From: Bacteroidota bacterium
GTDB taxonomy: Bacteria; Bacteroidota; Bacteroidia; Chitinophagales; JADIYW01
DNA: 64,000 nucleotides
Assembly: GCA_963169645.1 (NCBI GenBank)
Contig: CAUJCO010000006.1
Location: 1-64,000 of the forward strand
Direction of reading: 5' to 3'
The position numbers were made by a program, and so were the translations under genes. Below, piece by piece: positions 1 to 64,000 of this stretch (the stretch's first letter is position 1; each line of letters starts with the position of its first letter). Under the pieces are notes generated by a model, which saw only the letters and a program-made list of their open reading frames with translations, was not told the origin of the DNA and ran no database searches.

Positions 1-160
1 AAAAAATAAGAAAGTAAAAAAGTTGAGTCAAGCACAAAGCAAAGAAGCGTGGCACGGCAAAAATCGCCGGCAAAGCGTTGCAACAAGCGTGGAGCGATAT
101 TTTTGCCTTGTCTTTTTTGGTTACTTTTTTTGACTAAGAAAGAAAGTAACAAGAGGTTCA
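1..160. repeat. Intergenic repeat-like sequence with GTTACTTT/AAAGTAAC inverted repeat
   Basis: GTTACTTT at 120-127 pairs with AAAGTAAC at 143-150; no coding ORF; resembles the dispersed 'GTTACTTTTTTT...AAAGTAAC' intergenic repeats seen in many bacteria. Confidence 0.4.
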
Positions 161-384
161 ATTGATAAATATTTAAATATAAAAATAATTATTAAACTAA
201 ACCATACAACGTGTTATTATATTTAAACTACACAATGTCTTCTGAATAATACGTTGAATTAAGCATTACATGCAACAATGTATTTTTCACTTGAATGCTG
301 TTTGCGCACCTCTATCTGTTCTATGCAAATTTTTCCATTTATCTGCCAAATTTTCTTTTTTTTTAAAATGGCATGGAAATAGCT

Positions 385-392
385 TATTTTTG
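385..392 (+). promoter_or_regulatory. Putative Bacteroidota -7 element (TAnnTTTG) upstream of groES
   Basis: TATTTTTG about 36 nt before the groES ATG; matches the TAnnTTTG consensus; -33 TTG not clear. Confidence 0.45.
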
Positions 393-427
393 CACAAATT
401 TTAAAATCAAATAAATCAACAATAATT

Positions 428-712
428 ATGGCAAAGAGCAAAGTGAACATTCAGCCTTTAGCAGACAGAGTAGTAATTAAAGCGGCTGCAGCAGAAACTA
501 AAACAAAATCTGGTATCATTATTCCGGATTCAGCAAAAGAAAAACCACAAAAAGGAGAAGTAGTTGCAGTTGGACCGGGCAAAAAAGACGAACCAACTAC
601 GGTAAAAGTAGGTGACACTGTATTGTATGGTAAATATAGCGGTACTGATATCAATATTGACGGTGCAGATTTCTTAATCATGAGAGAATCTGACATTTTG
701 GCAATCGTTTAA
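428..712 (+). CDS. groES: Co-chaperonin GroES
   Basis: [44 protein letters not shown]; 94 aa; directly upstream of groEL. Confidence 0.98.
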
Positions 713-790
713 TTTATTGCCGACTTGCTGAAAATATAAGCATCAAAATTCATAAACTCAAAATTCATTAATTCAAAAATTTTATAATAA

Positions 791-2431
791 ATGAGCGCAA
801 AACAAATTAATTACAGCACAGAATCCAGAGATAAATTAAAAGCTGGTGTAGATGCATTAGCAAATGCTGTAAAAGTTACATTAGGACCCAAAGGAAGAAA
901 TGTAATTATTGAAAAAAAATTCGGTGCACCGGCAATCACAAAAGATGGTGTTACTGTAGCTAAAGAAATTGAATTAGAAGATCCATTTGAAAACATGGGT
1001 GCACAATTAGTAAAAGATGTGGCTTCTAGAACAAATGATGTGGCTGGTGATGGTACAACTACTGCTACTGTTTTAGCACAAGCTATCATTGGCCCTGGTT
1101 TAAAATCTATCACGGCAGGTGCAAATCCAATGGATTTAAAACGTGGCATCGATAAAGCAGTTCAAGCAGTCGTGAAAGAAATAAAAACTATCTCAGAAAA
1201 AGTTGGAAAAGACTTTTCTAAAATTAAACAAGTTGGTTCTATCTCTGCAAATAACGACGAAGAAATTGGAGCTTTAATTGCACAAGCAATGGAAAAAGTA
1301 ACTACAGAAGGTGTTATTACAGTAGAAGAAGCAAAAGGTACAGAAACCTATGTAGATGTAGTAGAAGGTATGCAATTCGATAGAGGATACATTTCTCCAT
1401 ATTTTGTTACCAATGCAGATTCTATGGAATGCGAAATGGAAAAACCTTTCATCTTAATCTACGATAAAAAAGTATCTACGATGAAAGATTTGTTACCTAT
1501 TTTGGAAAAAGTAGTTCAAACAGGTCGTGGTTTATTAATTATAGCAGAAGATGTTGAAAGCGAAGCGTTGGCAACATTAGTAGTAAACAGATTAAGAGGT
1601 TCATTAAAAATTGCTGCTGTAAAAGCACCGGGTTTTGGTGATAGAAGAAAAGCAATGTTACAAGATATCGCTATTTTAACAGCTGGTGAAGTAATCTCTG
1701 ATGAGTTAGGATTTAAATTAGAAGATACACAATTAAATCAATTAGGTGTTGCTGAAAAAGTTGTTATCGACAAAGACAACACTACTATCATCAACGGAAG
1801 TGGTAAAAAAGGAGATATCCAAGCACGCGTAAACCAAATTAAAGCGCAAATTGAAACAACTACATCTGATTACGACAGAGAAAAATTACAAGAGCGTTTA
1901 GCGAAATTATCCGGAGGTGTGGCCGTGTTATATGTTGGTGCACCATCTGAAGTAGAAATGAAAGAGAAAAAAGATAGAGTAGATGATGCTTTGCATGCTA
2001 CACGTGCAGCCGTAGAAGAAGGTATCGTTCCGGGCGGCGGTGTTGCATTAATTCGTGCAAGTGTTGCCTTAGATAAATTAAAAGGAGCAAACGAAGATGA
2101 ACAAACAGGTATTGAAATTATCAAAGTTGCATTAGAGGCTCCATTGCGTCAAATCTCTGAAAATGCCGGCGTAGAAGGTTCTATCGTAGTTCATAACGTG
2201 AAAAACGGTAAAAAAGATTACGGTTACAATGCCAAAACTGAAGTGTACGAAAACTTGTTTAAAGCAGGTGTTATCGATCCGGCTAAAGTAACTCGTGTTG
2301 CTCTAGAAAATGCTGCATCTATCGCATCAATGATTTTAACTACAGAGTGTGCAATTGTAGAAAAACCAAGCAAAGAAGCTCCGGCAATGCCTGGTGGCGG
2401 AATGCCTGGCGGAATGGGTGGAATGATGTAA
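791..2431 (+). CDS. groEL: Chaperonin GroEL
   Basis: Full-length 546 aa; [46 protein letters not shown]-terminal GGM repeats. Confidence 0.99.
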
Positions 2432-2455
2432 TCCAACATCCATAATACATAACCT

Positions 2456-2485
2456 AAACGCCGACTATGTCGGCGTTTTTTTTAT
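2456..2485 (+). terminator. Rho-independent terminator of groESL
   Basis: AAACGCCGAC-tat-GTCGGCGTTT stem followed by a T tract. Confidence 0.9.
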
Positions 2486-2564
2486 TTTTTCCTAAAGAAA
2501 ATACATGCAATAAAATTATATTTTCGTTCAAATTTATTTTCCTACAAAAAATTCCTATCTTACA

Positions 2565-5258
2565 ATGCTTTTAAATAAGTGTATTATGAAGAAATTTTTG
2601 TTGGGTGTTTGTGCCATTGTAATAAGTTGGATGCATGTTATTGCTGAACCCATTATCAATCTAAATATAAAATCACCAAGCGTAGTATGTGCTACCGGAA
2701 ATGATTCGGTAAGTTTTGCTGTTTCAGCTTCCGGAATTCCGGCCAATACAAATATTGTAATCTACCAAAGTGCCGATAGTACGTTTAATCCATACCAAAG
2801 TCAAGGAGATAGTATTGCTTTTATTCCGGGTAATGCTATTCCGCGTGATACCATTAATTTTGGGAACTGTGTGAAAACATTAGGTATCTTCATCGATGCG
2901 TGTGGCGCAACCGGACAAGAAGGACGAAACGAATATATTATGCTCACTTCCGGGACAGGTGTACGAGTTTCTAATTTAGCCATCAACTTTGATGCAGCCA
3001 ATAGCAATAGCGGAAATAATAACGACAATGATATTAATACCGGAACAAATCCATGTAGTTTTAAAACTCCGGATGCCGGATTAATCAGCGGATTACAAGT
3101 AGGTTCTTGTAATGCAAGTAATATTATTCCGGCTTCACCATCCGATTCTATTCCACCGAATGCCGTTATTTTATGTTTTACAAGTGATAACGTAACAGCA
3201 AATTACAGTGTAAATGGCTTATGTAATTTAGGCTATCCGGTATATGTTGTTCAGAGTGCTTGCACACGTACAATTGGTGCTTTTACGAATGCTGCAAGCT
3301 GTTCTACAACACCAACCACCCGATATCGCAAAACGATTGCTATTGATAAAAGACAAAATTGCCAAGATAATTTTGTGTATGATAGATGTGGTTTGTTTGA
3401 TTTAGATGGAACGTATGCCATCCGTCAAGTAGGAACCGATACCGCAAGAGTTTCCAATAACGGAATTAGAAGAAATGCTATCGATACCTGCGGTGGTATT
3501 GATTATGCACAGTTAGATTTTACTGCAGATACGATTTTAAAATTCAGCATTTCACCTAACTTATGTAATCAAGGATACCAATATATCAAAGCAGTAACGA
3601 AGCCTGCCGGCAATTCACCAAGTATATCTAATTCCATTCAATATAAGTTAGTATGTAATGATGTTAGAGCAGCAAATAATGCACCTGTTATTTGCAGTGG
3701 CAGTAATACGGACGTTGATATATCTACCACCAATCCAAATGCCGGATTAAGTTGGACAATTATTGGAACACCTAAAATTAATGGTGCTTTACCGGGTTCC
3801 GGAAATTCCATACAACAAGCTCTAACTAACACCAATCCAATTATTGATAGTGTTTCTTATTTAGTGGCTGCAACAGATGAAGGTTGCGTAGAATCATCTA
3901 CTGTTACAGTAAAAGTGAATCCGGAAGTTCAACCACAAATTGACGGTAATTTAGTGTTATGTAATAATACACCAACTACCTTAACTGTAAGTGGAACTTT
4001 TGATTCTGTTAGATGGAGTACCAATGAAACGACAACTTCTATAGATGCTTCTCAGGCCGGTTCTTATAGTGTTACTGCGTATTTGAACAATTGTTCCGGA
4101 ACTGCAAAAGTAAACGTAGAAAATACATTGATAGATGTAACGGTAGTTGGAAATTTTATTATTTGCAATAATGGTGAAGCATCTGTACAGGCAATTGGTA
4201 CTTTTGATTCATTGCGTTGGAGCAATGGAACGACCGGTCCAAATTTCTCTACAAACATAGAAGGTTCTTATTACGTAACAGCATATTTAAATGGTTGCAG
4301 TGATGTGGCACTTTTCCGAATTACCAATTGCCAAACACAAGAATGCAATCCATCTATAAAAGGTAATTTTAGTATCTGTCAAGGCGATTCCACCGTTTTA
4401 GATGCAGGTGCAGGTTTTGGTTCTTATACTTGGAATACCGGTGCTACTACACAAACTATAGTAGTAAAAACTGCAGGGAAATATGTGGTAAATGTAACCG
4501 GCGATAATAATTGCACCGGAAAAGATTCTGTTACAGTTACTGTAAATGAGTTGCCACAAGTAGCAATAAACGGTGTAACACAAATTTGTCCCAATCAAAT
4601 TGAAACCTTAACAGTTGCAGCAGATGCTGATTCTGTTCGATGGAATACTGGAGCAACAACAACAGCTATTCAAATAGCTGTTGAAGGAACATATTCTGTT
4701 ACAGCTTATAAAAATGGATGTTCAAATACTGCATCTACACAAGTTGTATTGTTAACATCACCATTACCATTTACATTAGGAAATGATACCAGCATTTGTG
4801 TAAATAGTACATTAACCTTATCAACAGGAAATGAAACAACCAGATGGAGCACCGGCGAAGTTCGTTCCGGAATCAACATTTCAAAAGCTGGAACGTATAT
4901 TGCCACTATATCTACAACTTGCGGCAGTATTTCTGATACAATTGTTATTACAACAACTAATTGCTCCGGTGATATTTGGTTGCCCAATGCATTCTCACCC
5001 AATGGTGATGGCGTAAATGATGTGTTTATGGTTAGAGCAGATGTTGATGCGCTTATTGAATCTTTTGTGATTTATAACCGTTGGGGAATGCGAGTGTTCG
5101 AAGCTACTGATATTACACCAAACGATCCTACCAAAGGCTGGGATGGTAAATATAAAGGTGCATCAGAACAAGTAGAAGTGTATGGTTACCATGTTGTTGC
5201 AAAATTCAAAGATGGTTCAAAAAAGATTTTAAAAGGCAATGTTACCTTGTTGAAATAA
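2565..5258 (+). CDS. Secreted T9SS type B (gliding-motility C-terminal domain) protein with repeated Ig/PKD-like modules
   Basis: Signal peptide; repeated 'W(N/S)TG.TT..I.V...G.Y.VT' modules; C-term LPNAFSPNGDGVNDVFMVRA...FVIYNRWGMRVFEA...GWDGKYKG. Confidence 0.85.
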   Translation: MLLNKCIMKKFLLGVCAIVISWMHVIAEPIINLNIKSPSVVCATGNDSVSFAVSASGIPANTNIVIYQSADSTFNPYQSQGDSIAFIPGNAIPRDTINFGNCVKTLGIFIDACGATGQEGRNEYIMLTSGTGVRVSNLAINFDAANSNSGNNNDNDINTGTNPCSFKTPDAGLISGLQVGSCNASNIIPASPSDSIPPNAVILCFTSDNVTANYSVNGLCNLGYPVYVVQSACTRTIGAFTNAASCSTTPTTRYRKTIAIDKRQNCQDNFVYDRCGLFDLDGTYAIRQVGTDTARVSNNGIRRNAIDTCGGIDYAQLDFTADTILKFSISPNLCNQGYQYIKAVTKPAGNSPSISNSIQYKLVCNDVRAANNAPVICSGSNTDVDISTTNPNAGLSWTIIGTPKINGALPGSGNSIQQALTNTNPIIDSVSYLVAATDEGCVESSTVTVKVNPEVQPQIDGNLVLCNNTPTTLTVSGTFDSVRWSTNETTTSIDASQAGSYSVTAYLNNCSGTAKVNVENTLIDVTVVGNFIICNNGEASVQAIGTFDSLRWSNGTTGPNFSTNIEGSYYVTAYLNGCSDVALFRITNCQTQECNPSIKGNFSICQGDSTVLDAGAGFGSYTWNTGATTQTIVVKTAGKYVVNVTGDNNCTGKDSVTVTVNELPQVAINGVTQICPNQIETLTVAADADSVRWNTGATTTAIQIAVEGTYSVTAYKNGCSNTASTQVVLLTSPLPFTLGNDTSICVNSTLTLSTGNETTRWSTGEVRSGINISKAGTYIATISTTCGSISDTIVITTTNCSGDIWLPNAFSPNGDGVNDVFMVRADVDALIESFVIYNRWGMRVFEATDITPNDPTKGWDGKYKGASEQVEVYGYHVVAKFKDGSKKILKGNVTLLK

Positions 5259-5321
5259 TAATCTACGTACGCTTTAAGATATACGTATTAGGTTGTACTT
5301 TTGTAGCTTGTAATTAAGAGT

Positions 5322-8033
5322 ATGAACCGTATTTTTATCGCATTCGTAAGTTTGTTTTTTAGCTTATCTGCAATGACACAAACATTGCAATTAACTTCAC
5401 TTTCTCAAGACGCATTCTGTGCAACCGGAAATGATTCTATTGCATTTTCGTTAGATTATACAAATATTCCTTCCAATAGCAATATTGTATTTTACCAATC
5501 TAAAAATCCCAATTTTAATCCGTATTTAGGAGAAGGTGATAGTATTGGATTTATTAATATTGGAAGCAATACCACAAGCACCGGTCAAATCACTTCTACC
5601 TGTGCTGAGATTGTAGGCATTTTTATTGATGCTTGCGACCAAGGTGGTGTGTTGAGAGAAGTAGATAACGAATATATCATCCTAACTTCCGGAGCAACAG
5701 GTTTTGATGTACGCGACTTGCAAATCAAATTGCCGAATAATAATATTAATACATCTTCTACTACTTGTGAATTTTTAACGCCATCTGCGGCGAATATGAC
5801 GACATTGAGAAACGGCACTTGCAATCCATCTAATTTGTTTGCAGCCGGACAAAATGATGTTATCCCACCAAATGCGATTGTAATTGTATTTACTGGTAGA
5901 GGAACAATCTTTAATTATAATTTTAGCAGCTATTGTAGTAGCGGTCAGCCTATCTATATTTTACAAAACTCTTGTTCACCAAGTACAGCAAATTATGCGA
6001 ATAATGCACCCGGTAATTGTCCTAAAAAATATAGAACCACTACTATTTCTGTAGGTAGTTGCCAAGATGAATTAACCTACGATCCATGTTCGTTGCCGAA
6101 TTATGATGCGTCTAATCCAAATGCAAATGATGGAAATTATGCCATCCATTTACCGAATACAGATACATCTTCCACCTACAATGGTGGTATTAGAAATAAT
6201 GGTGTTAATTTGTGTAATGGCATCGAGTTTGATTCTATCGCAGGAACACATACTATAAAAGTAAAAATCCCGAATGATGGCACTGGAAACGGTGGAACGG
6301 CTACTAATTTTTGTAATGATGGCTATCATTACATTAAAGCGATCACTAATCCCAAAAACAGTCAGCCTATTTCTAATGCAATTCAATATAAATTAATTTG
6401 CTTAGATGTAAATACAAGTGTATCCGCATTAAATATTTGCAGTGGAAATAATGCCAATGTGCAAATTTCCAGCTCAGACCCAAATGCAAGTTTTAGCTGG
6501 ACTGTAAGTGGAGGCTCTTCCATTACCGGAGCAAGTGCCGGTACAGGAAATACTATCAACCAAACATTAAATTATAACGGCAATACGAAAGATAGTCTTG
6601 TTTACACTATCACTGCAAAAGATGGTAATTGTACTAAAACTAAAACAGTAAAAGTAGTTGTCAATAAATGTAGTTGCACCATTAATTTTGATTTTGGAAT
6701 AGATAATACTACTGTGTGTAATGGAAGCTCAGTTACAATAGATGCAAGTACAGCTTACGATCAATATATCTGGAATACGAATGCATCATCGCATTCTATT
6801 ACTGTTACACAACCCGGAAAATATTGGGTAGATGTTCTTAAAAATGGTTGCAAAGGGACTGATACTATAATGGTTGTTTCAGGAAATAAACCGATTAAAC
6901 CATCTATTGGAAGAGATACTTCATTTTGTGGTAATTTTTCACTTCCGCTGTCTGTGCCTACATATCCAACCAATACGACTATTGAGTGGTTTAGAAACAA
7001 TATAGCAGTTGGAAATACCAATAATTATACTGCAACACAAAGTGGTAACTATATGGTGAAAGTTACCAATCTTTGTGGTAGCGTGTATGATACTTTGGTT
7101 ATAACTAGTTCCGGTGGATTAAATGTGTATTTAGGAAAAGATACCACTTTGTGTAGTGGTAATACACTTCTACTTAACGCAACAGTTCCTGGAAGTAATA
7201 TTACGTATAATTGGAATACAGGTGCACAAACGCCAACTATTTCGGTATCGCAATTTGGTAGATATGATGTTGTTGTTTCAAATGGTGCTTGTACAGTGTA
7301 CGACACTATTTTAGTTGATTTTATGGATAAACCAACTATTAATTCTCTTGGAAATGATACGTTAATTTGTGGTAGTTTTTCGATGCAATTATTTACTGGA
7401 GATGCGAATACAAAATGGAATACAAATGTAGTGGGTCCACAAATTACGGTTACATCCGGTGGGTTGTACATTGCAGAAAATAGCAACCAATGTGGCAGTG
7501 TTAAAGATTCTATTTTAATTACTCAACACACCAAACCAACAGTAAATATTGGTGCTGATGCTACTTTTTGTGATAGTATGCAGCTAACTGTAGGAAATGG
7601 TAATTTTAGTTCCATTTTATGGAATACAGGCGATACAATACCTTCTATCACCGTATTAAATTCCGGTTTATATAGCGTAAAAGTGAGCAATTCTAATTGT
7701 TCTACCATCGATTCTGTGCAGCTTACAAAAGCTTGTTTGTACGAAGTAGAAATGCCGACGGCTTTTTCACCGAATGGCGATGGATTGAATGATTTTATTG
7801 CACCTTTGTCTTATAGAAATGGTATCGAGATATTAGATTTCACCATCTTTAATAGATGGGGTGAAGTAGTGTTTGCGATGAATAATTTTATACCGAATAG
7901 TATGACAAATGGATGGGATGGATTCTTCAAAGGTACACCTGCTCAAGTAGATGATTACGTGTATGTGTTTAAAGCTAAAATGCCGGATAATACAATAAAA
8001 TCCTATAAAGGTATTTTCTCACTTTTGAGATAG
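5322..8033 (+). CDS. Secreted T9SS type B sorting-domain protein, paralog of the preceding gene
   Basis: Same N-terminal region (CATGNDSIAFSLDYTNIPSNSNIVFYQS) and C-terminal MPTAFSPNGDGLNDFIAP...FTIFNRWGEVVF...GWDGFFKG. Confidence 0.85.
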   Translation: MNRIFIAFVSLFFSLSAMTQTLQLTSLSQDAFCATGNDSIAFSLDYTNIPSNSNIVFYQSKNPNFNPYLGEGDSIGFINIGSNTTSTGQITSTCAEIVGIFIDACDQGGVLREVDNEYIILTSGATGFDVRDLQIKLPNNNINTSSTTCEFLTPSAANMTTLRNGTCNPSNLFAAGQNDVIPPNAIVIVFTGRGTIFNYNFSSYCSSGQPIYILQNSCSPSTANYANNAPGNCPKKYRTTTISVGSCQDELTYDPCSLPNYDASNPNANDGNYAIHLPNTDTSSTYNGGIRNNGVNLCNGIEFDSIAGTHTIKVKIPNDGTGNGGTATNFCNDGYHYIKAITNPKNSQPISNAIQYKLICLDVNTSVSALNICSGNNANVQISSSDPNASFSWTVSGGSSITGASAGTGNTINQTLNYNGNTKDSLVYTITAKDGNCTKTKTVKVVVNKCSCTINFDFGIDNTTVCNGSSVTIDASTAYDQYIWNTNASSHSITVTQPGKYWVDVLKNGCKGTDTIMVVSGNKPIKPSIGRDTSFCGNFSLPLSVPTYPTNTTIEWFRNNIAVGNTNNYTATQSGNYMVKVTNLCGSVYDTLVITSSGGLNVYLGKDTTLCSGNTLLLNATVPGSNITYNWNTGAQTPTISVSQFGRYDVVVSNGACTVYDTILVDFMDKPTINSLGNDTLICGSFSMQLFTGDANTKWNTNVVGPQITVTSGGLYIAENSNQCGSVKDSILITQHTKPTVNIGADATFCDSMQLTVGNGNFSSILWNTGDTIPSITVLNSGLYSVKVSNSNCSTIDSVQLTKACLYEVEMPTAFSPNGDGLNDFIAPLSYRNGIEILDFTIFNRWGEVVFAMNNFIPNSMTNGWDGFFKGTPAQVDDYVYVFKAKMPDNTIKSYKGIFSLLR

Positions 8034-8196
8034 AGGTTTTAATGAAGTTATATACTGTTATTCTATTTGAGCCATAGATTCTACTTCTTACATTTAAAAT
8101 GAGATTTCCGTTTTCGCGAGAATGACTTTGCATACTTTGCGTTTAAATGTCATTTCCTTGTAAAATGAAATCTCAAACTTACTTCTCAAATTGCCC

Positions 8197-8248
8197 TGGT
8201 TTGTGTCCACACAAACCAAAAAATAATGGTTCGTGTGGACACGAACCA
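8197..8248. repeat. Paired mirrored hairpins, copy 1
   Basis: TGGTTTGTGTCCACACAAACCA (8197-8218) and TGGTTCGTGTGGACACGAACCA (8227-8248). Confidence 0.8.
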
Positions 8249-8403
8249 AGGCTTGTGATTCTACTTCTTACATTTAAAATAAGATTCCCACTTTCGTGGG
8301 AATGACATTCGACTTCGTTTTCTTTGTATTTACCTGTCATTCCCTTGTAAAAGAGAATCTTATTCGTCTTCTTTTTTTCTTTGCGTAAAAACTCAAATTG
8401 CCC

Positions 8404-8455
8404 TGGTTTGTGTCCACACAAACCAAAAAATAATGGTTCGTGTGGACACGAACCA
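8404..8455. repeat. Paired mirrored hairpins, copy 2 (direct repeat 207 bp downstream of copy 1)
   Basis: Same two 22-bp palindromes at 8404-8425 and 8434-8455. Confidence 0.8.
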
Positions 8456-8826
8456 AGGCTTGTGATTCTACTTCTTACATTTAAAATAAGATTCCCACTT
8501 TCGTGGGAATGCCATTTGTCTTCGTTTTCTTTGTATTTACTTGTCATTCCCTTGTAAAAGGGAATCTCATTCGTCTTCTTTTTTCTTTACGTAAAAACAC
8601 TGTGTTCTTTGTATTTAAATAGAAATTCCCGCTACGCGGGAATGCCATTTATCTTCGTTTTCTTTGTATTTACCTGTCATTCCCTTGTAAAAGGGAATCT
8701 CATTCGTCTTCTTTTTTCTTTGCGTAAAAACTCTGTGTTTTTTGCATTTAAATAGAAATTCCCGCTTACGCGGGAATGCCATTTGTATCTTATTTTAAAA
8801 GAATATAATAAACGACTTAATTGTAT

Positions 8827-11552
8827 TTATTGTTTTACCACTTTGCCGTAATACAAGTTTTGATTTTTATCGTTTAATTGAATAAGATAAATACCGTTCG
8901 GTAAATTATACAACGAGATATTGATAGAATTAAATCCAATTGTTGTTGCAATATTTTCAGTACGAATTGCTTTCCCATTTATGTCAACAATATGAAGTTG
9001 CATTACTTTTGATATTGTAGAACTAAATTCTAATTGAACATCACCATTTGTTGGCGATGGAAAAAGATGTAATGCTTTTATCGTATTGTTTCTGATGGCT
9101 GTTGTTCTTTCTTCCAAAATACTTGTTGTTACCGTATTTGTTACTATTGCCGGATTGTAATCAAAATAAATATGTGCTCGATTTTCTATTTTGTCTGTCG
9201 GTAATAAATTTGTTTTTGGTTTTATTCTGAAACTAATATAACCATGACTGCCGGCTTCATTGCTGGTGCTATCCGGAAGATAAGCAGTGTTACTATACCA
9301 AGTTAAAATATTCTTATTGGAAACCGTTAGTGTAAGGTTGTGTGTATTACCAAGAATTTCTAAGGTGCTCCAATCTAAATTATTAGAAAGTGTATCCACA
9401 ATTTTAATGATTGAAGCCGGCGCATTTCCTGTATTTTGAAAGCGAATAGTGTAATATAAGTAATCGCCATTGTTGAGTTGTTGACGTGAAATGCCGGAAC
9501 CATGTGCTTCGATTTTATCATTTGGATCATAAGCATTTACAACGACTTGTGAAAGTTGAAAACTATTATCTGTTACAAAAGAATCATTTTCGAAAGGTGT
9601 AATAAATGCTTGAAGTTGAAGTGTATCATTCAAATTCAACTGAGGCGGTACAGCATTTGTACAAATAACATTTATACTTTTTTGTTCATAAACAGCTAAA
9701 GAATCAACATTCCAAATTAAAGTATCGTTGTTAATAGATGTTGGTGCAATAGAATAGGAGTTATAGGTTTGTAGCGAATCTTTTAGGAATTTTATAGCAA
9801 TATTTTGGATAGTTTTAGAGCCGATATTTTTTGCAATGAGCTGATATGTTGCATCAAAACCGGGACGAGCACCTGTGAGCGGTACCATAAATACTTGTAA
9901 ATCTTGGACGTTTTCAATCGGTACTAAACGAAATGTAATTGTATCAATTTGATGTATTGTGTCAAATGTTGTAGCGTGTGCTACGGGCGTGACAGTAAAG
10001 TATTTTATGTTTTGTTGATAGGAGATGAGTTTAGATAGATATGTTCCTCGTTTTACAAATGTTGTAAAAACACCGTTAGATTCTAATGGATATGTATTAG
10101 TAGATGTTCCCCATCCGAAATTTCAACCAATGCCTGATTAAATATGGTATCGTTGCCATCTTTTATTCCATTATTGTTGGCATCAATATAAGTTGTGTAA
10201 TAAATTTGATTGGTAGCTAAGGATATTTTATAGAATTTTATATAATTCGTGTTGTATGGATTGCTATCCAGAGGATTGTACATCTGGTTTATTACTAATA
10301 AAGTACTGTCATCTACTTTTGTTATAAATATAGGTTTTCTAGTATTGTATATTGCATGTTTATTAGCTATAGAGTCAACAAAATATTGTTCCCAAAAATA
10401 TTTTAAATCTTCATCGGTCTTTGTTAAATAGAAACTCTTATTATCATTGTTTCTAATGCTTAATCTGTTTAAATAATAATGTTGATTGTTTATTGTAGTA
10501 GATTTAAATTCAATATCTTCAAATAATGAAACCTCAATTGGTGCTAAGTACGTTGAATTTACAACATCATACGGTTGCATCATAGAATCTAATAATTCTC
10601 CTGTTTTATCAAAACGATAGAATGTATATAAATTATTTGCATTTACATCTTTTTTAATGACTTGGTAATTATTATTGCCTATAAAATAGCCATATAAATA
10701 TAAACTAAAATTTAACCAGTCAGCTTTATCTTTTTCTAAATTGTCAACTAAAGTTTTTTGGAGCAGTAAGTTTCCATCTTTGTCGAAGTGTAAATATTCT
10801 ATCTTATGTTTTGCATCACTGCTAACTACACTATGTTTTATAATATTAAATGAATGGTTGGGATCGTTTAATATGTCCACTTCTATTTTTCGAGTATTCG
10901 TAAAACTTCCATAGTCGTATGTTTTGTCTGTTGCAATATGTTTATTCCAAATTACATTTCCTACAAAATCAATTTTTGCGAGATATGTTTTTCTTATATT
11001 ATTCATAGTTAAAATATCATTATAATCGCTATAGCAAATATGTTGTGCTGTATCATCTGTAGTAAATTTATACATAGATACAAGCACGTGATTGTCGTGT
11101 GTTGGATAAAATTTATAAATAGTAATGGAATCGTTATTCGGATAACTTTTAGTAGCGATATAATTTCCGGTGCTGTCCAATCGAACAAACACTATATTAT
11201 TTCCAATTTCACCGCCTAATAAAAGTTCACCATTATTAGTTTGTATCATATCAGATATTATACCACCATTCGTCAATGGATAAATATGGTGGCTTGTGCG
11301 TATACCATCTACTGTGTAAACGGATACATCCAATTGGTTATATAGGTTTATATCCAAATATGGAACATACGTTTCGCTACCAAAATGCCGAAGGATGCAA
11401 ATTTTATTATCGCGTAGTTTTATTGTTTTATAATAAAAATTATCTGAATTAGCAACTTGAAACGAATCAACAGCTTTTGCTTCTAGTAATACCTGTGCAT
11501 TTGAAAAAAATGGAATTAATAGGCTGAATAATGTGTATAGGATTTTCTTCAT
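8827..11552 (-). pseudogene. Secreted T9SS type A sorting-domain protein, apparently frameshifted (ORFs 10083-11552 and 8827-9888)
   Basis: N-terminal ORF has signal peptide MKKILYTLFSLLIPFFSNAQ and ends at an out-of-frame stop after EISDG; adding one G at the GGGG run (+ strand CCCC 10109-10112) continues as GGTSTNTYPLESNGVFTTFVKRGTYLSKL... into the downstream ORF with DPNDKIEAHGSG...IRFQNTGNAPAS and the LHLFPSPTNGDVQLEF...LPNGIYLIQL C-terminus. Confidence 0.75.
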
Positions 11553-11626
11553 TTCGTTTTTTTTGTAAATATACTTTATTTTTTAATAGATAGTTGTTAA
11601 ATTTTTCTGTTGAGTATAATTAAATG

Positions 11627-11850
11627 TCATTCCCTTGTAAAAGGGAATTTCACTTTGCGGTTAGATTGAGATTCCCGCTTTCGCGGGAATGACATTCATC
11701 TTTGTTTTCTTTGTATTTACCTGTCATTCCCTTGTAAAAGGGAATCTCAACTTGCAATAGTTTGAGATTCCCACTTTCGTTGGAATGACATTCATCTTTG
11801 TTTTCTTTGTATTTACCTGTCATTCCCTTGTAAAAGGGAATCTTATTTAT
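11627..11850. repeat. REP-like palindrome array, second cluster
   Basis: ATTCCCGCTTTCGCGGGAAT, ATTCCCACTTTCGTTGGAAT and several ATTCCCTTGTAAAAGGGAAT units with shared spacer ctttgttttctttgtatttacc. Confidence 0.85.
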
Positions 11851-11909
11851 CTTTGTTTTTTCTTTGCGTAAAAACTCTGTGTTCTTTGCGGTTAAATAAT
11901 TCAAAAAAA

Positions 11910-11933
11910 ATGGTCGGTGAAACCACCGACCAT
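11910..11933 (-). terminator. Terminator downstream of dnaK
   Basis: TGGTCGGTG-aaac-CACCGACCA hairpin; T tract on the minus strand. Confidence 0.8.
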
Positions 11934-11998
11934 TAAAATTATTGACGAAGATATTTAACGCTCAACTCTCACATCTACAATTCTCACTTCTCCAAAAT

Positions 11999-13897
11999 CT
12001 ATTTTACTTCTTCCACTACTTCAGCATCTTGTACGTCGTCTGTTGTGTTGTTGCTGTTGGTATCTGCACCACTTTCTTGTTGTGCACCACCTTGTTGCGT
12101 AGCGTTATACATATCTTGAGAAGCAGCTTGCCATGCATTGTTTAAGGCTGCTAAGGCTGCGTCTATCGCTGTAATATCTTGTGCTTTATGTGCTTCTTTT
12201 AAAGTAGTAATAGCACTTTCAATTGCACCTTTTTTGTCAGCAGGCAATTTGTCGCCAAATTCTTTCAACTGTTTTTCGCTTTGGAAAATCAAGTTGTCGG
12301 CTTCATTCAATTTATCTACTTTTTCGCGTGCTTCTTTATCGGCAGCTTCATTTGCTTTTGCCTCAGCCTTCATCTTTTCAATTTCTTCTTTGCTTAAGCC
12401 GGTTGAAGCTGTGATACGGATATTTTGTTCTTTTCCGGTTCCTTTATCTTTTGCTGTAACACTCAAAATTCCATTCGCATCGATATCAAAAATTACTTCG
12501 ATTTGTGGAACGCCTCTTGGGGCTGGTGGAATACCATCTAAGTGGAAACGTCCAATTGATTTATTGTCTTTCGCCATCGGACGTTCGCCTTGTAATACAT
12601 TCAATTCAACAGATGGTTGATTGTCTGCAGCGGTAGAGAACGTTTCTGATTTTTTTGTTGGTATAGTTGTGTTTGCTTCAATTAATTTTGTAAACACGCC
12701 ACCGTATGTTTCAATACCTAAAGAAAGAGGTGTTACGTCTAATAATAATACATCTTTTACGTCGCCTGTTAACACGCCACCTTGAATGGCCGCACCAATT
12801 GCTACTACTTCATCCGGATTAACACCTTTAGATGGTTTTTTACCAAAGAATTTTTCTACTGTTTCTTGAATTTTTGGAATACGAGTAGAACCACCTACTA
12901 ATATTACTTCATCAATTTGTCCTGCAGAAATTCCGGCATCTTTCAATGCTTTTCTGCAAGGTTCCAATGTGCGTTCTACTAACGATTCTGTTAATTGATC
13001 AAATTTAGAACGAGTTAATTTTTTTACTAAATGTTTTGGAACGCCATCTACTGCTGTAATATAAGGTAAGTTTACTTCTGTTTCTGTCGAAGATGATAAT
13101 TCGATTTTTGCTTTTTCCGCAGCTTCTTTCAAACGTTGTAATGCCATTGGGTCTTTGCGTAAATCGATTCTTTCTTCGTTTTGGAATTCTGATGCCAACC
13201 AATCAATAATTTCTTGGTCGAAATCATCACCACCTAAGTGTACATCACCATTGGTAGATTTTACTTCAAATACACCATCACCTAATTCTAATACAGAAAC
13301 ATCGAATGTACCACCACCTAAGTCGTACACGGCAATTTTCATATCTTTTCCGCCTTTATCTAAGCCGTAGGCTAATGCTGCTGCTGTCGGCTCATTGATG
13401 ATACGTTTCACATCCAAACCAGCAATTAAACCGGCTTCTTTGGTTGCTTGACGCTCAGAGTCGTTAAAATATGCCGGCACCGTGATAACCGCTTCAGTTA
13501 CTGTTTGTCCCAAATAATCTTCTGCCATTTTTTTGCATTTTTGCAAAACAATTGCCGAAATTTCTTGTGGTGTGTACAATCTGTCATGTAAGCGAACACG
13601 AACAGTGTCGTTGTCACCTTTTTCTACTTTGTACGATACATATTTTTGTTCTTTATCAGTATCGCTGAAATGTTTACCCATAAAACGTTTAATGGATGAA
13701 ACCGTGTTTGTTGGGTTGGTGATTGCCTGACGTTTAGCAGGTGCACCTACTTTGCGTTCGCCGTTTTCTAAAAAACCTACAATAGAAGGTAAGGTGCGTT
13801 GTCCTTCATCTGTTGTAATTACTACCGGCTCGTTTCCTTCCATAACGGATACGCAAGAGTTGGTAGTTCCTAAGTCAATTCCTATTATTTTTCCCAT
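11999..13897 (-). CDS. dnaK: Molecular chaperone DnaK
   Basis: [38 protein letters not shown]; 632 aa full length. Confidence 0.99.
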
Positions 13898-14004
13898 AAT
13901 TATTATTTTATAAGTTGTTTCTATGGGAATGTCAAGTATTATGCCAATGCCAAATGATATGACAAAATGACAATTAGGTGAATGTGAAAAATAGCATTAG
14001 ATGG

Positions 14005-14598
14005 CTACTTGCAAATCACTATTTTTTTGGTTTCAAAAAAATCTTCTTCAAAAAAATCTTTTATATCGATGATTTGTAGATTTCGTTTAATGCCGGATAA
14101 TTCATCTTTTAAATCACCACCTTTAAAGGCAATAATTTTTTTGGGATGTTTGTTTTTGCTCCAATGAATTACGTCATTCATTTTTGCCACTGCTCGTGTT
14201 ACAATATAATCTACATTTTGTTGGATGGTTTCAGCGCGTGCCACTCTTGCGTCTACATTTTGCAATCCGATAGCTTGGGCTACTTCTTTTACGACAGTAA
14301 TTTTTTTTGCAATTGAATCGGATAAAATAAATTGAGTTTCCGGAAAAAAAATGGCTAATGGAATTCCAGGAAATCCACCGCCGGTGCCAATGTCTAAAAC
14401 AGTTTCATCTTTTTCAAACGTTTTTACTTTTGCTATAGCTAAGGAGTGTAAAACATGATGTACATAAAAGTTATCCATGTCTTTTCTTGAAATCACATTT
14501 ATCTTTTCATTCCATGATGTATAAAGTGATTTCAATGCCTCCAATTGTGAAAGTTGTTGTGCATTTAAAGATGGAAAATAAGATAGTATTATTTGCAT
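14005..14598 (-). CDS. rsmG: 16S rRNA (guanine(527)-N7)-methyltransferase RsmG
   Basis: NEKINVISRKDMDNFYVHHVLHSLAI; VLDIGTGGGFPGIPLAIFFPE; VTRAVAKM. Confidence 0.93.
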   Translation of the reverse strand: MQIILSYFPSLNAQQLSQLEALKSLYTSWNEKINVISRKDMDNFYVHHVLHSLAIAKVKTFEKDETVLDIGTGGGFPGIPLAIFFPETQFILSDSIAKKITVVKEVAQAIGLQNVDARVARAETIQQNVDYIVTRAVAKMNDVIHWSKNKHPKKIIAFKGGDLKDELSGIKRNLQIIDIKDFFEEDFFETKKIVICK

Positions 14599-14615
14599 AA
14601 ATGGCAGCTTAAAAT

Positions 14616-15791
14616 TTAATTTGTATAAGTGAGTGCTTTATAATTTTTAGAAATAAAATCTTGGTAGCATTTTATTAATTCTGTTTTAGAACGTTCTACC
14701 ATTTCAAAAGTAGTTGGAAATAAAGTAGGTTGGTTTCCAAGTTTATTTAAGGTTGTTTGGCTTAATGCATTTTTGTCGCCATTGTATTGAAAATAGGAAT
14801 ATTGAAAGTCAGCATTTCCAATGCATTTTTGACTTTTAATATAATCATTTTGTTGAGCATCATAAATTGTTACATCACCAAAAACTTGTGCCGTTTTACT
14901 CATTCTTGTTTCGCGTACCTGACACGTAATTTTTTTATATTTTGGTATTTTGATATCGTTGCCTAAGGAGTCTTTTTTTACATTACCTCTTTCATCTAAT
15001 ACATATTGCCATCCATCCGAAATGGTTTTCTCTTCGGTTGTATTATACTCTTTCAAAACATCGGGTGAAACTTTTATATCGTATAAATTTAATTGTACAA
15101 CATAATCATATTTAATGTCATCTAATTTTCTGTAATTAATGTGTAACCAGTTATTTTGTTGCGTCATTTTTACATTATCTAAAATACTTTGTTCAAAAGC
15201 TGGTGGCAACATTAAATACGGGTTCTTATCTACAACAAGCAATACATAATTTTTTCCTTTTTGCTGCGCTTGATCTATCAATTCATTGACATCTTTATAA
15301 TTAATATAAAATTTTTTAGAAGCAATAAAATAATCAACGGATTGACGGATAGAATTTTTATTTCCCGAGTTTAATAATTTCAATCCTTGGTCGTAATAAT
15401 ATTGTGCAGAATTTTGTCGTGATTCTTCTAATGCTGCCGATAAATCAAACAACTCAATACTTGCTTCTTCATTTCTGCTGTTAAGTATCGGCCATATTTT
15501 TATAATGCTATTTTGTCGGTTATTTATGCGTGTATATACATCAAAAATTTGTTCCCAACGTTCACCGTTATTAATGGACTTTAAACTTACGATTTGTTTT
15601 TTATCGTTTTCTAAAACGAGTTGATAGGCTTTTTCGAAAAGGGCAATATCTTCATCACTAATTTTCTTGTTTTGTTTTTTCTGAATGAAAATGCTAACTA
15701 CTTTTTCGTAATCATTTTTTTCAAAATTATTTTTAATACTTTGACAGGATAAGATAGAAATTAGAATAAAGAAAAAATAAAAATATTTCAT
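14616..15791 (-). CDS. Putative lipoprotein of unknown function
   Basis: Lipobox-like MKYFYFFFILISILSCQS; no recognised domain. Confidence 0.6.
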   Translation of the reverse strand: MKYFYFFFILISILSCQSIKNNFEKNDYEKVVSIFIQKKQNKKISDEDIALFEKAYQLVLENDKKQIVSLKSINNGERWEQIFDVYTRINNRQNSIIKIWPILNSRNEEASIELFDLSAALEESRQNSAQYYYDQGLKLLNSGNKNSIRQSVDYFIASKKFYINYKDVNELIDQAQQKGKNYVLLVVDKNPYLMLPPAFEQSILDNVKMTQQNNWLHINYRKLDDIKYDYVVQLNLYDIKVSPDVLKEYNTTEEKTISDGWQYVLDERGNVKKDSLGNDIKIPKYKKITCQVRETRMSKTAQVFGDVTIYDAQQNDYIKSQKCIGNADFQYSYFQYNGDKNALSQTTLNKLGNQPTLFPTTFEMVERSKTELIKCYQDFISKNYKALTYTN

Positions 15792-16067
15792 AAATACTTG
15801 AGTTTATATAAGCTATTTTATACTGAATTAAATCTGTATAAAAAATTGTACCAAAATTATTAATTAGTTTGGACTTCGCATGTTTTTTGAAAAAAGTTCC
15901 ACATTTAGCGTTATAATTTCTAAAAAGATGTTAATAGATTATTAAATTCTAATTTAGTTACCGTAATTTAGGAATATTGCATCTTGATTATCAACTTTAT
16001 ACAAGTTATTTGTACTCATTCCAAATAGTGAATTTTCCACATTTTATGGTATTTAATTACTGAATGT

Positions 16068-16075
16068 TATATTTG
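16068..16075 (+). promoter_or_regulatory. Putative -7 element of the act/cox operon
   Basis: TATATTTG (TAnnTTTG) 25 nt upstream of ATG 16100; supports 16100 rather than 16064 as the actA start. Confidence 0.5.
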
Positions 16076-16099
16076 CAACCGAGAAAAATTAATCAAATA

Positions 16100-17377
16100 A
16101 TGCATTCTTGTAATCCAATCAGAAAAATCCTCAGTTTAATAGCACTTGTTTTATTACTTACAGTTACTTCAAACTCGGTATATGCCGGTTTTGCAGTGCC
16201 GGATGTTGCAGCAGGTGATGCAGCAGGTATCCAAAACGTAGGCGAAGGTAAAGCACTTTTTAAAGCGAACTGTGCAGCTTGCCATGCTATTGATAAAAAA
16301 GTAGTAGGACCGGCTCTTGGCGGTATTTGGGATAAATGGGAAAATGAAGCTAAGTTAACAGATTGGATTCATAATCCATCTAAATTCTTAGAATCCGGTG
16401 ACCCATATGCTCAAGTATTAAAAAGTAATGACATTGAGTCTCCGATGACTCCTTTCCCGCAATTAACTACGGATCAAATAAACGATATCTTAGTATATCT
16501 TAAAAACCCAAATGCAGGTGAAGCTGCAGCACCAGCCGCTGCTACTGCTACTACAGCAGGTGCAAGCGATGAAGGTAGCTCTAATTGGTATTTGTGGGCA
16601 TTAATCATTTTCTTGTTAACGTTAGCCGGTTTATTATGGAGCGTAACAAGCAAATTAGATAAAGTTGTAAGAGAAAAAGAAGGAGAAGTTGTAGAAGATG
16701 TGCCTTTAAGCAAAAAAATATTCAATAAGAACACCTTACTTGTATTGTTATTAATAGGTTCTATCTTATTAGTGGTGAATATTTTTGGTGGTGCTATTGA
16801 TTTAGGTCGTTCTCAAGGATATGCACCGGATCAGCCGATACGTTTCTCACACGCATTACACGTAGGCCAAAACCAAATCGAATGTCAGTATTGCCACGTA
16901 GGTGTTGAAAAAAGCCGCCATGCAAGCATTCCGGGAACACAAATTTGTATGAACTGCCATAAATATGTACAAGAAGGTCCAAAATATGGCAAAGACGAAA
17001 TCGCAAAAATTTACGAATATTCAGGATGGGATCCGGATAAAAGTAAATTTGTACGCGAGCCTAAAAATATAGAATGGGTAAAAATTCACAATTTACCGGA
17101 TCATGTATATTTCAATCACTCACAACACGTAAAAGTAGGTGGTATTAAATGCCAAACTTGCCATGGTAAAGTGGAAGAGTATGAAGTGATGAAACAATTC
17201 GCACCATTATCAATGGGCTGGTGTATCAACTGCCACCGTCAAACAGAAGTGAAATTTGCTGAAAACAAATACTATTCAGTATTTCAAAAATACCAAGACG
17301 AGTTGAAAAAAGGCACAAAATCTAAAATTACTGTAGAAGATATCGGTGGTACGGATTGTCAAAAATGCCACTATTAA
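16100..17377 (+). CDS. actA: Alternative complex III subunit A, multiheme cytochrome c (N-terminal monoheme + TM + pentaheme)
   Basis: Six CxxCH motifs (CAACH, CQYCH, CMNCH, CQTCH, CINCH, CQKCH); followed by actB-F. Start moved to in-frame MHSCNPIRK. Confidence 0.9.
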   Translation: MHSCNPIRKILSLIALVLLLTVTSNSVYAGFAVPDVAAGDAAGIQNVGEGKALFKANCAACHAIDKKVVGPALGGIWDKWENEAKLTDWIHNPSKFLESGDPYAQVLKSNDIESPMTPFPQLTTDQINDILVYLKNPNAGEAAAPAAATATTAGASDEGSSNWYLWALIIFLLTLAGLLWSVTSKLDKVVREKEGEVVEDVPLSKKIFNKNTLLVLLLIGSILLVVNIFGGAIDLGRSQGYAPDQPIRFSHALHVGQNQIECQYCHVGVEKSRHASIPGTQICMNCHKYVQEGPKYGKDEIAKIYEYSGWDPDKSKFVREPKNIEWVKIHNLPDHVYFNHSQHVKVGGIKCQTCHGKVEEYEVMKQFAPLSMGWCINCHRQTEVKFAENKYYSVFQKYQDELKKGTKSKITVEDIGGTDCQKCHY

Positions 17378-17414
17378 TCGATAAATAATTAAAGAACTCT
17401 ATCAATATATACTA

Positions 17415-20400
17415 ATGAGTAATAAAAAATATTGGACGAGCTTGGGTGAGTTATATGAAACTCCTCAATACAAAGAGCAAGCTGCGAAAGAATTTAATTC
17501 TGTGGAAGAAACAGAAGCAGATGATAATGGAACGAGCCGTCGTGACTTCTTAAAAGTGATGGGCTTTAGTGTATCTGCTGCTGCGATTGCTTCCGCTTGT
17601 AAAATTCCAACACACAAAGCAATTCCTTATACCATTGATTTAAGAAAACAAGTTCCGGAAGTAATGCCAGGTGTTGCAGATTATTTTGCATCTACTTTTA
17701 CAGATGGTAGTGATTTTGTGAATGTGTTAGTGAAAACACGTGAAGGTCGTCCTATTAAGTTAGAGCCTAATACAGAATCTCCGTTTGGTGGTGCAACGGC
17801 ACATTCAGAAGCATCTGTTTTAAGTTTGTACGATACCAATAGATTAGCAGTTCCGACGAATAAAAATAAAAAATCAACTTGGAAATCAGTAGATGCTGAA
17901 ATCATAAGTAAATTAAATACAATTGCGGCAAGTGGTGGCAAAATTGCTTTAGTTACCGGAACAGTAACTTCTGTTATTACTAAAAAAGCAATCGAGAAAT
18001 TTGTAGCAAAATATCCAACTACGAATGTAGTAGCTTATGATGCAGTTTCGTATTATGCTGTTCGCAAAGCAAATCAAATCTCGTTAGGTTCATCCGTTAT
18101 TCCAATGATACATTACGATAAAGCGGATGTAATTGTTGGTTTTAATGCAGATTTTATCGGAACAGGTGTTGCGGCACTTTCTAACTCTAAAAAATATGTA
18201 GCGAATAGAGTGCCATCTAAAGAGAATCCAAAAATGTCTCGTCATCATCAGTTCCAATCCAATGTAACTATTACGGGTGCGAATGCTGATTATCGATATC
18301 CAATTACACCATCTGAAGAAAAACAAGCTTTAATCAATCTTTTTGCAGAAATTGGTGGAAGCATTTCAGGTGTAAAACCATTAAGTGGTAAAGATGCTAA
18401 TGATGGCATTAAAAAAGTAGGAAAGGAGTTGTTGGCTGCTAAAGGAAAATCGGTGGTTGTTTCTGATTCTAATGATTTAGAAATCCAACTTTTAGTGAAT
18501 GCTATCAATGGAACTTTAGGAAACTATGGAACAGTAATTGATACAGCAAATGCCTATAACTTCAAATCAGGTAATGATGAAGCATTAGCTACTTTAGCTA
18601 CGGATTTAAAAGCAGGTTCTTATAAAGCAGTTATATTCTTAAACTCTAATCCGGTTTATAATACAATCTATTCAGATGTATTTAAAGATGCGATTAAGAA
18701 AGCAGAATTATCTATTTCTACCGCTGATAGAACAGACGAAACAGCTCAATTCTGTCAATATGTTTGCCCGGATTCAAATTACTTAGAATCTTGGGATATT
18801 ATTTCTCCATTTGCTAATTTCTATGGATTTGTTCAACCGGCAATTGTTCCATTATTTGAAACACGTCAGGCTGCAGCTTCTTTATTAAATTGGTCTGGAG
18901 ATACAACAGATATCGCACAAGTAGTACAAGCAGAAGTTGCTTCTATTACAGGTACGAATTATCAAGCGGCTGTGCAAACAGGCTTCTTCGGTCAACCGGC
19001 TGCTCCATCGGCTTCATCTCCAAATGTAAGTGCTGCTATTGCTGCCATTAAACCGGTTGCTGGAGCAACTAAAGGAATGGAAGTTGTATTCTACGAAAAA
19101 TCCGGTGTTGGTGATGGTAGTTTTGCTAACAATCCTTTCTTACAAGAAATGCCGGATCCTTTAACAAAAGTAACATGGGACAACTATGTTTGTGTTCCTT
19201 ATTCTTTTGCTAAAGAAAAAGGTATTGATGCTCAGCCGGCAGAAAAAAATGTACCAATCGCAAAAGTAACAATCAACGGTAAATCTGTTGAATTACCAGT
19301 TGTAGTACAATTTGGTCAAGCGTTGAATACTTTAGCAATTGCTGTAGGTTATGGTCGTGAAAAATCTGGACCAGCAGGCGATGCAGTAGGTAAAAATATG
19401 TATCCGTTCTTAACTTCTAATAATGGCGTTACTTCGTATTCTACAAGTGGAGCTACATTTGAATTAACCGGAAAATCATACCAATTAGGTTTAAATCAAA
19501 CATACCATACTTTGATGGAAGACAATGCACTTCCATTGCGTTCAAAAAGGTATAGAGGTTCTATCGTTAAAGAAACGACATTGACGGATTATACTAAAAA
19601 TGAGAAATCCGGTAATGAAGATAGAGAACATATCAAAGAACATTTTAGCCATTCATTATACGATGCGTACAAACCACATGACTACAAACAAGGTCATCAC
19701 TGGGGTATGGTAGTTGATTTGAATGCTTGTATTGGTTGCGGAGCTTGTGTTGTAGCTTGTAGTATAGAAAATAACGTACCGGTTGTTGGAAGAAGACAAG
19801 TATATCGTTCTCAAGAGATGCATTGGTTACGAATCGATAGATATTACAATGGTAACCCGGATAATCCGGATGTTGCTTTCCAACCAATGATGTGTCAACA
19901 TTGTAACAATGCACCGTGTGAAAACGTTTGTCCGGTAAATGCAACCAACCACAGTTCTGAAGGTTTAAACCAAATGGCTTATAACAGATGTATAGGTACA
20001 AGATATTGTGCAAACAACTGTCCGTATAAAGTACGTCGTTTCAACTGGTTAGATTACCAAGCAGCAGATAGCTTCGGTAAAGTAAACGATGGTAAAATGG
20101 CATTCATTGACAACGAAGCACAATCTTACATGTTTGAAGATTTAACTAGAATGGTATTAAATCCGGATGTAGTTACACGTTCTCGTGGTGTTATCGAAAA
20201 ATGTTCTTTCTGCGTACAACGTATCCAAGAAGGTAAATTAAGTGCTAAAAAAGCAGGACGTCCTTTACAAGATGGAGAAGTTAAAACAGCATGTCAAACA
20301 GCATGTTCTACCAACGCTATCATCTTTGGTGACCAAAATAATAAAGAAAGTGTTGTTGCTAAAACGTTTGAAACAAGCGGAAGAAACTACTTTGTTTTGG

Positions 20401-20501
20401 AAGAACAACATTTCTTACCGGCAGTTGGCTATCAAGTAAAAGTTAGAAATAAAGACGAACAACCGGCAAGATATTTTATTTACAAACCGGATGAAGCATA
20501 A
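17415..20501 (+). CDS. actB: Alternative complex III subunit B, molybdopterin-like/iron-sulfur protein
   Basis: TAT-like SRRDFLKVMGFSVSAAAIASAC; ferredoxin motifs CIGCGACVVACSIENNVPVVG, CQHCNNAPCENVCPVNAT, CIGTRYCANNCPYKVRRFNW. Confidence 0.95.
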   Translation: MSNKKYWTSLGELYETPQYKEQAAKEFNSVEETEADDNGTSRRDFLKVMGFSVSAAAIASACKIPTHKAIPYTIDLRKQVPEVMPGVADYFASTFTDGSDFVNVLVKTREGRPIKLEPNTESPFGGATAHSEASVLSLYDTNRLAVPTNKNKKSTWKSVDAEIISKLNTIAASGGKIALVTGTVTSVITKKAIEKFVAKYPTTNVVAYDAVSYYAVRKANQISLGSSVIPMIHYDKADVIVGFNADFIGTGVAALSNSKKYVANRVPSKENPKMSRHHQFQSNVTITGANADYRYPITPSEEKQALINLFAEIGGSISGVKPLSGKDANDGIKKVGKELLAAKGKSVVVSDSNDLEIQLLVNAINGTLGNYGTVIDTANAYNFKSGNDEALATLATDLKAGSYKAVIFLNSNPVYNTIYSDVFKDAIKKAELSISTADRTDETAQFCQYVCPDSNYLESWDIISPFANFYGFVQPAIVPLFETRQAAASLLNWSGDTTDIAQVVQAEVASITGTNYQAAVQTGFFGQPAAPSASSPNVSAAIAAIKPVAGATKGMEVVFYEKSGVGDGSFANNPFLQEMPDPLTKVTWDNYVCVPYSFAKEKGIDAQPAEKNVPIAKVTINGKSVELPVVVQFGQALNTLAIAVGYGREKSGPAGDAVGKNMYPFLTSNNGVTSYSTSGATFELTGKSYQLGLNQTYHTLMEDNALPLRSKRYRGSIVKETTLTDYTKNEKSGNEDREHIKEHFSHSLYDAYKPHDYKQGHHWGMVVDLNACIGCGACVVACSIENNVPVVGRRQVYRSQEMHWLRIDRYYNGNPDNPDVAFQPMMCQHCNNAPCENVCPVNATNHSSEGLNQMAYNRCIGTRYCANNCPYKVRRFNWLDYQAADSFGKVNDGKMAFIDNEAQSYMFEDLTRMVLNPDVVTRSRGVIEKCSFCVQRIQEGKLSAKKAGRPLQDGEVKTACQTACSTNAIIFGDQNNKESVVAKTFETSGRNYFVLEEQHFLPAVGYQVKVRNKDEQPARYFIYKPDEA

Positions 20502-20545
20502 TAGAAATTAATTAAAAAATATTAAAAGTAGTAAAGCAAGGTATA

Positions 20546-21985
20546 ATGGCAAGTCATTTCGAATCACCACTACGCGAACCGTTAATAAACGGGAATAAGA
20601 CCTATAAAGATATTACACGAGATATCGTCGCACCTACTACAGGTAAAATACAACCTAAATGGGCATTTTGGACAGCTATCTCAGCTGCGTTTGCCGGACT
20701 ATTTGTATTCTGTATCGTATGGGAAGTTATCTTTGGCATCGGTACTTGGGGTGCCAATAAAACAGTTGGTTGGGCATGGGATATCACGAACTTCGTTTGG
20801 TGGATTGGTATCGGCCACGCCGGAACGCTTATTTCTGCAATCTTATTATTATTTCGTCAAAAATGGCGTACAGGTGTAAACCGTGCCGCAGAAGCGATGA
20901 CTATCTTCGCTGTAGTGTGTGCCGGTCAGTTTCCTATTTTCCACATGGGTCGTGTTTGGGATGCATTTTTTATCTTCCCTTATCCAAATACAAGAGGTCC
21001 ACTTTGGGTGAACTTCACATCACCATTGTTATGGGACGTATTTGCAATTTCTACTTATTTCACCGTATCATTATTATTTTGGTACACAGGTTTAGTTCCG
21101 GATTTCGCTACCATGCGCGACCAGTCTAAAACTCCTGGAAGATGGAAGTTCTATAATTTCTTAAGTTTCGGTTGGATTGGTACCGCTAAACATTGGGAGC
21201 GTTGGGAATCATTGTCATTGATTTTAGCTGGTTTATCAACTCCATTAGTATTATCCGTACACACTATCGTATCATTTGACTTTGCAACCTCTGTTGTTCC
21301 GGGTTGGCATACAACAATCATGCCTCCATATTTCGTTGCCGGTGCGGTATTCTCCGGTTTTGCTATGGTATTAACCTTGATGATTGTGGCTCGTCATATT
21401 ATGAATCTACAAGATTATATTACGTTAGCACACATCGAGTCTATGAATAAAATTATGTTGTTAACAGGTACTATTGTAGGTATAGCTTATTTAACAGAGT
21501 TATTTGTAGCATGGTATTCCGGTAGTATTTATGAGTCGTATGCATTTGCCAATAGAGCTTCCGGTCCGTATTGGTGGGCTTATTGGTCAATGATGTTCTG
21601 CAACTTAGTATCTCCACAAGTATTTTGGTTCAGAAAATTAAGAAGAAATATCGCTGTTACATTCTTCATGTCTATCTTAATCAATATAGGTATGTGGTTT
21701 GAGCGTTTCGTAATTATCGTAATTTCATTACATAGAGATTATTTACCATCAAGTTGGTTGTATTACTCTCCAACATGGGTGGAGATTGGTATTTTCGTTG
21801 GAACCGGTGGTTTATTTATGACATTGTTCTTGATGTTCTGTCGATTCTTCCCTGCCATTGCCATTGCAGAGGTGAAATCTATCTTGAAAGTGTCTGGTGA
21901 TCAATATAGACAAAAACAATTAGACGAAGTTTCTAGCATGGAAGTTTACAAAGAAACAACTGTAACAAAAGGAGCTTGGGATTAA
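20546..21985 (+). CDS. actC: Alternative complex III subunit C, NrfD-like quinol-interacting membrane protein
   Basis: Ten-TM NrfD family: WGIGHAGTLISAILLLFRQKWRTGVNRAAEAMT; operon position. Confidence 0.93.
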   Translation: MASHFESPLREPLINGNKTYKDITRDIVAPTTGKIQPKWAFWTAISAAFAGLFVFCIVWEVIFGIGTWGANKTVGWAWDITNFVWWIGIGHAGTLISAILLLFRQKWRTGVNRAAEAMTIFAVVCAGQFPIFHMGRVWDAFFIFPYPNTRGPLWVNFTSPLLWDVFAISTYFTVSLLFWYTGLVPDFATMRDQSKTPGRWKFYNFLSFGWIGTAKHWERWESLSLILAGLSTPLVLSVHTIVSFDFATSVVPGWHTTIMPPYFVAGAVFSGFAMVLTLMIVARHIMNLQDYITLAHIESMNKIMLLTGTIVGIAYLTELFVAWYSGSIYESYAFANRASGPYWWAYWSMMFCNLVSPQVFWFRKLRRNIAVTFFMSILINIGMWFERFVIIVISLHRDYLPSSWLYYSPTWVEIGIFVGTGGLFMTLFLMFCRFFPAIAIAEVKSILKVSGDQYRQKQLDEVSSMEVYKETTVTKGAWD

Positions 21986-22031
21986 TAAATAAATTTAAAT
22001 AAAGTATTCACATCTACTTTAACAAAAGAAT

Positions 22032-22562
22032 ATGAGCGACACAAAAAAATACTTAGTAGGAATATTTGATGATGACGATGTTCTATTACATGCCGTAAAA
22101 GATATTCGTAAATCAGGATATGAAATTACGGATGCTTATACACCATTTCCGGTACATGGATTAGAACACGCTTTAGGTTTAGAACCTACACGAATCCATG
22201 CAGCAGGTTTCATTTTTGGTGCTACCGGTTTTACAGTGGCATTAAGTATGATAACTTTTATCAACTTATTCAACTATCCAACTGATTTTGGTGGTAAACC
22301 TTATTGGGGTTTGTTGGCATATGTTCCAATTACGTTTGAACACACAGTTTTGTTTTCTGCCATTGGTATGACCGTTTCATTCTACTATTTATGCAAACTA
22401 TGGCCGGGAAAAACTCCTAAAATTATTGATGAAAGAACAACAGATCATTTGTTTGCATTAACATTCGAATTAGATAGCACTAAAGACGCTAATTATGTAA
22501 ATACTGTTTCTGAGTTATTGAAAAAAGAAGGAGCAATTGAAGTTTATCAAAAAGAAGTATAA
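22032..22562 (+). CDS. actD: Alternative complex III subunit D (DUF3341)
   Basis: YLVGIFDDDDVLLHAVKDIRKSGYEITDAYTPFPVHGLEHALGL; operon position. Confidence 0.92.
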   Translation: MSDTKKYLVGIFDDDDVLLHAVKDIRKSGYEITDAYTPFPVHGLEHALGLEPTRIHAAGFIFGATGFTVALSMITFINLFNYPTDFGGKPYWGLLAYVPITFEHTVLFSAIGMTVSFYYLCKLWPGKTPKIIDERTTDHLFALTFELDSTKDANYVNTVSELLKKEGAIEVYQKEV

Positions 22563-22568
22563 TTTACC

Positions 22569-23174
22569 ATGTTGAATAAATATCATATCATACTATTAGT
22601 ATTAGTTTTCGGTTTAACCGCTTGTATAAGAAGCGAGAAAAAACCGGGTAGAGAATATATGCCGGATATGGCTGAACATATTGCGTACGAAGCAGGTTCA
22701 CCTAACCCTATCTTTAAAGATGGAAAAACAGACCAATTACCACCAGAAGGTAGTGTGGCTCGCGGTAAATATATTTATCCATTATCAGATTCTGATTATG
22801 AAAAATCTGCCACGTTAATTACCAACCCATTCAATTTCTCTAAAGAAGAAATCAGTGGTGAAGGAAAGCATTTATATACAATCAATTGTGCTATTTGCCA
22901 TGGCGATAAAGGAGATGGTCAAGGACATTTACCTGAAATAAATAAATTTCCGCCACCACCATCCTATTTAAATGAACCATTACTTTCTTTACCGGATGGT
23001 AAAAGATACCATACTGTTATGTACGGTAAAGGGATGATGGGTTCTTATGCATCTCAATTAGATCATAGAGAAAGATGGTTGGTTTTAAGTTATGTAAAAA
23101 CATTACAAGGTAAAGATGCATCCGCAGCAACTACTGCAAGTGCACCAGCAACAGACTCAACAAAAACAAAATAA
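22569..23174 (+). CDS. actE: Alternative complex III subunit E, monoheme cytochrome c lipoprotein
   Basis: INCAICHGDKGDGQGHL heme motif; lipobox LTAC. Confidence 0.9.
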   Translation: MLNKYHIILLVLVFGLTACIRSEKKPGREYMPDMAEHIAYEAGSPNPIFKDGKTDQLPPEGSVARGKYIYPLSDSDYEKSATLITNPFNFSKEEISGEGKHLYTINCAICHGDKGDGQGHLPEINKFPPPPSYLNEPLLSLPDGKRYHTVMYGKGMMGSYASQLDHRERWLVLSYVKTLQGKDASAATTASAPATDSTKTK

Positions 23175-23195
23175 TAAACTTTAATATAGTTATAG

Positions 23196-24506
23196 ATGAA
23201 TACGTATATCTTTGATTCAAGTACTAAAAAAAACATACTTATCGCGTTTGGTATAGGTGTTTTGTTGTTGTTAATCGGAATTTTCTCCTATAATTCAGGT
23301 GCTTCAACAGGTCATGGTGATGATAAACATGCAGTACATGCCTCTGCTAAAGATGCAACACATACTACCGTAACGGAAGGTGCAGAACATGGACATGGTC
23401 ACGAGGCTCCAACCGTAAGAACAGCTTTAATTGCGAATTCATATAATGTATTCTATTATTTCTTCTATATTGCTTTAGGTGCAATTTTTATTTTAGCAGC
23501 AGCAAATGTAGCTTGGGGCGGCTGGCAAATTCAAGTACAGAAAATTACATTAGCAATGACCGTTCCAATTGTTGTGTTTTTAGCGTTATTATTTGTAATG
23601 TTTTTCGCATTTAATCACGATATTTTTCATTGGACACATGAGTCGTTATATGTAAAAGGAAGTGATACTTTTGATGAGGTTTTAAATATTAAGAAGGATT
23701 TTTTAAATATGAAAACTTTTTGGGCATTTACAATTGTAATTGCAATTAGTTGTGTATGGATTGTTATAAAATTCTGGAATACATTAACAAAAATGGATAC
23801 CAATCCATCTCGTAAATTATTCTCTTCTAGCCGAGTTGTTTCTGCGGTATCAATTGTAGTTATTTCTTTCTTGATTAATACATTTGCAACTTGGTTGTGG
23901 TCAATGTCTATTCAACCACATTGGTATAGTACCATGTTTACGTGGAATACTATGGCAGGTGCTTGCGTTGCAGCATTGTCTATTATGCTTTTATTTATGC
24001 ATTATTTAAAAGCAAAAGGATATTTACCTAACGTAAATGAAAATCACGAACACGATGTAGCTAAATTGATGTTTGCTATTAGTATATTCTGGTGTTATAC
24101 ATGGTTTGCTCAGTATATGTTGATTTGGTATGCTAATATTCCGGAAGAAACTGAATATTTCCGTTTAAGAAGAAACTTGGATAACTATGGTATTTTATTC
24201 CATGGTTCTTGGGTGATGAACTTTATTATTCCATTTTTTGTATTGATGACGAGAAATGCAAAACGTAAAAAAGCCATTACTATTTTCTGTGCAATTGTGA
24301 TTATTTTAGGTCAATTTGGTGCATTCTTCTTAATGAATTGTCCTCCATTATTACCGAAAGGTGGATTTGGCCTAATTAGCATTGGTTTATTATTGATATT
24401 TGGTAGTATATTTACATATATCACGTTGATGATGTTAGCAAAAGTAAAAGACTTATCATCTACAACGCATCCATATTATAAAGAAAGTTATAATCTACAT
24501 ATTTAA
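23196..24506 (+). CDS. actF: Alternative complex III subunit F, quinone-binding-type membrane subunit
   Basis: Multi-TM protein in the act operon; IFWCYTWFAQYMLIWYANIPEETEYFRLR. Confidence 0.9.
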   Translation: MNTYIFDSSTKKNILIAFGIGVLLLLIGIFSYNSGASTGHGDDKHAVHASAKDATHTTVTEGAEHGHGHEAPTVRTALIANSYNVFYYFFYIALGAIFILAAANVAWGGWQIQVQKITLAMTVPIVVFLALLFVMFFAFNHDIFHWTHESLYVKGSDTFDEVLNIKKDFLNMKTFWAFTIVIAISCVWIVIKFWNTLTKMDTNPSRKLFSSSRVVSAVSIVVISFLINTFATWLWSMSIQPHWYSTMFTWNTMAGACVAALSIMLLFMHYLKAKGYLPNVNENHEHDVAKLMFAISIFWCYTWFAQYMLIWYANIPEETEYFRLRRNLDNYGILFHGSWVMNFIIPFFVLMTRNAKRKKAITIFCAIVIILGQFGAFFLMNCPPLLPKGGFGLISIGLLLIFGSIFTYITLMMLAKVKDLSSTTHPYYKESYNLHI

Positions 24507-24518
24507 AAACAGTCAGAA

Positions 24519-25574
24519 ATGTCAATTATATTAGGCTTATTAACGTTAGTGTTATTGTACATCGTAATTGTACAAATCAGTAAAGCGTCCGATTTAATTA
24601 AAACGCTACGTTCAGGCGTAGAACAAGAAGAATCACATGAAAAAAGTGCGTTGTTTTTATCCGTCTTAGGATTTGGTATTCTAATCTTTACGTTAGTTTC
24701 CAGTTATATTTATGCACCAACCTTGTTGCCGAAACCAGCGTCAGAACAAGGTGTTTGGATTAATAATTTAATGAATGTTACATTAATTCTAACCGGAATT
24801 GTATTTGTGTTGACGCATATCGCATTATTTTGGTTTGTGTACAAGTATCATTATAGTAAAGGTAGAAAAGCCTATTTCTATTCACACAATAATAAATTAG
24901 AAATCATTTGGACTGTTGTGCCTTCTGCTGTTCTTACATTATTAATAGTTTTTGGTATTCAAAAATGGTTTAAAATATTTTCGCCGGCACCTAAAGATGC
25001 AATCGTAATCGAGGTTACCGGAAAGCAATATTCTTGGGTTGTTCGCTATGCAGGAAGAGATAAAATGTTAGGTGCTAGAGATTTTGCTTTAGTAAAAGGA
25101 GATAACGAATTAGGTATTAACTGGAATGACCGCAAAAGTCAAGACGACTTTATGCCGGATGAAATTGTAATTCCCGTAAATAAACCGGTATCTATTAATA
25201 TTGGTGCCTTAGATGTTATTCATAATTTCTATTTACCTCATTTTCGTTTAATGATGTCTGCCGTTCCGGGTGTTCCTACGCACTTGTGGTTTCGACCAAC
25301 GGTAACTACAGAAGAAATGAGAAAAGAATTGAACAATCCTAAATTTGATTATGTAGTAGCTTGTAATAAACTTTGTGGTTCTGGTCACTATAATATGCAA
25401 AAGAAAGTAGTTGTAGTTTCAGAAGAAGAGTATGAGAAGTGGGTGAAAACACAACGTTCTTACTATTATTCTATTGTAAAACCGGCTATGAAAGATGGTA
25501 GCTTTGTATTAGAAACACCGGTTTCTGAAGCAAAATCTAAATTGAATTCTTCTTCAAATAATGCTAAACATTAA
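24519..25574 (+). CDS. coxB: Cytochrome c oxidase subunit II
   Basis: CuA site CNKLCGSGHYNM; two N-terminal TMs; no C-terminal CxxCH domain. Confidence 0.95.
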   Translation: MSIILGLLTLVLLYIVIVQISKASDLIKTLRSGVEQEESHEKSALFLSVLGFGILIFTLVSSYIYAPTLLPKPASEQGVWINNLMNVTLILTGIVFVLTHIALFWFVYKYHYSKGRKAYFYSHNNKLEIIWTVVPSAVLTLLIVFGIQKWFKIFSPAPKDAIVIEVTGKQYSWVVRYAGRDKMLGARDFALVKGDNELGINWNDRKSQDDFMPDEIVIPVNKPVSINIGALDVIHNFYLPHFRLMMSAVPGVPTHLWFRPTVTTEEMRKELNNPKFDYVVACNKLCGSGHYNMQKKVVVVSEEEYEKWVKTQRSYYYSIVKPAMKDGSFVLETPVSEAKSKLNSSSNNAKH

Positions 25575-25624
25575 GATTTTATTTAGGATTATTAAAACAA
25601 ACATTAAACGTATAAACTAATAAT

Positions 25625-27451
25625 ATGCAAACGTCAGCAGTAGTGGAATCAAATGTAGGTGAACATACACACGGTCATGGAAATGGCGGTGGACATCACC
25701 ATACAGAAACCTTCATTTCAAAATATATTTTTAGTACAGACCACAAAACAATTGGTAAGCAATTCCTTACCTTGGGTATGCTTTGGGCAATTATCGGTGG
25801 TGGTATGTCGGTATTATTCAGGATACAATTAGGTTGGCCGGATGAAACTTTCCCTATATTGGAACGCGTATTTTCTTCTTGGTTTACAGATGGAAAATTA
25901 AATCCGGAAGCATACTATTCATTAGTAACGATGCACGGTACTATCATGGTATTCTTTGTATTAACTGCAAGTTTGAGTGGTACGTTTGCCAACGTATTAA
26001 TTCCATTACAAATTGGTGCTAGAGATATGGCTTCACCATTAATGAATGCATTATCTTTTTGGATTTTTGCATTAGCAAGCGTGGTTATGTTCTCTTCTTT
26101 ATTCTTACCTACTGGTGCTCCATCTGCCGGTTGGACTATCTATCCGCCATTAAGTGCATTACCGCAAACATCACCCGGTTCCGGTGATGGTATGACAGTT
26201 TGGTTAATTGCAATGGTATTGTTTGTAGTGTCTACTTTATTAGGTGGTTTGAACTATGTTTCTACAATTTTAAACTTACGTACGAAAGGTATGTCTATGT
26301 TTAAATTGCCACTTACAGTTTGGGCATTGTTTTTCACAGCAATCATCGGTATTTTATCATTCCCTGTTTTAGTTGCTTGCGTAGTTTTATTAATTTTTGA
26401 TAGAGGTTTAGGTACAAGTTTCTATCTTTCTAATATCGTAATTGGTGGTAAAGCATTGCCATTTGCAGGCGGTTCTCCCATCTTATTCCAACATTTATTT
26501 TGGTTCTTAGGACATCCGGAGGTTTATATTGTTATTTTGCCGGCGATGGGTATGGTTTCAGAAATATTAGCTATCCATTCTCGCAAACCAATATTTGGAT
26601 ATAAAGCAATGATATTCTCTTTATTAGGTATCACTGTGTTGAGCTTTATCGTATGGGCACACCACATGTTCCTTTCCGGTATGAATCCGTTCTTAGGTTC
26701 AATGTTTACCTTGTTCACGTTGTTAATTGCAATTCCATCCTCTATTAAAGTATTTAACTGGTTAACTACTTTATGGCGCGGTAATATTCGAATGACGTCG
26801 CCATCAATTTTTGCAATCGGATTTGTATCCTTATTTATTTCAGGTGGTTTAACAGGTATTTGGCTTGGTAACTCTACCGTAGATATTCAATTACATGATA
26901 CATACTTTGTGGTTGCTCACTTCCATATCGTAATGGGTGTAGCGGCATTCTTTGGTATGTTTGCTGGTGTATATCATTGGTTCCCGCGTATGTTTGGTCG
27001 TATGATGAATGAAACGTTAGGATATATCCACTTTACAATTACTTTTATTGGAGCTTATTTAATCTTCTGGCCAATGCATTTCTTGGGTATGGCTGGTGTT
27101 CCAAGAAGATATTATTCTTTCAACGAGATAGAAGCATTTTCGCAATATGCTGATTTAAATAAATTAATTAGTGTTGCAGTTATCGTTACATTCTTAGCTC
27201 AATTTATCTTCTTGATAAACTTTGTTTGGAGTATGTTTAAAGGTAAAAAAGCAACACAAAATCCATGGAATGCAACTACATTAGAGTGGACTTCTCCAAT
27301 TGAAGGTGTACATGGAAACTGGGAAGGAGATTTACCGGAAGTACACCGTTGGGCGTACGACTATAGCAGATATGCAGATAAAGAAGAAGATTTTATTATG
27401 CAAACAACGCCTATTTCGGAAGAAGAAAAGAAAAACTATAATCAACATTAA
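25625..27451 (+). CDS. coxA: Cytochrome c oxidase subunit I
   Basis: HLFWFLGHPEVYIVILPAMGMVSEIL; VWAHHMFLSGMNP; HDTYFVVAHFHIVMG. Confidence 0.98.
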   Translation: MQTSAVVESNVGEHTHGHGNGGGHHHTETFISKYIFSTDHKTIGKQFLTLGMLWAIIGGGMSVLFRIQLGWPDETFPILERVFSSWFTDGKLNPEAYYSLVTMHGTIMVFFVLTASLSGTFANVLIPLQIGARDMASPLMNALSFWIFALASVVMFSSLFLPTGAPSAGWTIYPPLSALPQTSPGSGDGMTVWLIAMVLFVVSTLLGGLNYVSTILNLRTKGMSMFKLPLTVWALFFTAIIGILSFPVLVACVVLLIFDRGLGTSFYLSNIVIGGKALPFAGGSPILFQHLFWFLGHPEVYIVILPAMGMVSEILAIHSRKPIFGYKAMIFSLLGITVLSFIVWAHHMFLSGMNPFLGSMFTLFTLLIAIPSSIKVFNWLTTLWRGNIRMTSPSIFAIGFVSLFISGGLTGIWLGNSTVDIQLHDTYFVVAHFHIVMGVAAFFGMFAGVYHWFPRMFGRMMNETLGYIHFTITFIGAYLIFWPMHFLGMAGVPRRYYSFNEIEAFSQYADLNKLISVAVIVTFLAQFIFLINFVWSMFKGKKATQNPWNATTLEWTSPIEGVHGNWEGDLPEVHRWAYDYSRYADKEEDFIMQTTPISEEEKKNYNQH

Positions 27452-27465
27452 TACTGAAATTCAAC

Positions 27466-28386
27466 TTGAAGACATTGAAACAAGAAGCATTACATATTGA
27501 AAAGTTGTCCTTAAGTAAACTTATTTACTTAAAGGTGAAAGATATTATGTTATTGACTAAATTTCGTCTTTCGTCTTTAGTAGTTTTTTCTGCAGTAATG
27601 TCATTTTTATTGGCTTCACAGCATGGAAAAGTAGATATAGTTCAAGTTGTTTTAATTGCATTAGGTGGTTTCTTAGTAACAGCTTCGTCTAATACATTTA
27701 ATCAAATTTTAGAGAAAGATACCGACAAATTAATGGAAAGAACGAAAGATCGTCCATTACCTGCCGGAAGAATGAAACTAATTGAAGCTTATTTAATAGC
27801 AGGAATTTGTGGCGTTGCCGGAATTTCAATATTAGGTATTTTCTTCAATCCTATCAGTGGTTTTTTAGGTGCATTAGCACTGATTTCTTACGCATTTATT
27901 TATACACCATTTAAAAAAATCAGCCCGATTGCCGTTTTTATTGGTGCAGTACCGGGTTCTATGCCGTTATTAATAGGTTGGACAGCAGCTACCGGAAACA
28001 TTGGAGTAGGTGGAATTTTATTATTTGCTGTTCAATTTTTTTGGCAAATACCTCATTTTTGGTCTATTGCTTGGTTATTAAATGACGATTATAAAAAAGC
28101 AGGCTATTACTTATTGCCATCTTCAGTAGGATTAAAAAATAGAGGTACTGCATTTCAAAATGTACCTTATTTAATTTGTTTGTTAGCCATCAGTGCTTTA
28201 CCATATGCCTTTGGTATTACCGGAGTGGTTTCCTTATTTATTTCATTAATTGCCGGTGTTTATTTCTTAATTCAAGGAATCCAATTAACTATTGATCTAA
28301 GTGATAAAAGTGCAAGAAAATTAATGTTTGCATCGTTCATTTATATTCCGGTTGTTTTTATATCTTATGTTTTAGATAAAATTTAA
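27466..28386 (+). CDS. ctaB: Protoheme IX farnesyltransferase (heme O synthase)
   Basis: SSNTFNQILEKDTDKLMERTKDRPLPAGRM; UbiA family; listed start is TTG, true start uncertain. Confidence 0.93.
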   Translation: MKTLKQEALHIEKLSLSKLIYLKVKDIMLLTKFRLSSLVVFSAVMSFLLASQHGKVDIVQVVLIALGGFLVTASSNTFNQILEKDTDKLMERTKDRPLPAGRMKLIEAYLIAGICGVAGISILGIFFNPISGFLGALALISYAFIYTPFKKISPIAVFIGAVPGSMPLLIGWTAATGNIGVGGILLFAVQFFWQIPHFWSIAWLLNDDYKKAGYYLLPSSVGLKNRGTAFQNVPYLICLLAISALPYAFGITGVVSLFISLIAGVYFLIQGIQLTIDLSDKSARKLMFASFIYIPVVFISYVLDKI

Positions 28387-28390
28387 TGAG

Positions 28391-29017
28391 ATGTCAACAG
28401 AAGCATTAAAATATAAAGTGAATTCACAAGGTGCTCATCGTTTTACGATGTATTTGTTTATTGTTACTACTTCAATGACATTTGCCGGATTTACGAGTGC
28501 TTTTATTGTACAAAAAGGAAAAGGCGGTGCTTGGACTTCGTTTCCTATTCCTTTTGTATTTTTAATTTCTACTTTATTAATTATAGCAAGTAGTATTTTT
28601 TTACATTTTGCACATAAAGCAAATCAAGTAGGTAATCTTCGTAAAACAACTTTTGGGTTGTTAATTACCGTAATTTTAGGTTGTTTGTTTTGTGTTAGTC
28701 AAATTATAGGTTGGACACAATTAAACGATGCCGGTGTTTATTTGTCTTTCAATCCAAATCCGGCAGGACCGTATTTTTTAGTAATAACGTTTATGCATGC
28801 CATACACGTAATTGCCGCAATTGTTTTCTTAATTATTGCTTTTTTCCATGCTTCTTATTTATTAAAAAAATCGGATAGCAGTACTATTTTAAATGAAATT
28901 GAATCCAATCAAAGTGGAATGCTCCGTGTTAGAACAGATTTATTATCCTTGTTTTGGCATTATATGGGTATTCTTTGGATATATTTATACATCTTTTTAA
29001 CTTTCAATCTTAAATAG
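28391..29017 (+). CDS. Cytochrome c oxidase subunit III family protein
   Basis: Heme-copper oxidase subunit III-like: QLNDAGVYLSFNPNPAGPYFLVITFMHAIHVIAAIVFL...LSLFWHYMGILWIYLYIFL. Confidence 0.85.
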   Translation: MSTEALKYKVNSQGAHRFTMYLFIVTTSMTFAGFTSAFIVQKGKGGAWTSFPIPFVFLISTLLIIASSIFLHFAHKANQVGNLRKTTFGLLITVILGCLFCVSQIIGWTQLNDAGVYLSFNPNPAGPYFLVITFMHAIHVIAAIVFLIIAFFHASYLLKKSDSSTILNEIESNQSGMLRVRTDLLSLFWHYMGILWIYLYIFLTFNLK

Positions 29018-29032
29018 ATAAATTCGTTCGTA

Positions 29033-29782
29033 ATGGCAGAAACATTAGACATACAAGAGCACAAAGTAGAGGAGCATCTTCAATTACCAACACCGGACAA
29101 TGGTGAAGGCGGTGAAAAAACCGTAATGGACATGAGTTATGGAAAAACCATGATGTGGTATTTCCTTTTGTCAGATGCATTTACCTTTTCAGCATTCTTA
29201 ATTGCGTATGCTGCAATTCGTTTAGGACAGCCTTGGTGGCCCAATCCAAATGTAGTATTTAAATCTTTCCCTTTTATGCATGAAGCAAACGCTCCATTAG
29301 GATTTGTTTCTGTAATGACATTCGTTTTAATTTTAAGTTCTGTGGCTGTAGTACGTGCAGTACAAGAAGGGCATAGAATGAACCAAAAAGGTGTTGCAAT
29401 TTGGATGTTAGGTGGTATTGTAGGTGGTTTATTTTTCTTAGGTTGCCAAGCTTGGGAATGGAATAACTTAATTCACGAAGGATTAAGACCATTTTATAAC
29501 CCATTCGGACCGGATGCAAACGGATTAACACATTTAGTTCACGAGCATTCTATTGTTTCTCCGGGACCTATTGCATTTGGTGCGTTGTTTTTCGGAATTA
29601 CCGGTTTTCACGGTTTCCACGTATTCACCGGTGTTTGCATCAATGTTTGGGCATTTTTTGCAACCATCAACGGAACATTCCAAAAAAGAGGACACTATGA
29701 AATGATTGAGAAAGTAGGTTTATACTGGCACTTTGTAGATTTAGTTTGGGTGTTTGTATTCTTAGCGTTCTATTTAATGTAA
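29033..29782 (+). CDS. coxC: Cytochrome c oxidase subunit III
   Basis: FFGITGFHGFHVFTGVCINVWAF...VGLYWHFVDLVWVFVFLAFYL. Confidence 0.93.
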   Translation: MAETLDIQEHKVEEHLQLPTPDNGEGGEKTVMDMSYGKTMMWYFLLSDAFTFSAFLIAYAAIRLGQPWWPNPNVVFKSFPFMHEANAPLGFVSVMTFVLILSSVAVVRAVQEGHRMNQKGVAIWMLGGIVGGLFFLGCQAWEWNNLIHEGLRPFYNPFGPDANGLTHLVHEHSIVSPGPIAFGALFFGITGFHGFHVFTGVCINVWAFFATINGTFQKRGHYEMIEKVGLYWHFVDLVWVFVFLAFYLM

Positions 29783-29819
29783 TCAATTTAATTTTTAAAA
29801 TCTATAAAATAATAATACT

Positions 29820-30146
29820 ATGGCAGGACACATGTCAGACGAACAATATAAATCAGCGGTAAAAGCAGTTTGGACTGCAACAGCCATTTTATCCGTAGTT
29901 ACCGTAGTGGAAGTGGTAGTAGCTTTAACGGTTGGTCACTTGTTACCAAAATTTGTATTAAACTCATTTTTCGTTATTGCGAGTGTGGCTAAAGCATTTT
30001 TCATTATCGGTGAGTTTATGCACTTAAAATATGAGAAACGCGTTTTCATACTTTCTTTAGGTTTACCTTTATTGTTTTTAGTGTGGACACTCATCGCATT
30101 GGCAGTAGAAGGAAACTACTGGAATACGTTGAATTTCCCTAAATAA
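29820..30146 (+). CDS. Cytochrome c oxidase subunit IV-like small membrane protein
   Basis: 108 aa, three TMs; AFFIIGEFMHLKYEKRVFILSLGLPLLFLVWTLIAL; operon position. Confidence 0.8.
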   Translation: MAGHMSDEQYKSAVKAVWTATAILSVVTVVEVVVALTVGHLLPKFVLNSFFVIASVAKAFFIIGEFMHLKYEKRVFILSLGLPLLFLVWTLIALAVEGNYWNTLNFPK

Positions 30147-30154
30147 TTTATTCA

Positions 30155-30877
30155 TTGAATTTAAAAAATAAACTCGGATTTGTTGCTGCTATTATCGTAG
30201 TAGTCGCATTTCCGATTATTTTTTTTATAGTATTCTATTACCTAAATGACCATCGACCTGTTTTAGATACCAAAACATGTTTGCCAATTTATGGTCCGAA
30301 AGAACCATTTGAATCGAAAGATAAAAACGGGAAAGTTTTTATCGATACTGCATATTTTAAAGTGCCTGATTTTTCCTTTATTAATCAAAATGGATTAACC
30401 ATTACACAAGATACAATGGATGGAAAAGTTACCGTGGTGGATTTCTTCTTCACGACGTGTAAAACGATTTGTATTGATATGACAAGCAACTTACACAAAG
30501 TGCAAGAGAAATTTGTGAATGATAGAGATGTGCGTATCTTGTCGCATACCGTGGACCCGGAAACGGATTCCGTAAAACAATTATTTAATTATGCCATCGA
30601 AAAAGATGTAAACTCTAAGATGTGGCATTTGTTAACAGGCGATAAGAAAGCCATTTATCATCAAGCAAGATATGGTTATTTTATAACCGCCGATAAAGGC
30701 GATGGCGGTCCGGCTGATTTTATCCACGATAATCATTTAGTTTTAATTGATAAAGAAAGACGCATTCGTGGTTATTACGACGGAACCGATAAAGTAGCGG
30801 TAGAACAACTATTAAAGGATATTCAGATGTTGTTGGTGAGTTATATCGCTCCAAAATCGAAAGCTACTTCCAAATAA
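30155..30877 (+). CDS. SCO1/SenC family copper metallochaperone/thioredoxin-fold protein
   Basis: VTVVDFFFTTCKTICIDMTSNLHKVQEKF (CxxxC) and distal DFIHDNHLVLIDKERRIRGYYDG; start listed as TTG. Confidence 0.9.
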   Translation: MNLKNKLGFVAAIIVVVAFPIIFFIVFYYLNDHRPVLDTKTCLPIYGPKEPFESKDKNGKVFIDTAYFKVPDFSFINQNGLTITQDTMDGKVTVVDFFFTTCKTICIDMTSNLHKVQEKFVNDRDVRILSHTVDPETDSVKQLFNYAIEKDVNSKMWHLLTGDKKAIYHQARYGYFITADKGDGGPADFIHDNHLVLIDKERRIRGYYDGTDKVAVEQLLKDIQMLLVSYIAPKSKATSK

Positions 30878-30944
30878 TATATTCATCTTTTCTAAACTAT
30901 ATTTCATTTTTTTTGTTTTTTCAATTTAGAATAGTTGTTGTTAT

Positions 30945-31508
30945 ATGAGTACAAATAATAAAGACGCTTTTAAACCTATTTTACCTAAAAATGATAAAGT
31001 AGCATATTGGTGTATCGGTGTTTTTTCATTTATTATTTTTATGGCAATAACCGCTTTAGCTCGTGTAAAAATACCAGTAAACCCAAGTTTTGACGCACAT
31101 ATTTTCGCATTTCTAAATGCAACTATCAATTCGATGGTGTCAATATTATTGCCGTTAGGTGTTTATTTTGCAAAACAAAAAAAATACGATTGGCATAAAA
31201 AAGTAATGATGTTGGCAATTGTGTTGTCTTCCTTATTTTTAATCAGTTATGTATTACATCATCTTTTAACGGATTCCACTTCGTATCCAAAAGATGCCGG
31301 AAATATCAAATACTTTTATTACTTTATTTTGTTTACACATATACCGTTGGCAGGAATTATTTTGCCATTTATTTTAATGACAGCTTACAGAGCCATGATT
31401 GCAGAGTTTCCTCAGCATAAAAAAATTGCTCGCATTACGTTCCCAATTTGGTGGTATGTAAGTATAACCGGTGTAATAGTGTATTGGATGATTTCTCCAT
31501 ATTATTAA
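30945..31508 (+). CDS. DUF420 family membrane protein
   Basis: Four-TM protein with HKKVMMLAIVLSSLFLISYVLHH...FTHIPLAGIILPFILMTAYRA, adjacent to cox/SCO genes. Confidence 0.8.
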   Translation: MSTNNKDAFKPILPKNDKVAYWCIGVFSFIIFMAITALARVKIPVNPSFDAHIFAFLNATINSMVSILLPLGVYFAKQKKYDWHKKVMMLAIVLSSLFLISYVLHHLLTDSTSYPKDAGNIKYFYYFILFTHIPLAGIILPFILMTAYRAMIAEFPQHKKIARITFPIWWYVSITGVIVYWMISPYY

Positions 31509-31554
31509 ATAGTATTTACAAAAAAAATTACATCGTTTTTTTTATCTTTACTAT

Positions 31555-31782
31555 ATGAAAGCAACACGCGTTTTTACTTTTTTCAGTTTTGTTTGGATGT
31601 TGTTTTTGACAACAGCAACACAAGCACAATGTGCCATGTGTAAAGGCTCTGTGCAAACTTCTGAGTACGCTAAAAGCATCAATAGCGGTATTGAATATCT
31701 ATTAGCTTTCCCAATTATTTTGGTTGGTGGCGTGGCATATATTTGGTACAAAAAAAGAAACGAATTTAAGCAAGTGAATTAA
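31555..31782 (+). CDS. Small conserved membrane protein with CxxC motif
   Basis: 75 aa; signal sequence, QCAMCKGSVQTSEYAKSINSGIEYLLAFPIILVGGVAYIW. Confidence 0.65.
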   Translation: MKATRVFTFFSFVWMLFLTTATQAQCAMCKGSVQTSEYAKSINSGIEYLLAFPIILVGGVAYIWYKKRNEFKQVN

Positions 31783-31832
31783 ATCTACTTTAATTCAAAT
31801 CATTTTCCTGATATTATTCGTACTATTGCAGT

Positions 31833-33083
31833 ATGTCTGTATTTTCTATTCAAAAGCCGGTTTTATCCAATATTGAAATAGCAATTCAATTAAATGGTTC
31901 TAAAAGTATTAGCAATCGTGTTTTGATTATTGATGCCATTTGCCAACATCAAATTCCAATAGAGAATTTATCCAATGCAGATGATACGGTGTTTTTGCAA
32001 CGTATTTTACAATCTAACGAATCGGTGTTAGATGCCGGTGCCGGTGGCACTACATTTCGTTTTTTAACTGCATTTTTGGCTACGCAAGAAGGTCGTGAGT
32101 GTGTATTGACCGGAAGTGAGCGAATGCAACAACGTCCAATCCGAATTCTGGTCGATGCACTTCGACAATTAGGTGCAGATATATCGTATGAAAATCAAGA
32201 TGGATTTCCACCGCTACGTATTAGAGGAAAAAAAATAAAAGGTGGAAAAATTAGTTTGCCTGCAGATACGTCCTCTCAATATATCACGGCATTATTGTTA
32301 ATTGCTCCAACATTGGAAGAAGGTTTGGAATTGGAATTAATTGGTACAATTGTTTCTGTTCCATACATAAAAATGACCTTGAAAATGATGGAATATTTTG
32401 GTGTTACAACTTCCTTCATTGACAATAAAATTGTGGTAAAGAGTGGCAACTATCAACCCAGACCATTTTTTGTAGAATGCGATTGGAGTGCTGCATCGTA
32501 TTTTTATTCCATTGCTGTTTTAGCATCTTCTGCTAAAATTGAATTACAAGGTTTAACGAACCAGCAAATACAAGGAGATTCCGTTATAGCATCCATTGCA
32601 TCCAATTTTGGCATAGAAACTATTTATAATGAGAAGTCGATTGAACTTATAAAAAAACACCATAACACTATTACTTCTTTTTCGTATGATTTTTTAGAAT
32701 GTCCGGATTTAGCACAAACAGTAGTAGCATTTTGTGCAGCTTCAAAAGTAGAAATGCATTGCAATGGTTTACAAACCTTGCGTATTAAAGAAACCGATAG
32801 AATAAGTGCCTTAGATGTTGAATTGAGAAAATTGGGATTAGCTACTTTAACAGAAGTTGATGTAAACCATTGGCATTTACAACAATTGCCGGAAAATACG
32901 ATTGATACAAAAAACGTTACAATTGCTACGTACGAAGATCATCGCATGGCAATGTCGTTTGCACCTTTGGCACTTTCATTAGGTACGATACGAATAGCAG
33001 AACCGAATGTTGTTACTAAGTCGTATCCGTTATTTTGGGAAGATTTGAAAAAAATGGGATTTGTTATTGCAACAACTCTCTAA
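31833..33083 (+). CDS. aroA: 3-phosphoshikimate 1-carboxyvinyltransferase
   Basis: LNGSKSISNRVLIID; DAGAGGTTFRFLTAFLA; LRIKETDRISALDVELRKLG; EDHRMAMSFAPLAL. Confidence 0.95.
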   Translation: MSVFSIQKPVLSNIEIAIQLNGSKSISNRVLIIDAICQHQIPIENLSNADDTVFLQRILQSNESVLDAGAGGTTFRFLTAFLATQEGRECVLTGSERMQQRPIRILVDALRQLGADISYENQDGFPPLRIRGKKIKGGKISLPADTSSQYITALLLIAPTLEEGLELELIGTIVSVPYIKMTLKMMEYFGVTTSFIDNKIVVKSGNYQPRPFFVECDWSAASYFYSIAVLASSAKIELQGLTNQQIQGDSVIASIASNFGIETIYNEKSIELIKKHHNTITSFSYDFLECPDLAQTVVAFCAASKVEMHCNGLQTLRIKETDRISALDVELRKLGLATLTEVDVNHWHLQQLPENTIDTKNVTIATYEDHRMAMSFAPLALSLGTIRIAEPNVVTKSYPLFWEDLKKMGFVIATTL

Positions 33084-33666
33084 TTCTGGTAAACATATAG
33101 TACGGACAATCCACAGAAGATAAGTTAACCAATGCATCCGGAATATTGCCGCCCGGTGAACTCAATGCTTGATGCGTTAATTCTACCTTTCCATTTCCTA
33201 ATGGTGTAATTTTAAAATAGGCTACCATCTTATCTACCCGCACATAATCATTGTTTTTAGGTAATAAATTCGGTGCTCCATCTAAATTAATCATCGTAAC
33301 ACCTTTGCTGTCTGTAGGCTGAAAAACCATGTGTGTTATGGCTTCACGTGTTTTGATGAAAGGAGCGGAGATAGTCATGTAGGTATAGTAATCATCGTTG
33401 TTTACTTTTTTTATCACCTTTACACTTCCTTTGTTTACTTTGTACATCCATTTATCGTATAAAGATGTTTTCTTTAAAAACTCGATTACTTCTTCCGGAG
33501 TTGTATTAAGCACCATAGAAACTTTGAATTCCTTTAATGCGGAACTTTCCGTCTTTCGATTCCAAATTTTTATTCCGTCTTTGTTTTTTTCAAGTTGCCA
33601 ATTGGATTGTGCATGTGTAGTGTGTAATAACAGGAAGGTGAAAATAGAAAAAACAAGTTGTTTCAT
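33064..33666 (-). CDS. START-domain-like secreted protein
   Basis: Signal peptide; NWQLEKNKDGIKIWNRKTESSALKEFKVSMVLNTTPEEVIEFL...YTYMTISAPFIKTREAI. Confidence 0.75.
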   Translation of the reverse strand: MKQLVFSIFTFLLLHTTHAQSNWQLEKNKDGIKIWNRKTESSALKEFKVSMVLNTTPEEVIEFLKKTSLYDKWMYKVNKGSVKVIKKVNNDDYYTYMTISAPFIKTREAITHMVFQPTDSKGVTMINLDGAPNLLPKNNDYVRVDKMVAYFKITPLGNGKVELTHQALSSPGGNIPDALVNLSSVDCPYYMFTRIRELLQ

Positions 33667-33810
33667 AAATAAATCAAAAATTATTATTTGGTATGATTAA
33701 ATCAAAGAATGTGCCACAAAATTAGGCACAATTTTAACAAGCATTCTACTTGAAATGTTTAATAAATACTAAATAATTTGTTTCTAAAAAACTAACCTAA
33801 CGGTAAATGG

Positions 33811-35178
33811 TTAGCTTTTCTCTTTTTTTACTTTTTTATCCTTGTATGATTTTCCAAATCCTACATTAAAATAAAAATCGATGCCGGAAAATTTCTTTTT
33901 AGCAAATGATGTGATTATGGTGCTACTGCCAAAGGTAAATTGACCAATACGCAAGCCGGCACCCATATTAAATCCACTGTATTGGTTGTAATTAATAGGT
34001 GCGTAAACAGAGAAAATTCGATGCTCAAATCTTGGTGTAACTGTAATGTCTATTGGTAAATTGGCAATAGCTGTACCTTTTTTAAAACTGTACGGATTGA
34101 ATTGTAAGTTGGTATTGATGTAAAACATTTTAACAACGCGAATATCAGCAAAGAGATTAATACTTGCCGCAAGTTTTATTTTTCGCGTGCCGGTTGGGAT
34201 GGTTTTTGTTCCTAATGAATCCAATACTTCATCGATATTATTGGTTTCACCATTGCTGTCCACTAAATGGCTTGCCGGAATATCTCGGCCGTTACCAATA
34301 AATGAGCGGCTGTTTTTTCCGAGCTTGTATTTGTTGAAACCCAAATCATTTACGGATAAACCAACCATTACAAAATGATCTTTGCTGTCTTTTAATTTGT
34401 ACTCATAGATGAAACCAAAATCAACACCAAAACCGTTTGCACCAAATTTATATTTAAAACCATCATCAATCACATCCGAAACATCTAAGTTGAATTTAGA
34501 ATTGCCTACATTAATGGCACTGTCAATAGCGCTCGTGTAGATTTTATTAAAGTTGATATCATCGGCAACAAATTGTGCATTAAAAATATTGGAAGTCATT
34601 TTTGCCGTAATACCTGTGTGTAACGCATGTCTTTCGCCAAAATTAAAACTTCTCGCATAGCCTGCGTAAATTTCGGAATATACGTTTACCGCAGCTGTTG
34701 CACGCTCATCTGTGAAGTTGGGAAGCCATGATAAAATATCTTCAAAATGATTGTAAAGTGAATAAACTAAATCTTGATTCAAGTCGTTCGCTGTAACAAT
34801 TGCACGAGCTCGAATTCCAAAATGGATGGCATTTTTTTCTTTGATACGTATGAAAGCACTTGGCCCTAATACAGATAGATTGACGTGTGCTTGTTTTCTT
34901 TTTCCGTCTAAATTTTGACCTACATATTTATCTTTATCCCAATTTTTAGCAATTCCTTTGAGTTTGCCGTTGATAGAAAAATAATTATTGCCTACTTCTG
35001 TATTGAGTCCAATAATATTGGCTTGCCATTTCATTTCTCCTGCAATTCCTGCTGCCGGATTAAGCGTATTGCTGAGTATTGCTTCTTTGGTTGAGAAATG
35101 TCCACCGAGATAATTTTGTGCTTTTAGTAGTGTATTACTTCCCAGAATAAATAAGCCAATTAATATTTTATTTCTCAT
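33811..35178 (-). CDS. Outer-membrane protein, DUF5723-like
   Basis: Signal peptide; FSTKEAILSNTLNPAAGIAGEMKWQANIIGLNTEVGNNYFSI; C-terminal barrel-like strands. Confidence 0.65.
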   Translation of the reverse strand: MRNKILIGLFILGSNTLLKAQNYLGGHFSTKEAILSNTLNPAAGIAGEMKWQANIIGLNTEVGNNYFSINGKLKGIAKNWDKDKYVGQNLDGKRKQAHVNLSVLGPSAFIRIKEKNAIHFGIRARAIVTANDLNQDLVYSLYNHFEDILSWLPNFTDERATAAVNVYSEIYAGYARSFNFGERHALHTGITAKMTSNIFNAQFVADDINFNKIYTSAIDSAINVGNSKFNLDVSDVIDDGFKYKFGANGFGVDFGFIYEYKLKDSKDHFVMVGLSVNDLGFNKYKLGKNSRSFIGNGRDIPASHLVDSNGETNNIDEVLDSLGTKTIPTGTRKIKLAASINLFADIRVVKMFYINTNLQFNPYSFKKGTAIANLPIDITVTPRFEHRIFSVYAPINYNQYSGFNMGAGLRIGQFTFGSSTIITSFAKKKFSGIDFYFNVGFGKSYKDKKVKKEKS

Positions 35179-35280
35179 AGTATTTATTTTGATGATTCTA
35201 ATTAAAATAGAATGCCATAAAAATAAATAAACTACTACTAATATTGAAGTACATTTATAAACACCTGTGCTTATGAGTTT

Positions 35281-36996
35281 TTATCCAAGCCATTTTTGTA
35301 AAATACGTTGTTGTTTTTCGTTGGCATTTTCGTCGATTTGTATTTTGTATTTTTTTCGTACATCTTGGGTAAGTGTAATAGTATATATTTTAATAGTACC
35401 TTGTCGGGATACCATTACATTAATTGTGTCGCCTATTTTTTTATGTTCATATATTTTTATGTAATCTTTCGTAGCTCTAAATCCATCAATCGCAATGATT
35501 TCATCGTGTACATTTAATCCACCTTGATAAGCACCGTAATTTTTATCAAGTTGTGTAATGATGAGTTTACCATCTTTAACCTGCGTTGCTAATCCAAGAA
35601 AAATAGATGCGGTTGTATTGGTGTCAATCAAGTTGATACCTACTAATTTGAAATAGTTGTTTTCATTTAGATTGTTTGTTGTATGCAAGAAATGTTGGAA
35701 TAAATCCGTGAATGATATATCACTAATGGAATTAAATGTATCTAAAAGAGATTGTTCTGTAATGCCTTTATTCGGATGCAAAAGATAATCGGCATATAAA
35801 TTCTTCATAACAGCATCTAAACTTTTTTTTCCATCAGAAAATGACATTAAAACGAAATCAAAAAATAAAGCAACTATAGCACCTTGCTTGTAGTAATTTA
35901 TTTGAGCATTAAAACTATTTTCATTGCGTCTGTAATATTTCAACCAAGTATCATAGCTGGATTGTGCCAATGTTTGTGTGTCTTTTCCGGCTGTGTTGCA
36001 CACTTCATTTAATGTATTTTCTATAATTTCCAAATATTTATTTCGTTCGGTAACACCTGCACGATAGCAAACAAAATCATCGTAGTAGCTGGTAACACCT
36101 TCAAAAAACCAGAGTAAATCGGTATAGTTTTCCGTGTCGTAATTATATGGAATTAACGATGACGGACGAATGCGTTTTACATTCCATAAATGAAAGTATT
36201 CATGTGCCAACAAACTGATAGCACTTTGATAATTCTCCGCATCATAATGCCATCTATAAATATGATTAACCGATGAATTTTTGTGTTCTAAGCCGCCAAA
36301 ACTATTATCTGTGTGATGTATAACAAATACATAATTATCACAAGGATGACTGCCGAAAATTTTTACTTCTTCTTCAATGATTTTCTTTAAATCGGCGATG
36401 AGTTTTTCTGTAGGGCAATTGCTTTTACCAAACATAGCCAACTCATGCGGTACATTGGCTGCTTCAAAAAAGTAGGAAACATGATTGCCAATTTCAATTG
36501 GAGAGTCGATAAGTTCATCTAAATTTTCAGCAACACGTATCCATTTATTTTGTCCTTTCTGCGGTAAGGCAGTCGATATATTTTTCCAATCCGTAGGCGG
36601 ATGTATCTCAATTTGTAACGGTGTATTTTCATTTCCATCTACATATAAAAATGTAGAAGCACCATTAATAAGTGCATGTTCATCATCTACAAAATTAGTA
36701 CGAACAGAATATTCAAAACAATAAATAGCATAATATAAACGAATGGTTTTCTCATTTTTAGTTTCTACTATCCATGTGTTTTTATTGGCTTTTGGTAAAG
36801 CGTGTTTTTCATTATTTTTACCCAATATTTCTACATTATCTAAATTCTTTTGAAACTCGCGAATTAAATAACTTCCGGGTGTCCATACGGGCATTTTTAA
36901 ATAGAGTATATCTTGTTCTATATGCTCGATAAGCATTTCTACTTCAACATAGTGTGTATGTGGATTGGGAAAACGGAGATGATAGGTTACATTCAT
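35281..36996 (-). CDS. M61 family metallopeptidase with PDZ domain
   Basis: LLAHEYFHLWNVKRIRP (HExxH), DLLWFFEGVTSYYDDFV, PDZ-like C-terminus GLNVHDEIIAIDGFRA. Confidence 0.9.
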   Translation of the reverse strand: MNVTYHLRFPNPHTHYVEVEMLIEHIEQDILYLKMPVWTPGSYLIREFQKNLDNVEILGKNNEKHALPKANKNTWIVETKNEKTIRLYYAIYCFEYSVRTNFVDDEHALINGASTFLYVDGNENTPLQIEIHPPTDWKNISTALPQKGQNKWIRVAENLDELIDSPIEIGNHVSYFFEAANVPHELAMFGKSNCPTEKLIADLKKIIEEEVKIFGSHPCDNYVFVIHHTDNSFGGLEHKNSSVNHIYRWHYDAENYQSAISLLAHEYFHLWNVKRIRPSSLIPYNYDTENYTDLLWFFEGVTSYYDDFVCYRAGVTERNKYLEIIENTLNEVCNTAGKDTQTLAQSSYDTWLKYYRRNENSFNAQINYYKQGAIVALFFDFVLMSFSDGKKSLDAVMKNLYADYLLHPNKGITEQSLLDTFNSISDISFTDLFQHFLHTTNNLNENNYFKLVGINLIDTNTTASIFLGLATQVKDGKLIITQLDKNYGAYQGGLNVHDEIIAIDGFRATKDYIKIYEHKKIGDTINVMVSRQGTIKIYTITLTQDVRKKYKIQIDENANEKQQRILQKWLG

Positions 36997-37139
36997 ACAG
37001 TATCTGTCGTAATTATGTAAGTAAAATTACAATCATTTTTTTAATTCTTATATGGTAGTTTTTATGCAATAAAAAATACTTGTCATAACAACAAACAAAA
37101 GTCTTTGGTAAATTGTAAATTTGATTTAAAATATACGAT

Positions 37140-38399
37140 ATGAAAAATCTATCATCACAACAATTAATGAATTTGGAAGATAAATTTAGTGCACATAATT
37201 ATCATCCATTGCCGGTGGTTTTGTCAAAAGGAAAAGGCGTTCATGTTTGGGATGTAGAAGGAAAACAATATTTAGATTTCTTATCAGCTTATTCTGCCGT
37301 GAATCAAGGGCATTGCCATCCTAAGATTGTAAAAGTGATGCAAGAACAAGCACAGATATTGACATTAACCTCTCGGGCTTTTCATAATAATTTGTTGGGT
37401 GTGTTTGCCGAATACATTACGCAAGTATTTGGTTACGATAAAGTATTGCCGATGAATACAGGAGTAGAAGCCTGCGAAACGGCGTTTAAATTAGCTCGTC
37501 GTTGGGGTTATGATGTGAAAGGAATTGCAGAAAATAAAGCTGTGATTATAGTTTGTGAAAATAATTTTTGGGGACGCTCCATTGCGGCTGTTTCTTCATC
37601 TACCGATCCTTCATCTTATGGTGGTTTTGGCCCGTTTGTTCCCGGAATTGTGAAAATTCCTTTTAATGATATACAAGCTTTAAAAGTGGCATTGCAAGAT
37701 AACAATGTAGCAGCCTTTATGGTAGAACCTATTCAAGGAGAAGCCGGCGTTGTAGTGGCTGATGAAAATTATTTACAACAAGTGCGTGCATTGTGTACGG
37801 AAAAGAATGTATTGTTTATTGCAGATGAAGTACAAACAGGCATCGCACGAACCGGTAAAATGTTAGCGTGCGATTATGCCAATGTGAAACCGGATATTCT
37901 TATTTTAGGTAAAGCTCTTAGTGGCGGCACCATGCCGGTTAGTGCGGTGCTATGTCGAGATGAAATTATGTTGTGTATAAAACCCGGTGAACACGGTTCT
38001 ACTTTTGGTGGAAATCCATTGGCTTGTGCAGTGGCAATGGCAAGTTTGCAAGTAGTAATTGATGAGCAATTGGCTGATAATGCAGCAAAAATGGGTGAGC
38101 TATTTAGAGCCGGATTGAATGCCATTGAACATCCTATTATAGATTTAGTACGTGGCAAAGGGTTGCTCAATGCATTGGTGATAAAAGATAGCAAAGAAAC
38201 GGAACACAATTGGAATACCGATGGCGAGATAGCTTGGAATTTATGCTTGAAAATGCGCGATAATGGATTACTTGCTAAACCAACACACGGCAATATTATT
38301 CGGTTTGCACCACCACTTGTTATTGATGAAACACAAGTGAATGAAGCAGTTCAAATTATTAAAACATCATTAGAACAAATAGCACCAATTCGAAATTAG
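37140..38399 (+). CDS. rocD: Ornithine--oxo-acid transaminase
   Basis: [79 protein letters not shown]. Confidence 0.93.
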
Positions 38400-38453
38400 T
38401 AAATAGATTTTTTCTATTAAATTTTATTTTTGATAGATGTATGAATGTTTTGG

Positions 38454-39110
38454 TTACGTTAGATTTTTTATAGCCAAACTATCATGAATATACATTCCTT
38501 TATCGGATAGTTTTGAATAATGTACCATTGCGGTTGCAATTTGTTCAGCCGTGATAGATTTATATTTGGATAATCCACCAACCATGATTGTATCCAATAG
38601 AGGTGATAGTTTTTGTGCAATGCCTTCACCTAATCTTTTCTCATTTCGTTCTCCAATTATTAAACTTGGTTGTAAAATGTGAAACGTTTCAAAGCTTATT
38701 TTTTGAATGGCTTTTTGAATAGCACCTTTAACTCTATTATAAAACATAATGGAATTTTCTGAAGCACCCAAAGCCGAAATTAATACATAGGTTGTTGCTC
38801 CATTTTGTTTGGCTATTTCGGCAACACGTAACGGATATTCATAATCTACTTTTTTAAATGCTTCTTGTGAACCGGCTTTTTTTATCGTCGTTCCTAAACA
38901 GCAAAATATACAATCAGCTTTTATAGCATCTGTGTGTTGGTCTAATTGGTCAAAATCCACAAGCACTTCTCTTATTTTAGGATTTGATTTTCCAAGCGAT
39001 TTTCTAGTTAAGATAACTATTGAACTAAATGTTGAATCATTTACTAATTTATCTACCACCAAGTTGCCCACTAAACCAGTAGCACCTACTACCAAAGCTG
39101 TTTTTGACAT
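38454..39110 (-). CDS. NAD(P)H-binding oxidoreductase (TIP30/HTATIP2-like)
   Basis: TALVVGATGLVGNLVVDKL; DCIFCCLGTTIKKAGSQEAFKKVDYEYPLRVAEIAK. Confidence 0.85.
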   Translation of the reverse strand: MSKTALVVGATGLVGNLVVDKLVNDSTFSSIVILTRKSLGKSNPKIREVLVDFDQLDQHTDAIKADCIFCCLGTTIKKAGSQEAFKKVDYEYPLRVAEIAKQNGATTYVLISALGASENSIMFYNRVKGAIQKAIQKISFETFHILQPSLIIGERNEKRLGEGIAQKLSPLLDTIMVGGLSKYKSITAEQIATAMVHYSKLSDKGMYIHDSLAIKNLT

Positions 39111-39176
39111 AAATTATATTTTACCAAATGTAAACAATATTTGTGTGAATTGGGAATACTCCTTACTTTTGCTTTT

Positions 39177-40034
39177 ATGATATTATTTGCAGATAGTGGC
39201 TCCACAAAAACAACTTGGTTGTTGTATAATGACAAAACAGGCGAGAAAGCATATTTTCATACCTTAGGTATATATCCAACGATACACAGTAAAGACGAGA
39301 TTATACAAAAAATTTATAATAGTCCGGAGTTGATTAAGTACAGTGATGCTGTAACTAAAATATTTTATTTTGGTGCAGGCTGTTCCAGTAATGAGCGTAT
39401 TGCATTGGTAGAGTCGGCATTGCGTGATGTGTTTGTGAAGGCAACAGCTGTAAGCGTAGAACACGATATGAAAGCCGCTGCAATTGCAGTTTGTGGCAAT
39501 CAACCAGGCATTGCTTGTATAATCGGTACAGGCTCTAATTCTATTTTTTTTGATGGAGAAAATCTGACCGAATCGTATGCCGGAATTGGTTATGTTTTAG
39601 GTGATGAAGCAAGTGGTGCTTATTTTGGCAAACTTATACTGCGCGATTTTTTGTATCATTTGTTGCCGGAAGAAATGGAGGCACATTTAGTAACTGAATA
39701 TAAACTCGATAAAAATAGAATTTTCCAATTGGTGTACAAAGAAGCATCACCGAATAGATATTTAGCCAGCTTTGCTCCGGTCTTATCAACGTTTAGAGCA
39801 ACCGATTATGTTCAAGTTTTATTGCAACGTGGCTTTACAGAGTTTTTTGATTTTCATATTTCTTGTTTTGAAAATTATCAAGAATATCCAATCGGATTTG
39901 TTGGCTCCATTGCATCTATTTTTAAAGAAGAATTGGAAAGAGTAGCAACAGATTTTGAATGCACCTTAGGAAAATTTGTTACCAACCCAATTGATGAGAT
40001 AGCCAATCATTTTATTGAACAGCAGAAAATTTAA
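39177..40034 (+). CDS. N-acetylglucosamine kinase-like (BadF/BadG/BcrA/BcrD ATPase family)
   Basis: MILFADSGSTKTTWLL; ACIIGTGSNSIFFDGENL; GIGYVLGDEASGAYFGK; start moved to in-frame 39177. Confidence 0.85.
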   Translation: MILFADSGSTKTTWLLYNDKTGEKAYFHTLGIYPTIHSKDEIIQKIYNSPELIKYSDAVTKIFYFGAGCSSNERIALVESALRDVFVKATAVSVEHDMKAAAIAVCGNQPGIACIIGTGSNSIFFDGENLTESYAGIGYVLGDEASGAYFGKLILRDFLYHLLPEEMEAHLVTEYKLDKNRIFQLVYKEASPNRYLASFAPVLSTFRATDYVQVLLQRGFTEFFDFHISCFENYQEYPIGFVGSIASIFKEELERVATDFECTLGKFVTNPIDEIANHFIEQQKI

Positions 40035-40069
40035 ACAACCTATTTTTGTTTATTATGTTATTTTAATAA

Positions 40070-40642
40070 ATGCATACAATAGAACCATATTGGAAATGGC
40101 GTGATTATTACAGAGCAGAAGCAGATGAGAAATCTCCATTTTATGGCCGTGTTTACAGCGAGTTTGAATACATCGATACTATTTATAATTATTACATTCA
40201 TCCGCAATGGGATTTTTTTGGTTCGGAAACATTGTATCTGAAGTTGCTATATGTAAACTATAATAAACACGTTGCTATCATAGAATTTATAGGTGAATGG
40301 AATGATTGTAGAGCCAATGATATCGAATTTTTAAAAAGAGATATTATTGATGGTTTGATAGAAAATGGGATTTATAAATTTGTCTTAATCGGTGAAAATG
40401 TGTTGGAATTTTTTAGTGATTGTGCTGATTATTACGAAGAATGGTATGACGATATTAAAGAACAAAACGGTTGGATAATAGCACTACATTTTAGAGAACA
40501 TATTATTGCTGAAATGCAACAAGCTACTATTCATCACTATATTCAAATAAATGAAAAATTTTCAGCTATTAATTGGCGACAGTATAAACCTTTACATCTG
40601 ATTGCCTATTTAGAAGCACATCAAGATAAATTACTTTCGTAA
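40070..40642 (+). CDS. Conserved hypothetical protein
   Basis: 190 aa intact ORF with coding composition; no recognised motif. Confidence 0.6.
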   Translation: MHTIEPYWKWRDYYRAEADEKSPFYGRVYSEFEYIDTIYNYYIHPQWDFFGSETLYLKLLYVNYNKHVAIIEFIGEWNDCRANDIEFLKRDIIDGLIENGIYKFVLIGENVLEFFSDCADYYEEWYDDIKEQNGWIIALHFREHIIAEMQQATIHHYIQINEKFSAINWRQYKPLHLIAYLEAHQDKLLS

Positions 40643-40708
40643 TTTCCTTTTTTATTTTATTCATTCTATTAGCACCATCAAATAGTTGGCTTTTTGTAAC
40701 TTTATAGC

Positions 40709-41443
40709 ATGTCAAAATTATTTATAGTTCCAACACCTATCGGCAATTTACAAGATATGACATTTCGAGCAGTCGAAGTATTGAAGTCCGTACAAATCAT
40801 TTTGGCAGAAGATACACGCACTTCTAAATTTTTATGTCAACAATTTTCAATTGAAACACCATTACAAGCTTATCATAAAGACAATGAACATAAAATGTTG
40901 GATACTATTGTTCAGAAAATAAAATCCGGTGTGGTAATGGCGTTAGTTTCTGATGCAGGCACACCTGGTATTTCCGATCCCGGTTTTTTAATTGTACGTG
41001 CTTGTATCCATAACCAAATAGAAGTGGAATGTTTGCCCGGAGCCACTGCATTTGTGCCGGCTTTGGTACAATCCGGTTTCCCAACCGATCGATTTATATT
41101 TGAAGGATTTTTGCCACATCAAAAAGGACGACAAAAACGATTATCGGCATTAGCAGATGAAACTCGAACAATTATTATATATGAATCACCGTATCGTATT
41201 TTAAAATTATTACAAGAGTTACAAATGTTTTTTGGCGCCAATCGGTTGGTTGCTATCAGCAGAGAAATTACCAAAAAATTTGAAGAAACTTTTAGAGGTA
41301 CAATCTTGGAAGCCATATCTCATTTTACCCAAAAAGAACCAAAAGGTGAATTTGTGGTAGTTGTGGAAGGAAAAGAAAAAGAGAAACAAACCGGATTAAC
41401 GAATAAAGAAAAATACGCAAACAAAGCAACTACACATGATTGA
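40709..41443 (+). CDS. rsmI: 16S rRNA (cytidine(1402)-2'-O)-methyltransferase
   Basis: LFIVPTPIGNLQDMTFRAVEVLKSVQIILAEDTRTSKFL; VSDAGTPGISDPGFLIVRAC; ECLPGATAFVPALVQSGF. Confidence 0.95.
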   Translation: MSKLFIVPTPIGNLQDMTFRAVEVLKSVQIILAEDTRTSKFLCQQFSIETPLQAYHKDNEHKMLDTIVQKIKSGVVMALVSDAGTPGISDPGFLIVRACIHNQIEVECLPGATAFVPALVQSGFPTDRFIFEGFLPHQKGRQKRLSALADETRTIIIYESPYRILKLLQELQMFFGANRLVAISREITKKFEETFRGTILEAISHFTQKEPKGEFVVVVEGKEKEKQTGLTNKEKYANKATTHD

Positions 41444-42236
41444 GTTATTACACATACAAACACAAACGATACATGCTGTACAAAAAGCAGCAAACTTTAT
41501 TCAACAGCAAATTGGACACGTACATCAGCAAGATGTGGAAGTTAAATCGTTGAATAGTTTGGTTACGTATGTAGATAAAGAAGCCGAAAAAATATTAGTG
41601 AATGAATTAAAAAATTGTTTGCCACAAGCAACATTTATTACCGAAGAAAATACCATTGAACAACAACAAGGCGAGTGGCAATGGATAATTGACCCATTAG
41701 ATGGAACAACCAATTTTATTCATCAAGTTCCGGTTTTTTGTATTTCCGTTGCGTTAAAATATCGCGATGAAATAGTAGTTGGTGTTGTGTATGAGTTGAA
41801 TAGAAATGAACTTTTTTATGCGTCAAAAAATAAGGGTGCTTTTTTAAATGGCAATAAAATTCAAGTATCCGCTACGCAATCTATGTCAGAAAGTTTAATT
41901 GCAACGGGTTTTCCGTATTATGATTTTGATTTCATAGATACGTATCTTTCCTTTTTTAAACATTTAATGACAACTACCCGCGGAATTCGTCGTTTGGGTT
42001 CTTCTGCTGTTGATTTATGTTATATTGCTTGTGGTCGTTTTGATGCCTATTTCGAGTATGCTCTTTCACCTTGGGATGTGGCTGCCGGTGCACTTATAGT
42101 GCAAGAAGCAGGTGGTGTTGTAGCTGATTTTAAAGGTGAAAAAAATTGGCTTTTCGGCCGTGAAATAGTGGCAACAAATTCGTTGATTGCAGCTACTTTT
42201 CAATCAACACTTTCCACTTTTTTTATTAATAAATAA
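41436..42236 (+). CDS. Inositol monophosphatase family protein
   Basis: FITEENTIEQQQGEWQWIIDPLDGTTNFIHQVPVFCISVAL; YALSPWDVAAGALIVQEAGGVV. Confidence 0.93.
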   Translation: MIELLHIQTQTIHAVQKAANFIQQQIGHVHQQDVEVKSLNSLVTYVDKEAEKILVNELKNCLPQATFITEENTIEQQQGEWQWIIDPLDGTTNFIHQVPVFCISVALKYRDEIVVGVVYELNRNELFYASKNKGAFLNGNKIQVSATQSMSESLIATGFPYYDFDFIDTYLSFFKHLMTTTRGIRRLGSSAVDLCYIACGRFDAYFEYALSPWDVAAGALIVQEAGGVVADFKGEKNWLFGREIVATNSLIAATFQSTLSTFFINK

Positions 42237-42238
42237 AA

Positions 42239-42265
42239 AAATGGCAACCTATCAGATTGCCATTT
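42239..42265. terminator. Bidirectional terminator hairpin
   Basis: AAATGGCAA...TTGCCATTT between convergent genes. Confidence 0.7.
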
Positions 42266-42326
42266 AAACTCTTTTTTAAAATTATACGTTGAGTTGCCTA
42301 ATAGGGACTCTGCATAATTTATTTTT

Positions 42327-43286
42327 TTATTGTGCAAAGGATGCTCTTGGACCACCACTTGCAAACGTAGCCAATATTCTGGATTTTTGACCATTAGAGA
42401 ACATATACATACAAGCATCATCGGTGTAATCCATATAGTTCATCCACATCTCAACCGGTGTGCCGGAGCAAGTAGATTTATGACCTGCAGCAGGACAACC
42501 ATAATTTGCGGTGTTATGTGTTGGAGTATCACTTACTAAATCGGAGCCGCAAGTAGCATCACCCCAAATATGACGTAAGTTTAACCAGTGACCCACTTCA
42601 TGCGTAGCTGTTCTTCCTTTATTGAATGGTGCAGTTGCAGTGCCAACACGACCCATTGCTGTATTAAGAATTACAACACCATCCGTAGAAGCTGCACCGC
42701 CCGGAAATTGAGCATAACCCAAAACACCACCACTTAATTTGCAAACCCAAATATTTAATTTTGTTGTTGGAGATGTGGCATTAATTCCACCTGTGGATGA
42801 TTTTTTCATCGCATCGTTTGTGCTCCAAGATTTTTTTGTTGTTTTCTTACGAACAACTTGGTCTAACACAAATCGGATTCCAACATTTGCTTTCACACTT
42901 TGAAAATTTGAGGGTACCAAATAGGAATCAGCGTTGGTTGCATTATAATCTTCATTTAATACATCAATTTGAGATTGGATTTGTGCTGTAGAAATGTTTT
43001 CGGAGGTGGTTCTGTAAAGTACATTCACTACAACCGGAATTTCAATTACACCATTTACTAAGCGTGCTTGCGCGTTATTTTTAATATTTTGCTGAATAAT
43101 CTGTTCAAAATTATTCATACGCTGTTCTAATTCCGGATCAGCCTTTAATTGTTGTTCCAATACTTCTTGTGAAGCACAGTTTCTGTGTAAAATAGGAGAT
43201 GAACCTTCATCTTCTGTTAGATTGTTTTTTTGGCATGATGCAAAAAAGCATGCAATTGCCAAACTCAATAAGGTTATTTTCTTCAT
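42327..43286 (-). CDS. M43 (pappalysin/cytophagalysin-like) zinc metalloprotease, lipoprotein
   Basis: TATHEVGHWLNLRHIWGDATCGSDLVSDTPTH (HExxHxxxxxH), downstream MNYMDYTDDACMYMFSNGQ; lipobox FFASC. Confidence 0.92.
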   Translation of the reverse strand: MKKITLLSLAIACFFASCQKNNLTEDEGSSPILHRNCASQEVLEQQLKADPELEQRMNNFEQIIQQNIKNNAQARLVNGVIEIPVVVNVLYRTTSENISTAQIQSQIDVLNEDYNATNADSYLVPSNFQSVKANVGIRFVLDQVVRKKTTKKSWSTNDAMKKSSTGGINATSPTTKLNIWVCKLSGGVLGYAQFPGGAASTDGVVILNTAMGRVGTATAPFNKGRTATHEVGHWLNLRHIWGDATCGSDLVSDTPTHNTANYGCPAAGHKSTCSGTPVEMWMNYMDYTDDACMYMFSNGQKSRILATFASGGPRASFAQ

Positions 43287-43440
43287 GTATGTTAGTTTAG
43301 ATAACTAATTTATGAAGAAAATTGATTTAAGTTAAGTGTTTCAACTTTTTTGTATGTTAATTCTTTAAAGTAATTTTCTATACAAGGACACTGACTAACT
43401 AAATCTTGTCCTATTCTATATTTAAAATGATAGAGGTAAT

Positions 43441-44337
43441 TTATTTCGTAAACATGCGACTCACCACTAATTCTTTGCTTCCGGCTTCATATTTGTAAAA
43501 TCCTTCCCCACTTTTTGCTCCCAAATATCCGGCAGTTACCATATTTACTAATAAAGGACAAGGTGCATATTTTGGATTTCCAAATCCATCGTGCAATACA
43601 CGCAAGATAGCTAAGCATACATCTAATCCAATAAAATCGGCTAATTGCAAAGGTCCCATTGGATGTGCCATACCTAATTTCATGACAGTGTCAATTTCTT
43701 GTACACCTGCAACGCCTTCGTACAATGAATAGATTGCTTCATTTATCATCGGCATTAAAATACGGTTGGCAACAAAACCCGGATAATCATTTACTTCAAC
43801 CGGAATTTTATTTAGTTTTTTTGATACTTCAAAGACTTTTTCATTGGATTCATTAGATGTGGCGTAACCGCGTATTACTTCAACTAATTTCATTACCGGA
43901 ACCGGATTCATAAAATGCATGCCTATAACTTTGTCGGCACGTTGAGTGCAAGCAGCAATTTTAGTAATGGAAATAGACGAAGTATTGCTGGCTAAGATGC
44001 AATGAGCAGCACAAACTTCGTCTAACTCACGAAATATTTTTTCTTTTATCGTAAAATTTTCGGAAGCAGCTTCAATTACTAAATCGGCATTCTGAACGCC
44101 TTCTTTTAATGCAGTGTAAGTTGTGATGTTTTGTAAAGTTTGCAACTTGGTAGCTTCATCGATTCCACCTTTTTGCAATTGTCTATCTAAATTTTTGGTG
44201 ATAGTTTGCAAGGCTTTATCTAAAGCTGTTTGTGCTATATCTACTAAAGCAACTTGATATCCAAATTGTGCGCATACATGTGCTATTCCGTTTCCCATTG
44301 TGCCGGAGCCAATTACTGTAATGTTTTTGATTGACAT
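43441..44337 (-). CDS. 3-hydroxybutyryl-CoA dehydrogenase family protein
   Basis: ITVIGSGTMGNGIAHVCAQFGYQVALVDI; ASNTSSISITKIA; GMHFMNPVPVMKLVEVI; DYPGFVANRILMPMINEAI. Confidence 0.93.
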   Translation of the reverse strand: MSIKNITVIGSGTMGNGIAHVCAQFGYQVALVDIAQTALDKALQTITKNLDRQLQKGGIDEATKLQTLQNITTYTALKEGVQNADLVIEAASENFTIKEKIFRELDEVCAAHCILASNTSSISITKIAACTQRADKVIGMHFMNPVPVMKLVEVIRGYATSNESNEKVFEVSKKLNKIPVEVNDYPGFVANRILMPMINEAIYSLYEGVAGVQEIDTVMKLGMAHPMGPLQLADFIGLDVCLAILRVLHDGFGNPKYAPCPLLVNMVTAGYLGAKSGEGFYKYEAGSKELVVSRMFTK

Positions 44338-44369
44338 ATTTTTGTTTCGTTTTTATTGTAGTGAGTTGT

Positions 44370-45713
44370 TTAAAATTTCATATTGCGAATGCGTTTATGC
44401 AATTCCAATTTATGCATATCTAATAAAAAGGTGATTCGTTGTCCAAATTTTGGTGCATTGGATTTGAAATAGGTTTTATATTCTTTACTGTAAAATAATG
44501 GGAAATAAACTTCGAAACCTTCATCCCAAAAGCTCAACATAAATCCGCCATCATATTGAAATCCTTTGATAGGTAGTAAATTGCTTGGATTTAAATGATT
44601 GTCGAATGAATACCCTAAATCTAAGAACAATTTAAGCGGAACATATTTAATCGGGAAATCAACTTTTAAGTTAAACGCCAATAACCAATCTACTGTTTGT
44701 CCGGTTTCAATTGCATTGAGTGGTGTGTTTACTTTAAAGAAGCCATCACTTTTAGAAATTTGTCTGCCGGCAAAATTAGCTTGTTCGTTTCTGCCTATAT
44801 AAAAATCATTGTACAAATAATCTTGTTCGCCTCTTTTTCCATTTAAATTAAATCCGACATCCGGATATAATCTAAAACGGAAATCTTGACTTCTCCATAA
44901 AAATCCGCCTACAAACATTCGAAGGTGTACGCCTGTTTTGTAATCTCTTAATTGATAACGAATAAATGAATTAGCTTCAAAATATGTTTTTACAAAATGC
45001 TTAGATTGTTCAAAATGTAGCGTAGCTGAAAATGGAAAATTTTCATCGTTGCGATTAAATGTATATTCAACTATGTTTGCATAAAAACGCGTTACAGTGT
45101 CTTTAGGTGTAAGTAAATGAAATACTTGATCTTTATGAAATAGGAGATGATTTTTAAACAATAATTGATGTTCTAATTTCTCTAATTTCTCCGTTCGATG
45201 GTTGAATTGCAATAGCACTTCCGGCGATAATGCATAATATTTTAATGGCTTATTGTAGTTTGAATAGGAGAAAGATTGGAATCGGATTCCGGGTTTTATG
45301 AGCGTTACAACACTTTTTTTCGGACGAGCATAATAATCGATGTTAGCTGTTCCATTTACTTTTTTAGATTTTATTCCATATAATAAAACGGCGGTGAAAT
45401 CTACATTTTTTACAGGTTGTTTTAAATTTAAAAAAGTAACACCCACTTGAGCACCGTCGTATTTGTTATAAGCAACGGCAGGTGTGGCAAATGGGAATTC
45501 TTTTCCTTTTTTATCTATCCAATGCAAGTATTTTTGTTGTGCTTTTTGCAATTTCGGATAATGCCTTGTTTTCTTGAGTTGCCTCGTTTCTTGTGTAGAT
45601 ACAACGGACGAGATAGAATCAATAGTGTTGGTTGTTAAAAGTGTATCTTGACCGTAAACGGAATTATACATAATTAATACTAAAATGTTAATAACTCTTG
45701 AAGTTAATCTCAT
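44370..45713 (-). CDS. Putative outer-membrane beta-barrel protein resembling the C-terminal barrel of Bacteroidota M1-type peptidases
   Basis: Signal peptide; TPAVAYNKYDGAQVGVTFLN...YGIKSKKVNGTANIDYYARPKKSVVTLIKPGIRFQSFSY; no HExxH. Confidence 0.5.
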   Translation of the reverse strand: MRLTSRVINILVLIMYNSVYGQDTLLTTNTIDSISSVVSTQETRQLKKTRHYPKLQKAQQKYLHWIDKKGKEFPFATPAVAYNKYDGAQVGVTFLNLKQPVKNVDFTAVLLYGIKSKKVNGTANIDYYARPKKSVVTLIKPGIRFQSFSYSNYNKPLKYYALSPEVLLQFNHRTEKLEKLEHQLLFKNHLLFHKDQVFHLLTPKDTVTRFYANIVEYTFNRNDENFPFSATLHFEQSKHFVKTYFEANSFIRYQLRDYKTGVHLRMFVGGFLWRSQDFRFRLYPDVGFNLNGKRGEQDYLYNDFYIGRNEQANFAGRQISKSDGFFKVNTPLNAIETGQTVDWLLAFNLKVDFPIKYVPLKLFLDLGYSFDNHLNPSNLLPIKGFQYDGGFMLSFWDEGFEVYFPLFYSKEYKTYFKSNAPKFGQRITFLLDMHKLELHKRIRNMKF

Positions 45714-45808
45714 TTTTTACATTTAACTTTTGTCTTAAAATAGAATACAATATTAAGTATTAACTTTGATATAGTGAAAGTATTATTAATTCAATTTAAT
45801 AGCATTTT

Positions 45809-47230
45809 ATGAGCAATTTTGATTTTAATAATGAAGAAGAGGAAGAAAATATAAATGTTTCTGAATTAGTCGAACGATATGAAAATTCTGTAAAAGACGA
45901 GCGAGCTATATTCTTGGATCATGATGAATTTGAATACATCATCGATTATTATTATCATCATTCCAGATTGGAAGATGCTGCAAGAGTGATTGAAAGAGCA
46001 TTGGAACAATACCCTTTTTCTGCAGCTTTTTTATCGAGAAAAGCTCAATTTTTATTTGATATTAAAGAGGTAGAAGAAGCATTGCAATTATTGGACATTG
46101 CAGAAATGTATGAGCGTTCGGAATCTGCTGTCTATTTTCTTCGGTCAGATATTTATAAATACTTAGGACGATACGATGAAGCAATCGAAGTTATGCAAAA
46201 CTTATTATCGCAACCGGATGTAATGGATATTGAAGATATTTATTTGCAAATGTGTGAAGTATATGAAGATTGGGAAAAATACAACGAAGCATACGATTGT
46301 ATAGTTGCTTCTTTGGAAATTGACCCGTTAAATGAAGAAGCATTGGAGCGTTTTACGTTTTGTATAACAATGACGAGCAAATACGAAGAAAGTTTGCCGA
46401 TACATTTACGCATGATTGACGAAAATCCGTATAGTTATTTGGCGTGGTATAATTTAGCAAATTCATATCGTGGATTAGAAAAGTACGAATTAGCTGTAGA
46501 TGCTTTTGAATATGCCATTGCAATTAATGAAGACGAAGAATATTTACCATTTGAGTTAGCAGAGTTGCATTACAAATTCAAACAATATCAAAAAGCATTG
46601 GACGTCTTAAAAGATATGTGCGAAGTGTATGATTCAGATGAAGACGTTTTTTTTCTTCAAGGAAAATGCCACGAAGCACTAGGAAATAATAAAATGGCTC
46701 GTTACTGTTACAGAAAAGCCGTGCACGAAAATCCGATAATGTCGGAAGCTTATTTTAGAATAGGCGAAACCTATAAAATTGACGGTCAATGGGAACAAGC
46801 ATATAAAGCCTTTCAAAAAGCAAATGAGTTAGAAAAAGAAGAATACGAATTTTGTTTGGCAATGGCAGAAGCAGCCTTGGAAATTGGTGAATCTGATGTA
46901 GCTTTAGATGTTTGTGAAACAGCCATCGATTTATTTGTAAAACGCCACGAAGCTTATTTTACCATGGCAAAAATTATGGCAACTTATGGCGATTTTGAAA
47001 ATGCACTTGCCGTCGTTGATACCGGTTTGAAGATTTGTAAATCCACCATTGAGCTCGAATATGCAAAATGTGCAATTGCATTCATGTCAAATAAAAATAA
47101 AGATGCGGAAATATTACTCCGCAAACTTTTACAAGAGCATTATATTATGCATGATTATTTATATGATTTTTGTGATGAATTAAGTCAAGATAATTTTGTT
47201 CAAGAAATTATTGCAGATTTTTCAGAATAA
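45809..47230 (+). CDS. Tetratricopeptide repeat protein
   Basis: Multiple TPRs, e.g. YKYLGRYDEAIEVMQNLLSQP, SYRGLEKYELAVDAFEYAIAINED; very acidic N-terminus. Confidence 0.85.
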   Translation: MSNFDFNNEEEEENINVSELVERYENSVKDERAIFLDHDEFEYIIDYYYHHSRLEDAARVIERALEQYPFSAAFLSRKAQFLFDIKEVEEALQLLDIAEMYERSESAVYFLRSDIYKYLGRYDEAIEVMQNLLSQPDVMDIEDIYLQMCEVYEDWEKYNEAYDCIVASLEIDPLNEEALERFTFCITMTSKYEESLPIHLRMIDENPYSYLAWYNLANSYRGLEKYELAVDAFEYAIAINEDEEYLPFELAELHYKFKQYQKALDVLKDMCEVYDSDEDVFFLQGKCHEALGNNKMARYCYRKAVHENPIMSEAYFRIGETYKIDGQWEQAYKAFQKANELEKEEYEFCLAMAEAALEIGESDVALDVCETAIDLFVKRHEAYFTMAKIMATYGDFENALAVVDTGLKICKSTIELEYAKCAIAFMSNKNKDAEILLRKLLQEHYIMHDYLYDFCDELSQDNFVQEIIADFSE

Positions 47231-47273
47231 ATCCATCGACTTTTTTTATCATTTTTGCAGAACACATTTTTTT

Positions 47274-48020
47274 ATGATACATAAACAATATGGATTAATC
47301 GGTTTTCCATTATCACATTCTTTTTCAAAAGGTTATTTTGCAGAGAAATTTAAAAAAGAAAATATTTCCAATTGCCAATACGATACTTTTCCTTTGGAGC
47401 AAATAACTGATTTTCCGTTGTTGTGTACACAACAAAAAAACTTAGTTGGCTTAAATGTAACCATTCCATACAAAGAACAAGTAATTCCTTTTTTAGATGA
47501 CTTAGATGCCGAAGCTAAAGCAATAGGTGCCGTGAATACCATTCGCTTTCATCAAGGAAAAAAGATTGGCTATAATTCCGATTGCTATGGTTTTGAAATG
47601 AGCCTGAAACCGCTCTTGAAACCACATCATACCAACGCACTAATTTTAGGAACGGGCGGAGCCAGCAAAGCCGTAGAATACGTATTGCAAAAATTAGGAA
47701 TTACATATAAGTATGTATCCCGCACCAAACAAGCTTCTATGCTTACGTATGATGCGTTGCAGACAATAAATTTTCAGGATTATACATTACTTATCAATAC
47801 CACACCGGTTGGTATGTATCCAAATATAGATGCTAAACCGGATATTCCGTATTCCGAAATAACGGATAAACATTTGCTGTATGATTTGGTGTATAATCCG
47901 GAAGAAACGTGCTTTTTAAAAGAAGGTAAACTGCGTGGTGCAACAATCAAAAATGGATTAGAAATGTTGTATTTACAAGCAGAACGCAGTTGGCAAATTT
48001 GGAATACTACGGAAGATTGA
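47274..48020 (+). CDS. aroE: Shikimate dehydrogenase
   Basis: YGLIGFPLSHSFSKGYFAEKF; GLNVTIPYKEQVIPFLDDLD; ALILGTGGASKAVEYVL; INTTPVGMYPN; start moved to 47274. Confidence 0.94.
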   Translation: MIHKQYGLIGFPLSHSFSKGYFAEKFKKENISNCQYDTFPLEQITDFPLLCTQQKNLVGLNVTIPYKEQVIPFLDDLDAEAKAIGAVNTIRFHQGKKIGYNSDCYGFEMSLKPLLKPHHTNALILGTGGASKAVEYVLQKLGITYKYVSRTKQASMLTYDALQTINFQDYTLLINTTPVGMYPNIDAKPDIPYSEITDKHLLYDLVYNPEETCFLKEGKLRGATIKNGLEMLYLQAERSWQIWNTTED

Positions 48021-48065
48021 AATTGATATACAGAATATGTAATTTTGCATAAATAAGGCAATTTT

Positions 48066-49262
48066 ATGGATACGTCATCAGCACTCAATTTTAATAATAC
48101 TCAAATCGCTTTTGCATATAAATCCAATGCAGCACTTCGAAGAGATTATCGGATTTTTCAATTAATAAATCAGAATTGGTTGGTGCAATTTGGTACACAA
48201 GCTGCTTCCTTTTTAATGGATGTTGGTTTCAAAATTCCGATTGCAATAGGCATGAAACCAACCGTGTATGCTACGTTTTGTGGTGGTAATAATTTAAATG
48301 AAGCATCAGAAAAAATAAATAAACTATATCAATATAACGTAAAAACAGTATTGGATTATGGTGTGGAAGGAAAGGAGCGCGAAGAAGATTTTATACGTAC
48401 AGAAAATGCCATAAAAGAAGCAATTTTGTATGCCGCCAATAAAGAAACGGTAGATATTGTAAGTTCCAAATTTACCGGATTAATTCCATTTTCTATTTTG
48501 GAAAAATTACATGCAAAAACAGATTTGACCGCCGAAGAAAAAACAATTTATGAAAAGTCAAAATCCCGAATATTTGACATCGCAAAATTGGCGTACGATA
48601 AGAATGTAAGTTTGTTTGTAGATGCAGAAGAAAGTTGGATTCAACAACCTTTAGATGAGTTGACGTATGAATTAATGTTGTTATACAATAAAGAAAAACC
48701 AATTATTTACAATACGGCACAATTGTATCGAAAAGACAGATTGCCTTTTTTGAAAAAATGTATTGAACAAGCCCAGAAAGATAATATCATTTATGCCGTA
48801 AAATTAGTGCGTGGTGCATATATGGAAAAAGAAGCGGAACGAGCTGAAAAAATGAACTACGAAAATCCGATTCAAGATACCAAAGAGGCTACCGATAACG
48901 ACTATAACGACGCATTAAGAATAACGATACAAGCAATAAAAAATACAGCTATTTGTGTGGCTACACACAATGAAGCAAGTTCTTTATTGGCAACACAATT
49001 AATGCAACAACATCAATTGCCCACCAACCATCCACATATACAGTTTTCACAATTGTATGGCATGAGTGATAATATCAGCTTTAATTTAGGAGCTGCAGGT
49101 TATAGTGTACACAAGTATATGCCGTACGGTCCGGTGAAAGATGTGATTCCTTATTTAATTCGAAGAGCACAAGAAAACACCAGCGTTTCCGGACAAATGG
49201 GACGCGAATTAAAATTATTGAAAGATGAAGTAAAACGCAGGAAATTATTTTTTGCGATTTAA
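48066..49262 (+). CDS. Proline dehydrogenase
   Basis: FVDAEESWIQQPLDELTYELM; YAVKLVRGAYMEKEAERA; VATHNEASSLLA; YMPYGPVKDVIPYLIRRAQENTSVSGQMGREL. Confidence 0.93.
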   Translation: MDTSSALNFNNTQIAFAYKSNAALRRDYRIFQLINQNWLVQFGTQAASFLMDVGFKIPIAIGMKPTVYATFCGGNNLNEASEKINKLYQYNVKTVLDYGVEGKEREEDFIRTENAIKEAILYAANKETVDIVSSKFTGLIPFSILEKLHAKTDLTAEEKTIYEKSKSRIFDIAKLAYDKNVSLFVDAEESWIQQPLDELTYELMLLYNKEKPIIYNTAQLYRKDRLPFLKKCIEQAQKDNIIYAVKLVRGAYMEKEAERAEKMNYENPIQDTKEATDNDYNDALRITIQAIKNTAICVATHNEASSLLATQLMQQHQLPTNHPHIQFSQLYGMSDNISFNLGAAGYSVHKYMPYGPVKDVIPYLIRRAQENTSVSGQMGRELKLLKDEVKRRKLFFAI

Positions 49263-49277
49263 TATTTTTTTTCTATT

Positions 49278-52200
49278 ATGTATTTTTATCGTAATCATTT
49301 TATATATTTGATTATGCATAAATGTTATTTTCAGTTATTATTTTTTATTTGTATTTATTTTGGTGTAAAAGCGAATAATACGACCAACTACTTTAGAGCA
49401 TATTTAGAAAATGACACGGTTGTAATTGGCACCAATACACAAAAAAAATTATATATTATTGCTGATTCAACTGCAATTATTAAACAGGCTAAAATTAAAA
49501 TAATTTTTCCAAAGTGTTTTTCAGAGTTTGCTTGGGATAATATGTTCTGGCTAATTATTCCACCCAATCAAAGAGCCGGTTATATGCAGGCAAGAAGTGT
49601 TTCATCAGGAAAAAATGCAATAATAACGAATATAAATTTATGTCAAGATGTATTTTTAACTACTCCATCAAATTTATTTGATTATAAATTTTCGCATGAA
49701 AATAATCAATATATTGTAAGCTTAGAAATGTTAGATACTTTACCCAAAGGCGATACCTTAAGATTAACTTACGGAGCTAATGGTACTAATACATATACAT
49801 TTAACACTTTAGTAGAACAAATTGATAATTTTACAATTTTGGTAGATATACAAAATAATGGCAATTATAAAGTAGTAGAAAATCAACCTCAAATTTACTT
49901 TAAATATGATATTGCCAATAGAGTACATTTAGCACTCTCATCTAAAGGAATAATAAATCAACCTGAATTATTAAAAGTTGCTATACATGACAAAGGAAAA
50001 AATGTAGTACGAAATTTTTCCGGTATACTTCAACTTACATGCTCTGATTCAAGTGCTATGAGTACTCAAAATATATTAATTAATCCTGCTGATGAAGGAA
50101 AAAAAGATGTTTTTTTAACCTTTAATAAAAATGGTGTTTATACAATAAAAGCCAAAATATTATCTTCAAATATGCCTCCTATAAATGGGCAATTTACTTC
50201 AAATCCAATTAATATAAACAATGATAGTATAAATATTTACTGGGGTGAATTCCATACACACACAAAATTCAGCAGAGATGGTTTCGGAAGTGATGCTTAT
50301 CAATATGCTAAATATGGAGTAGGTTTAGATTTTTATTGTGGAACCGATCATGCTGACTTTAATTATATTGATACATTTGGAATTAATCCAATTGAATGGA
50401 AAGCATTACAACACGAAACCGTTACATTTGACGAACCTACTCGATTTGTTTCATTTATTGGATATGAAAATAGCTTAGATAATCCATACGGTCATCATAA
50501 TTTTATTTTTAATTATAACATTTCAAATATATACGATGTTCCAATGTTAACTAAATATATCTATCCAAACATTCAACAATCATGGAATAAATTAACTTCT
50601 CTCAATTGGCAAAATAAGGTACTTACAATACCACATCACACTGGAAAATTATTTTCATTAATTGGACCAGATAATGGTGCTTCTAAATTTGGTGGAATTT
50701 ATCAAAATGATATTTATAGAAAAAATATAGAAATTTATAGTGGTCATGGACAAAGTGAATATTATAACCCAAATCACAATCTAGCTTATGAAAAATTTGG
50801 TGGTCGCTCAACAAAATTTCCTAGTTATGCACAAAATGCTTGGGCTTTAGGAGAAAAACTAAGTGTAATTGCAAGTACCGATAGCCATAATGGAAGAATG
50901 GCTCAATCCAATGCAGGAATTACAGCTGTAATTGCTGATTCGCTTACTCGAGATAAAATATTTACATCGTTGTATAATCGTAATACGTATGGTACAACAG
51001 GTGAACGAATGATTCTAAAATTTAATATCGATAAAAATATAATGGGCGACGAAGCTACTATACCTTGCGATTCGTTTCCAACCATACACTTCGAAGTAAA
51101 CGGAACAGATGCACTCGATTTTGTAGAAATCTTAAAATGGGATTTTAAAAGTGGAACTTATTCATCAAATCCTGTGCATCCTATCTATACATCAATACGT
51201 AAACATACATTTACTGCTCCTACACTTAATTATGCTATAAGTATTATTGATACAACTTTACGTGATTCTTGTTTATATTATGTGCGTGTAAAACAAAAAA
51301 ACTTAGTTAGCAATAGAGAAGTTTGGGCTTGGAGTTCGCCTATTTGGATAAACAAAGTTCATTGTGATACTATTTTTAAAACCGATTCTTTATATAATTT
51401 TCAATTAATTGAGAACTTACCAAATATTGAGGTAAAATGGTGTATGAAAGATGAATTTAATTCAAATTATTTTGTAATAGAACGAAGTAGTGGTGATAGT
51501 GCACACTTTATTGCTTTAGATACTGTTCAAACATTACATGTTGCTTTTAAAGACTCTTGTTATATTTTTATAGATGACACACCTAACGATTCTATTTTAT
51601 ATTATAGAATAAAAATAGTTGAATATACGGATTCTGTTAAATATTCAAATATACTATCTGTACATATTCCTTTTACGACTGATAGTATTTGGAATCTTCA
51701 AATAATACCACAAACTAACGCTATTCAGTTAAATTGGAATAGTAGAGAATTTTTTGCAAAATTATACCATGCTCAAAAACAAAATAGAACAACTAATTTT
51801 TTCAGGTATGATAGTATAGCTGCTACCGGTTTAGAAAATTATTCAATATTAGATTTAATGCCGTTAAAAGATACGTCATTTTATCAAATCATAATGAGAT
51901 TAACCAATGGAAGTATTTTGTATTCTAACATTGATACATTAGTATTTAGAATAGATTCTCTATTTCTTTTTAAAACACAAATCATCGACGATTCTATAGT
52001 ATTAGATTGGAAAAGCGAACATGAAAAAGAAATTATTCGATATGAAATTCAACGAAGCCAAGATAAAAATCTATTTTATACCATTCAGACACTTACGCCT
52101 CAAGGTAATTTATTTGACACTACAGCTTATTCATATAGCGATACAACGTATTTAGTAGGCTGGAATTATTATAGAATTTTACTTTATATGCGTGATAGCA

Positions 52201-52550
52201 GTATAAAAACTTCAGCTATCGATTCAGAATATATCGTAAATACAAGTATTCAAAATATAACCAATCAACCATTAGAAATTAAAATAGTAGAAAATATAGT
52301 ACACGAAGGTGAAAGCTACTTAAACATCATCACTCAGTCGCTTCAAAATACGAGTGGTGTATTTATGATAATTGGTTTAGATGGAAAAATATATGAAAAA
52401 CAAAATCAAAGAATAAATAATGGAACAACATTTATAAATCTTCCAATCGGTTACTTGAGTTCCGGTATGTATTATCTACTATTTGCAACTGAAAATGGAA
52501 TATACAAAACAAACTTTATCGTTACTTTTCATTCTGGTTGTTTGCATTAG
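49278..52550 (+). CDS. Secreted DUF3604/PHP-like protein with C-terminal T9SS-like sorting domain
   Basis: IYWGEFHTHTKFSRDGFGSDAYQYAKYGVGLDFYCGTDHADFN; IASTDSHNG; C-term LPIGYLSSGMYYLLFATENGIYKTNFIVT. 49314 is an alternative start. Confidence 0.75.
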   Translation: MYFYRNHFIYLIMHKCYFQLLFFICIYFGVKANNTTNYFRAYLENDTVVIGTNTQKKLYIIADSTAIIKQAKIKIIFPKCFSEFAWDNMFWLIIPPNQRAGYMQARSVSSGKNAIITNINLCQDVFLTTPSNLFDYKFSHENNQYIVSLEMLDTLPKGDTLRLTYGANGTNTYTFNTLVEQIDNFTILVDIQNNGNYKVVENQPQIYFKYDIANRVHLALSSKGIINQPELLKVAIHDKGKNVVRNFSGILQLTCSDSSAMSTQNILINPADEGKKDVFLTFNKNGVYTIKAKILSSNMPPINGQFTSNPININNDSINIYWGEFHTHTKFSRDGFGSDAYQYAKYGVGLDFYCGTDHADFNYIDTFGINPIEWKALQHETVTFDEPTRFVSFIGYENSLDNPYGHHNFIFNYNISNIYDVPMLTKYIYPNIQQSWNKLTSLNWQNKVLTIPHHTGKLFSLIGPDNGASKFGGIYQNDIYRKNIEIYSGHGQSEYYNPNHNLAYEKFGGRSTKFPSYAQNAWALGEKLSVIASTDSHNGRMAQSNAGITAVIADSLTRDKIFTSLYNRNTYGTTGERMILKFNIDKNIMGDEATIPCDSFPTIHFEVNGTDALDFVEILKWDFKSGTYSSNPVHPIYTSIRKHTFTAPTLNYAISIIDTTLRDSCLYYVRVKQKNLVSNREVWAWSSPIWINKVHCDTIFKTDSLYNFQLIENLPNIEVKWCMKDEFNSNYFVIERSSGDSAHFIALDTVQTLHVAFKDSCYIFIDDTPNDSILYYRIKIVEYTDSVKYSNILSVHIPFTTDSIWNLQIIPQTNAIQLNWNSREFFAKLYHAQKQNRTTNFFRYDSIAATGLENYSILDLMPLKDTSFYQIIMRLTNGSILYSNIDTLVFRIDSLFLFKTQIIDDSIVLDWKSEHEKEIIRYEIQRSQDKNLFYTIQTLTPQGNLFDTTAYSYSDTTYLVGWNYYRILLYMRDSSIKTSAIDSEYIVNTSIQNITNQPLEIKIVENIVHEGESYLNIITQSLQNTSGVFMIIGLDGKIYEKQNQRINNGTTFINLPIGYLSSGMYYLLFATENGIYKTNFIVTFHSGCLH

Positions 52551-52569
52551 TAATTAAATAGAAAACTTT

Positions 52570-53454
52570 TTACAAGACACCTAACTGTTTTAATTTTTGA
52601 CCGATTTTATTTCGTAAATCAGCATTAATGGGCATCAGTGGTAAGCGAACCACATCGTCACACACGCCTAAATGTTTCATCGTGGCTTTTACACCAGCCG
52701 GATTTCCTTGCTCAAATAAATAGGTGATGAGCTCGTCTAAGTCATACACCGTTTTACGAGCAGCGGCAAAATCACCATCTAACGCTTGGTGTACCATGGT
52801 TGAAAATTGTTTCGGCAAAGCATTCGCAATTACAGAAATAACGCCATCATAACCGATAGAAATTTGCGGAACAATTAAATCATCATTTCCACTGATTAAA
52901 AGAAAATCAGCCGGCTTTTCACGTGCCAACCAGAATATTTGTTGCCAATCGTTGCTGGCCTCTTTTATGGCAATAATATTTTTAAAATCGTGAGCTAAAG
53001 TAAGCGTTGTGGTTGCTCTAATATTGGAGGCCGTTCTGCCCGGAACATTGTACAATACAATGGGTAAATTGGTATTGGTAGCAATGGCTTTGTAGTGTTC
53101 ATAAATGCCTTCTTGCGTTGGCTTATTATAATACGGCGACACAGATAAAATGGCATCCACACCTTCTAATTCAAATGCATTAATATCATGAATAGTGCTG
53201 TATGTGTCATTACCACCAAATCCGGCAACAACCGGTACTCGTTTATTCGTAATAGCTACACAAGCTTTTATTAAATCTTGCTTTTCTTTTTTGTTTAATG
53301 TAACAGATTCTCCGGTAGTTCCTAAAACAACTACGTAATCCACACCGCCATCAATTACATAATTTACAACTTTCTCAAACTCGTTAAAGTTGATTTCTTT
53401 TTGTGCATTAAACGGTGTTACCAATGCTACACCAACGCCTTTCAAATTCACCAT
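52570..53454 (-). CDS. dapA: 4-hydroxy-tetrahydrodipicolinate synthase
   Basis: GVGVALVTPFN; VVLGTTGESVTLNKKEK; PIVLYNVPGRTASNI; AIKEASND. Confidence 0.96.
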   Translation of the reverse strand: MVNLKGVGVALVTPFNAQKEINFNEFEKVVNYVIDGGVDYVVVLGTTGESVTLNKKEKQDLIKACVAITNKRVPVVAGFGGNDTYSTIHDINAFELEGVDAILSVSPYYNKPTQEGIYEHYKAIATNTNLPIVLYNVPGRTASNIRATTTLTLAHDFKNIIAIKEASNDWQQIFWLAREKPADFLLISGNDDLIVPQISIGYDGVISVIANALPKQFSTMVHQALDGDFAAARKTVYDLDELITYLFEQGNPAGVKATMKHLGVCDDVVRLPLMPINADLRNKIGQKLKQLGVL

Positions 53455-53505
53455 ATCGTATTTTTTATAATAAGATTTTGCTGTTTTAATATTCGTCCAA
53501 CAAAT

Positions 53506-54018
53506 CTATTTCAAATAATTCTCTAAGTTCGAAATTAATTTAGAAATATTCGATTTTTCATTTGAAATCAATATTAAATCATAGTTAGAATTGTTGATTT
53601 CTTTATTAAAACCAATTCTGAATTTTGCCACCGAGGTTGCCGTTATATATTCTAATGGCAGACATGGCTCTGAACAAAAATTGATTAATAAATCAAAAGA
53701 ATTTCTAGAAAAATATCCGGAAGTTCCGCCACCGGGTTTCCCATACCACGTAATATCTTTGTTGGAAATATATGGAAATGGATATTGAAATCCAAATGCT
53801 CGTTTCGGTACAAATCCTAAAAGTTGTACTTCTTTTTGCATGGTTTTTAATTGTTGCCCAAAAGAAAGCACCACATCGTTTTCTTTAATATTTTCTCCGT
53901 TAAAAAGGATGCCTATTTTTTTAGCGTTTTGTAAAGAAATAGGAATTCTTTCTACAACTTTCTTATTTTTAAAACGCAAATAGAAATATAATATAATATG
54001 TTTGAGCTTGGATAACAC
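53506..54018 (-). CDS. Conserved hypothetical protein (DUF6913-like)
   Basis: 170 aa; DLLINFCSEPCLPLEYITATSVAKFRIGFN. Confidence 0.6.
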   Translation of the reverse strand: MLSKLKHIILYFYLRFKNKKVVERIPISLQNAKKIGILFNGENIKENDVVLSFGQQLKTMQKEVQLLGFVPKRAFGFQYPFPYISNKDITWYGKPGGGTSGYFSRNSFDLLINFCSEPCLPLEYITATSVAKFRIGFNKEINNSNYDLILISNEKSNISKLISNLENYLK

Positions 54019-54060
54019 GCCACAAAGTTATAAAACTACCTAACAAATTTGGAATAAAAT

Positions 54061-55698
54061 ATGCAATTCATCGAAACCTTAAAATTGAAATTAGAGGATA
54101 CAACCCTTACTGCTATTGAACGTATTAATAGTTTAATTAGGTTGTCTGCCGAAAGCATGCAACTAAACAAAGAAGAGGCATTGCAATACAACAAACAAGC
54201 GGATGAACTCAGCGTTACATTACCCGAAAATAGCATAGAACATGGGTTGATTTTAAATAATTACGGCGTATATTATTATCTCGTCAATTTGAATGAGTTG
54301 GCATTAGAAAAATTTATTGCAGCCGATAAAATTTTATCGCAAAGTGAAAATATCGAACATCATATTTTATCAAAAGCGGATATCGCACTGATATATACAC
54401 GAACCGAACAATACCAACAAACGTTAGATATTTATTTAAAAATTGAGCAAGAAATAAAAGATATACCAATAAGCATTCGTCATGCTCAAATTTATATTAA
54501 CATAGATGCAGCGTACGTGTATCTAAAAGATTATGAAAACGCATTGCGTTATTCGTTAAAAGCATTAGAAATTACGCTGCGCGAAAATCATCATTTCGGA
54601 AAATGTATCAGCTATGTCAATTCGGGCGGAAATTATTTGCAGTTAGGTAATATCGAAAAGGCAAAAGAATTTATAGATACAGCTTATCAATTAAGTTCAG
54701 AACATCAAATAGAAAGTTTAAAATGTAGTATTCACCAAAAATATGCGGAGTATTACGCAAAAACACACGCATATGACAAAGCAGTGGAAAATGGACTTAA
54801 AGCTATGCAATTTGCAGAAGCACAAAAATCGGAAGAGCAAATGATGTTTGTTTGTGGACGATTAATTGAGTTTTATGAATTACATGGCGATTATAAATCG
54901 GCGTTGCAAATGTCGAAGAAATATACAGAAATGAAACAGACTGCATTAGCGCGCGATAAAATGAATGTAATTAACTCGCTCCAATTGCAATACCATACCG
55001 AAAAAAAAGAATTAGAATTAAGCGAGCTAAAAATTAAACAACAACAATTAGAAATTGAAAAACGAGATAGTGAATTAGCCGCTCTGAAAGCACAAATGAA
55101 TCCGCATTTTATTTTCAATGCCTTAAATTCAATACAGGAATTGTATATGATTGGCGATAAAAATATTGCCAATGAACAAATGGGAAATTTCGCGGCACTT
55201 ACCCGTAAAATATTAGATGTTTCGGGTAAACATAAAATTGAATTAAACGAAGAAATTGAAATATTAACCAAGTATTTAGAGTTGGAGAAAATGAGATTTG
55301 AAGATGATTTTGCTTATACCATTTCCGTTTCGGATGCGTTAGATGCTGATTATATTCAATTGCCACCAATGCTGATTCAACCGTATGTGGAAAATTCAAT
55401 CAAACATGGTTTGTTGCATAAAAAAGATAAAAAGAATGTATCTATTTTTTTTGATGTAAATGAAGCGGAAACAGTCTTGTATTGTATTATTGAAGATAAT
55501 GGAATTGGCAGAATGGCATCTGCAGAAATAAATAAAAACCGAAGTGCAACACATCAATCTTTTTCGACATCGGCAACTGAAAAAAGATTACAATTATTAA
55601 ATGCACACACACAAGATACGACGGTGGTTTACGAAGATAAATACGATGCATTAAATGCTCCATTAGGCACCAAAGTTCATGTAACTATTGCGTTGTAA
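54061..55698 (+). CDS. LytS-type sensor histidine kinase with N-terminal TPRs, no evident TM segment
   Basis: MNPHFIFNALNSIQELYMIGDKNIANEQMGNFAALTRKILDVSGKHKIELNEEIEILTKYLELEKMRF; PPMLIQPYVENSIKHGLLHK; N-terminal TPR-like repeats. Confidence 0.9.
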   Translation: MQFIETLKLKLEDTTLTAIERINSLIRLSAESMQLNKEEALQYNKQADELSVTLPENSIEHGLILNNYGVYYYLVNLNELALEKFIAADKILSQSENIEHHILSKADIALIYTRTEQYQQTLDIYLKIEQEIKDIPISIRHAQIYINIDAAYVYLKDYENALRYSLKALEITLRENHHFGKCISYVNSGGNYLQLGNIEKAKEFIDTAYQLSSEHQIESLKCSIHQKYAEYYAKTHAYDKAVENGLKAMQFAEAQKSEEQMMFVCGRLIEFYELHGDYKSALQMSKKYTEMKQTALARDKMNVINSLQLQYHTEKKELELSELKIKQQQLEIEKRDSELAALKAQMNPHFIFNALNSIQELYMIGDKNIANEQMGNFAALTRKILDVSGKHKIELNEEIEILTKYLELEKMRFEDDFAYTISVSDALDADYIQLPPMLIQPYVENSIKHGLLHKKDKKNVSIFFDVNEAETVLYCIIEDNGIGRMASAEINKNRSATHQSFSTSATEKRLQLLNAHTQDTTVVYEDKYDALNAPLGTKVHVTIAL

Positions 55699-55710
55699 TT
55701 TAAAAAAAAA

Positions 55711-55732
55711 TAGCAGCGATTTATCGCTGCTA
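55711..55732 (+). terminator. Hairpin downstream of the kinase gene
   Basis: TAGCAGCGAT-TT-ATCGCTGCTA. Confidence 0.65.
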
Positions 55733-55761
55733 CAATATTAATTTTATAAATAAAATAGAAA

Positions 55762-56136
55762 TTATTTCATACAATAATCTACCACAACAGATTTGGTTAT
55801 TTGAGACGATTTTCCATTTTTTGATGCAGTTAATTTTATATCATATACTTGAAAACATTCAGATATTCTATGTGTTTTCTTTGGAGTTTCTACTTTTATT
55901 GCATAACTTTTTGTCGGATTTTTTTCTGTGCTGGTAGTTCCATCACCAAAATCCCAAGCGTATGTATCAACATCTGTTGATGTGTTGGTAAATGTTAATT
56001 CTTGACTCACATGAATACTGTCATTCGGGCCAAAATCAAAACCGGCTACAGGTGGATTTGCATCTTTAGTGCAGGAAGCGAAGAATACGGTAACAATAGC
56101 TGCTACAAATGCGAAGAGTTGGAATGTTTTTTTCAT
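55762..56136 (-). CDS. PKD-domain lipoprotein
   Basis: Lipobox VTVFFASCTKD; TNTSTDVDTYAWDFGDGTTSTEKNPTKSY. Confidence 0.85.
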   Translation of the reverse strand: MKKTFQLFAFVAAIVTVFFASCTKDANPPVAGFDFGPNDSIHVSQELTFTNTSTDVDTYAWDFGDGTTSTEKNPTKSYAIKVETPKKTHRISECFQVYDIKLTASKNGKSSQITKSVVVDYCMK

Positions 56137-56304
56137 TTTTTTTATTGTTTTAATTGTGATTAATTTGATAGTGCAAATATCACTAAGTGAATATTCAGAT
56201 TATTGACCAACTTCACAAACTGTTGATTTCAATTCATAAATGGTAAGAATATTATAAAACCTGTAAAAAAACTTTTACGAACTTAGATTTTAATATAAAT
56301 AGAT

Positions 56305-56508
56305 AACCCGTTGTGCGGTTAAAGGATAAGGTTTTCAGGATACAAAACCGTATAATGTGTTTTTAATATTTTTAGAACACAGATAACACGAATTTTATCG
56401 ATTTGACGGATTTTTTTAATTAATGATATTCCCACTTTCGTGGGAATGACATTAAATTTCTGCATAACCTGTGTTGATTTATGTACATTCCAAACCGCAC
56501 AACAGGTT
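56305..56508. repeat. MITE-like 204-bp segment bounded by 16-bp inverted repeats and containing a REP hairpin
   Basis: AACCCGTTGTGCGGTT (56305-56320) versus AACCGCACAACAGGTT (56493-56508), 15/16 complementary; internal ATTCCCACTTTCGTGGGAAT. Confidence 0.55.
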
Positions 56509-56554
56509 AATTAGATACTAGTTTTATATCAAATTATGAATAATGATATAAAAA

Positions 56555-56576
56555 AGCGATGTCGTTTGACATCGCT
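56555..56576 (-). terminator. Terminator for the minus-strand 105-aa gene
   Basis: AGCGATGTC-gttt-GACATCGCT hairpin with T tract on the minus strand. Confidence 0.65.
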
Positions 56577-56655
56577 CCAAAAACAATCGTTTATGAAAAA
56601 AAAACAATTACTTTTTGTATAAAAAAACATGGTTTTTGCTAATGAATATTTGTGC

Positions 56656-56973
56656 TTATAGTTTGCTCAATAATTGCACTTTTCCATCCATTTCTGAAGA
56701 AGCAACGAGCAACAATGCTCCTTTTTTCCCTTTTTCATAAATATATAATTTGTCGCCTTCTTCCATTTTTATAGTGGTTACAATATTTTTTTGTAAACGA
56801 TATGTGCCGCCACTTCCGGCATTAATAACGGTTATTTCATCGTCGCCGTCATTTTTTAATTTGATTGAGATAGTGCTGCCACTATACAGAACTGTGTTTG
56901 TTTTTGCAATTATGGGTTGTACCGTGGTTGATAACAAGCAAGCTGTAATTGCTAAGGTTAAAATTTTTTTCAT
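56656..56973 (-). CDS. Small secreted protein of unknown function
   Basis: 105 aa; signal peptide MKKILTLAITACLLSTTVQPIIA. Confidence 0.6.
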   Translation of the reverse strand: MKKILTLAITACLLSTTVQPIIAKTNTVLYSGSTISIKLKNDGDDEITVINAGSGGTYRLQKNIVTTIKMEEGDKLYIYEKGKKGALLLVASSEMDGKVQLLSKL

Positions 56974-57119
56974 GTGAGTTTGATTTAGTAATAAATAAAT
57001 GTGGTGTAAAGTTCCAAATTCTACCGTTTTTTTGTTATTTGGATTTGTGAAACGTAGATTTTGATTTATGAGTGGTTGTTTTTTTATGGAAAATGATATC
57101 TTGCAAAAAAATCCTATGC

Positions 57120-57875
57120 ATGTATAAGGCCATAATTATTGATGATGAAGCAAAAGCACGCCGATTATTACAAACATTGATAGAAGAAAATTGCCCGGAA
57201 ATAGACATTGTAGCTATGGCAGAAGATGTGCCCAACGGAGTAAAGGCAATTCATCAATACCAACCGGATATAGTTTTTTCTGATATTGATATGCCAACCT
57301 ATAACGGATTTCAATTGTTGGATTTCGTAGATAAAATAAATTTTGAGTTGATTTATTGTACTGCACATAATGATTATGCCTTAAAAGCATTTGAAGTTTC
57401 TGCCGTTGGCTATTTAGTAAAACCTATCCAGATTTCGTTGTTGAAGGCTGCAGTAGAAAAAGCAGTACGCTTGATACAAACCAAAACACCCATTGCACAA
57501 CGCATTGATACATTAAAAGAGAATATAAAAGATAACGTGCTAAAAAAGATTGCACTTCCGGTAGCAGATGGTTTACAGTTTGTAGATGTAGCTGATATCA
57601 TCTATTTAGAAGCAGATGGTGCTTATACGAATGTTGTATTAAGTACTAATTCGAAATTACTAATTAGTAAGAAATTGAAAGATTTTGAGCATATCTTGTC
57701 TAATAATCCCATTTTTTTTAGAACACATCGTTCGTATGTCATTAATTTGGAGTATATAAAGCAATATATTAAATCAGATGGCGGAAGTGTACGAATGCAA
57801 AATAATGCTGAAATTCCGGTGGCAAGAGAACGAAAAGATAGTTTCCAGCAGGTGATAGAAAATATTAAGTTGTAA
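57120..57875 (+). CDS. LytTR-family response regulator
   Basis: MYKAIIIDDEAKARRLLQTLI; IVFSDIDMPTYNGFQLLDF; YLVKPIQ; LytTR IIYLEADGAYTNVVLS...FFRTHRSYVINLEYIKQY; start moved to 57120. Confidence 0.93.
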   Translation: MYKAIIIDDEAKARRLLQTLIEENCPEIDIVAMAEDVPNGVKAIHQYQPDIVFSDIDMPTYNGFQLLDFVDKINFELIYCTAHNDYALKAFEVSAVGYLVKPIQISLLKAAVEKAVRLIQTKTPIAQRIDTLKENIKDNVLKKIALPVADGLQFVDVADIIYLEADGAYTNVVLSTNSKLLISKKLKDFEHILSNNPIFFRTHRSYVINLEYIKQYIKSDGGSVRMQNNAEIPVARERKDSFQQVIENIKL

Positions 57876-57922
57876 AATTCAATGTTAGCGAATTATTAGA
57901 TTTAATAATTTTTAAAATACAC

Positions 57923-57952
57923 TTGCGGAAATAAAAAAAAACTGTATATTTG
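57923..57952 (+). promoter_or_regulatory. Bacteroidota-type promoter of tRNA-Asp (TTG-N19-TAnnTTTG)
   Basis: TTG 57923-57925, 19-nt spacer, TATATTTG 57945-57952. Confidence 0.8.
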
Positions 57953-57971
57953 CACTCGCTTTAAAAAGCAA

Positions 57972-58045
57972 GGTTCGGTAGTTCAGTTGGTTAGAATACG
58001 TGCCTGTCACGCACGGGGTCGCGGGTTCGAGTCCCGTCCGGACCG
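57972..58045 (+). tRNA. tRNA-Asp (anticodon GTC)
   Basis: Acceptor GGTTCGG/CCGGACC, anticodon loop CTGTCAC in CGTGC/GCACG stem, T arm GCGGG TTCGAGT CCCGT; CCA not encoded. Confidence 0.97.
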
Positions 58046-58060
58046 CTCAATGTGAGCCAA

Positions 58061-58097
58061 ACGTCTTGTAAATGAATAGTTTACAAGACGTTTTTCT
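58061..58097 (+). terminator. Terminator after tRNA-Asp
   Basis: Perfect 12-bp stem ACGTCTTGTAAA-tgaatag-TTTACAAGACGT followed by T-rich tract. Confidence 0.85.
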
Positions 58098-58100
58098 TTT

Positions 58101-58123
58101 TAGGTACAACATAGGTACAACAT
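58101..58123 (+). repeat. 11-bp tandem repeat TAGGTACAACA x2 next to tRNA
   Basis: TAGGTACAACATAGGTACAACAT at helical-turn spacing. Confidence 0.8.
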
Positions 58124-58125
58124 TT

Positions 58126-58617
58126 TCAGAAGCTACTTACGATGTTATATAAACCCCTATTTTGCATACGAGCAATATGATTTAATTGTTGATATTTAGA
58201 TAACTGTGTGCTGTAAAATTTGCTGTATGGTTTTGCATATCCATCACTAATCAGTTTCTCATTTATGCATGTTCCATCACTCAAAAAAACATACGCTAAA
58301 GTTCTGCTGAATAGATCAATCTCATTTTTAATTTCTGTTACAAAAGTAATTTCAGAATCGATTTGCAAAAGTTGATGCAAATAATTTTTTGATTGATAAC
58401 CTAACTCAATTAATAATTGACCTGGTAAATGTAGTTCTCTTTCGTCTTGTATTAATTTTCTACATCGTTTTATTTCAGGTGCGTCAATACCTAATAATCT
58501 AATTTCTATTTCTTTTTTGTTGAAAATATTATAACAAAATAATCCATCTCCATCCACCACTTTAGAAACTTTGTAGTGAGTAAATACATTTATTGGTTCT
58601 TTTGCATCAATATACAT
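58126..58617 (-). CDS. Thermonuclease (SNase) family protein
   Basis: KVVDGDGLFCYN...IEIRLLGIDAPEIKRCRK; SRTLAYVFLSDGTCINEKLISDGYAKPY. Confidence 0.9.
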   Translation of the reverse strand: MYIDAKEPINVFTHYKVSKVVDGDGLFCYNIFNKKEIEIRLLGIDAPEIKRCRKLIQDERELHLPGQLLIELGYQSKNYLHQLLQIDSEITFVTEIKNEIDLFSRTLAYVFLSDGTCINEKLISDGYAKPYSKFYSTQLSKYQQLNHIARMQNRGLYNIVSSF

Positions 58618-58710
58618 TACTATGCTTTTATAAATATTTGTACGTATCTAATTTATAAAATAATTTTACATTACAAAATTTATTTTTTAAACAATTAAAA
58701 ATTTATAATC

Positions 58711-59514
58711 ATGGCAAAACAAAAAGGACTCGTAAAATACACCGGAACATTAGGTGATGTACGACATTTTAAAATTAAAGGACAGCAAGGATACTTTGCT
58801 GGAATGGTTGGTGGTCCAACCGACACACAAGTAAAAACAGCACCTGAATTTAAACGAACACGTGAGAACATGAATGAGTTCGGCGGTTGTGCAAAAGCAG
58901 GTAAATCGGTTCGTGTGGCTTTATCTGAAGTATTAAACGGCATGACTGACCCACAAGCAACTGGTCGTTTAACTTCTATAATGAAAAAAATCAATTTAGA
59001 AGATGGCACAGAAGCTCGTGGTGTTCGTAAAGTTGAAATAAGTACACAAAGAACTTACTTGTACAATTTTGGATTTGATAAAAACGTTTCCTTCGCTGGT
59101 ATTGTTTATGTGCCTTACTCTGCTACGCATTCTGTAGATAGATTAACAGGAACGTTGACAACTGTTGCATCAAATCCAACTAATGCGCTGAATGCTCCAG
59201 CAGGTGCAACTCACTTTCGTTTTATAAACGCAATCGGTGTCATTTCTGATTTCGTGTATAACGATACAACTAAAACTTATGAGCCAAGTAATGCAGCATT
59301 AAATGAAATGAGTAACACTACTTATGGTGCATATATGCCTTTAAATGCTCCGTACGCAGGCGAAAATTTAGATGTTGAGTTGCCAGTAGGTACTGTTATG
59401 ACTGCGGATGTATCTGTGTTGCATTGTTTAGGTATTGAGTTCTTCCAAGAAGTAAACGGCAACTATTATAAGTTTTCTTCAGGCAACTGTTTAGTTATTG
59501 ATAACGTTTACTAA
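58711..59514 (+). CDS. Uncharacterised Bacteroidota protein, MA(K/R)QKG...TRENMNEFG family
   Basis: MAKQKGLVKYTGTLGDVRHFKIKGQQGYFAGMVGGPTDTQVKTAPEFKRTRENMNEFGGCAKAGKSVRVALSEVLNGMTDPQATGRLTSIMKKI; intact 267 aa. The N-terminal pattern recalls uncharacterised Bacteroidota proteins from memory. Confidence 0.8.
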   Translation: MAKQKGLVKYTGTLGDVRHFKIKGQQGYFAGMVGGPTDTQVKTAPEFKRTRENMNEFGGCAKAGKSVRVALSEVLNGMTDPQATGRLTSIMKKINLEDGTEARGVRKVEISTQRTYLYNFGFDKNVSFAGIVYVPYSATHSVDRLTGTLTTVASNPTNALNAPAGATHFRFINAIGVISDFVYNDTTKTYEPSNAALNEMSNTTYGAYMPLNAPYAGENLDVELPVGTVMTADVSVLHCLGIEFFQEVNGNYYKFSSGNCLVIDNVY

Positions 59515-59515
59515 A

Positions 59516-59662
59516 ATGAAAGTATCAACAACCATATTTAGACGTGCAAAAAGAGATGGACGAAATCCATCTACAGGAGCAAGAACAAAATCATCAGAAG
59601 AAAGAAAAAAAGAAGCTAAGAGCAAAAGACAAAAGATGAAAAATGAAAGTCCTAGTGATTAA
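59516..59662 (+). CDS. Micropeptide with HU/IHF-arm-like motif (48 aa), not in the ORF track
   Basis: MKVSTTIFRRAKRDGRNPSTGARTKSSEERKKEAKSKRQKMKNESPSD; starts 1 nt after the stop of the 267-aa gene. Confidence 0.6.
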   Translation: MKVSTTIFRRAKRDGRNPSTGARTKSSEERKKEAKSKRQKMKNESPSD

Positions 59663-59771
59663 TCATATTGCAAGACTAAGACGTGCTAAACGGAAAGGTC
59701 GTAATCCGTCAACAGGTGCAAAAATGAGCAGAGCCAAAAGAGCTGGTCGAAATCCCGCTACTGGTGCTTAG
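59643..59771 (+). CDS. Micropeptide with two HU/IHF-arm-like motifs (42 aa), not in the ORF track
   Basis: MKVLVINHIARLRRAKRKGRNPSTGAKMSRAKRAGRNPATGA; overlaps the previous micro-ORF by 20 nt in another frame. Confidence 0.6.
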   Translation: MKVLVINHIARLRRAKRKGRNPSTGAKMSRAKRAGRNPATGA

Positions 59772-59793
59772 TTAAGTTTTATCCAAAGTATTG

Positions 59794-59830
59794 AATCCTG
59801 CAAGTAAATGCAGGATTTTTTATTTTTTTA
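59794..59830 (+). terminator. Terminator closing the 58.7-59.8 kb transcription unit
   Basis: AATCCTGCA-agtaaa-TGCAGGATT followed by T-rich tract. Confidence 0.85.
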
Positions 59831-60392
59831 TCAATTTAATATACATAGTCGGTATTAGGTGCAAATATGTATGACTTATGTACGGCTTATGTATAACTTA
59901 CCTATGCTTAAAACAAAGCAACACCCACACACAAAACCAAAAGAAAACAAGAAAAAAAAGGACAAAAAAAAGAAAAAAGAAAGCCTTTTGCTCAAGTGGT
60001 GCAGCTTGGGATGTCAAGGTTTTTGGGAAAAAAATACTACCTCTTTTATCCATTAAGAATAAACTACAGATAAAAAGAGTGTGGAGATTTTTTTTACAAA
60101 ATGCATTTTAACCTTGCAGCCCAAAAGCGTTGGCTTTAGTAAGCCACTTATCTTTGCTTTATTTTTTATTTTTTGGGATATGTGGTGTGGTTCAACACAA
60201 CATAATAATTTGTAGGTTTATTTTTAGTGTATGGACAAATAGAATAGATAGACTAATTAGACTATGTTGACTTTTGCCAGATGCCTGTGGTTTGCACTAT
60301 GGGGCAAGGGTGAGAATGCATGGAATTGTAATATGGTTTTATTTATGACAAAAGATTAATGGAATGCAGGCGCACGCTTGCTTTACGTGGTG

Positions 60393-60761
60393 AGGTGGCT
60401 GATGGAATGAAGATGCGATGGAGTGTAGGGATCGGGAGCGGATGAAAGTAGCGAACGCCCGGAACGGAATGCATTGGAATGGAAGAAGCTACCGCAAGCA
60501 CTTTTGGTTTCCTTTTTGCAGAATGATGAGGTTATGTACTAACGGGCAAGTGTGTGACCGAATGGAATGAACAAAATAACAGGATGCATGGAGTGGATTG
60601 TGCAGATGCATTGAAGGGTTTGCTATTTTTTGTATCTTTTTAAAAACAAAAAATATAGTGTAGGTATGCATCTGCAAATACACGCAATGCAATAGCATAG
60701 CTTTTGTGAAATGGAATGAAGGAACACTCTTGCTTATGGTGCTAAGGTGGCTGATGGAATG
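60393..60761. repeat. Degenerate direct repeat pair in non-coding DNA
   Basis: AGGTGGCTGATGGAATG exact at 60393-60409 and 60745-60761, each followed by GGAATGGAA(t/g)AAGC.ACCGCAAG-like sequence. Confidence 0.65.
60602..60675. repeat. Nested inverted repeat
   Basis: GCAGATGCAT 60602-60611 / ATGCATCTGC 60666-60675 enclosing CTATTTTTTG 60623-60632 / CAAAAAATATAG 60647-60658. Confidence 0.7.
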
Positions 60762-60878
60762 GAGCTTTAGCGGAATGGAATAAGCGACCGCAAGGCACGC
60801 CAAAATGTAGGCTTTTAGCATTTATAAAAAACACCATTATAAAACTACATAATTTTTATAAATGATGCTGTGGTTTTG

Positions 60879-60984
60879 GCTACTTAACATAGTGTGCTTA
60901 TGTGACAGCCATTATCCGGCATGAAATGAGCGTAGGCATGGCTGTGCGTAGCGTACACATAAGACCACATTATGTTTAAGTAGC
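60879..60984. repeat. Long imperfect inverted repeat (cruciform/structured RNA candidate)
   Basis: GCTACTTAACATAGTGTGCTTATGTG (60879-60904) versus CACATAAGACCACATTATGTTTAAGTAGC (60956-60984); internal ACAGCCAT 60905-60912 / ATGGCTGT 60938-60945. Confidence 0.75.
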
Positions 60985-61208
60985 TTCAGACCATTTTTAT
61001 TGGCGTGATTTTTTGTTTGTTGTATAGCATGGCTTATTTATTTTTATTGCACACAATGACACAAAGCACGCAATCAATGCAATAATAAATGAATGTGCCA
61101 TATAGCGTAGGTACAAAAAGCATGACAATAAAAATGGCTGCAACACCACAGATGCAGTAAAGGGTAGGCTTTAGCGTGGTATACTGCATAAGCCTACATT
61201 TAGCATGG

Positions 61209-62561
61209 CTATTTTATTGCAAAACCTTCAAAAACAATTAACACTTTTGGTTCTGAAAATTCAGGTTTATTTATTGATAATTTTAGTTTATTATCAATTA
61301 TCTCATAGTAATTTACATTTTTCAACTGCTCAAATAATAGTTCAGTACTTGAGTCACACTTTTTAAAAGAGATGGTGCGAGATTCATAAATGAATTTATT
61401 TTTCTGATAAGACCTTAGCTTGTCGTCATAACTTCCACATGGAGTTTTAATGTTAATTTTATCAAGTGAAATATCTGTGGTAATTGAATACGATGTGCCT
61501 GTCAAATCATTTATTGGTATTAGTGAATCCGTTTGAAATAGATACCTCAAACGCCATATAGCACTATCAAGCGAGGTTGCATTAAAAACCGGATAATAAT
61601 TTGTAGCCGTTGCATCTATTATTTCTTCTACTTCATAAACTGGTTCTGCTGTTATCTTACTATTTTCTATTTTTTCTTCTGTTAATATTTTATTTATTAT
61701 GTGCGGTGGAATAGCAGGATATTGTTTTATTTCAGGTTTGCTTACACTTGTTGGCGTCTCACTAAGTACATTCAATAATATAAAATCATTACCTTCTTTT
61801 ATTACTTCTAATATATAGGTTGCGCCTTCATAAAATGTAAATCTGTAAATATTATTGTAAAACCTTCTAAAGTTATTTTCACCTAATAATTTTATACTAA
61901 TGCTACCGTCATCTTCAATCCACTGATCTATAAATAAAATAGTATTATTTGTTTGAATTACTTTTCCGTTTGGTAATTCATAAACGTATAGTTCTTTGCC
62001 ATTATTTACTGGGTTATTAACAGATGTATTATTTACTATAACCGGAGCTGGTTTTATCTGCTTATATAATACAAAACGTTCTACTTCTATCTTATATTGA
62101 GGGTGTATATATGTTTCAACTCTTACCTGTAATTTATATTCAGTATTTGGTAATAATTGAATGCCAACAATAGCTGTATCACCAAGAGATTCAACTTCTG
62201 TACTTCCAGTATATTGAAAATTAATTTTCGTATTATCTTCAAAAGGGAAAATGGTAATTTCTTTTACTCCTTGAGGCAAAATTGTTCGAGGTGCTTGAGT
62301 TACTGAAGGTATTTTAACAGTTGTAGTATTTGATTTTACTGGATTTGGTTGGCTTTTGGGTTCTTTAACTGGTTGTTGTGGTTGAATAATTGGTTGTTGT
62401 TTAATTACTTTTGCTTCTTTTTCTTTTGTAATATCAAGAGGTGGCTGTGCCAAAGAGTTTAATGTAAATAATAAAAGAATACATATTGCATATCGATGAA
62501 ACAATATAATTCGATTATTGATTTTTGTAGATAAAAGAATATTTAGTGTAGTATTATTCAT
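61209..62561 (-). CDS. Secreted/anchored protein with DUF4377-like modules and C-terminal META(HslJ)-like domain
   Basis: NIYRFTFYEGATYILEVIKEGNDFILLNVLSE and LLPNTEYKLQVRVETYIHPQYKIEVERFVLYKQ; C-term KTPCGSYDDKLRSYQKNKFIYESRTISFKKCDSSTELLFEQLKNVNYYEIIDNKLKLSI. Confidence 0.5.
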   Translation of the reverse strand: MNNTTLNILLSTKINNRIILFHRYAICILLLFTLNSLAQPPLDITKEKEAKVIKQQPIIQPQQPVKEPKSQPNPVKSNTTTVKIPSVTQAPRTILPQGVKEITIFPFEDNTKINFQYTGSTEVESLGDTAIVGIQLLPNTEYKLQVRVETYIHPQYKIEVERFVLYKQIKPAPVIVNNTSVNNPVNNGKELYVYELPNGKVIQTNNTILFIDQWIEDDGSISIKLLGENNFRRFYNNIYRFTFYEGATYILEVIKEGNDFILLNVLSETPTSVSKPEIKQYPAIPPHIINKILTEEKIENSKITAEPVYEVEEIIDATATNYYPVFNATSLDSAIWRLRYLFQTDSLIPINDLTGTSYSITTDISLDKINIKTPCGSYDDKLRSYQKNKFIYESRTISFKKCDSSTELLFEQLKNVNYYEIIDNKLKLSINKPEFSEPKVLIVFEGFAIK

Positions 62562-62591
62562 AATTACTTTCTATTTTGATATTATATTTCC

Positions 62592-62984
62592 TTATTTTTT
62601 TTGGTATCTGGCATCTGAAGTTGCATTTACATTATCTAAAACATACCGATAGGTTGTTATTTGTTCTGATTTAATTTCAGAATATATTCTTACCTGTAAC
62701 GTATAAGTATTACCCTTTGTGTAAATAAAACCCTCAATATTTCCTTCAAAAACTTCATATTCTCGTAAGTCTCTTTTTTTTACAAAAAGACATTCTCCGG
62801 ATGGGCAAGTCTTTGTTTCTAAACTAATACGCCATAATTCTACGTAATAATCTTGTTTTTTAGTATCAGTTTTTTTAACTGGCTTCTTTTTATTAGAAGA
62901 TGGTGAAGAAGTTTCTTTCTTTTTAATTGAAGATTCTTGTTTAATATTTTTAACAGGTGGTTGTGACCATAATAGTAATGGCAC
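62592..62984 (-). CDS. DUF4377-like protein
   Basis: YVELWRISLETKTCPSGECLFVKKRDLREYEVFEGNIEGFIYTKGNTYTLQVRIYSEIKSEQITTYRYVLDNV. Confidence 0.55.
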   Translation of the reverse strand: MPLLLWSQPPVKNIKQESSIKKKETSSPSSNKKKPVKKTDTKKQDYYVELWRISLETKTCPSGECLFVKKRDLREYEVFEGNIEGFIYTKGNTYTLQVRIYSEIKSEQITTYRYVLDNVNATSDARYQKK

Positions 62985-63031
62985 AATAAATGTAAATAAG
63001 AATAATATTCTCGATAGTTACATATTCTCTT

Positions 63032-63553
63032 TTATTTTGACACTACAGTTTCCTGAACATTAAGCGGAACATAGGTAAATTCTACATTTTTCACTAAATT
63101 GTTTTTAGAACTAATCGAAATATAATCACCTTGCGGTATTTCCTTAGTATCATCTTCACCGACCTTGTAAGATGCCCAAGGACAATCGGGACAAGTTTTT
63201 AGCTGAATTTCTTCTCCTTTTGTATTGATAAATATTTTACAATCTTTTAAAGGTCTGAATGCATACTCATTGGCTTCATTATATACTATAGGATTATTAT
63301 ACACAATATGCTGAGTGGTTATTGATACCAAACCTTGTTCATTATATTTCATTCCTAAAAAATAAGTGGGTTCATTTTTGTTTCCATCGTTCAATTTTAA
63401 TGCCACATTATAAACTATACAGTCATCTATTTCAGATTTTCCAATTATCCTACAATCTGGAATTTGAGTAGATTGAATGGGTGTTTCCCAATAAAATAGT
63501 TTCTTGTCTATTAAATCTGCTTTTAGCTGCTCAGGCTTTAAATCAGATTGCAA
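63032..63553 (-). CDS. Hypothetical protein, probably 5'-truncated
   Basis: Only a TTG start, in-frame TGA 15 nt upstream, no signal peptide; coding-like composition. Confidence 0.5.
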   Translation of the reverse strand: MQSDLKPEQLKADLIDKKLFYWETPIQSTQIPDCRIIGKSEIDDCIVYNVALKLNDGNKNEPTYFLGMKYNEQGLVSITTQHIVYNNPIVYNEANEYAFRPLKDCKIFINTKGEEIQLKTCPDCPWASYKVGEDDTKEIPQGDYISISSKNNLVKNVEFTYVPLNVQETVVSK

Positions 63554-63555
63554 AG

Positions 63556-63984
63556 AAGAAACATGATTTCAAAGATGATTCTTTAGGTGAAATTCCAGGT
63601 GCTTATGGTCCTTATTTTATACGCTTAGATGTACCGGGACAAAAAGGCATAGGTATTCATGGTACACATGATAATAATTCATTAGGTACGCGCGCATCGG
63701 AAGGATGCATTCGTTTAAAAAATGAAGATTTAGAAGCATTGGTAAAAAGAATAAATACCACAAGTATTGTTATTATCACTCCAGGACAACAAGACGTAAA
63801 TGTAAACAACGATACAATAAAAATAAAAGAAGTTAAAAAAGAAACCATTGTAAGAAAAGATGCCTCAGTCAAGGTTAAGTCAAACACTACTGAAAAGAAT
63901 AAACAGAATACAATGTCTGTAAATGGTATTAATACACTAATTCCAAAAAATATTAAACCCAAACAAACGCCTAAATCAAAATAG
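63556..63984 (+). pseudogene. L,D-transpeptidase (YkuD) C-terminal catalytic fragment, N-terminus missing
   Basis: HDFKDDSLGEIPGAYGPYFIRLDVPGQKGIGIHGTHDNNSLGTRASEGCIRLKNEDLEALVKRI (HGTH...SxGCIRL); upstream part of ORF 63481-63984 is antisense to the neighbouring gene. Confidence 0.7.
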
Positions 63985-64000
63985 AATGACTATTTGGAGA

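Follow-up and report, generated by a model that had tools for sequence, protein, structure and literature searches.

The window, a 64,000-nucleotide stretch of Bacteroidota DNA, carries two overlapping micro-ORFs that are probably real genes and not debris, and whose peptides most likely derive from the arm tip of HU. Together they encode three copies of the motif (R/S)RAKRxGRNP(S/A)TGA, all placed between the stop codon of a gene for a 267-aa protein and an intrinsic terminator. A matching peptide, written in different codons, stands behind a diverged homolog of this gene in a second genome. These assignments, like those of function below, draw on comparisons of sequence.

Architecture of the micro-ORF array

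The features of the locus, in window coordinates, are:

57972-58046: tRNA-Asp gene, beside the nuclease-like and 267-aa genes
58126-58617, minus strand: staphylococcal-nuclease-like gene, adjoining the tRNA-Asp and 267-aa genes
58711..59514, plus strand: gene for the 267-aa protein, of an unnamed Bacteroidota family with 235 relatives in genome contigs
59516..59662, plus strand: micro-ORF 1 (ORF1), 48 aa, read as an ORF; holds unit 1 and then a 26-residue charged tail
59540-59581, plus strand: unit 1, RRAKRDGRNPSTGA, within ORF1
59643..59771, plus strand: micro-ORF 2 (ORF2), 42 aa, read as an ORF; holds units 2 and 3
Within 59643..59771, plus strand: unit 2, RRAKRKGRNPSTGA, within ORF2
C-terminal in ORF2 and ending at its stop, plus strand: unit 3, SRAKRAGRNPATGA
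59724..59771, plus strand: possible third micro-gene, MSRAKRAGRNPATGA, from an in-frame ATG just before unit 3
59793..59829, plus strand: intrinsic terminator 3' of ORF2, with a 10-bp stem, a 6-nt loop and a T-rich tail (hairpin 59793-59818)

ORF1 starts one base past the TAA of the 267-aa gene. ORF2 opens before ORF1 has closed: the two overlap by 20 nt in different frames, a layout of the coupled type, and both begin MKV. Re-reading the sequence confirmed the coordinates, lengths, sequences and MKV starts given in the initial annotation, as well as its placement of the ORFs behind the 267-aa gene; the hairpin bears out the terminator that it put after them. Because an in-frame ATG (59724) precedes unit 3, the array may consist of three tandem micro-genes, the last two of which are now fused. 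ORF1 runs on beyond the ancestral end (...STGA and stop in the relative described below) into its tail, which is rich in Lys, Glu and Ser.

The motif is rare. Across the whole 2.70-Mb genome, DNA coding for the exact pattern G-R-N-P-x-T-G occurs at four sites, once in each unit and once in the resident HU gene, and the motif appeared in 0 of 20,000 shuffles of the region. Units 1 and 2 are separated by seven synonymous codons and one non-synonymous codon, and codon differences among all three units are mostly synonymous.

Conservation of the peptide in a diverged relative

The closest of the 235 relatives of the 267-aa gene, a homolog with 84% identity, lies on contig CAUJFJ010000101.1 (L056) of the metagenome-assembled genome KLAP29. 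One base past the stop codon of this homolog, as for ORF1, begins a micro-ORF of 22 aa, MVKPVKVHRRAKRDGRNPSTGA, with a terminator directly 3' of it that corresponds to the one in the window. The spacing of stop and start is kept (TAA-A-ATG in the window, TAA-G-ATG in L056). Between the L056 core and unit 1, all 14 residues are identical and 14 of the 42 nucleotides differ, every difference being synonymous (0 non-synonymous). When 14 random substitutions were simulated under neutrality, assuming uniform substitution, the peptide stayed intact in 0 of 200,000 runs, with a minimum of 2 changes and a mode of 8. In the adjoining gene, 65 of 105 fourfold sites differ between the window and L056, so the divergence is old, not recent.

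An identical peptide despite this much nucleotide change argues for purifying selection on the peptide, which in turn is evidence of translation; we consider the peptide very probably selected and translated. L056 shows the pattern of a conserved microprotein: the peptide recurs at the equivalent site of a diverged relative, and the divergence is synonymous. The argument is built on one orthologous pair (window and L056) and three paralogous units, with two genomes carrying the peptide. The host of L056, a short contig in a metagenome bin, may be misnamed; the argument from conservation is independent of the host. Selection on the peptide had already been proposed from the differing codons of the units, and the mainly or only synonymous differences among the units and L056 strengthen that proposal.

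Distribution of the micro-ORF

About 115 loci carrying a homolog of the 267-aa gene were compared, and besides the window only L056 has a motif micro-ORF. The best 80 of the 235 relatives found by scanning genome contigs with the 267-aa protein were read, and the motif was absent behind the homolog at the other 79 loci (one of these, L089, ends at the contig edge). At most of the 79, a terminator stem starts no further than about 15-30 bases from the stop codon; at some, a DUF5675 gene takes this place instead. Whole genomes and one viral contig supplied about 35 more loci with a homolog, and these lack the motif as well. The initial annotation had looked to conservation behind homologs of the gene at 58711 as decisive; such conservation is present in L056, and it is confined to this one relative rather than general among the homologs.

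The signature of the motif followed by a stop was absent from 395 other sampled Bacteroidota genomes, bar one chance match with an internal in-frame stop. It was likewise absent from 99 relatives of KLAP29, a search in which the pattern did recover the KLAP29 copy as a positive control; in all, about 490 other genomes lack it. Searching 399 genomes of the order with the 42-aa peptide returned mostly HU genes, and a short-frame match in L048 was checked and is not a relative. The one match among viral contigs was out of frame and due to chance, and no carriers were found among the phages and plasmids searched. The micro-gene is a feature of a single small branch within the family of the 267-aa protein.

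Likeness to the HU arm tip and proposed origin

ORF2 matches the HU/IHF profile PF00216 over positions 54-69 of 90 (E = 2.7e-4, 21.6 bits), just under the gathering threshold of 22.4 bits. The other two peptides also score below the threshold. The L056 peptide (16.4 bits) aligns to positions 50-67, reaching upstream into the preceding strand, and ORF1 (14.9 bits) aligns very weakly to positions 52-77, running through its non-HU tail. The real HU of the genome covers positions 1-90. The likeness of the micro-ORFs to HU comprises the ascending strand and tip only, about 17 residues (positions 50-69), and the alignment holds no trace of the body or the return strand. As a result, none of the peptides belongs to PF00216 at full length, whereas the arm-tip motif RxGRNPxTG occurs three times in the window and once in L056. 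The best PDB sequence matches are IHF and HU, at E of about 0.05 and above.

The similarity to an HU/IHF arm tip proposed in the initial annotation is upheld by the sub-threshold ORF2 match and the PDB matches; the complete beta-arm that it described reduces to the ascending strand and tip. On sequence grounds, "HU/IHF arm mimic" is a valid description of the tip only, and the predicted peptides are not an HU protein.

At the peptide level, the units differ little from the arm of the HU that this genome encodes (KRAKREGRNPSTGAK), and the HU arm of the window genus, RAKR[DE]GRNPSTGAK, is the best match. KLAP29 has a different arm in its own HU (KRAARTGRNPQTGKE), which led us to reject recent duplication of the resident HU as the source of its micro-ORF. 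We suggest a single capture event, in a common ancestor of the window and KLAP29 copies, that placed an HU arm-tip fragment 3' of the 267-aa stop codon. The fragment would then have spread with the 267-aa gene while being kept at the peptide level, and in the window lineage it would have been tripled by tandem copying.

Putative production and function of the peptides

A TAA-N-ATG junction, or a start 20 nt inside the preceding ORF, is a typical layout for translational re-initiation. Ribosomes that have finished the 267-aa protein would re-initiate at the TAA-N-ATG of ORF1, and a second re-initiation would follow at ORF2, before ORF1 ends. The array shares with translationally coupled bacterial microproteins (<50 aa) its overlapping or one-base-spaced starts behind a longer gene and its escape from gene callers. 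Described examples are mostly membrane or regulatory peptides, and none is known to be an HU arm tip.

The micro-ORFs have RAxRxGRNPxTG in common with the arm tips of HU and IHF (PF00216), down to the proline by which both proteins intercalate DNA (PMC6523023, PMC6791836). Unlike these proteins of about 90 aa, they are 22-48 aa long, without a helical body, dimer interface or returning arm strand, and carry up to two tips in one chain. In the latter respect ORF2 resembles the synthetic IHF "tip chimer" peptide, which also places two DNABII arm tips in one short chain; the chimer is a designed immunogen of 20-residue segments, whereas the micro-ORFs occur in nature and have tips with no second strand (PMC6791836). 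A limited literature search returned nothing quite like HU arm-tip micropeptides, which is not proof of novelty.

Nucleic-acid binding is the guess that we rank as most likely for the function of the peptides. Contacts with DNA or RNA would probably be weak and sequence-independent, made by the Arg and Lys residues and the Asn-Pro tip, and would serve the 267-aa protein. A lone single-strand tip, with neither the hairpin and its second strand nor the dimeric body, should be a weak binder at best; the two tips of ORF2 could give it somewhat better binding. Overall, we see about an even chance that the micro-ORFs are translationally coupled micro-genes based on the ascending strand and tip of the HU arm, which were captured, kept and tripled, and whose products make weak contact with nucleic acids. 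This reading builds on the anatomy, position, conservation and synonymous divergence of the micro-ORFs.

Alternative explanations

The near identity of the units to the genome's own HU arm would also be expected if the micro-ORFs were functionless relics of a complete HU gene, left by decay or amplified as repeats, as the initial annotation had itself considered, and conservation over a short peptide in two genomes can mislead. Such remains should have left some trace of the body and return strand, and they would hardly be kept in the same place in L056 in different codons, with 14 synonymous and no non-synonymous differences. The mostly synonymous differences among the units and the differing HU arm of KLAP29 also speak against decay, which we regard as improbable. 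A basic linear motif with no relation to HU, such as a tail that binds RNA or the ribosome, might instead have converged on RAKRxGRNPxTGA, given that N-P-x-T-G is used by unrelated domains to which the peptides show weak profile matches. One of these is the 2-cysteine adaptor domain (2C_adapt, PF08793), in which two conserved cysteines flank NPxTG; membership was rejected, since neither micro-ORF has a cysteine and the match (E = 0.088) is below the cut-off. The other, NPXTG-anchored surface proteins (NF033846), have a signal peptide and a transmembrane anchor around NPXTG; peptides as short and basic as ours could not accommodate both, and the match scores 14.0 bits where the cut-off is 23.5. 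Convergence is unlikely, as almost every core residue equals that of the HU arm in the window genus and the likeness of the L056 peptide extends into the preceding strand.

The closeness to the genus HU arm, and the retention of the exposed tip alone, would also suit peptides that bind no nucleic acid and act as decoys, mimicking the HU arm for whatever recognizes it (a protease, a modifier, a topoisomerase partner or the factor of a rival element). No such partner is known, and the KLAP29 peptide does not track the resident HU arm, which makes a decoy role rather improbable too. A different route of expression would be a +1 frameshift near the 267-aa stop that yields the arm tip as a C-terminal extension in a minor, tailed form of the protein. 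In both genomes, ORF1 is read in the +1 frame relative to the 267-aa gene. This frame stays open for about seven codons upstream of the ATG, so a shift would give an in-frame fusion. The site has no known slippery sequence, both genomes offer a good ATG one base past the stop, and ORF2 independently repeats the coupled-start layout; a frameshift is accordingly doubtful, and we retain coupled micro-genes as the preferred reading.

The 267-aa gene and its genomic neighborhood

The 267-aa protein has no match in Pfam or NCBIfam and only weak matches among PHROGs. Its AlphaFold2 model (pLDDT 89.2) has a beta-rich C-terminal half, and no convincing structural relatives were found in the PDB or BFVD (PDB TM 0.26 or less by query length). 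The family is spread widely in Bacteroidota, with several copies per genome in some species. The gene is absent from the sampled genomes of the same genus and family, which suggests that the module was acquired by transfer. Nuclease-like genes also lie next to 267-aa homologs at L013, L016, L017, L018, L055 and L056, and these neighbors suggest that the nuclease-like and 267-aa genes form a traveling module. A repeat of the tRNA end, as a mark of integration, was sought at the window locus and not found.

Downstream of the array, at 60004-60115, lies a non-coding element (TGTCAAGGTTTTT...AATACTACC...GTGGAGATTTTTTT...CAAAA...TTTAACCTTG) with imperfect inverted-repeat ends, which is single-copy in this genome and has no match in Rfam. 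It also occurs downstream of 267-aa homologs at L008, L009, L056, L099, L101, L106, L117, L125 and L126, and on the minus strand at L016 and L017. Beyond this element, stretches rich in GGAATG-type repeats (window 60300-61155, L056 3461-4402) are up to 90% identical. Other recurrent neighbors are a DUF5675-type gene directly behind the 267-aa homolog (L129-L131, L133, L135 and L085) and a DUF6943 gene near the homolog and on the opposite strand in L056, with similar ORFs in L006, L007 and L055.

Implications

Tentatively, the locus could represent a horizontally spread module with free-standing HU arm-tip peptides that are re-initiated behind a carrier gene and amplified in tandem, acting as a minimal, body-less nucleic-acid binder or as a decoy for HU-recognizing factors. 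HU arms are thought to act only within the dimeric protein. If the reading is true, arm tips of 22-48 residues under selection would be an HU fragment with a life of its own. The array would then also offer a small test case for the birth of micro-genes, in which a fragment is captured behind a stop codon and subsequently copied in tandem.
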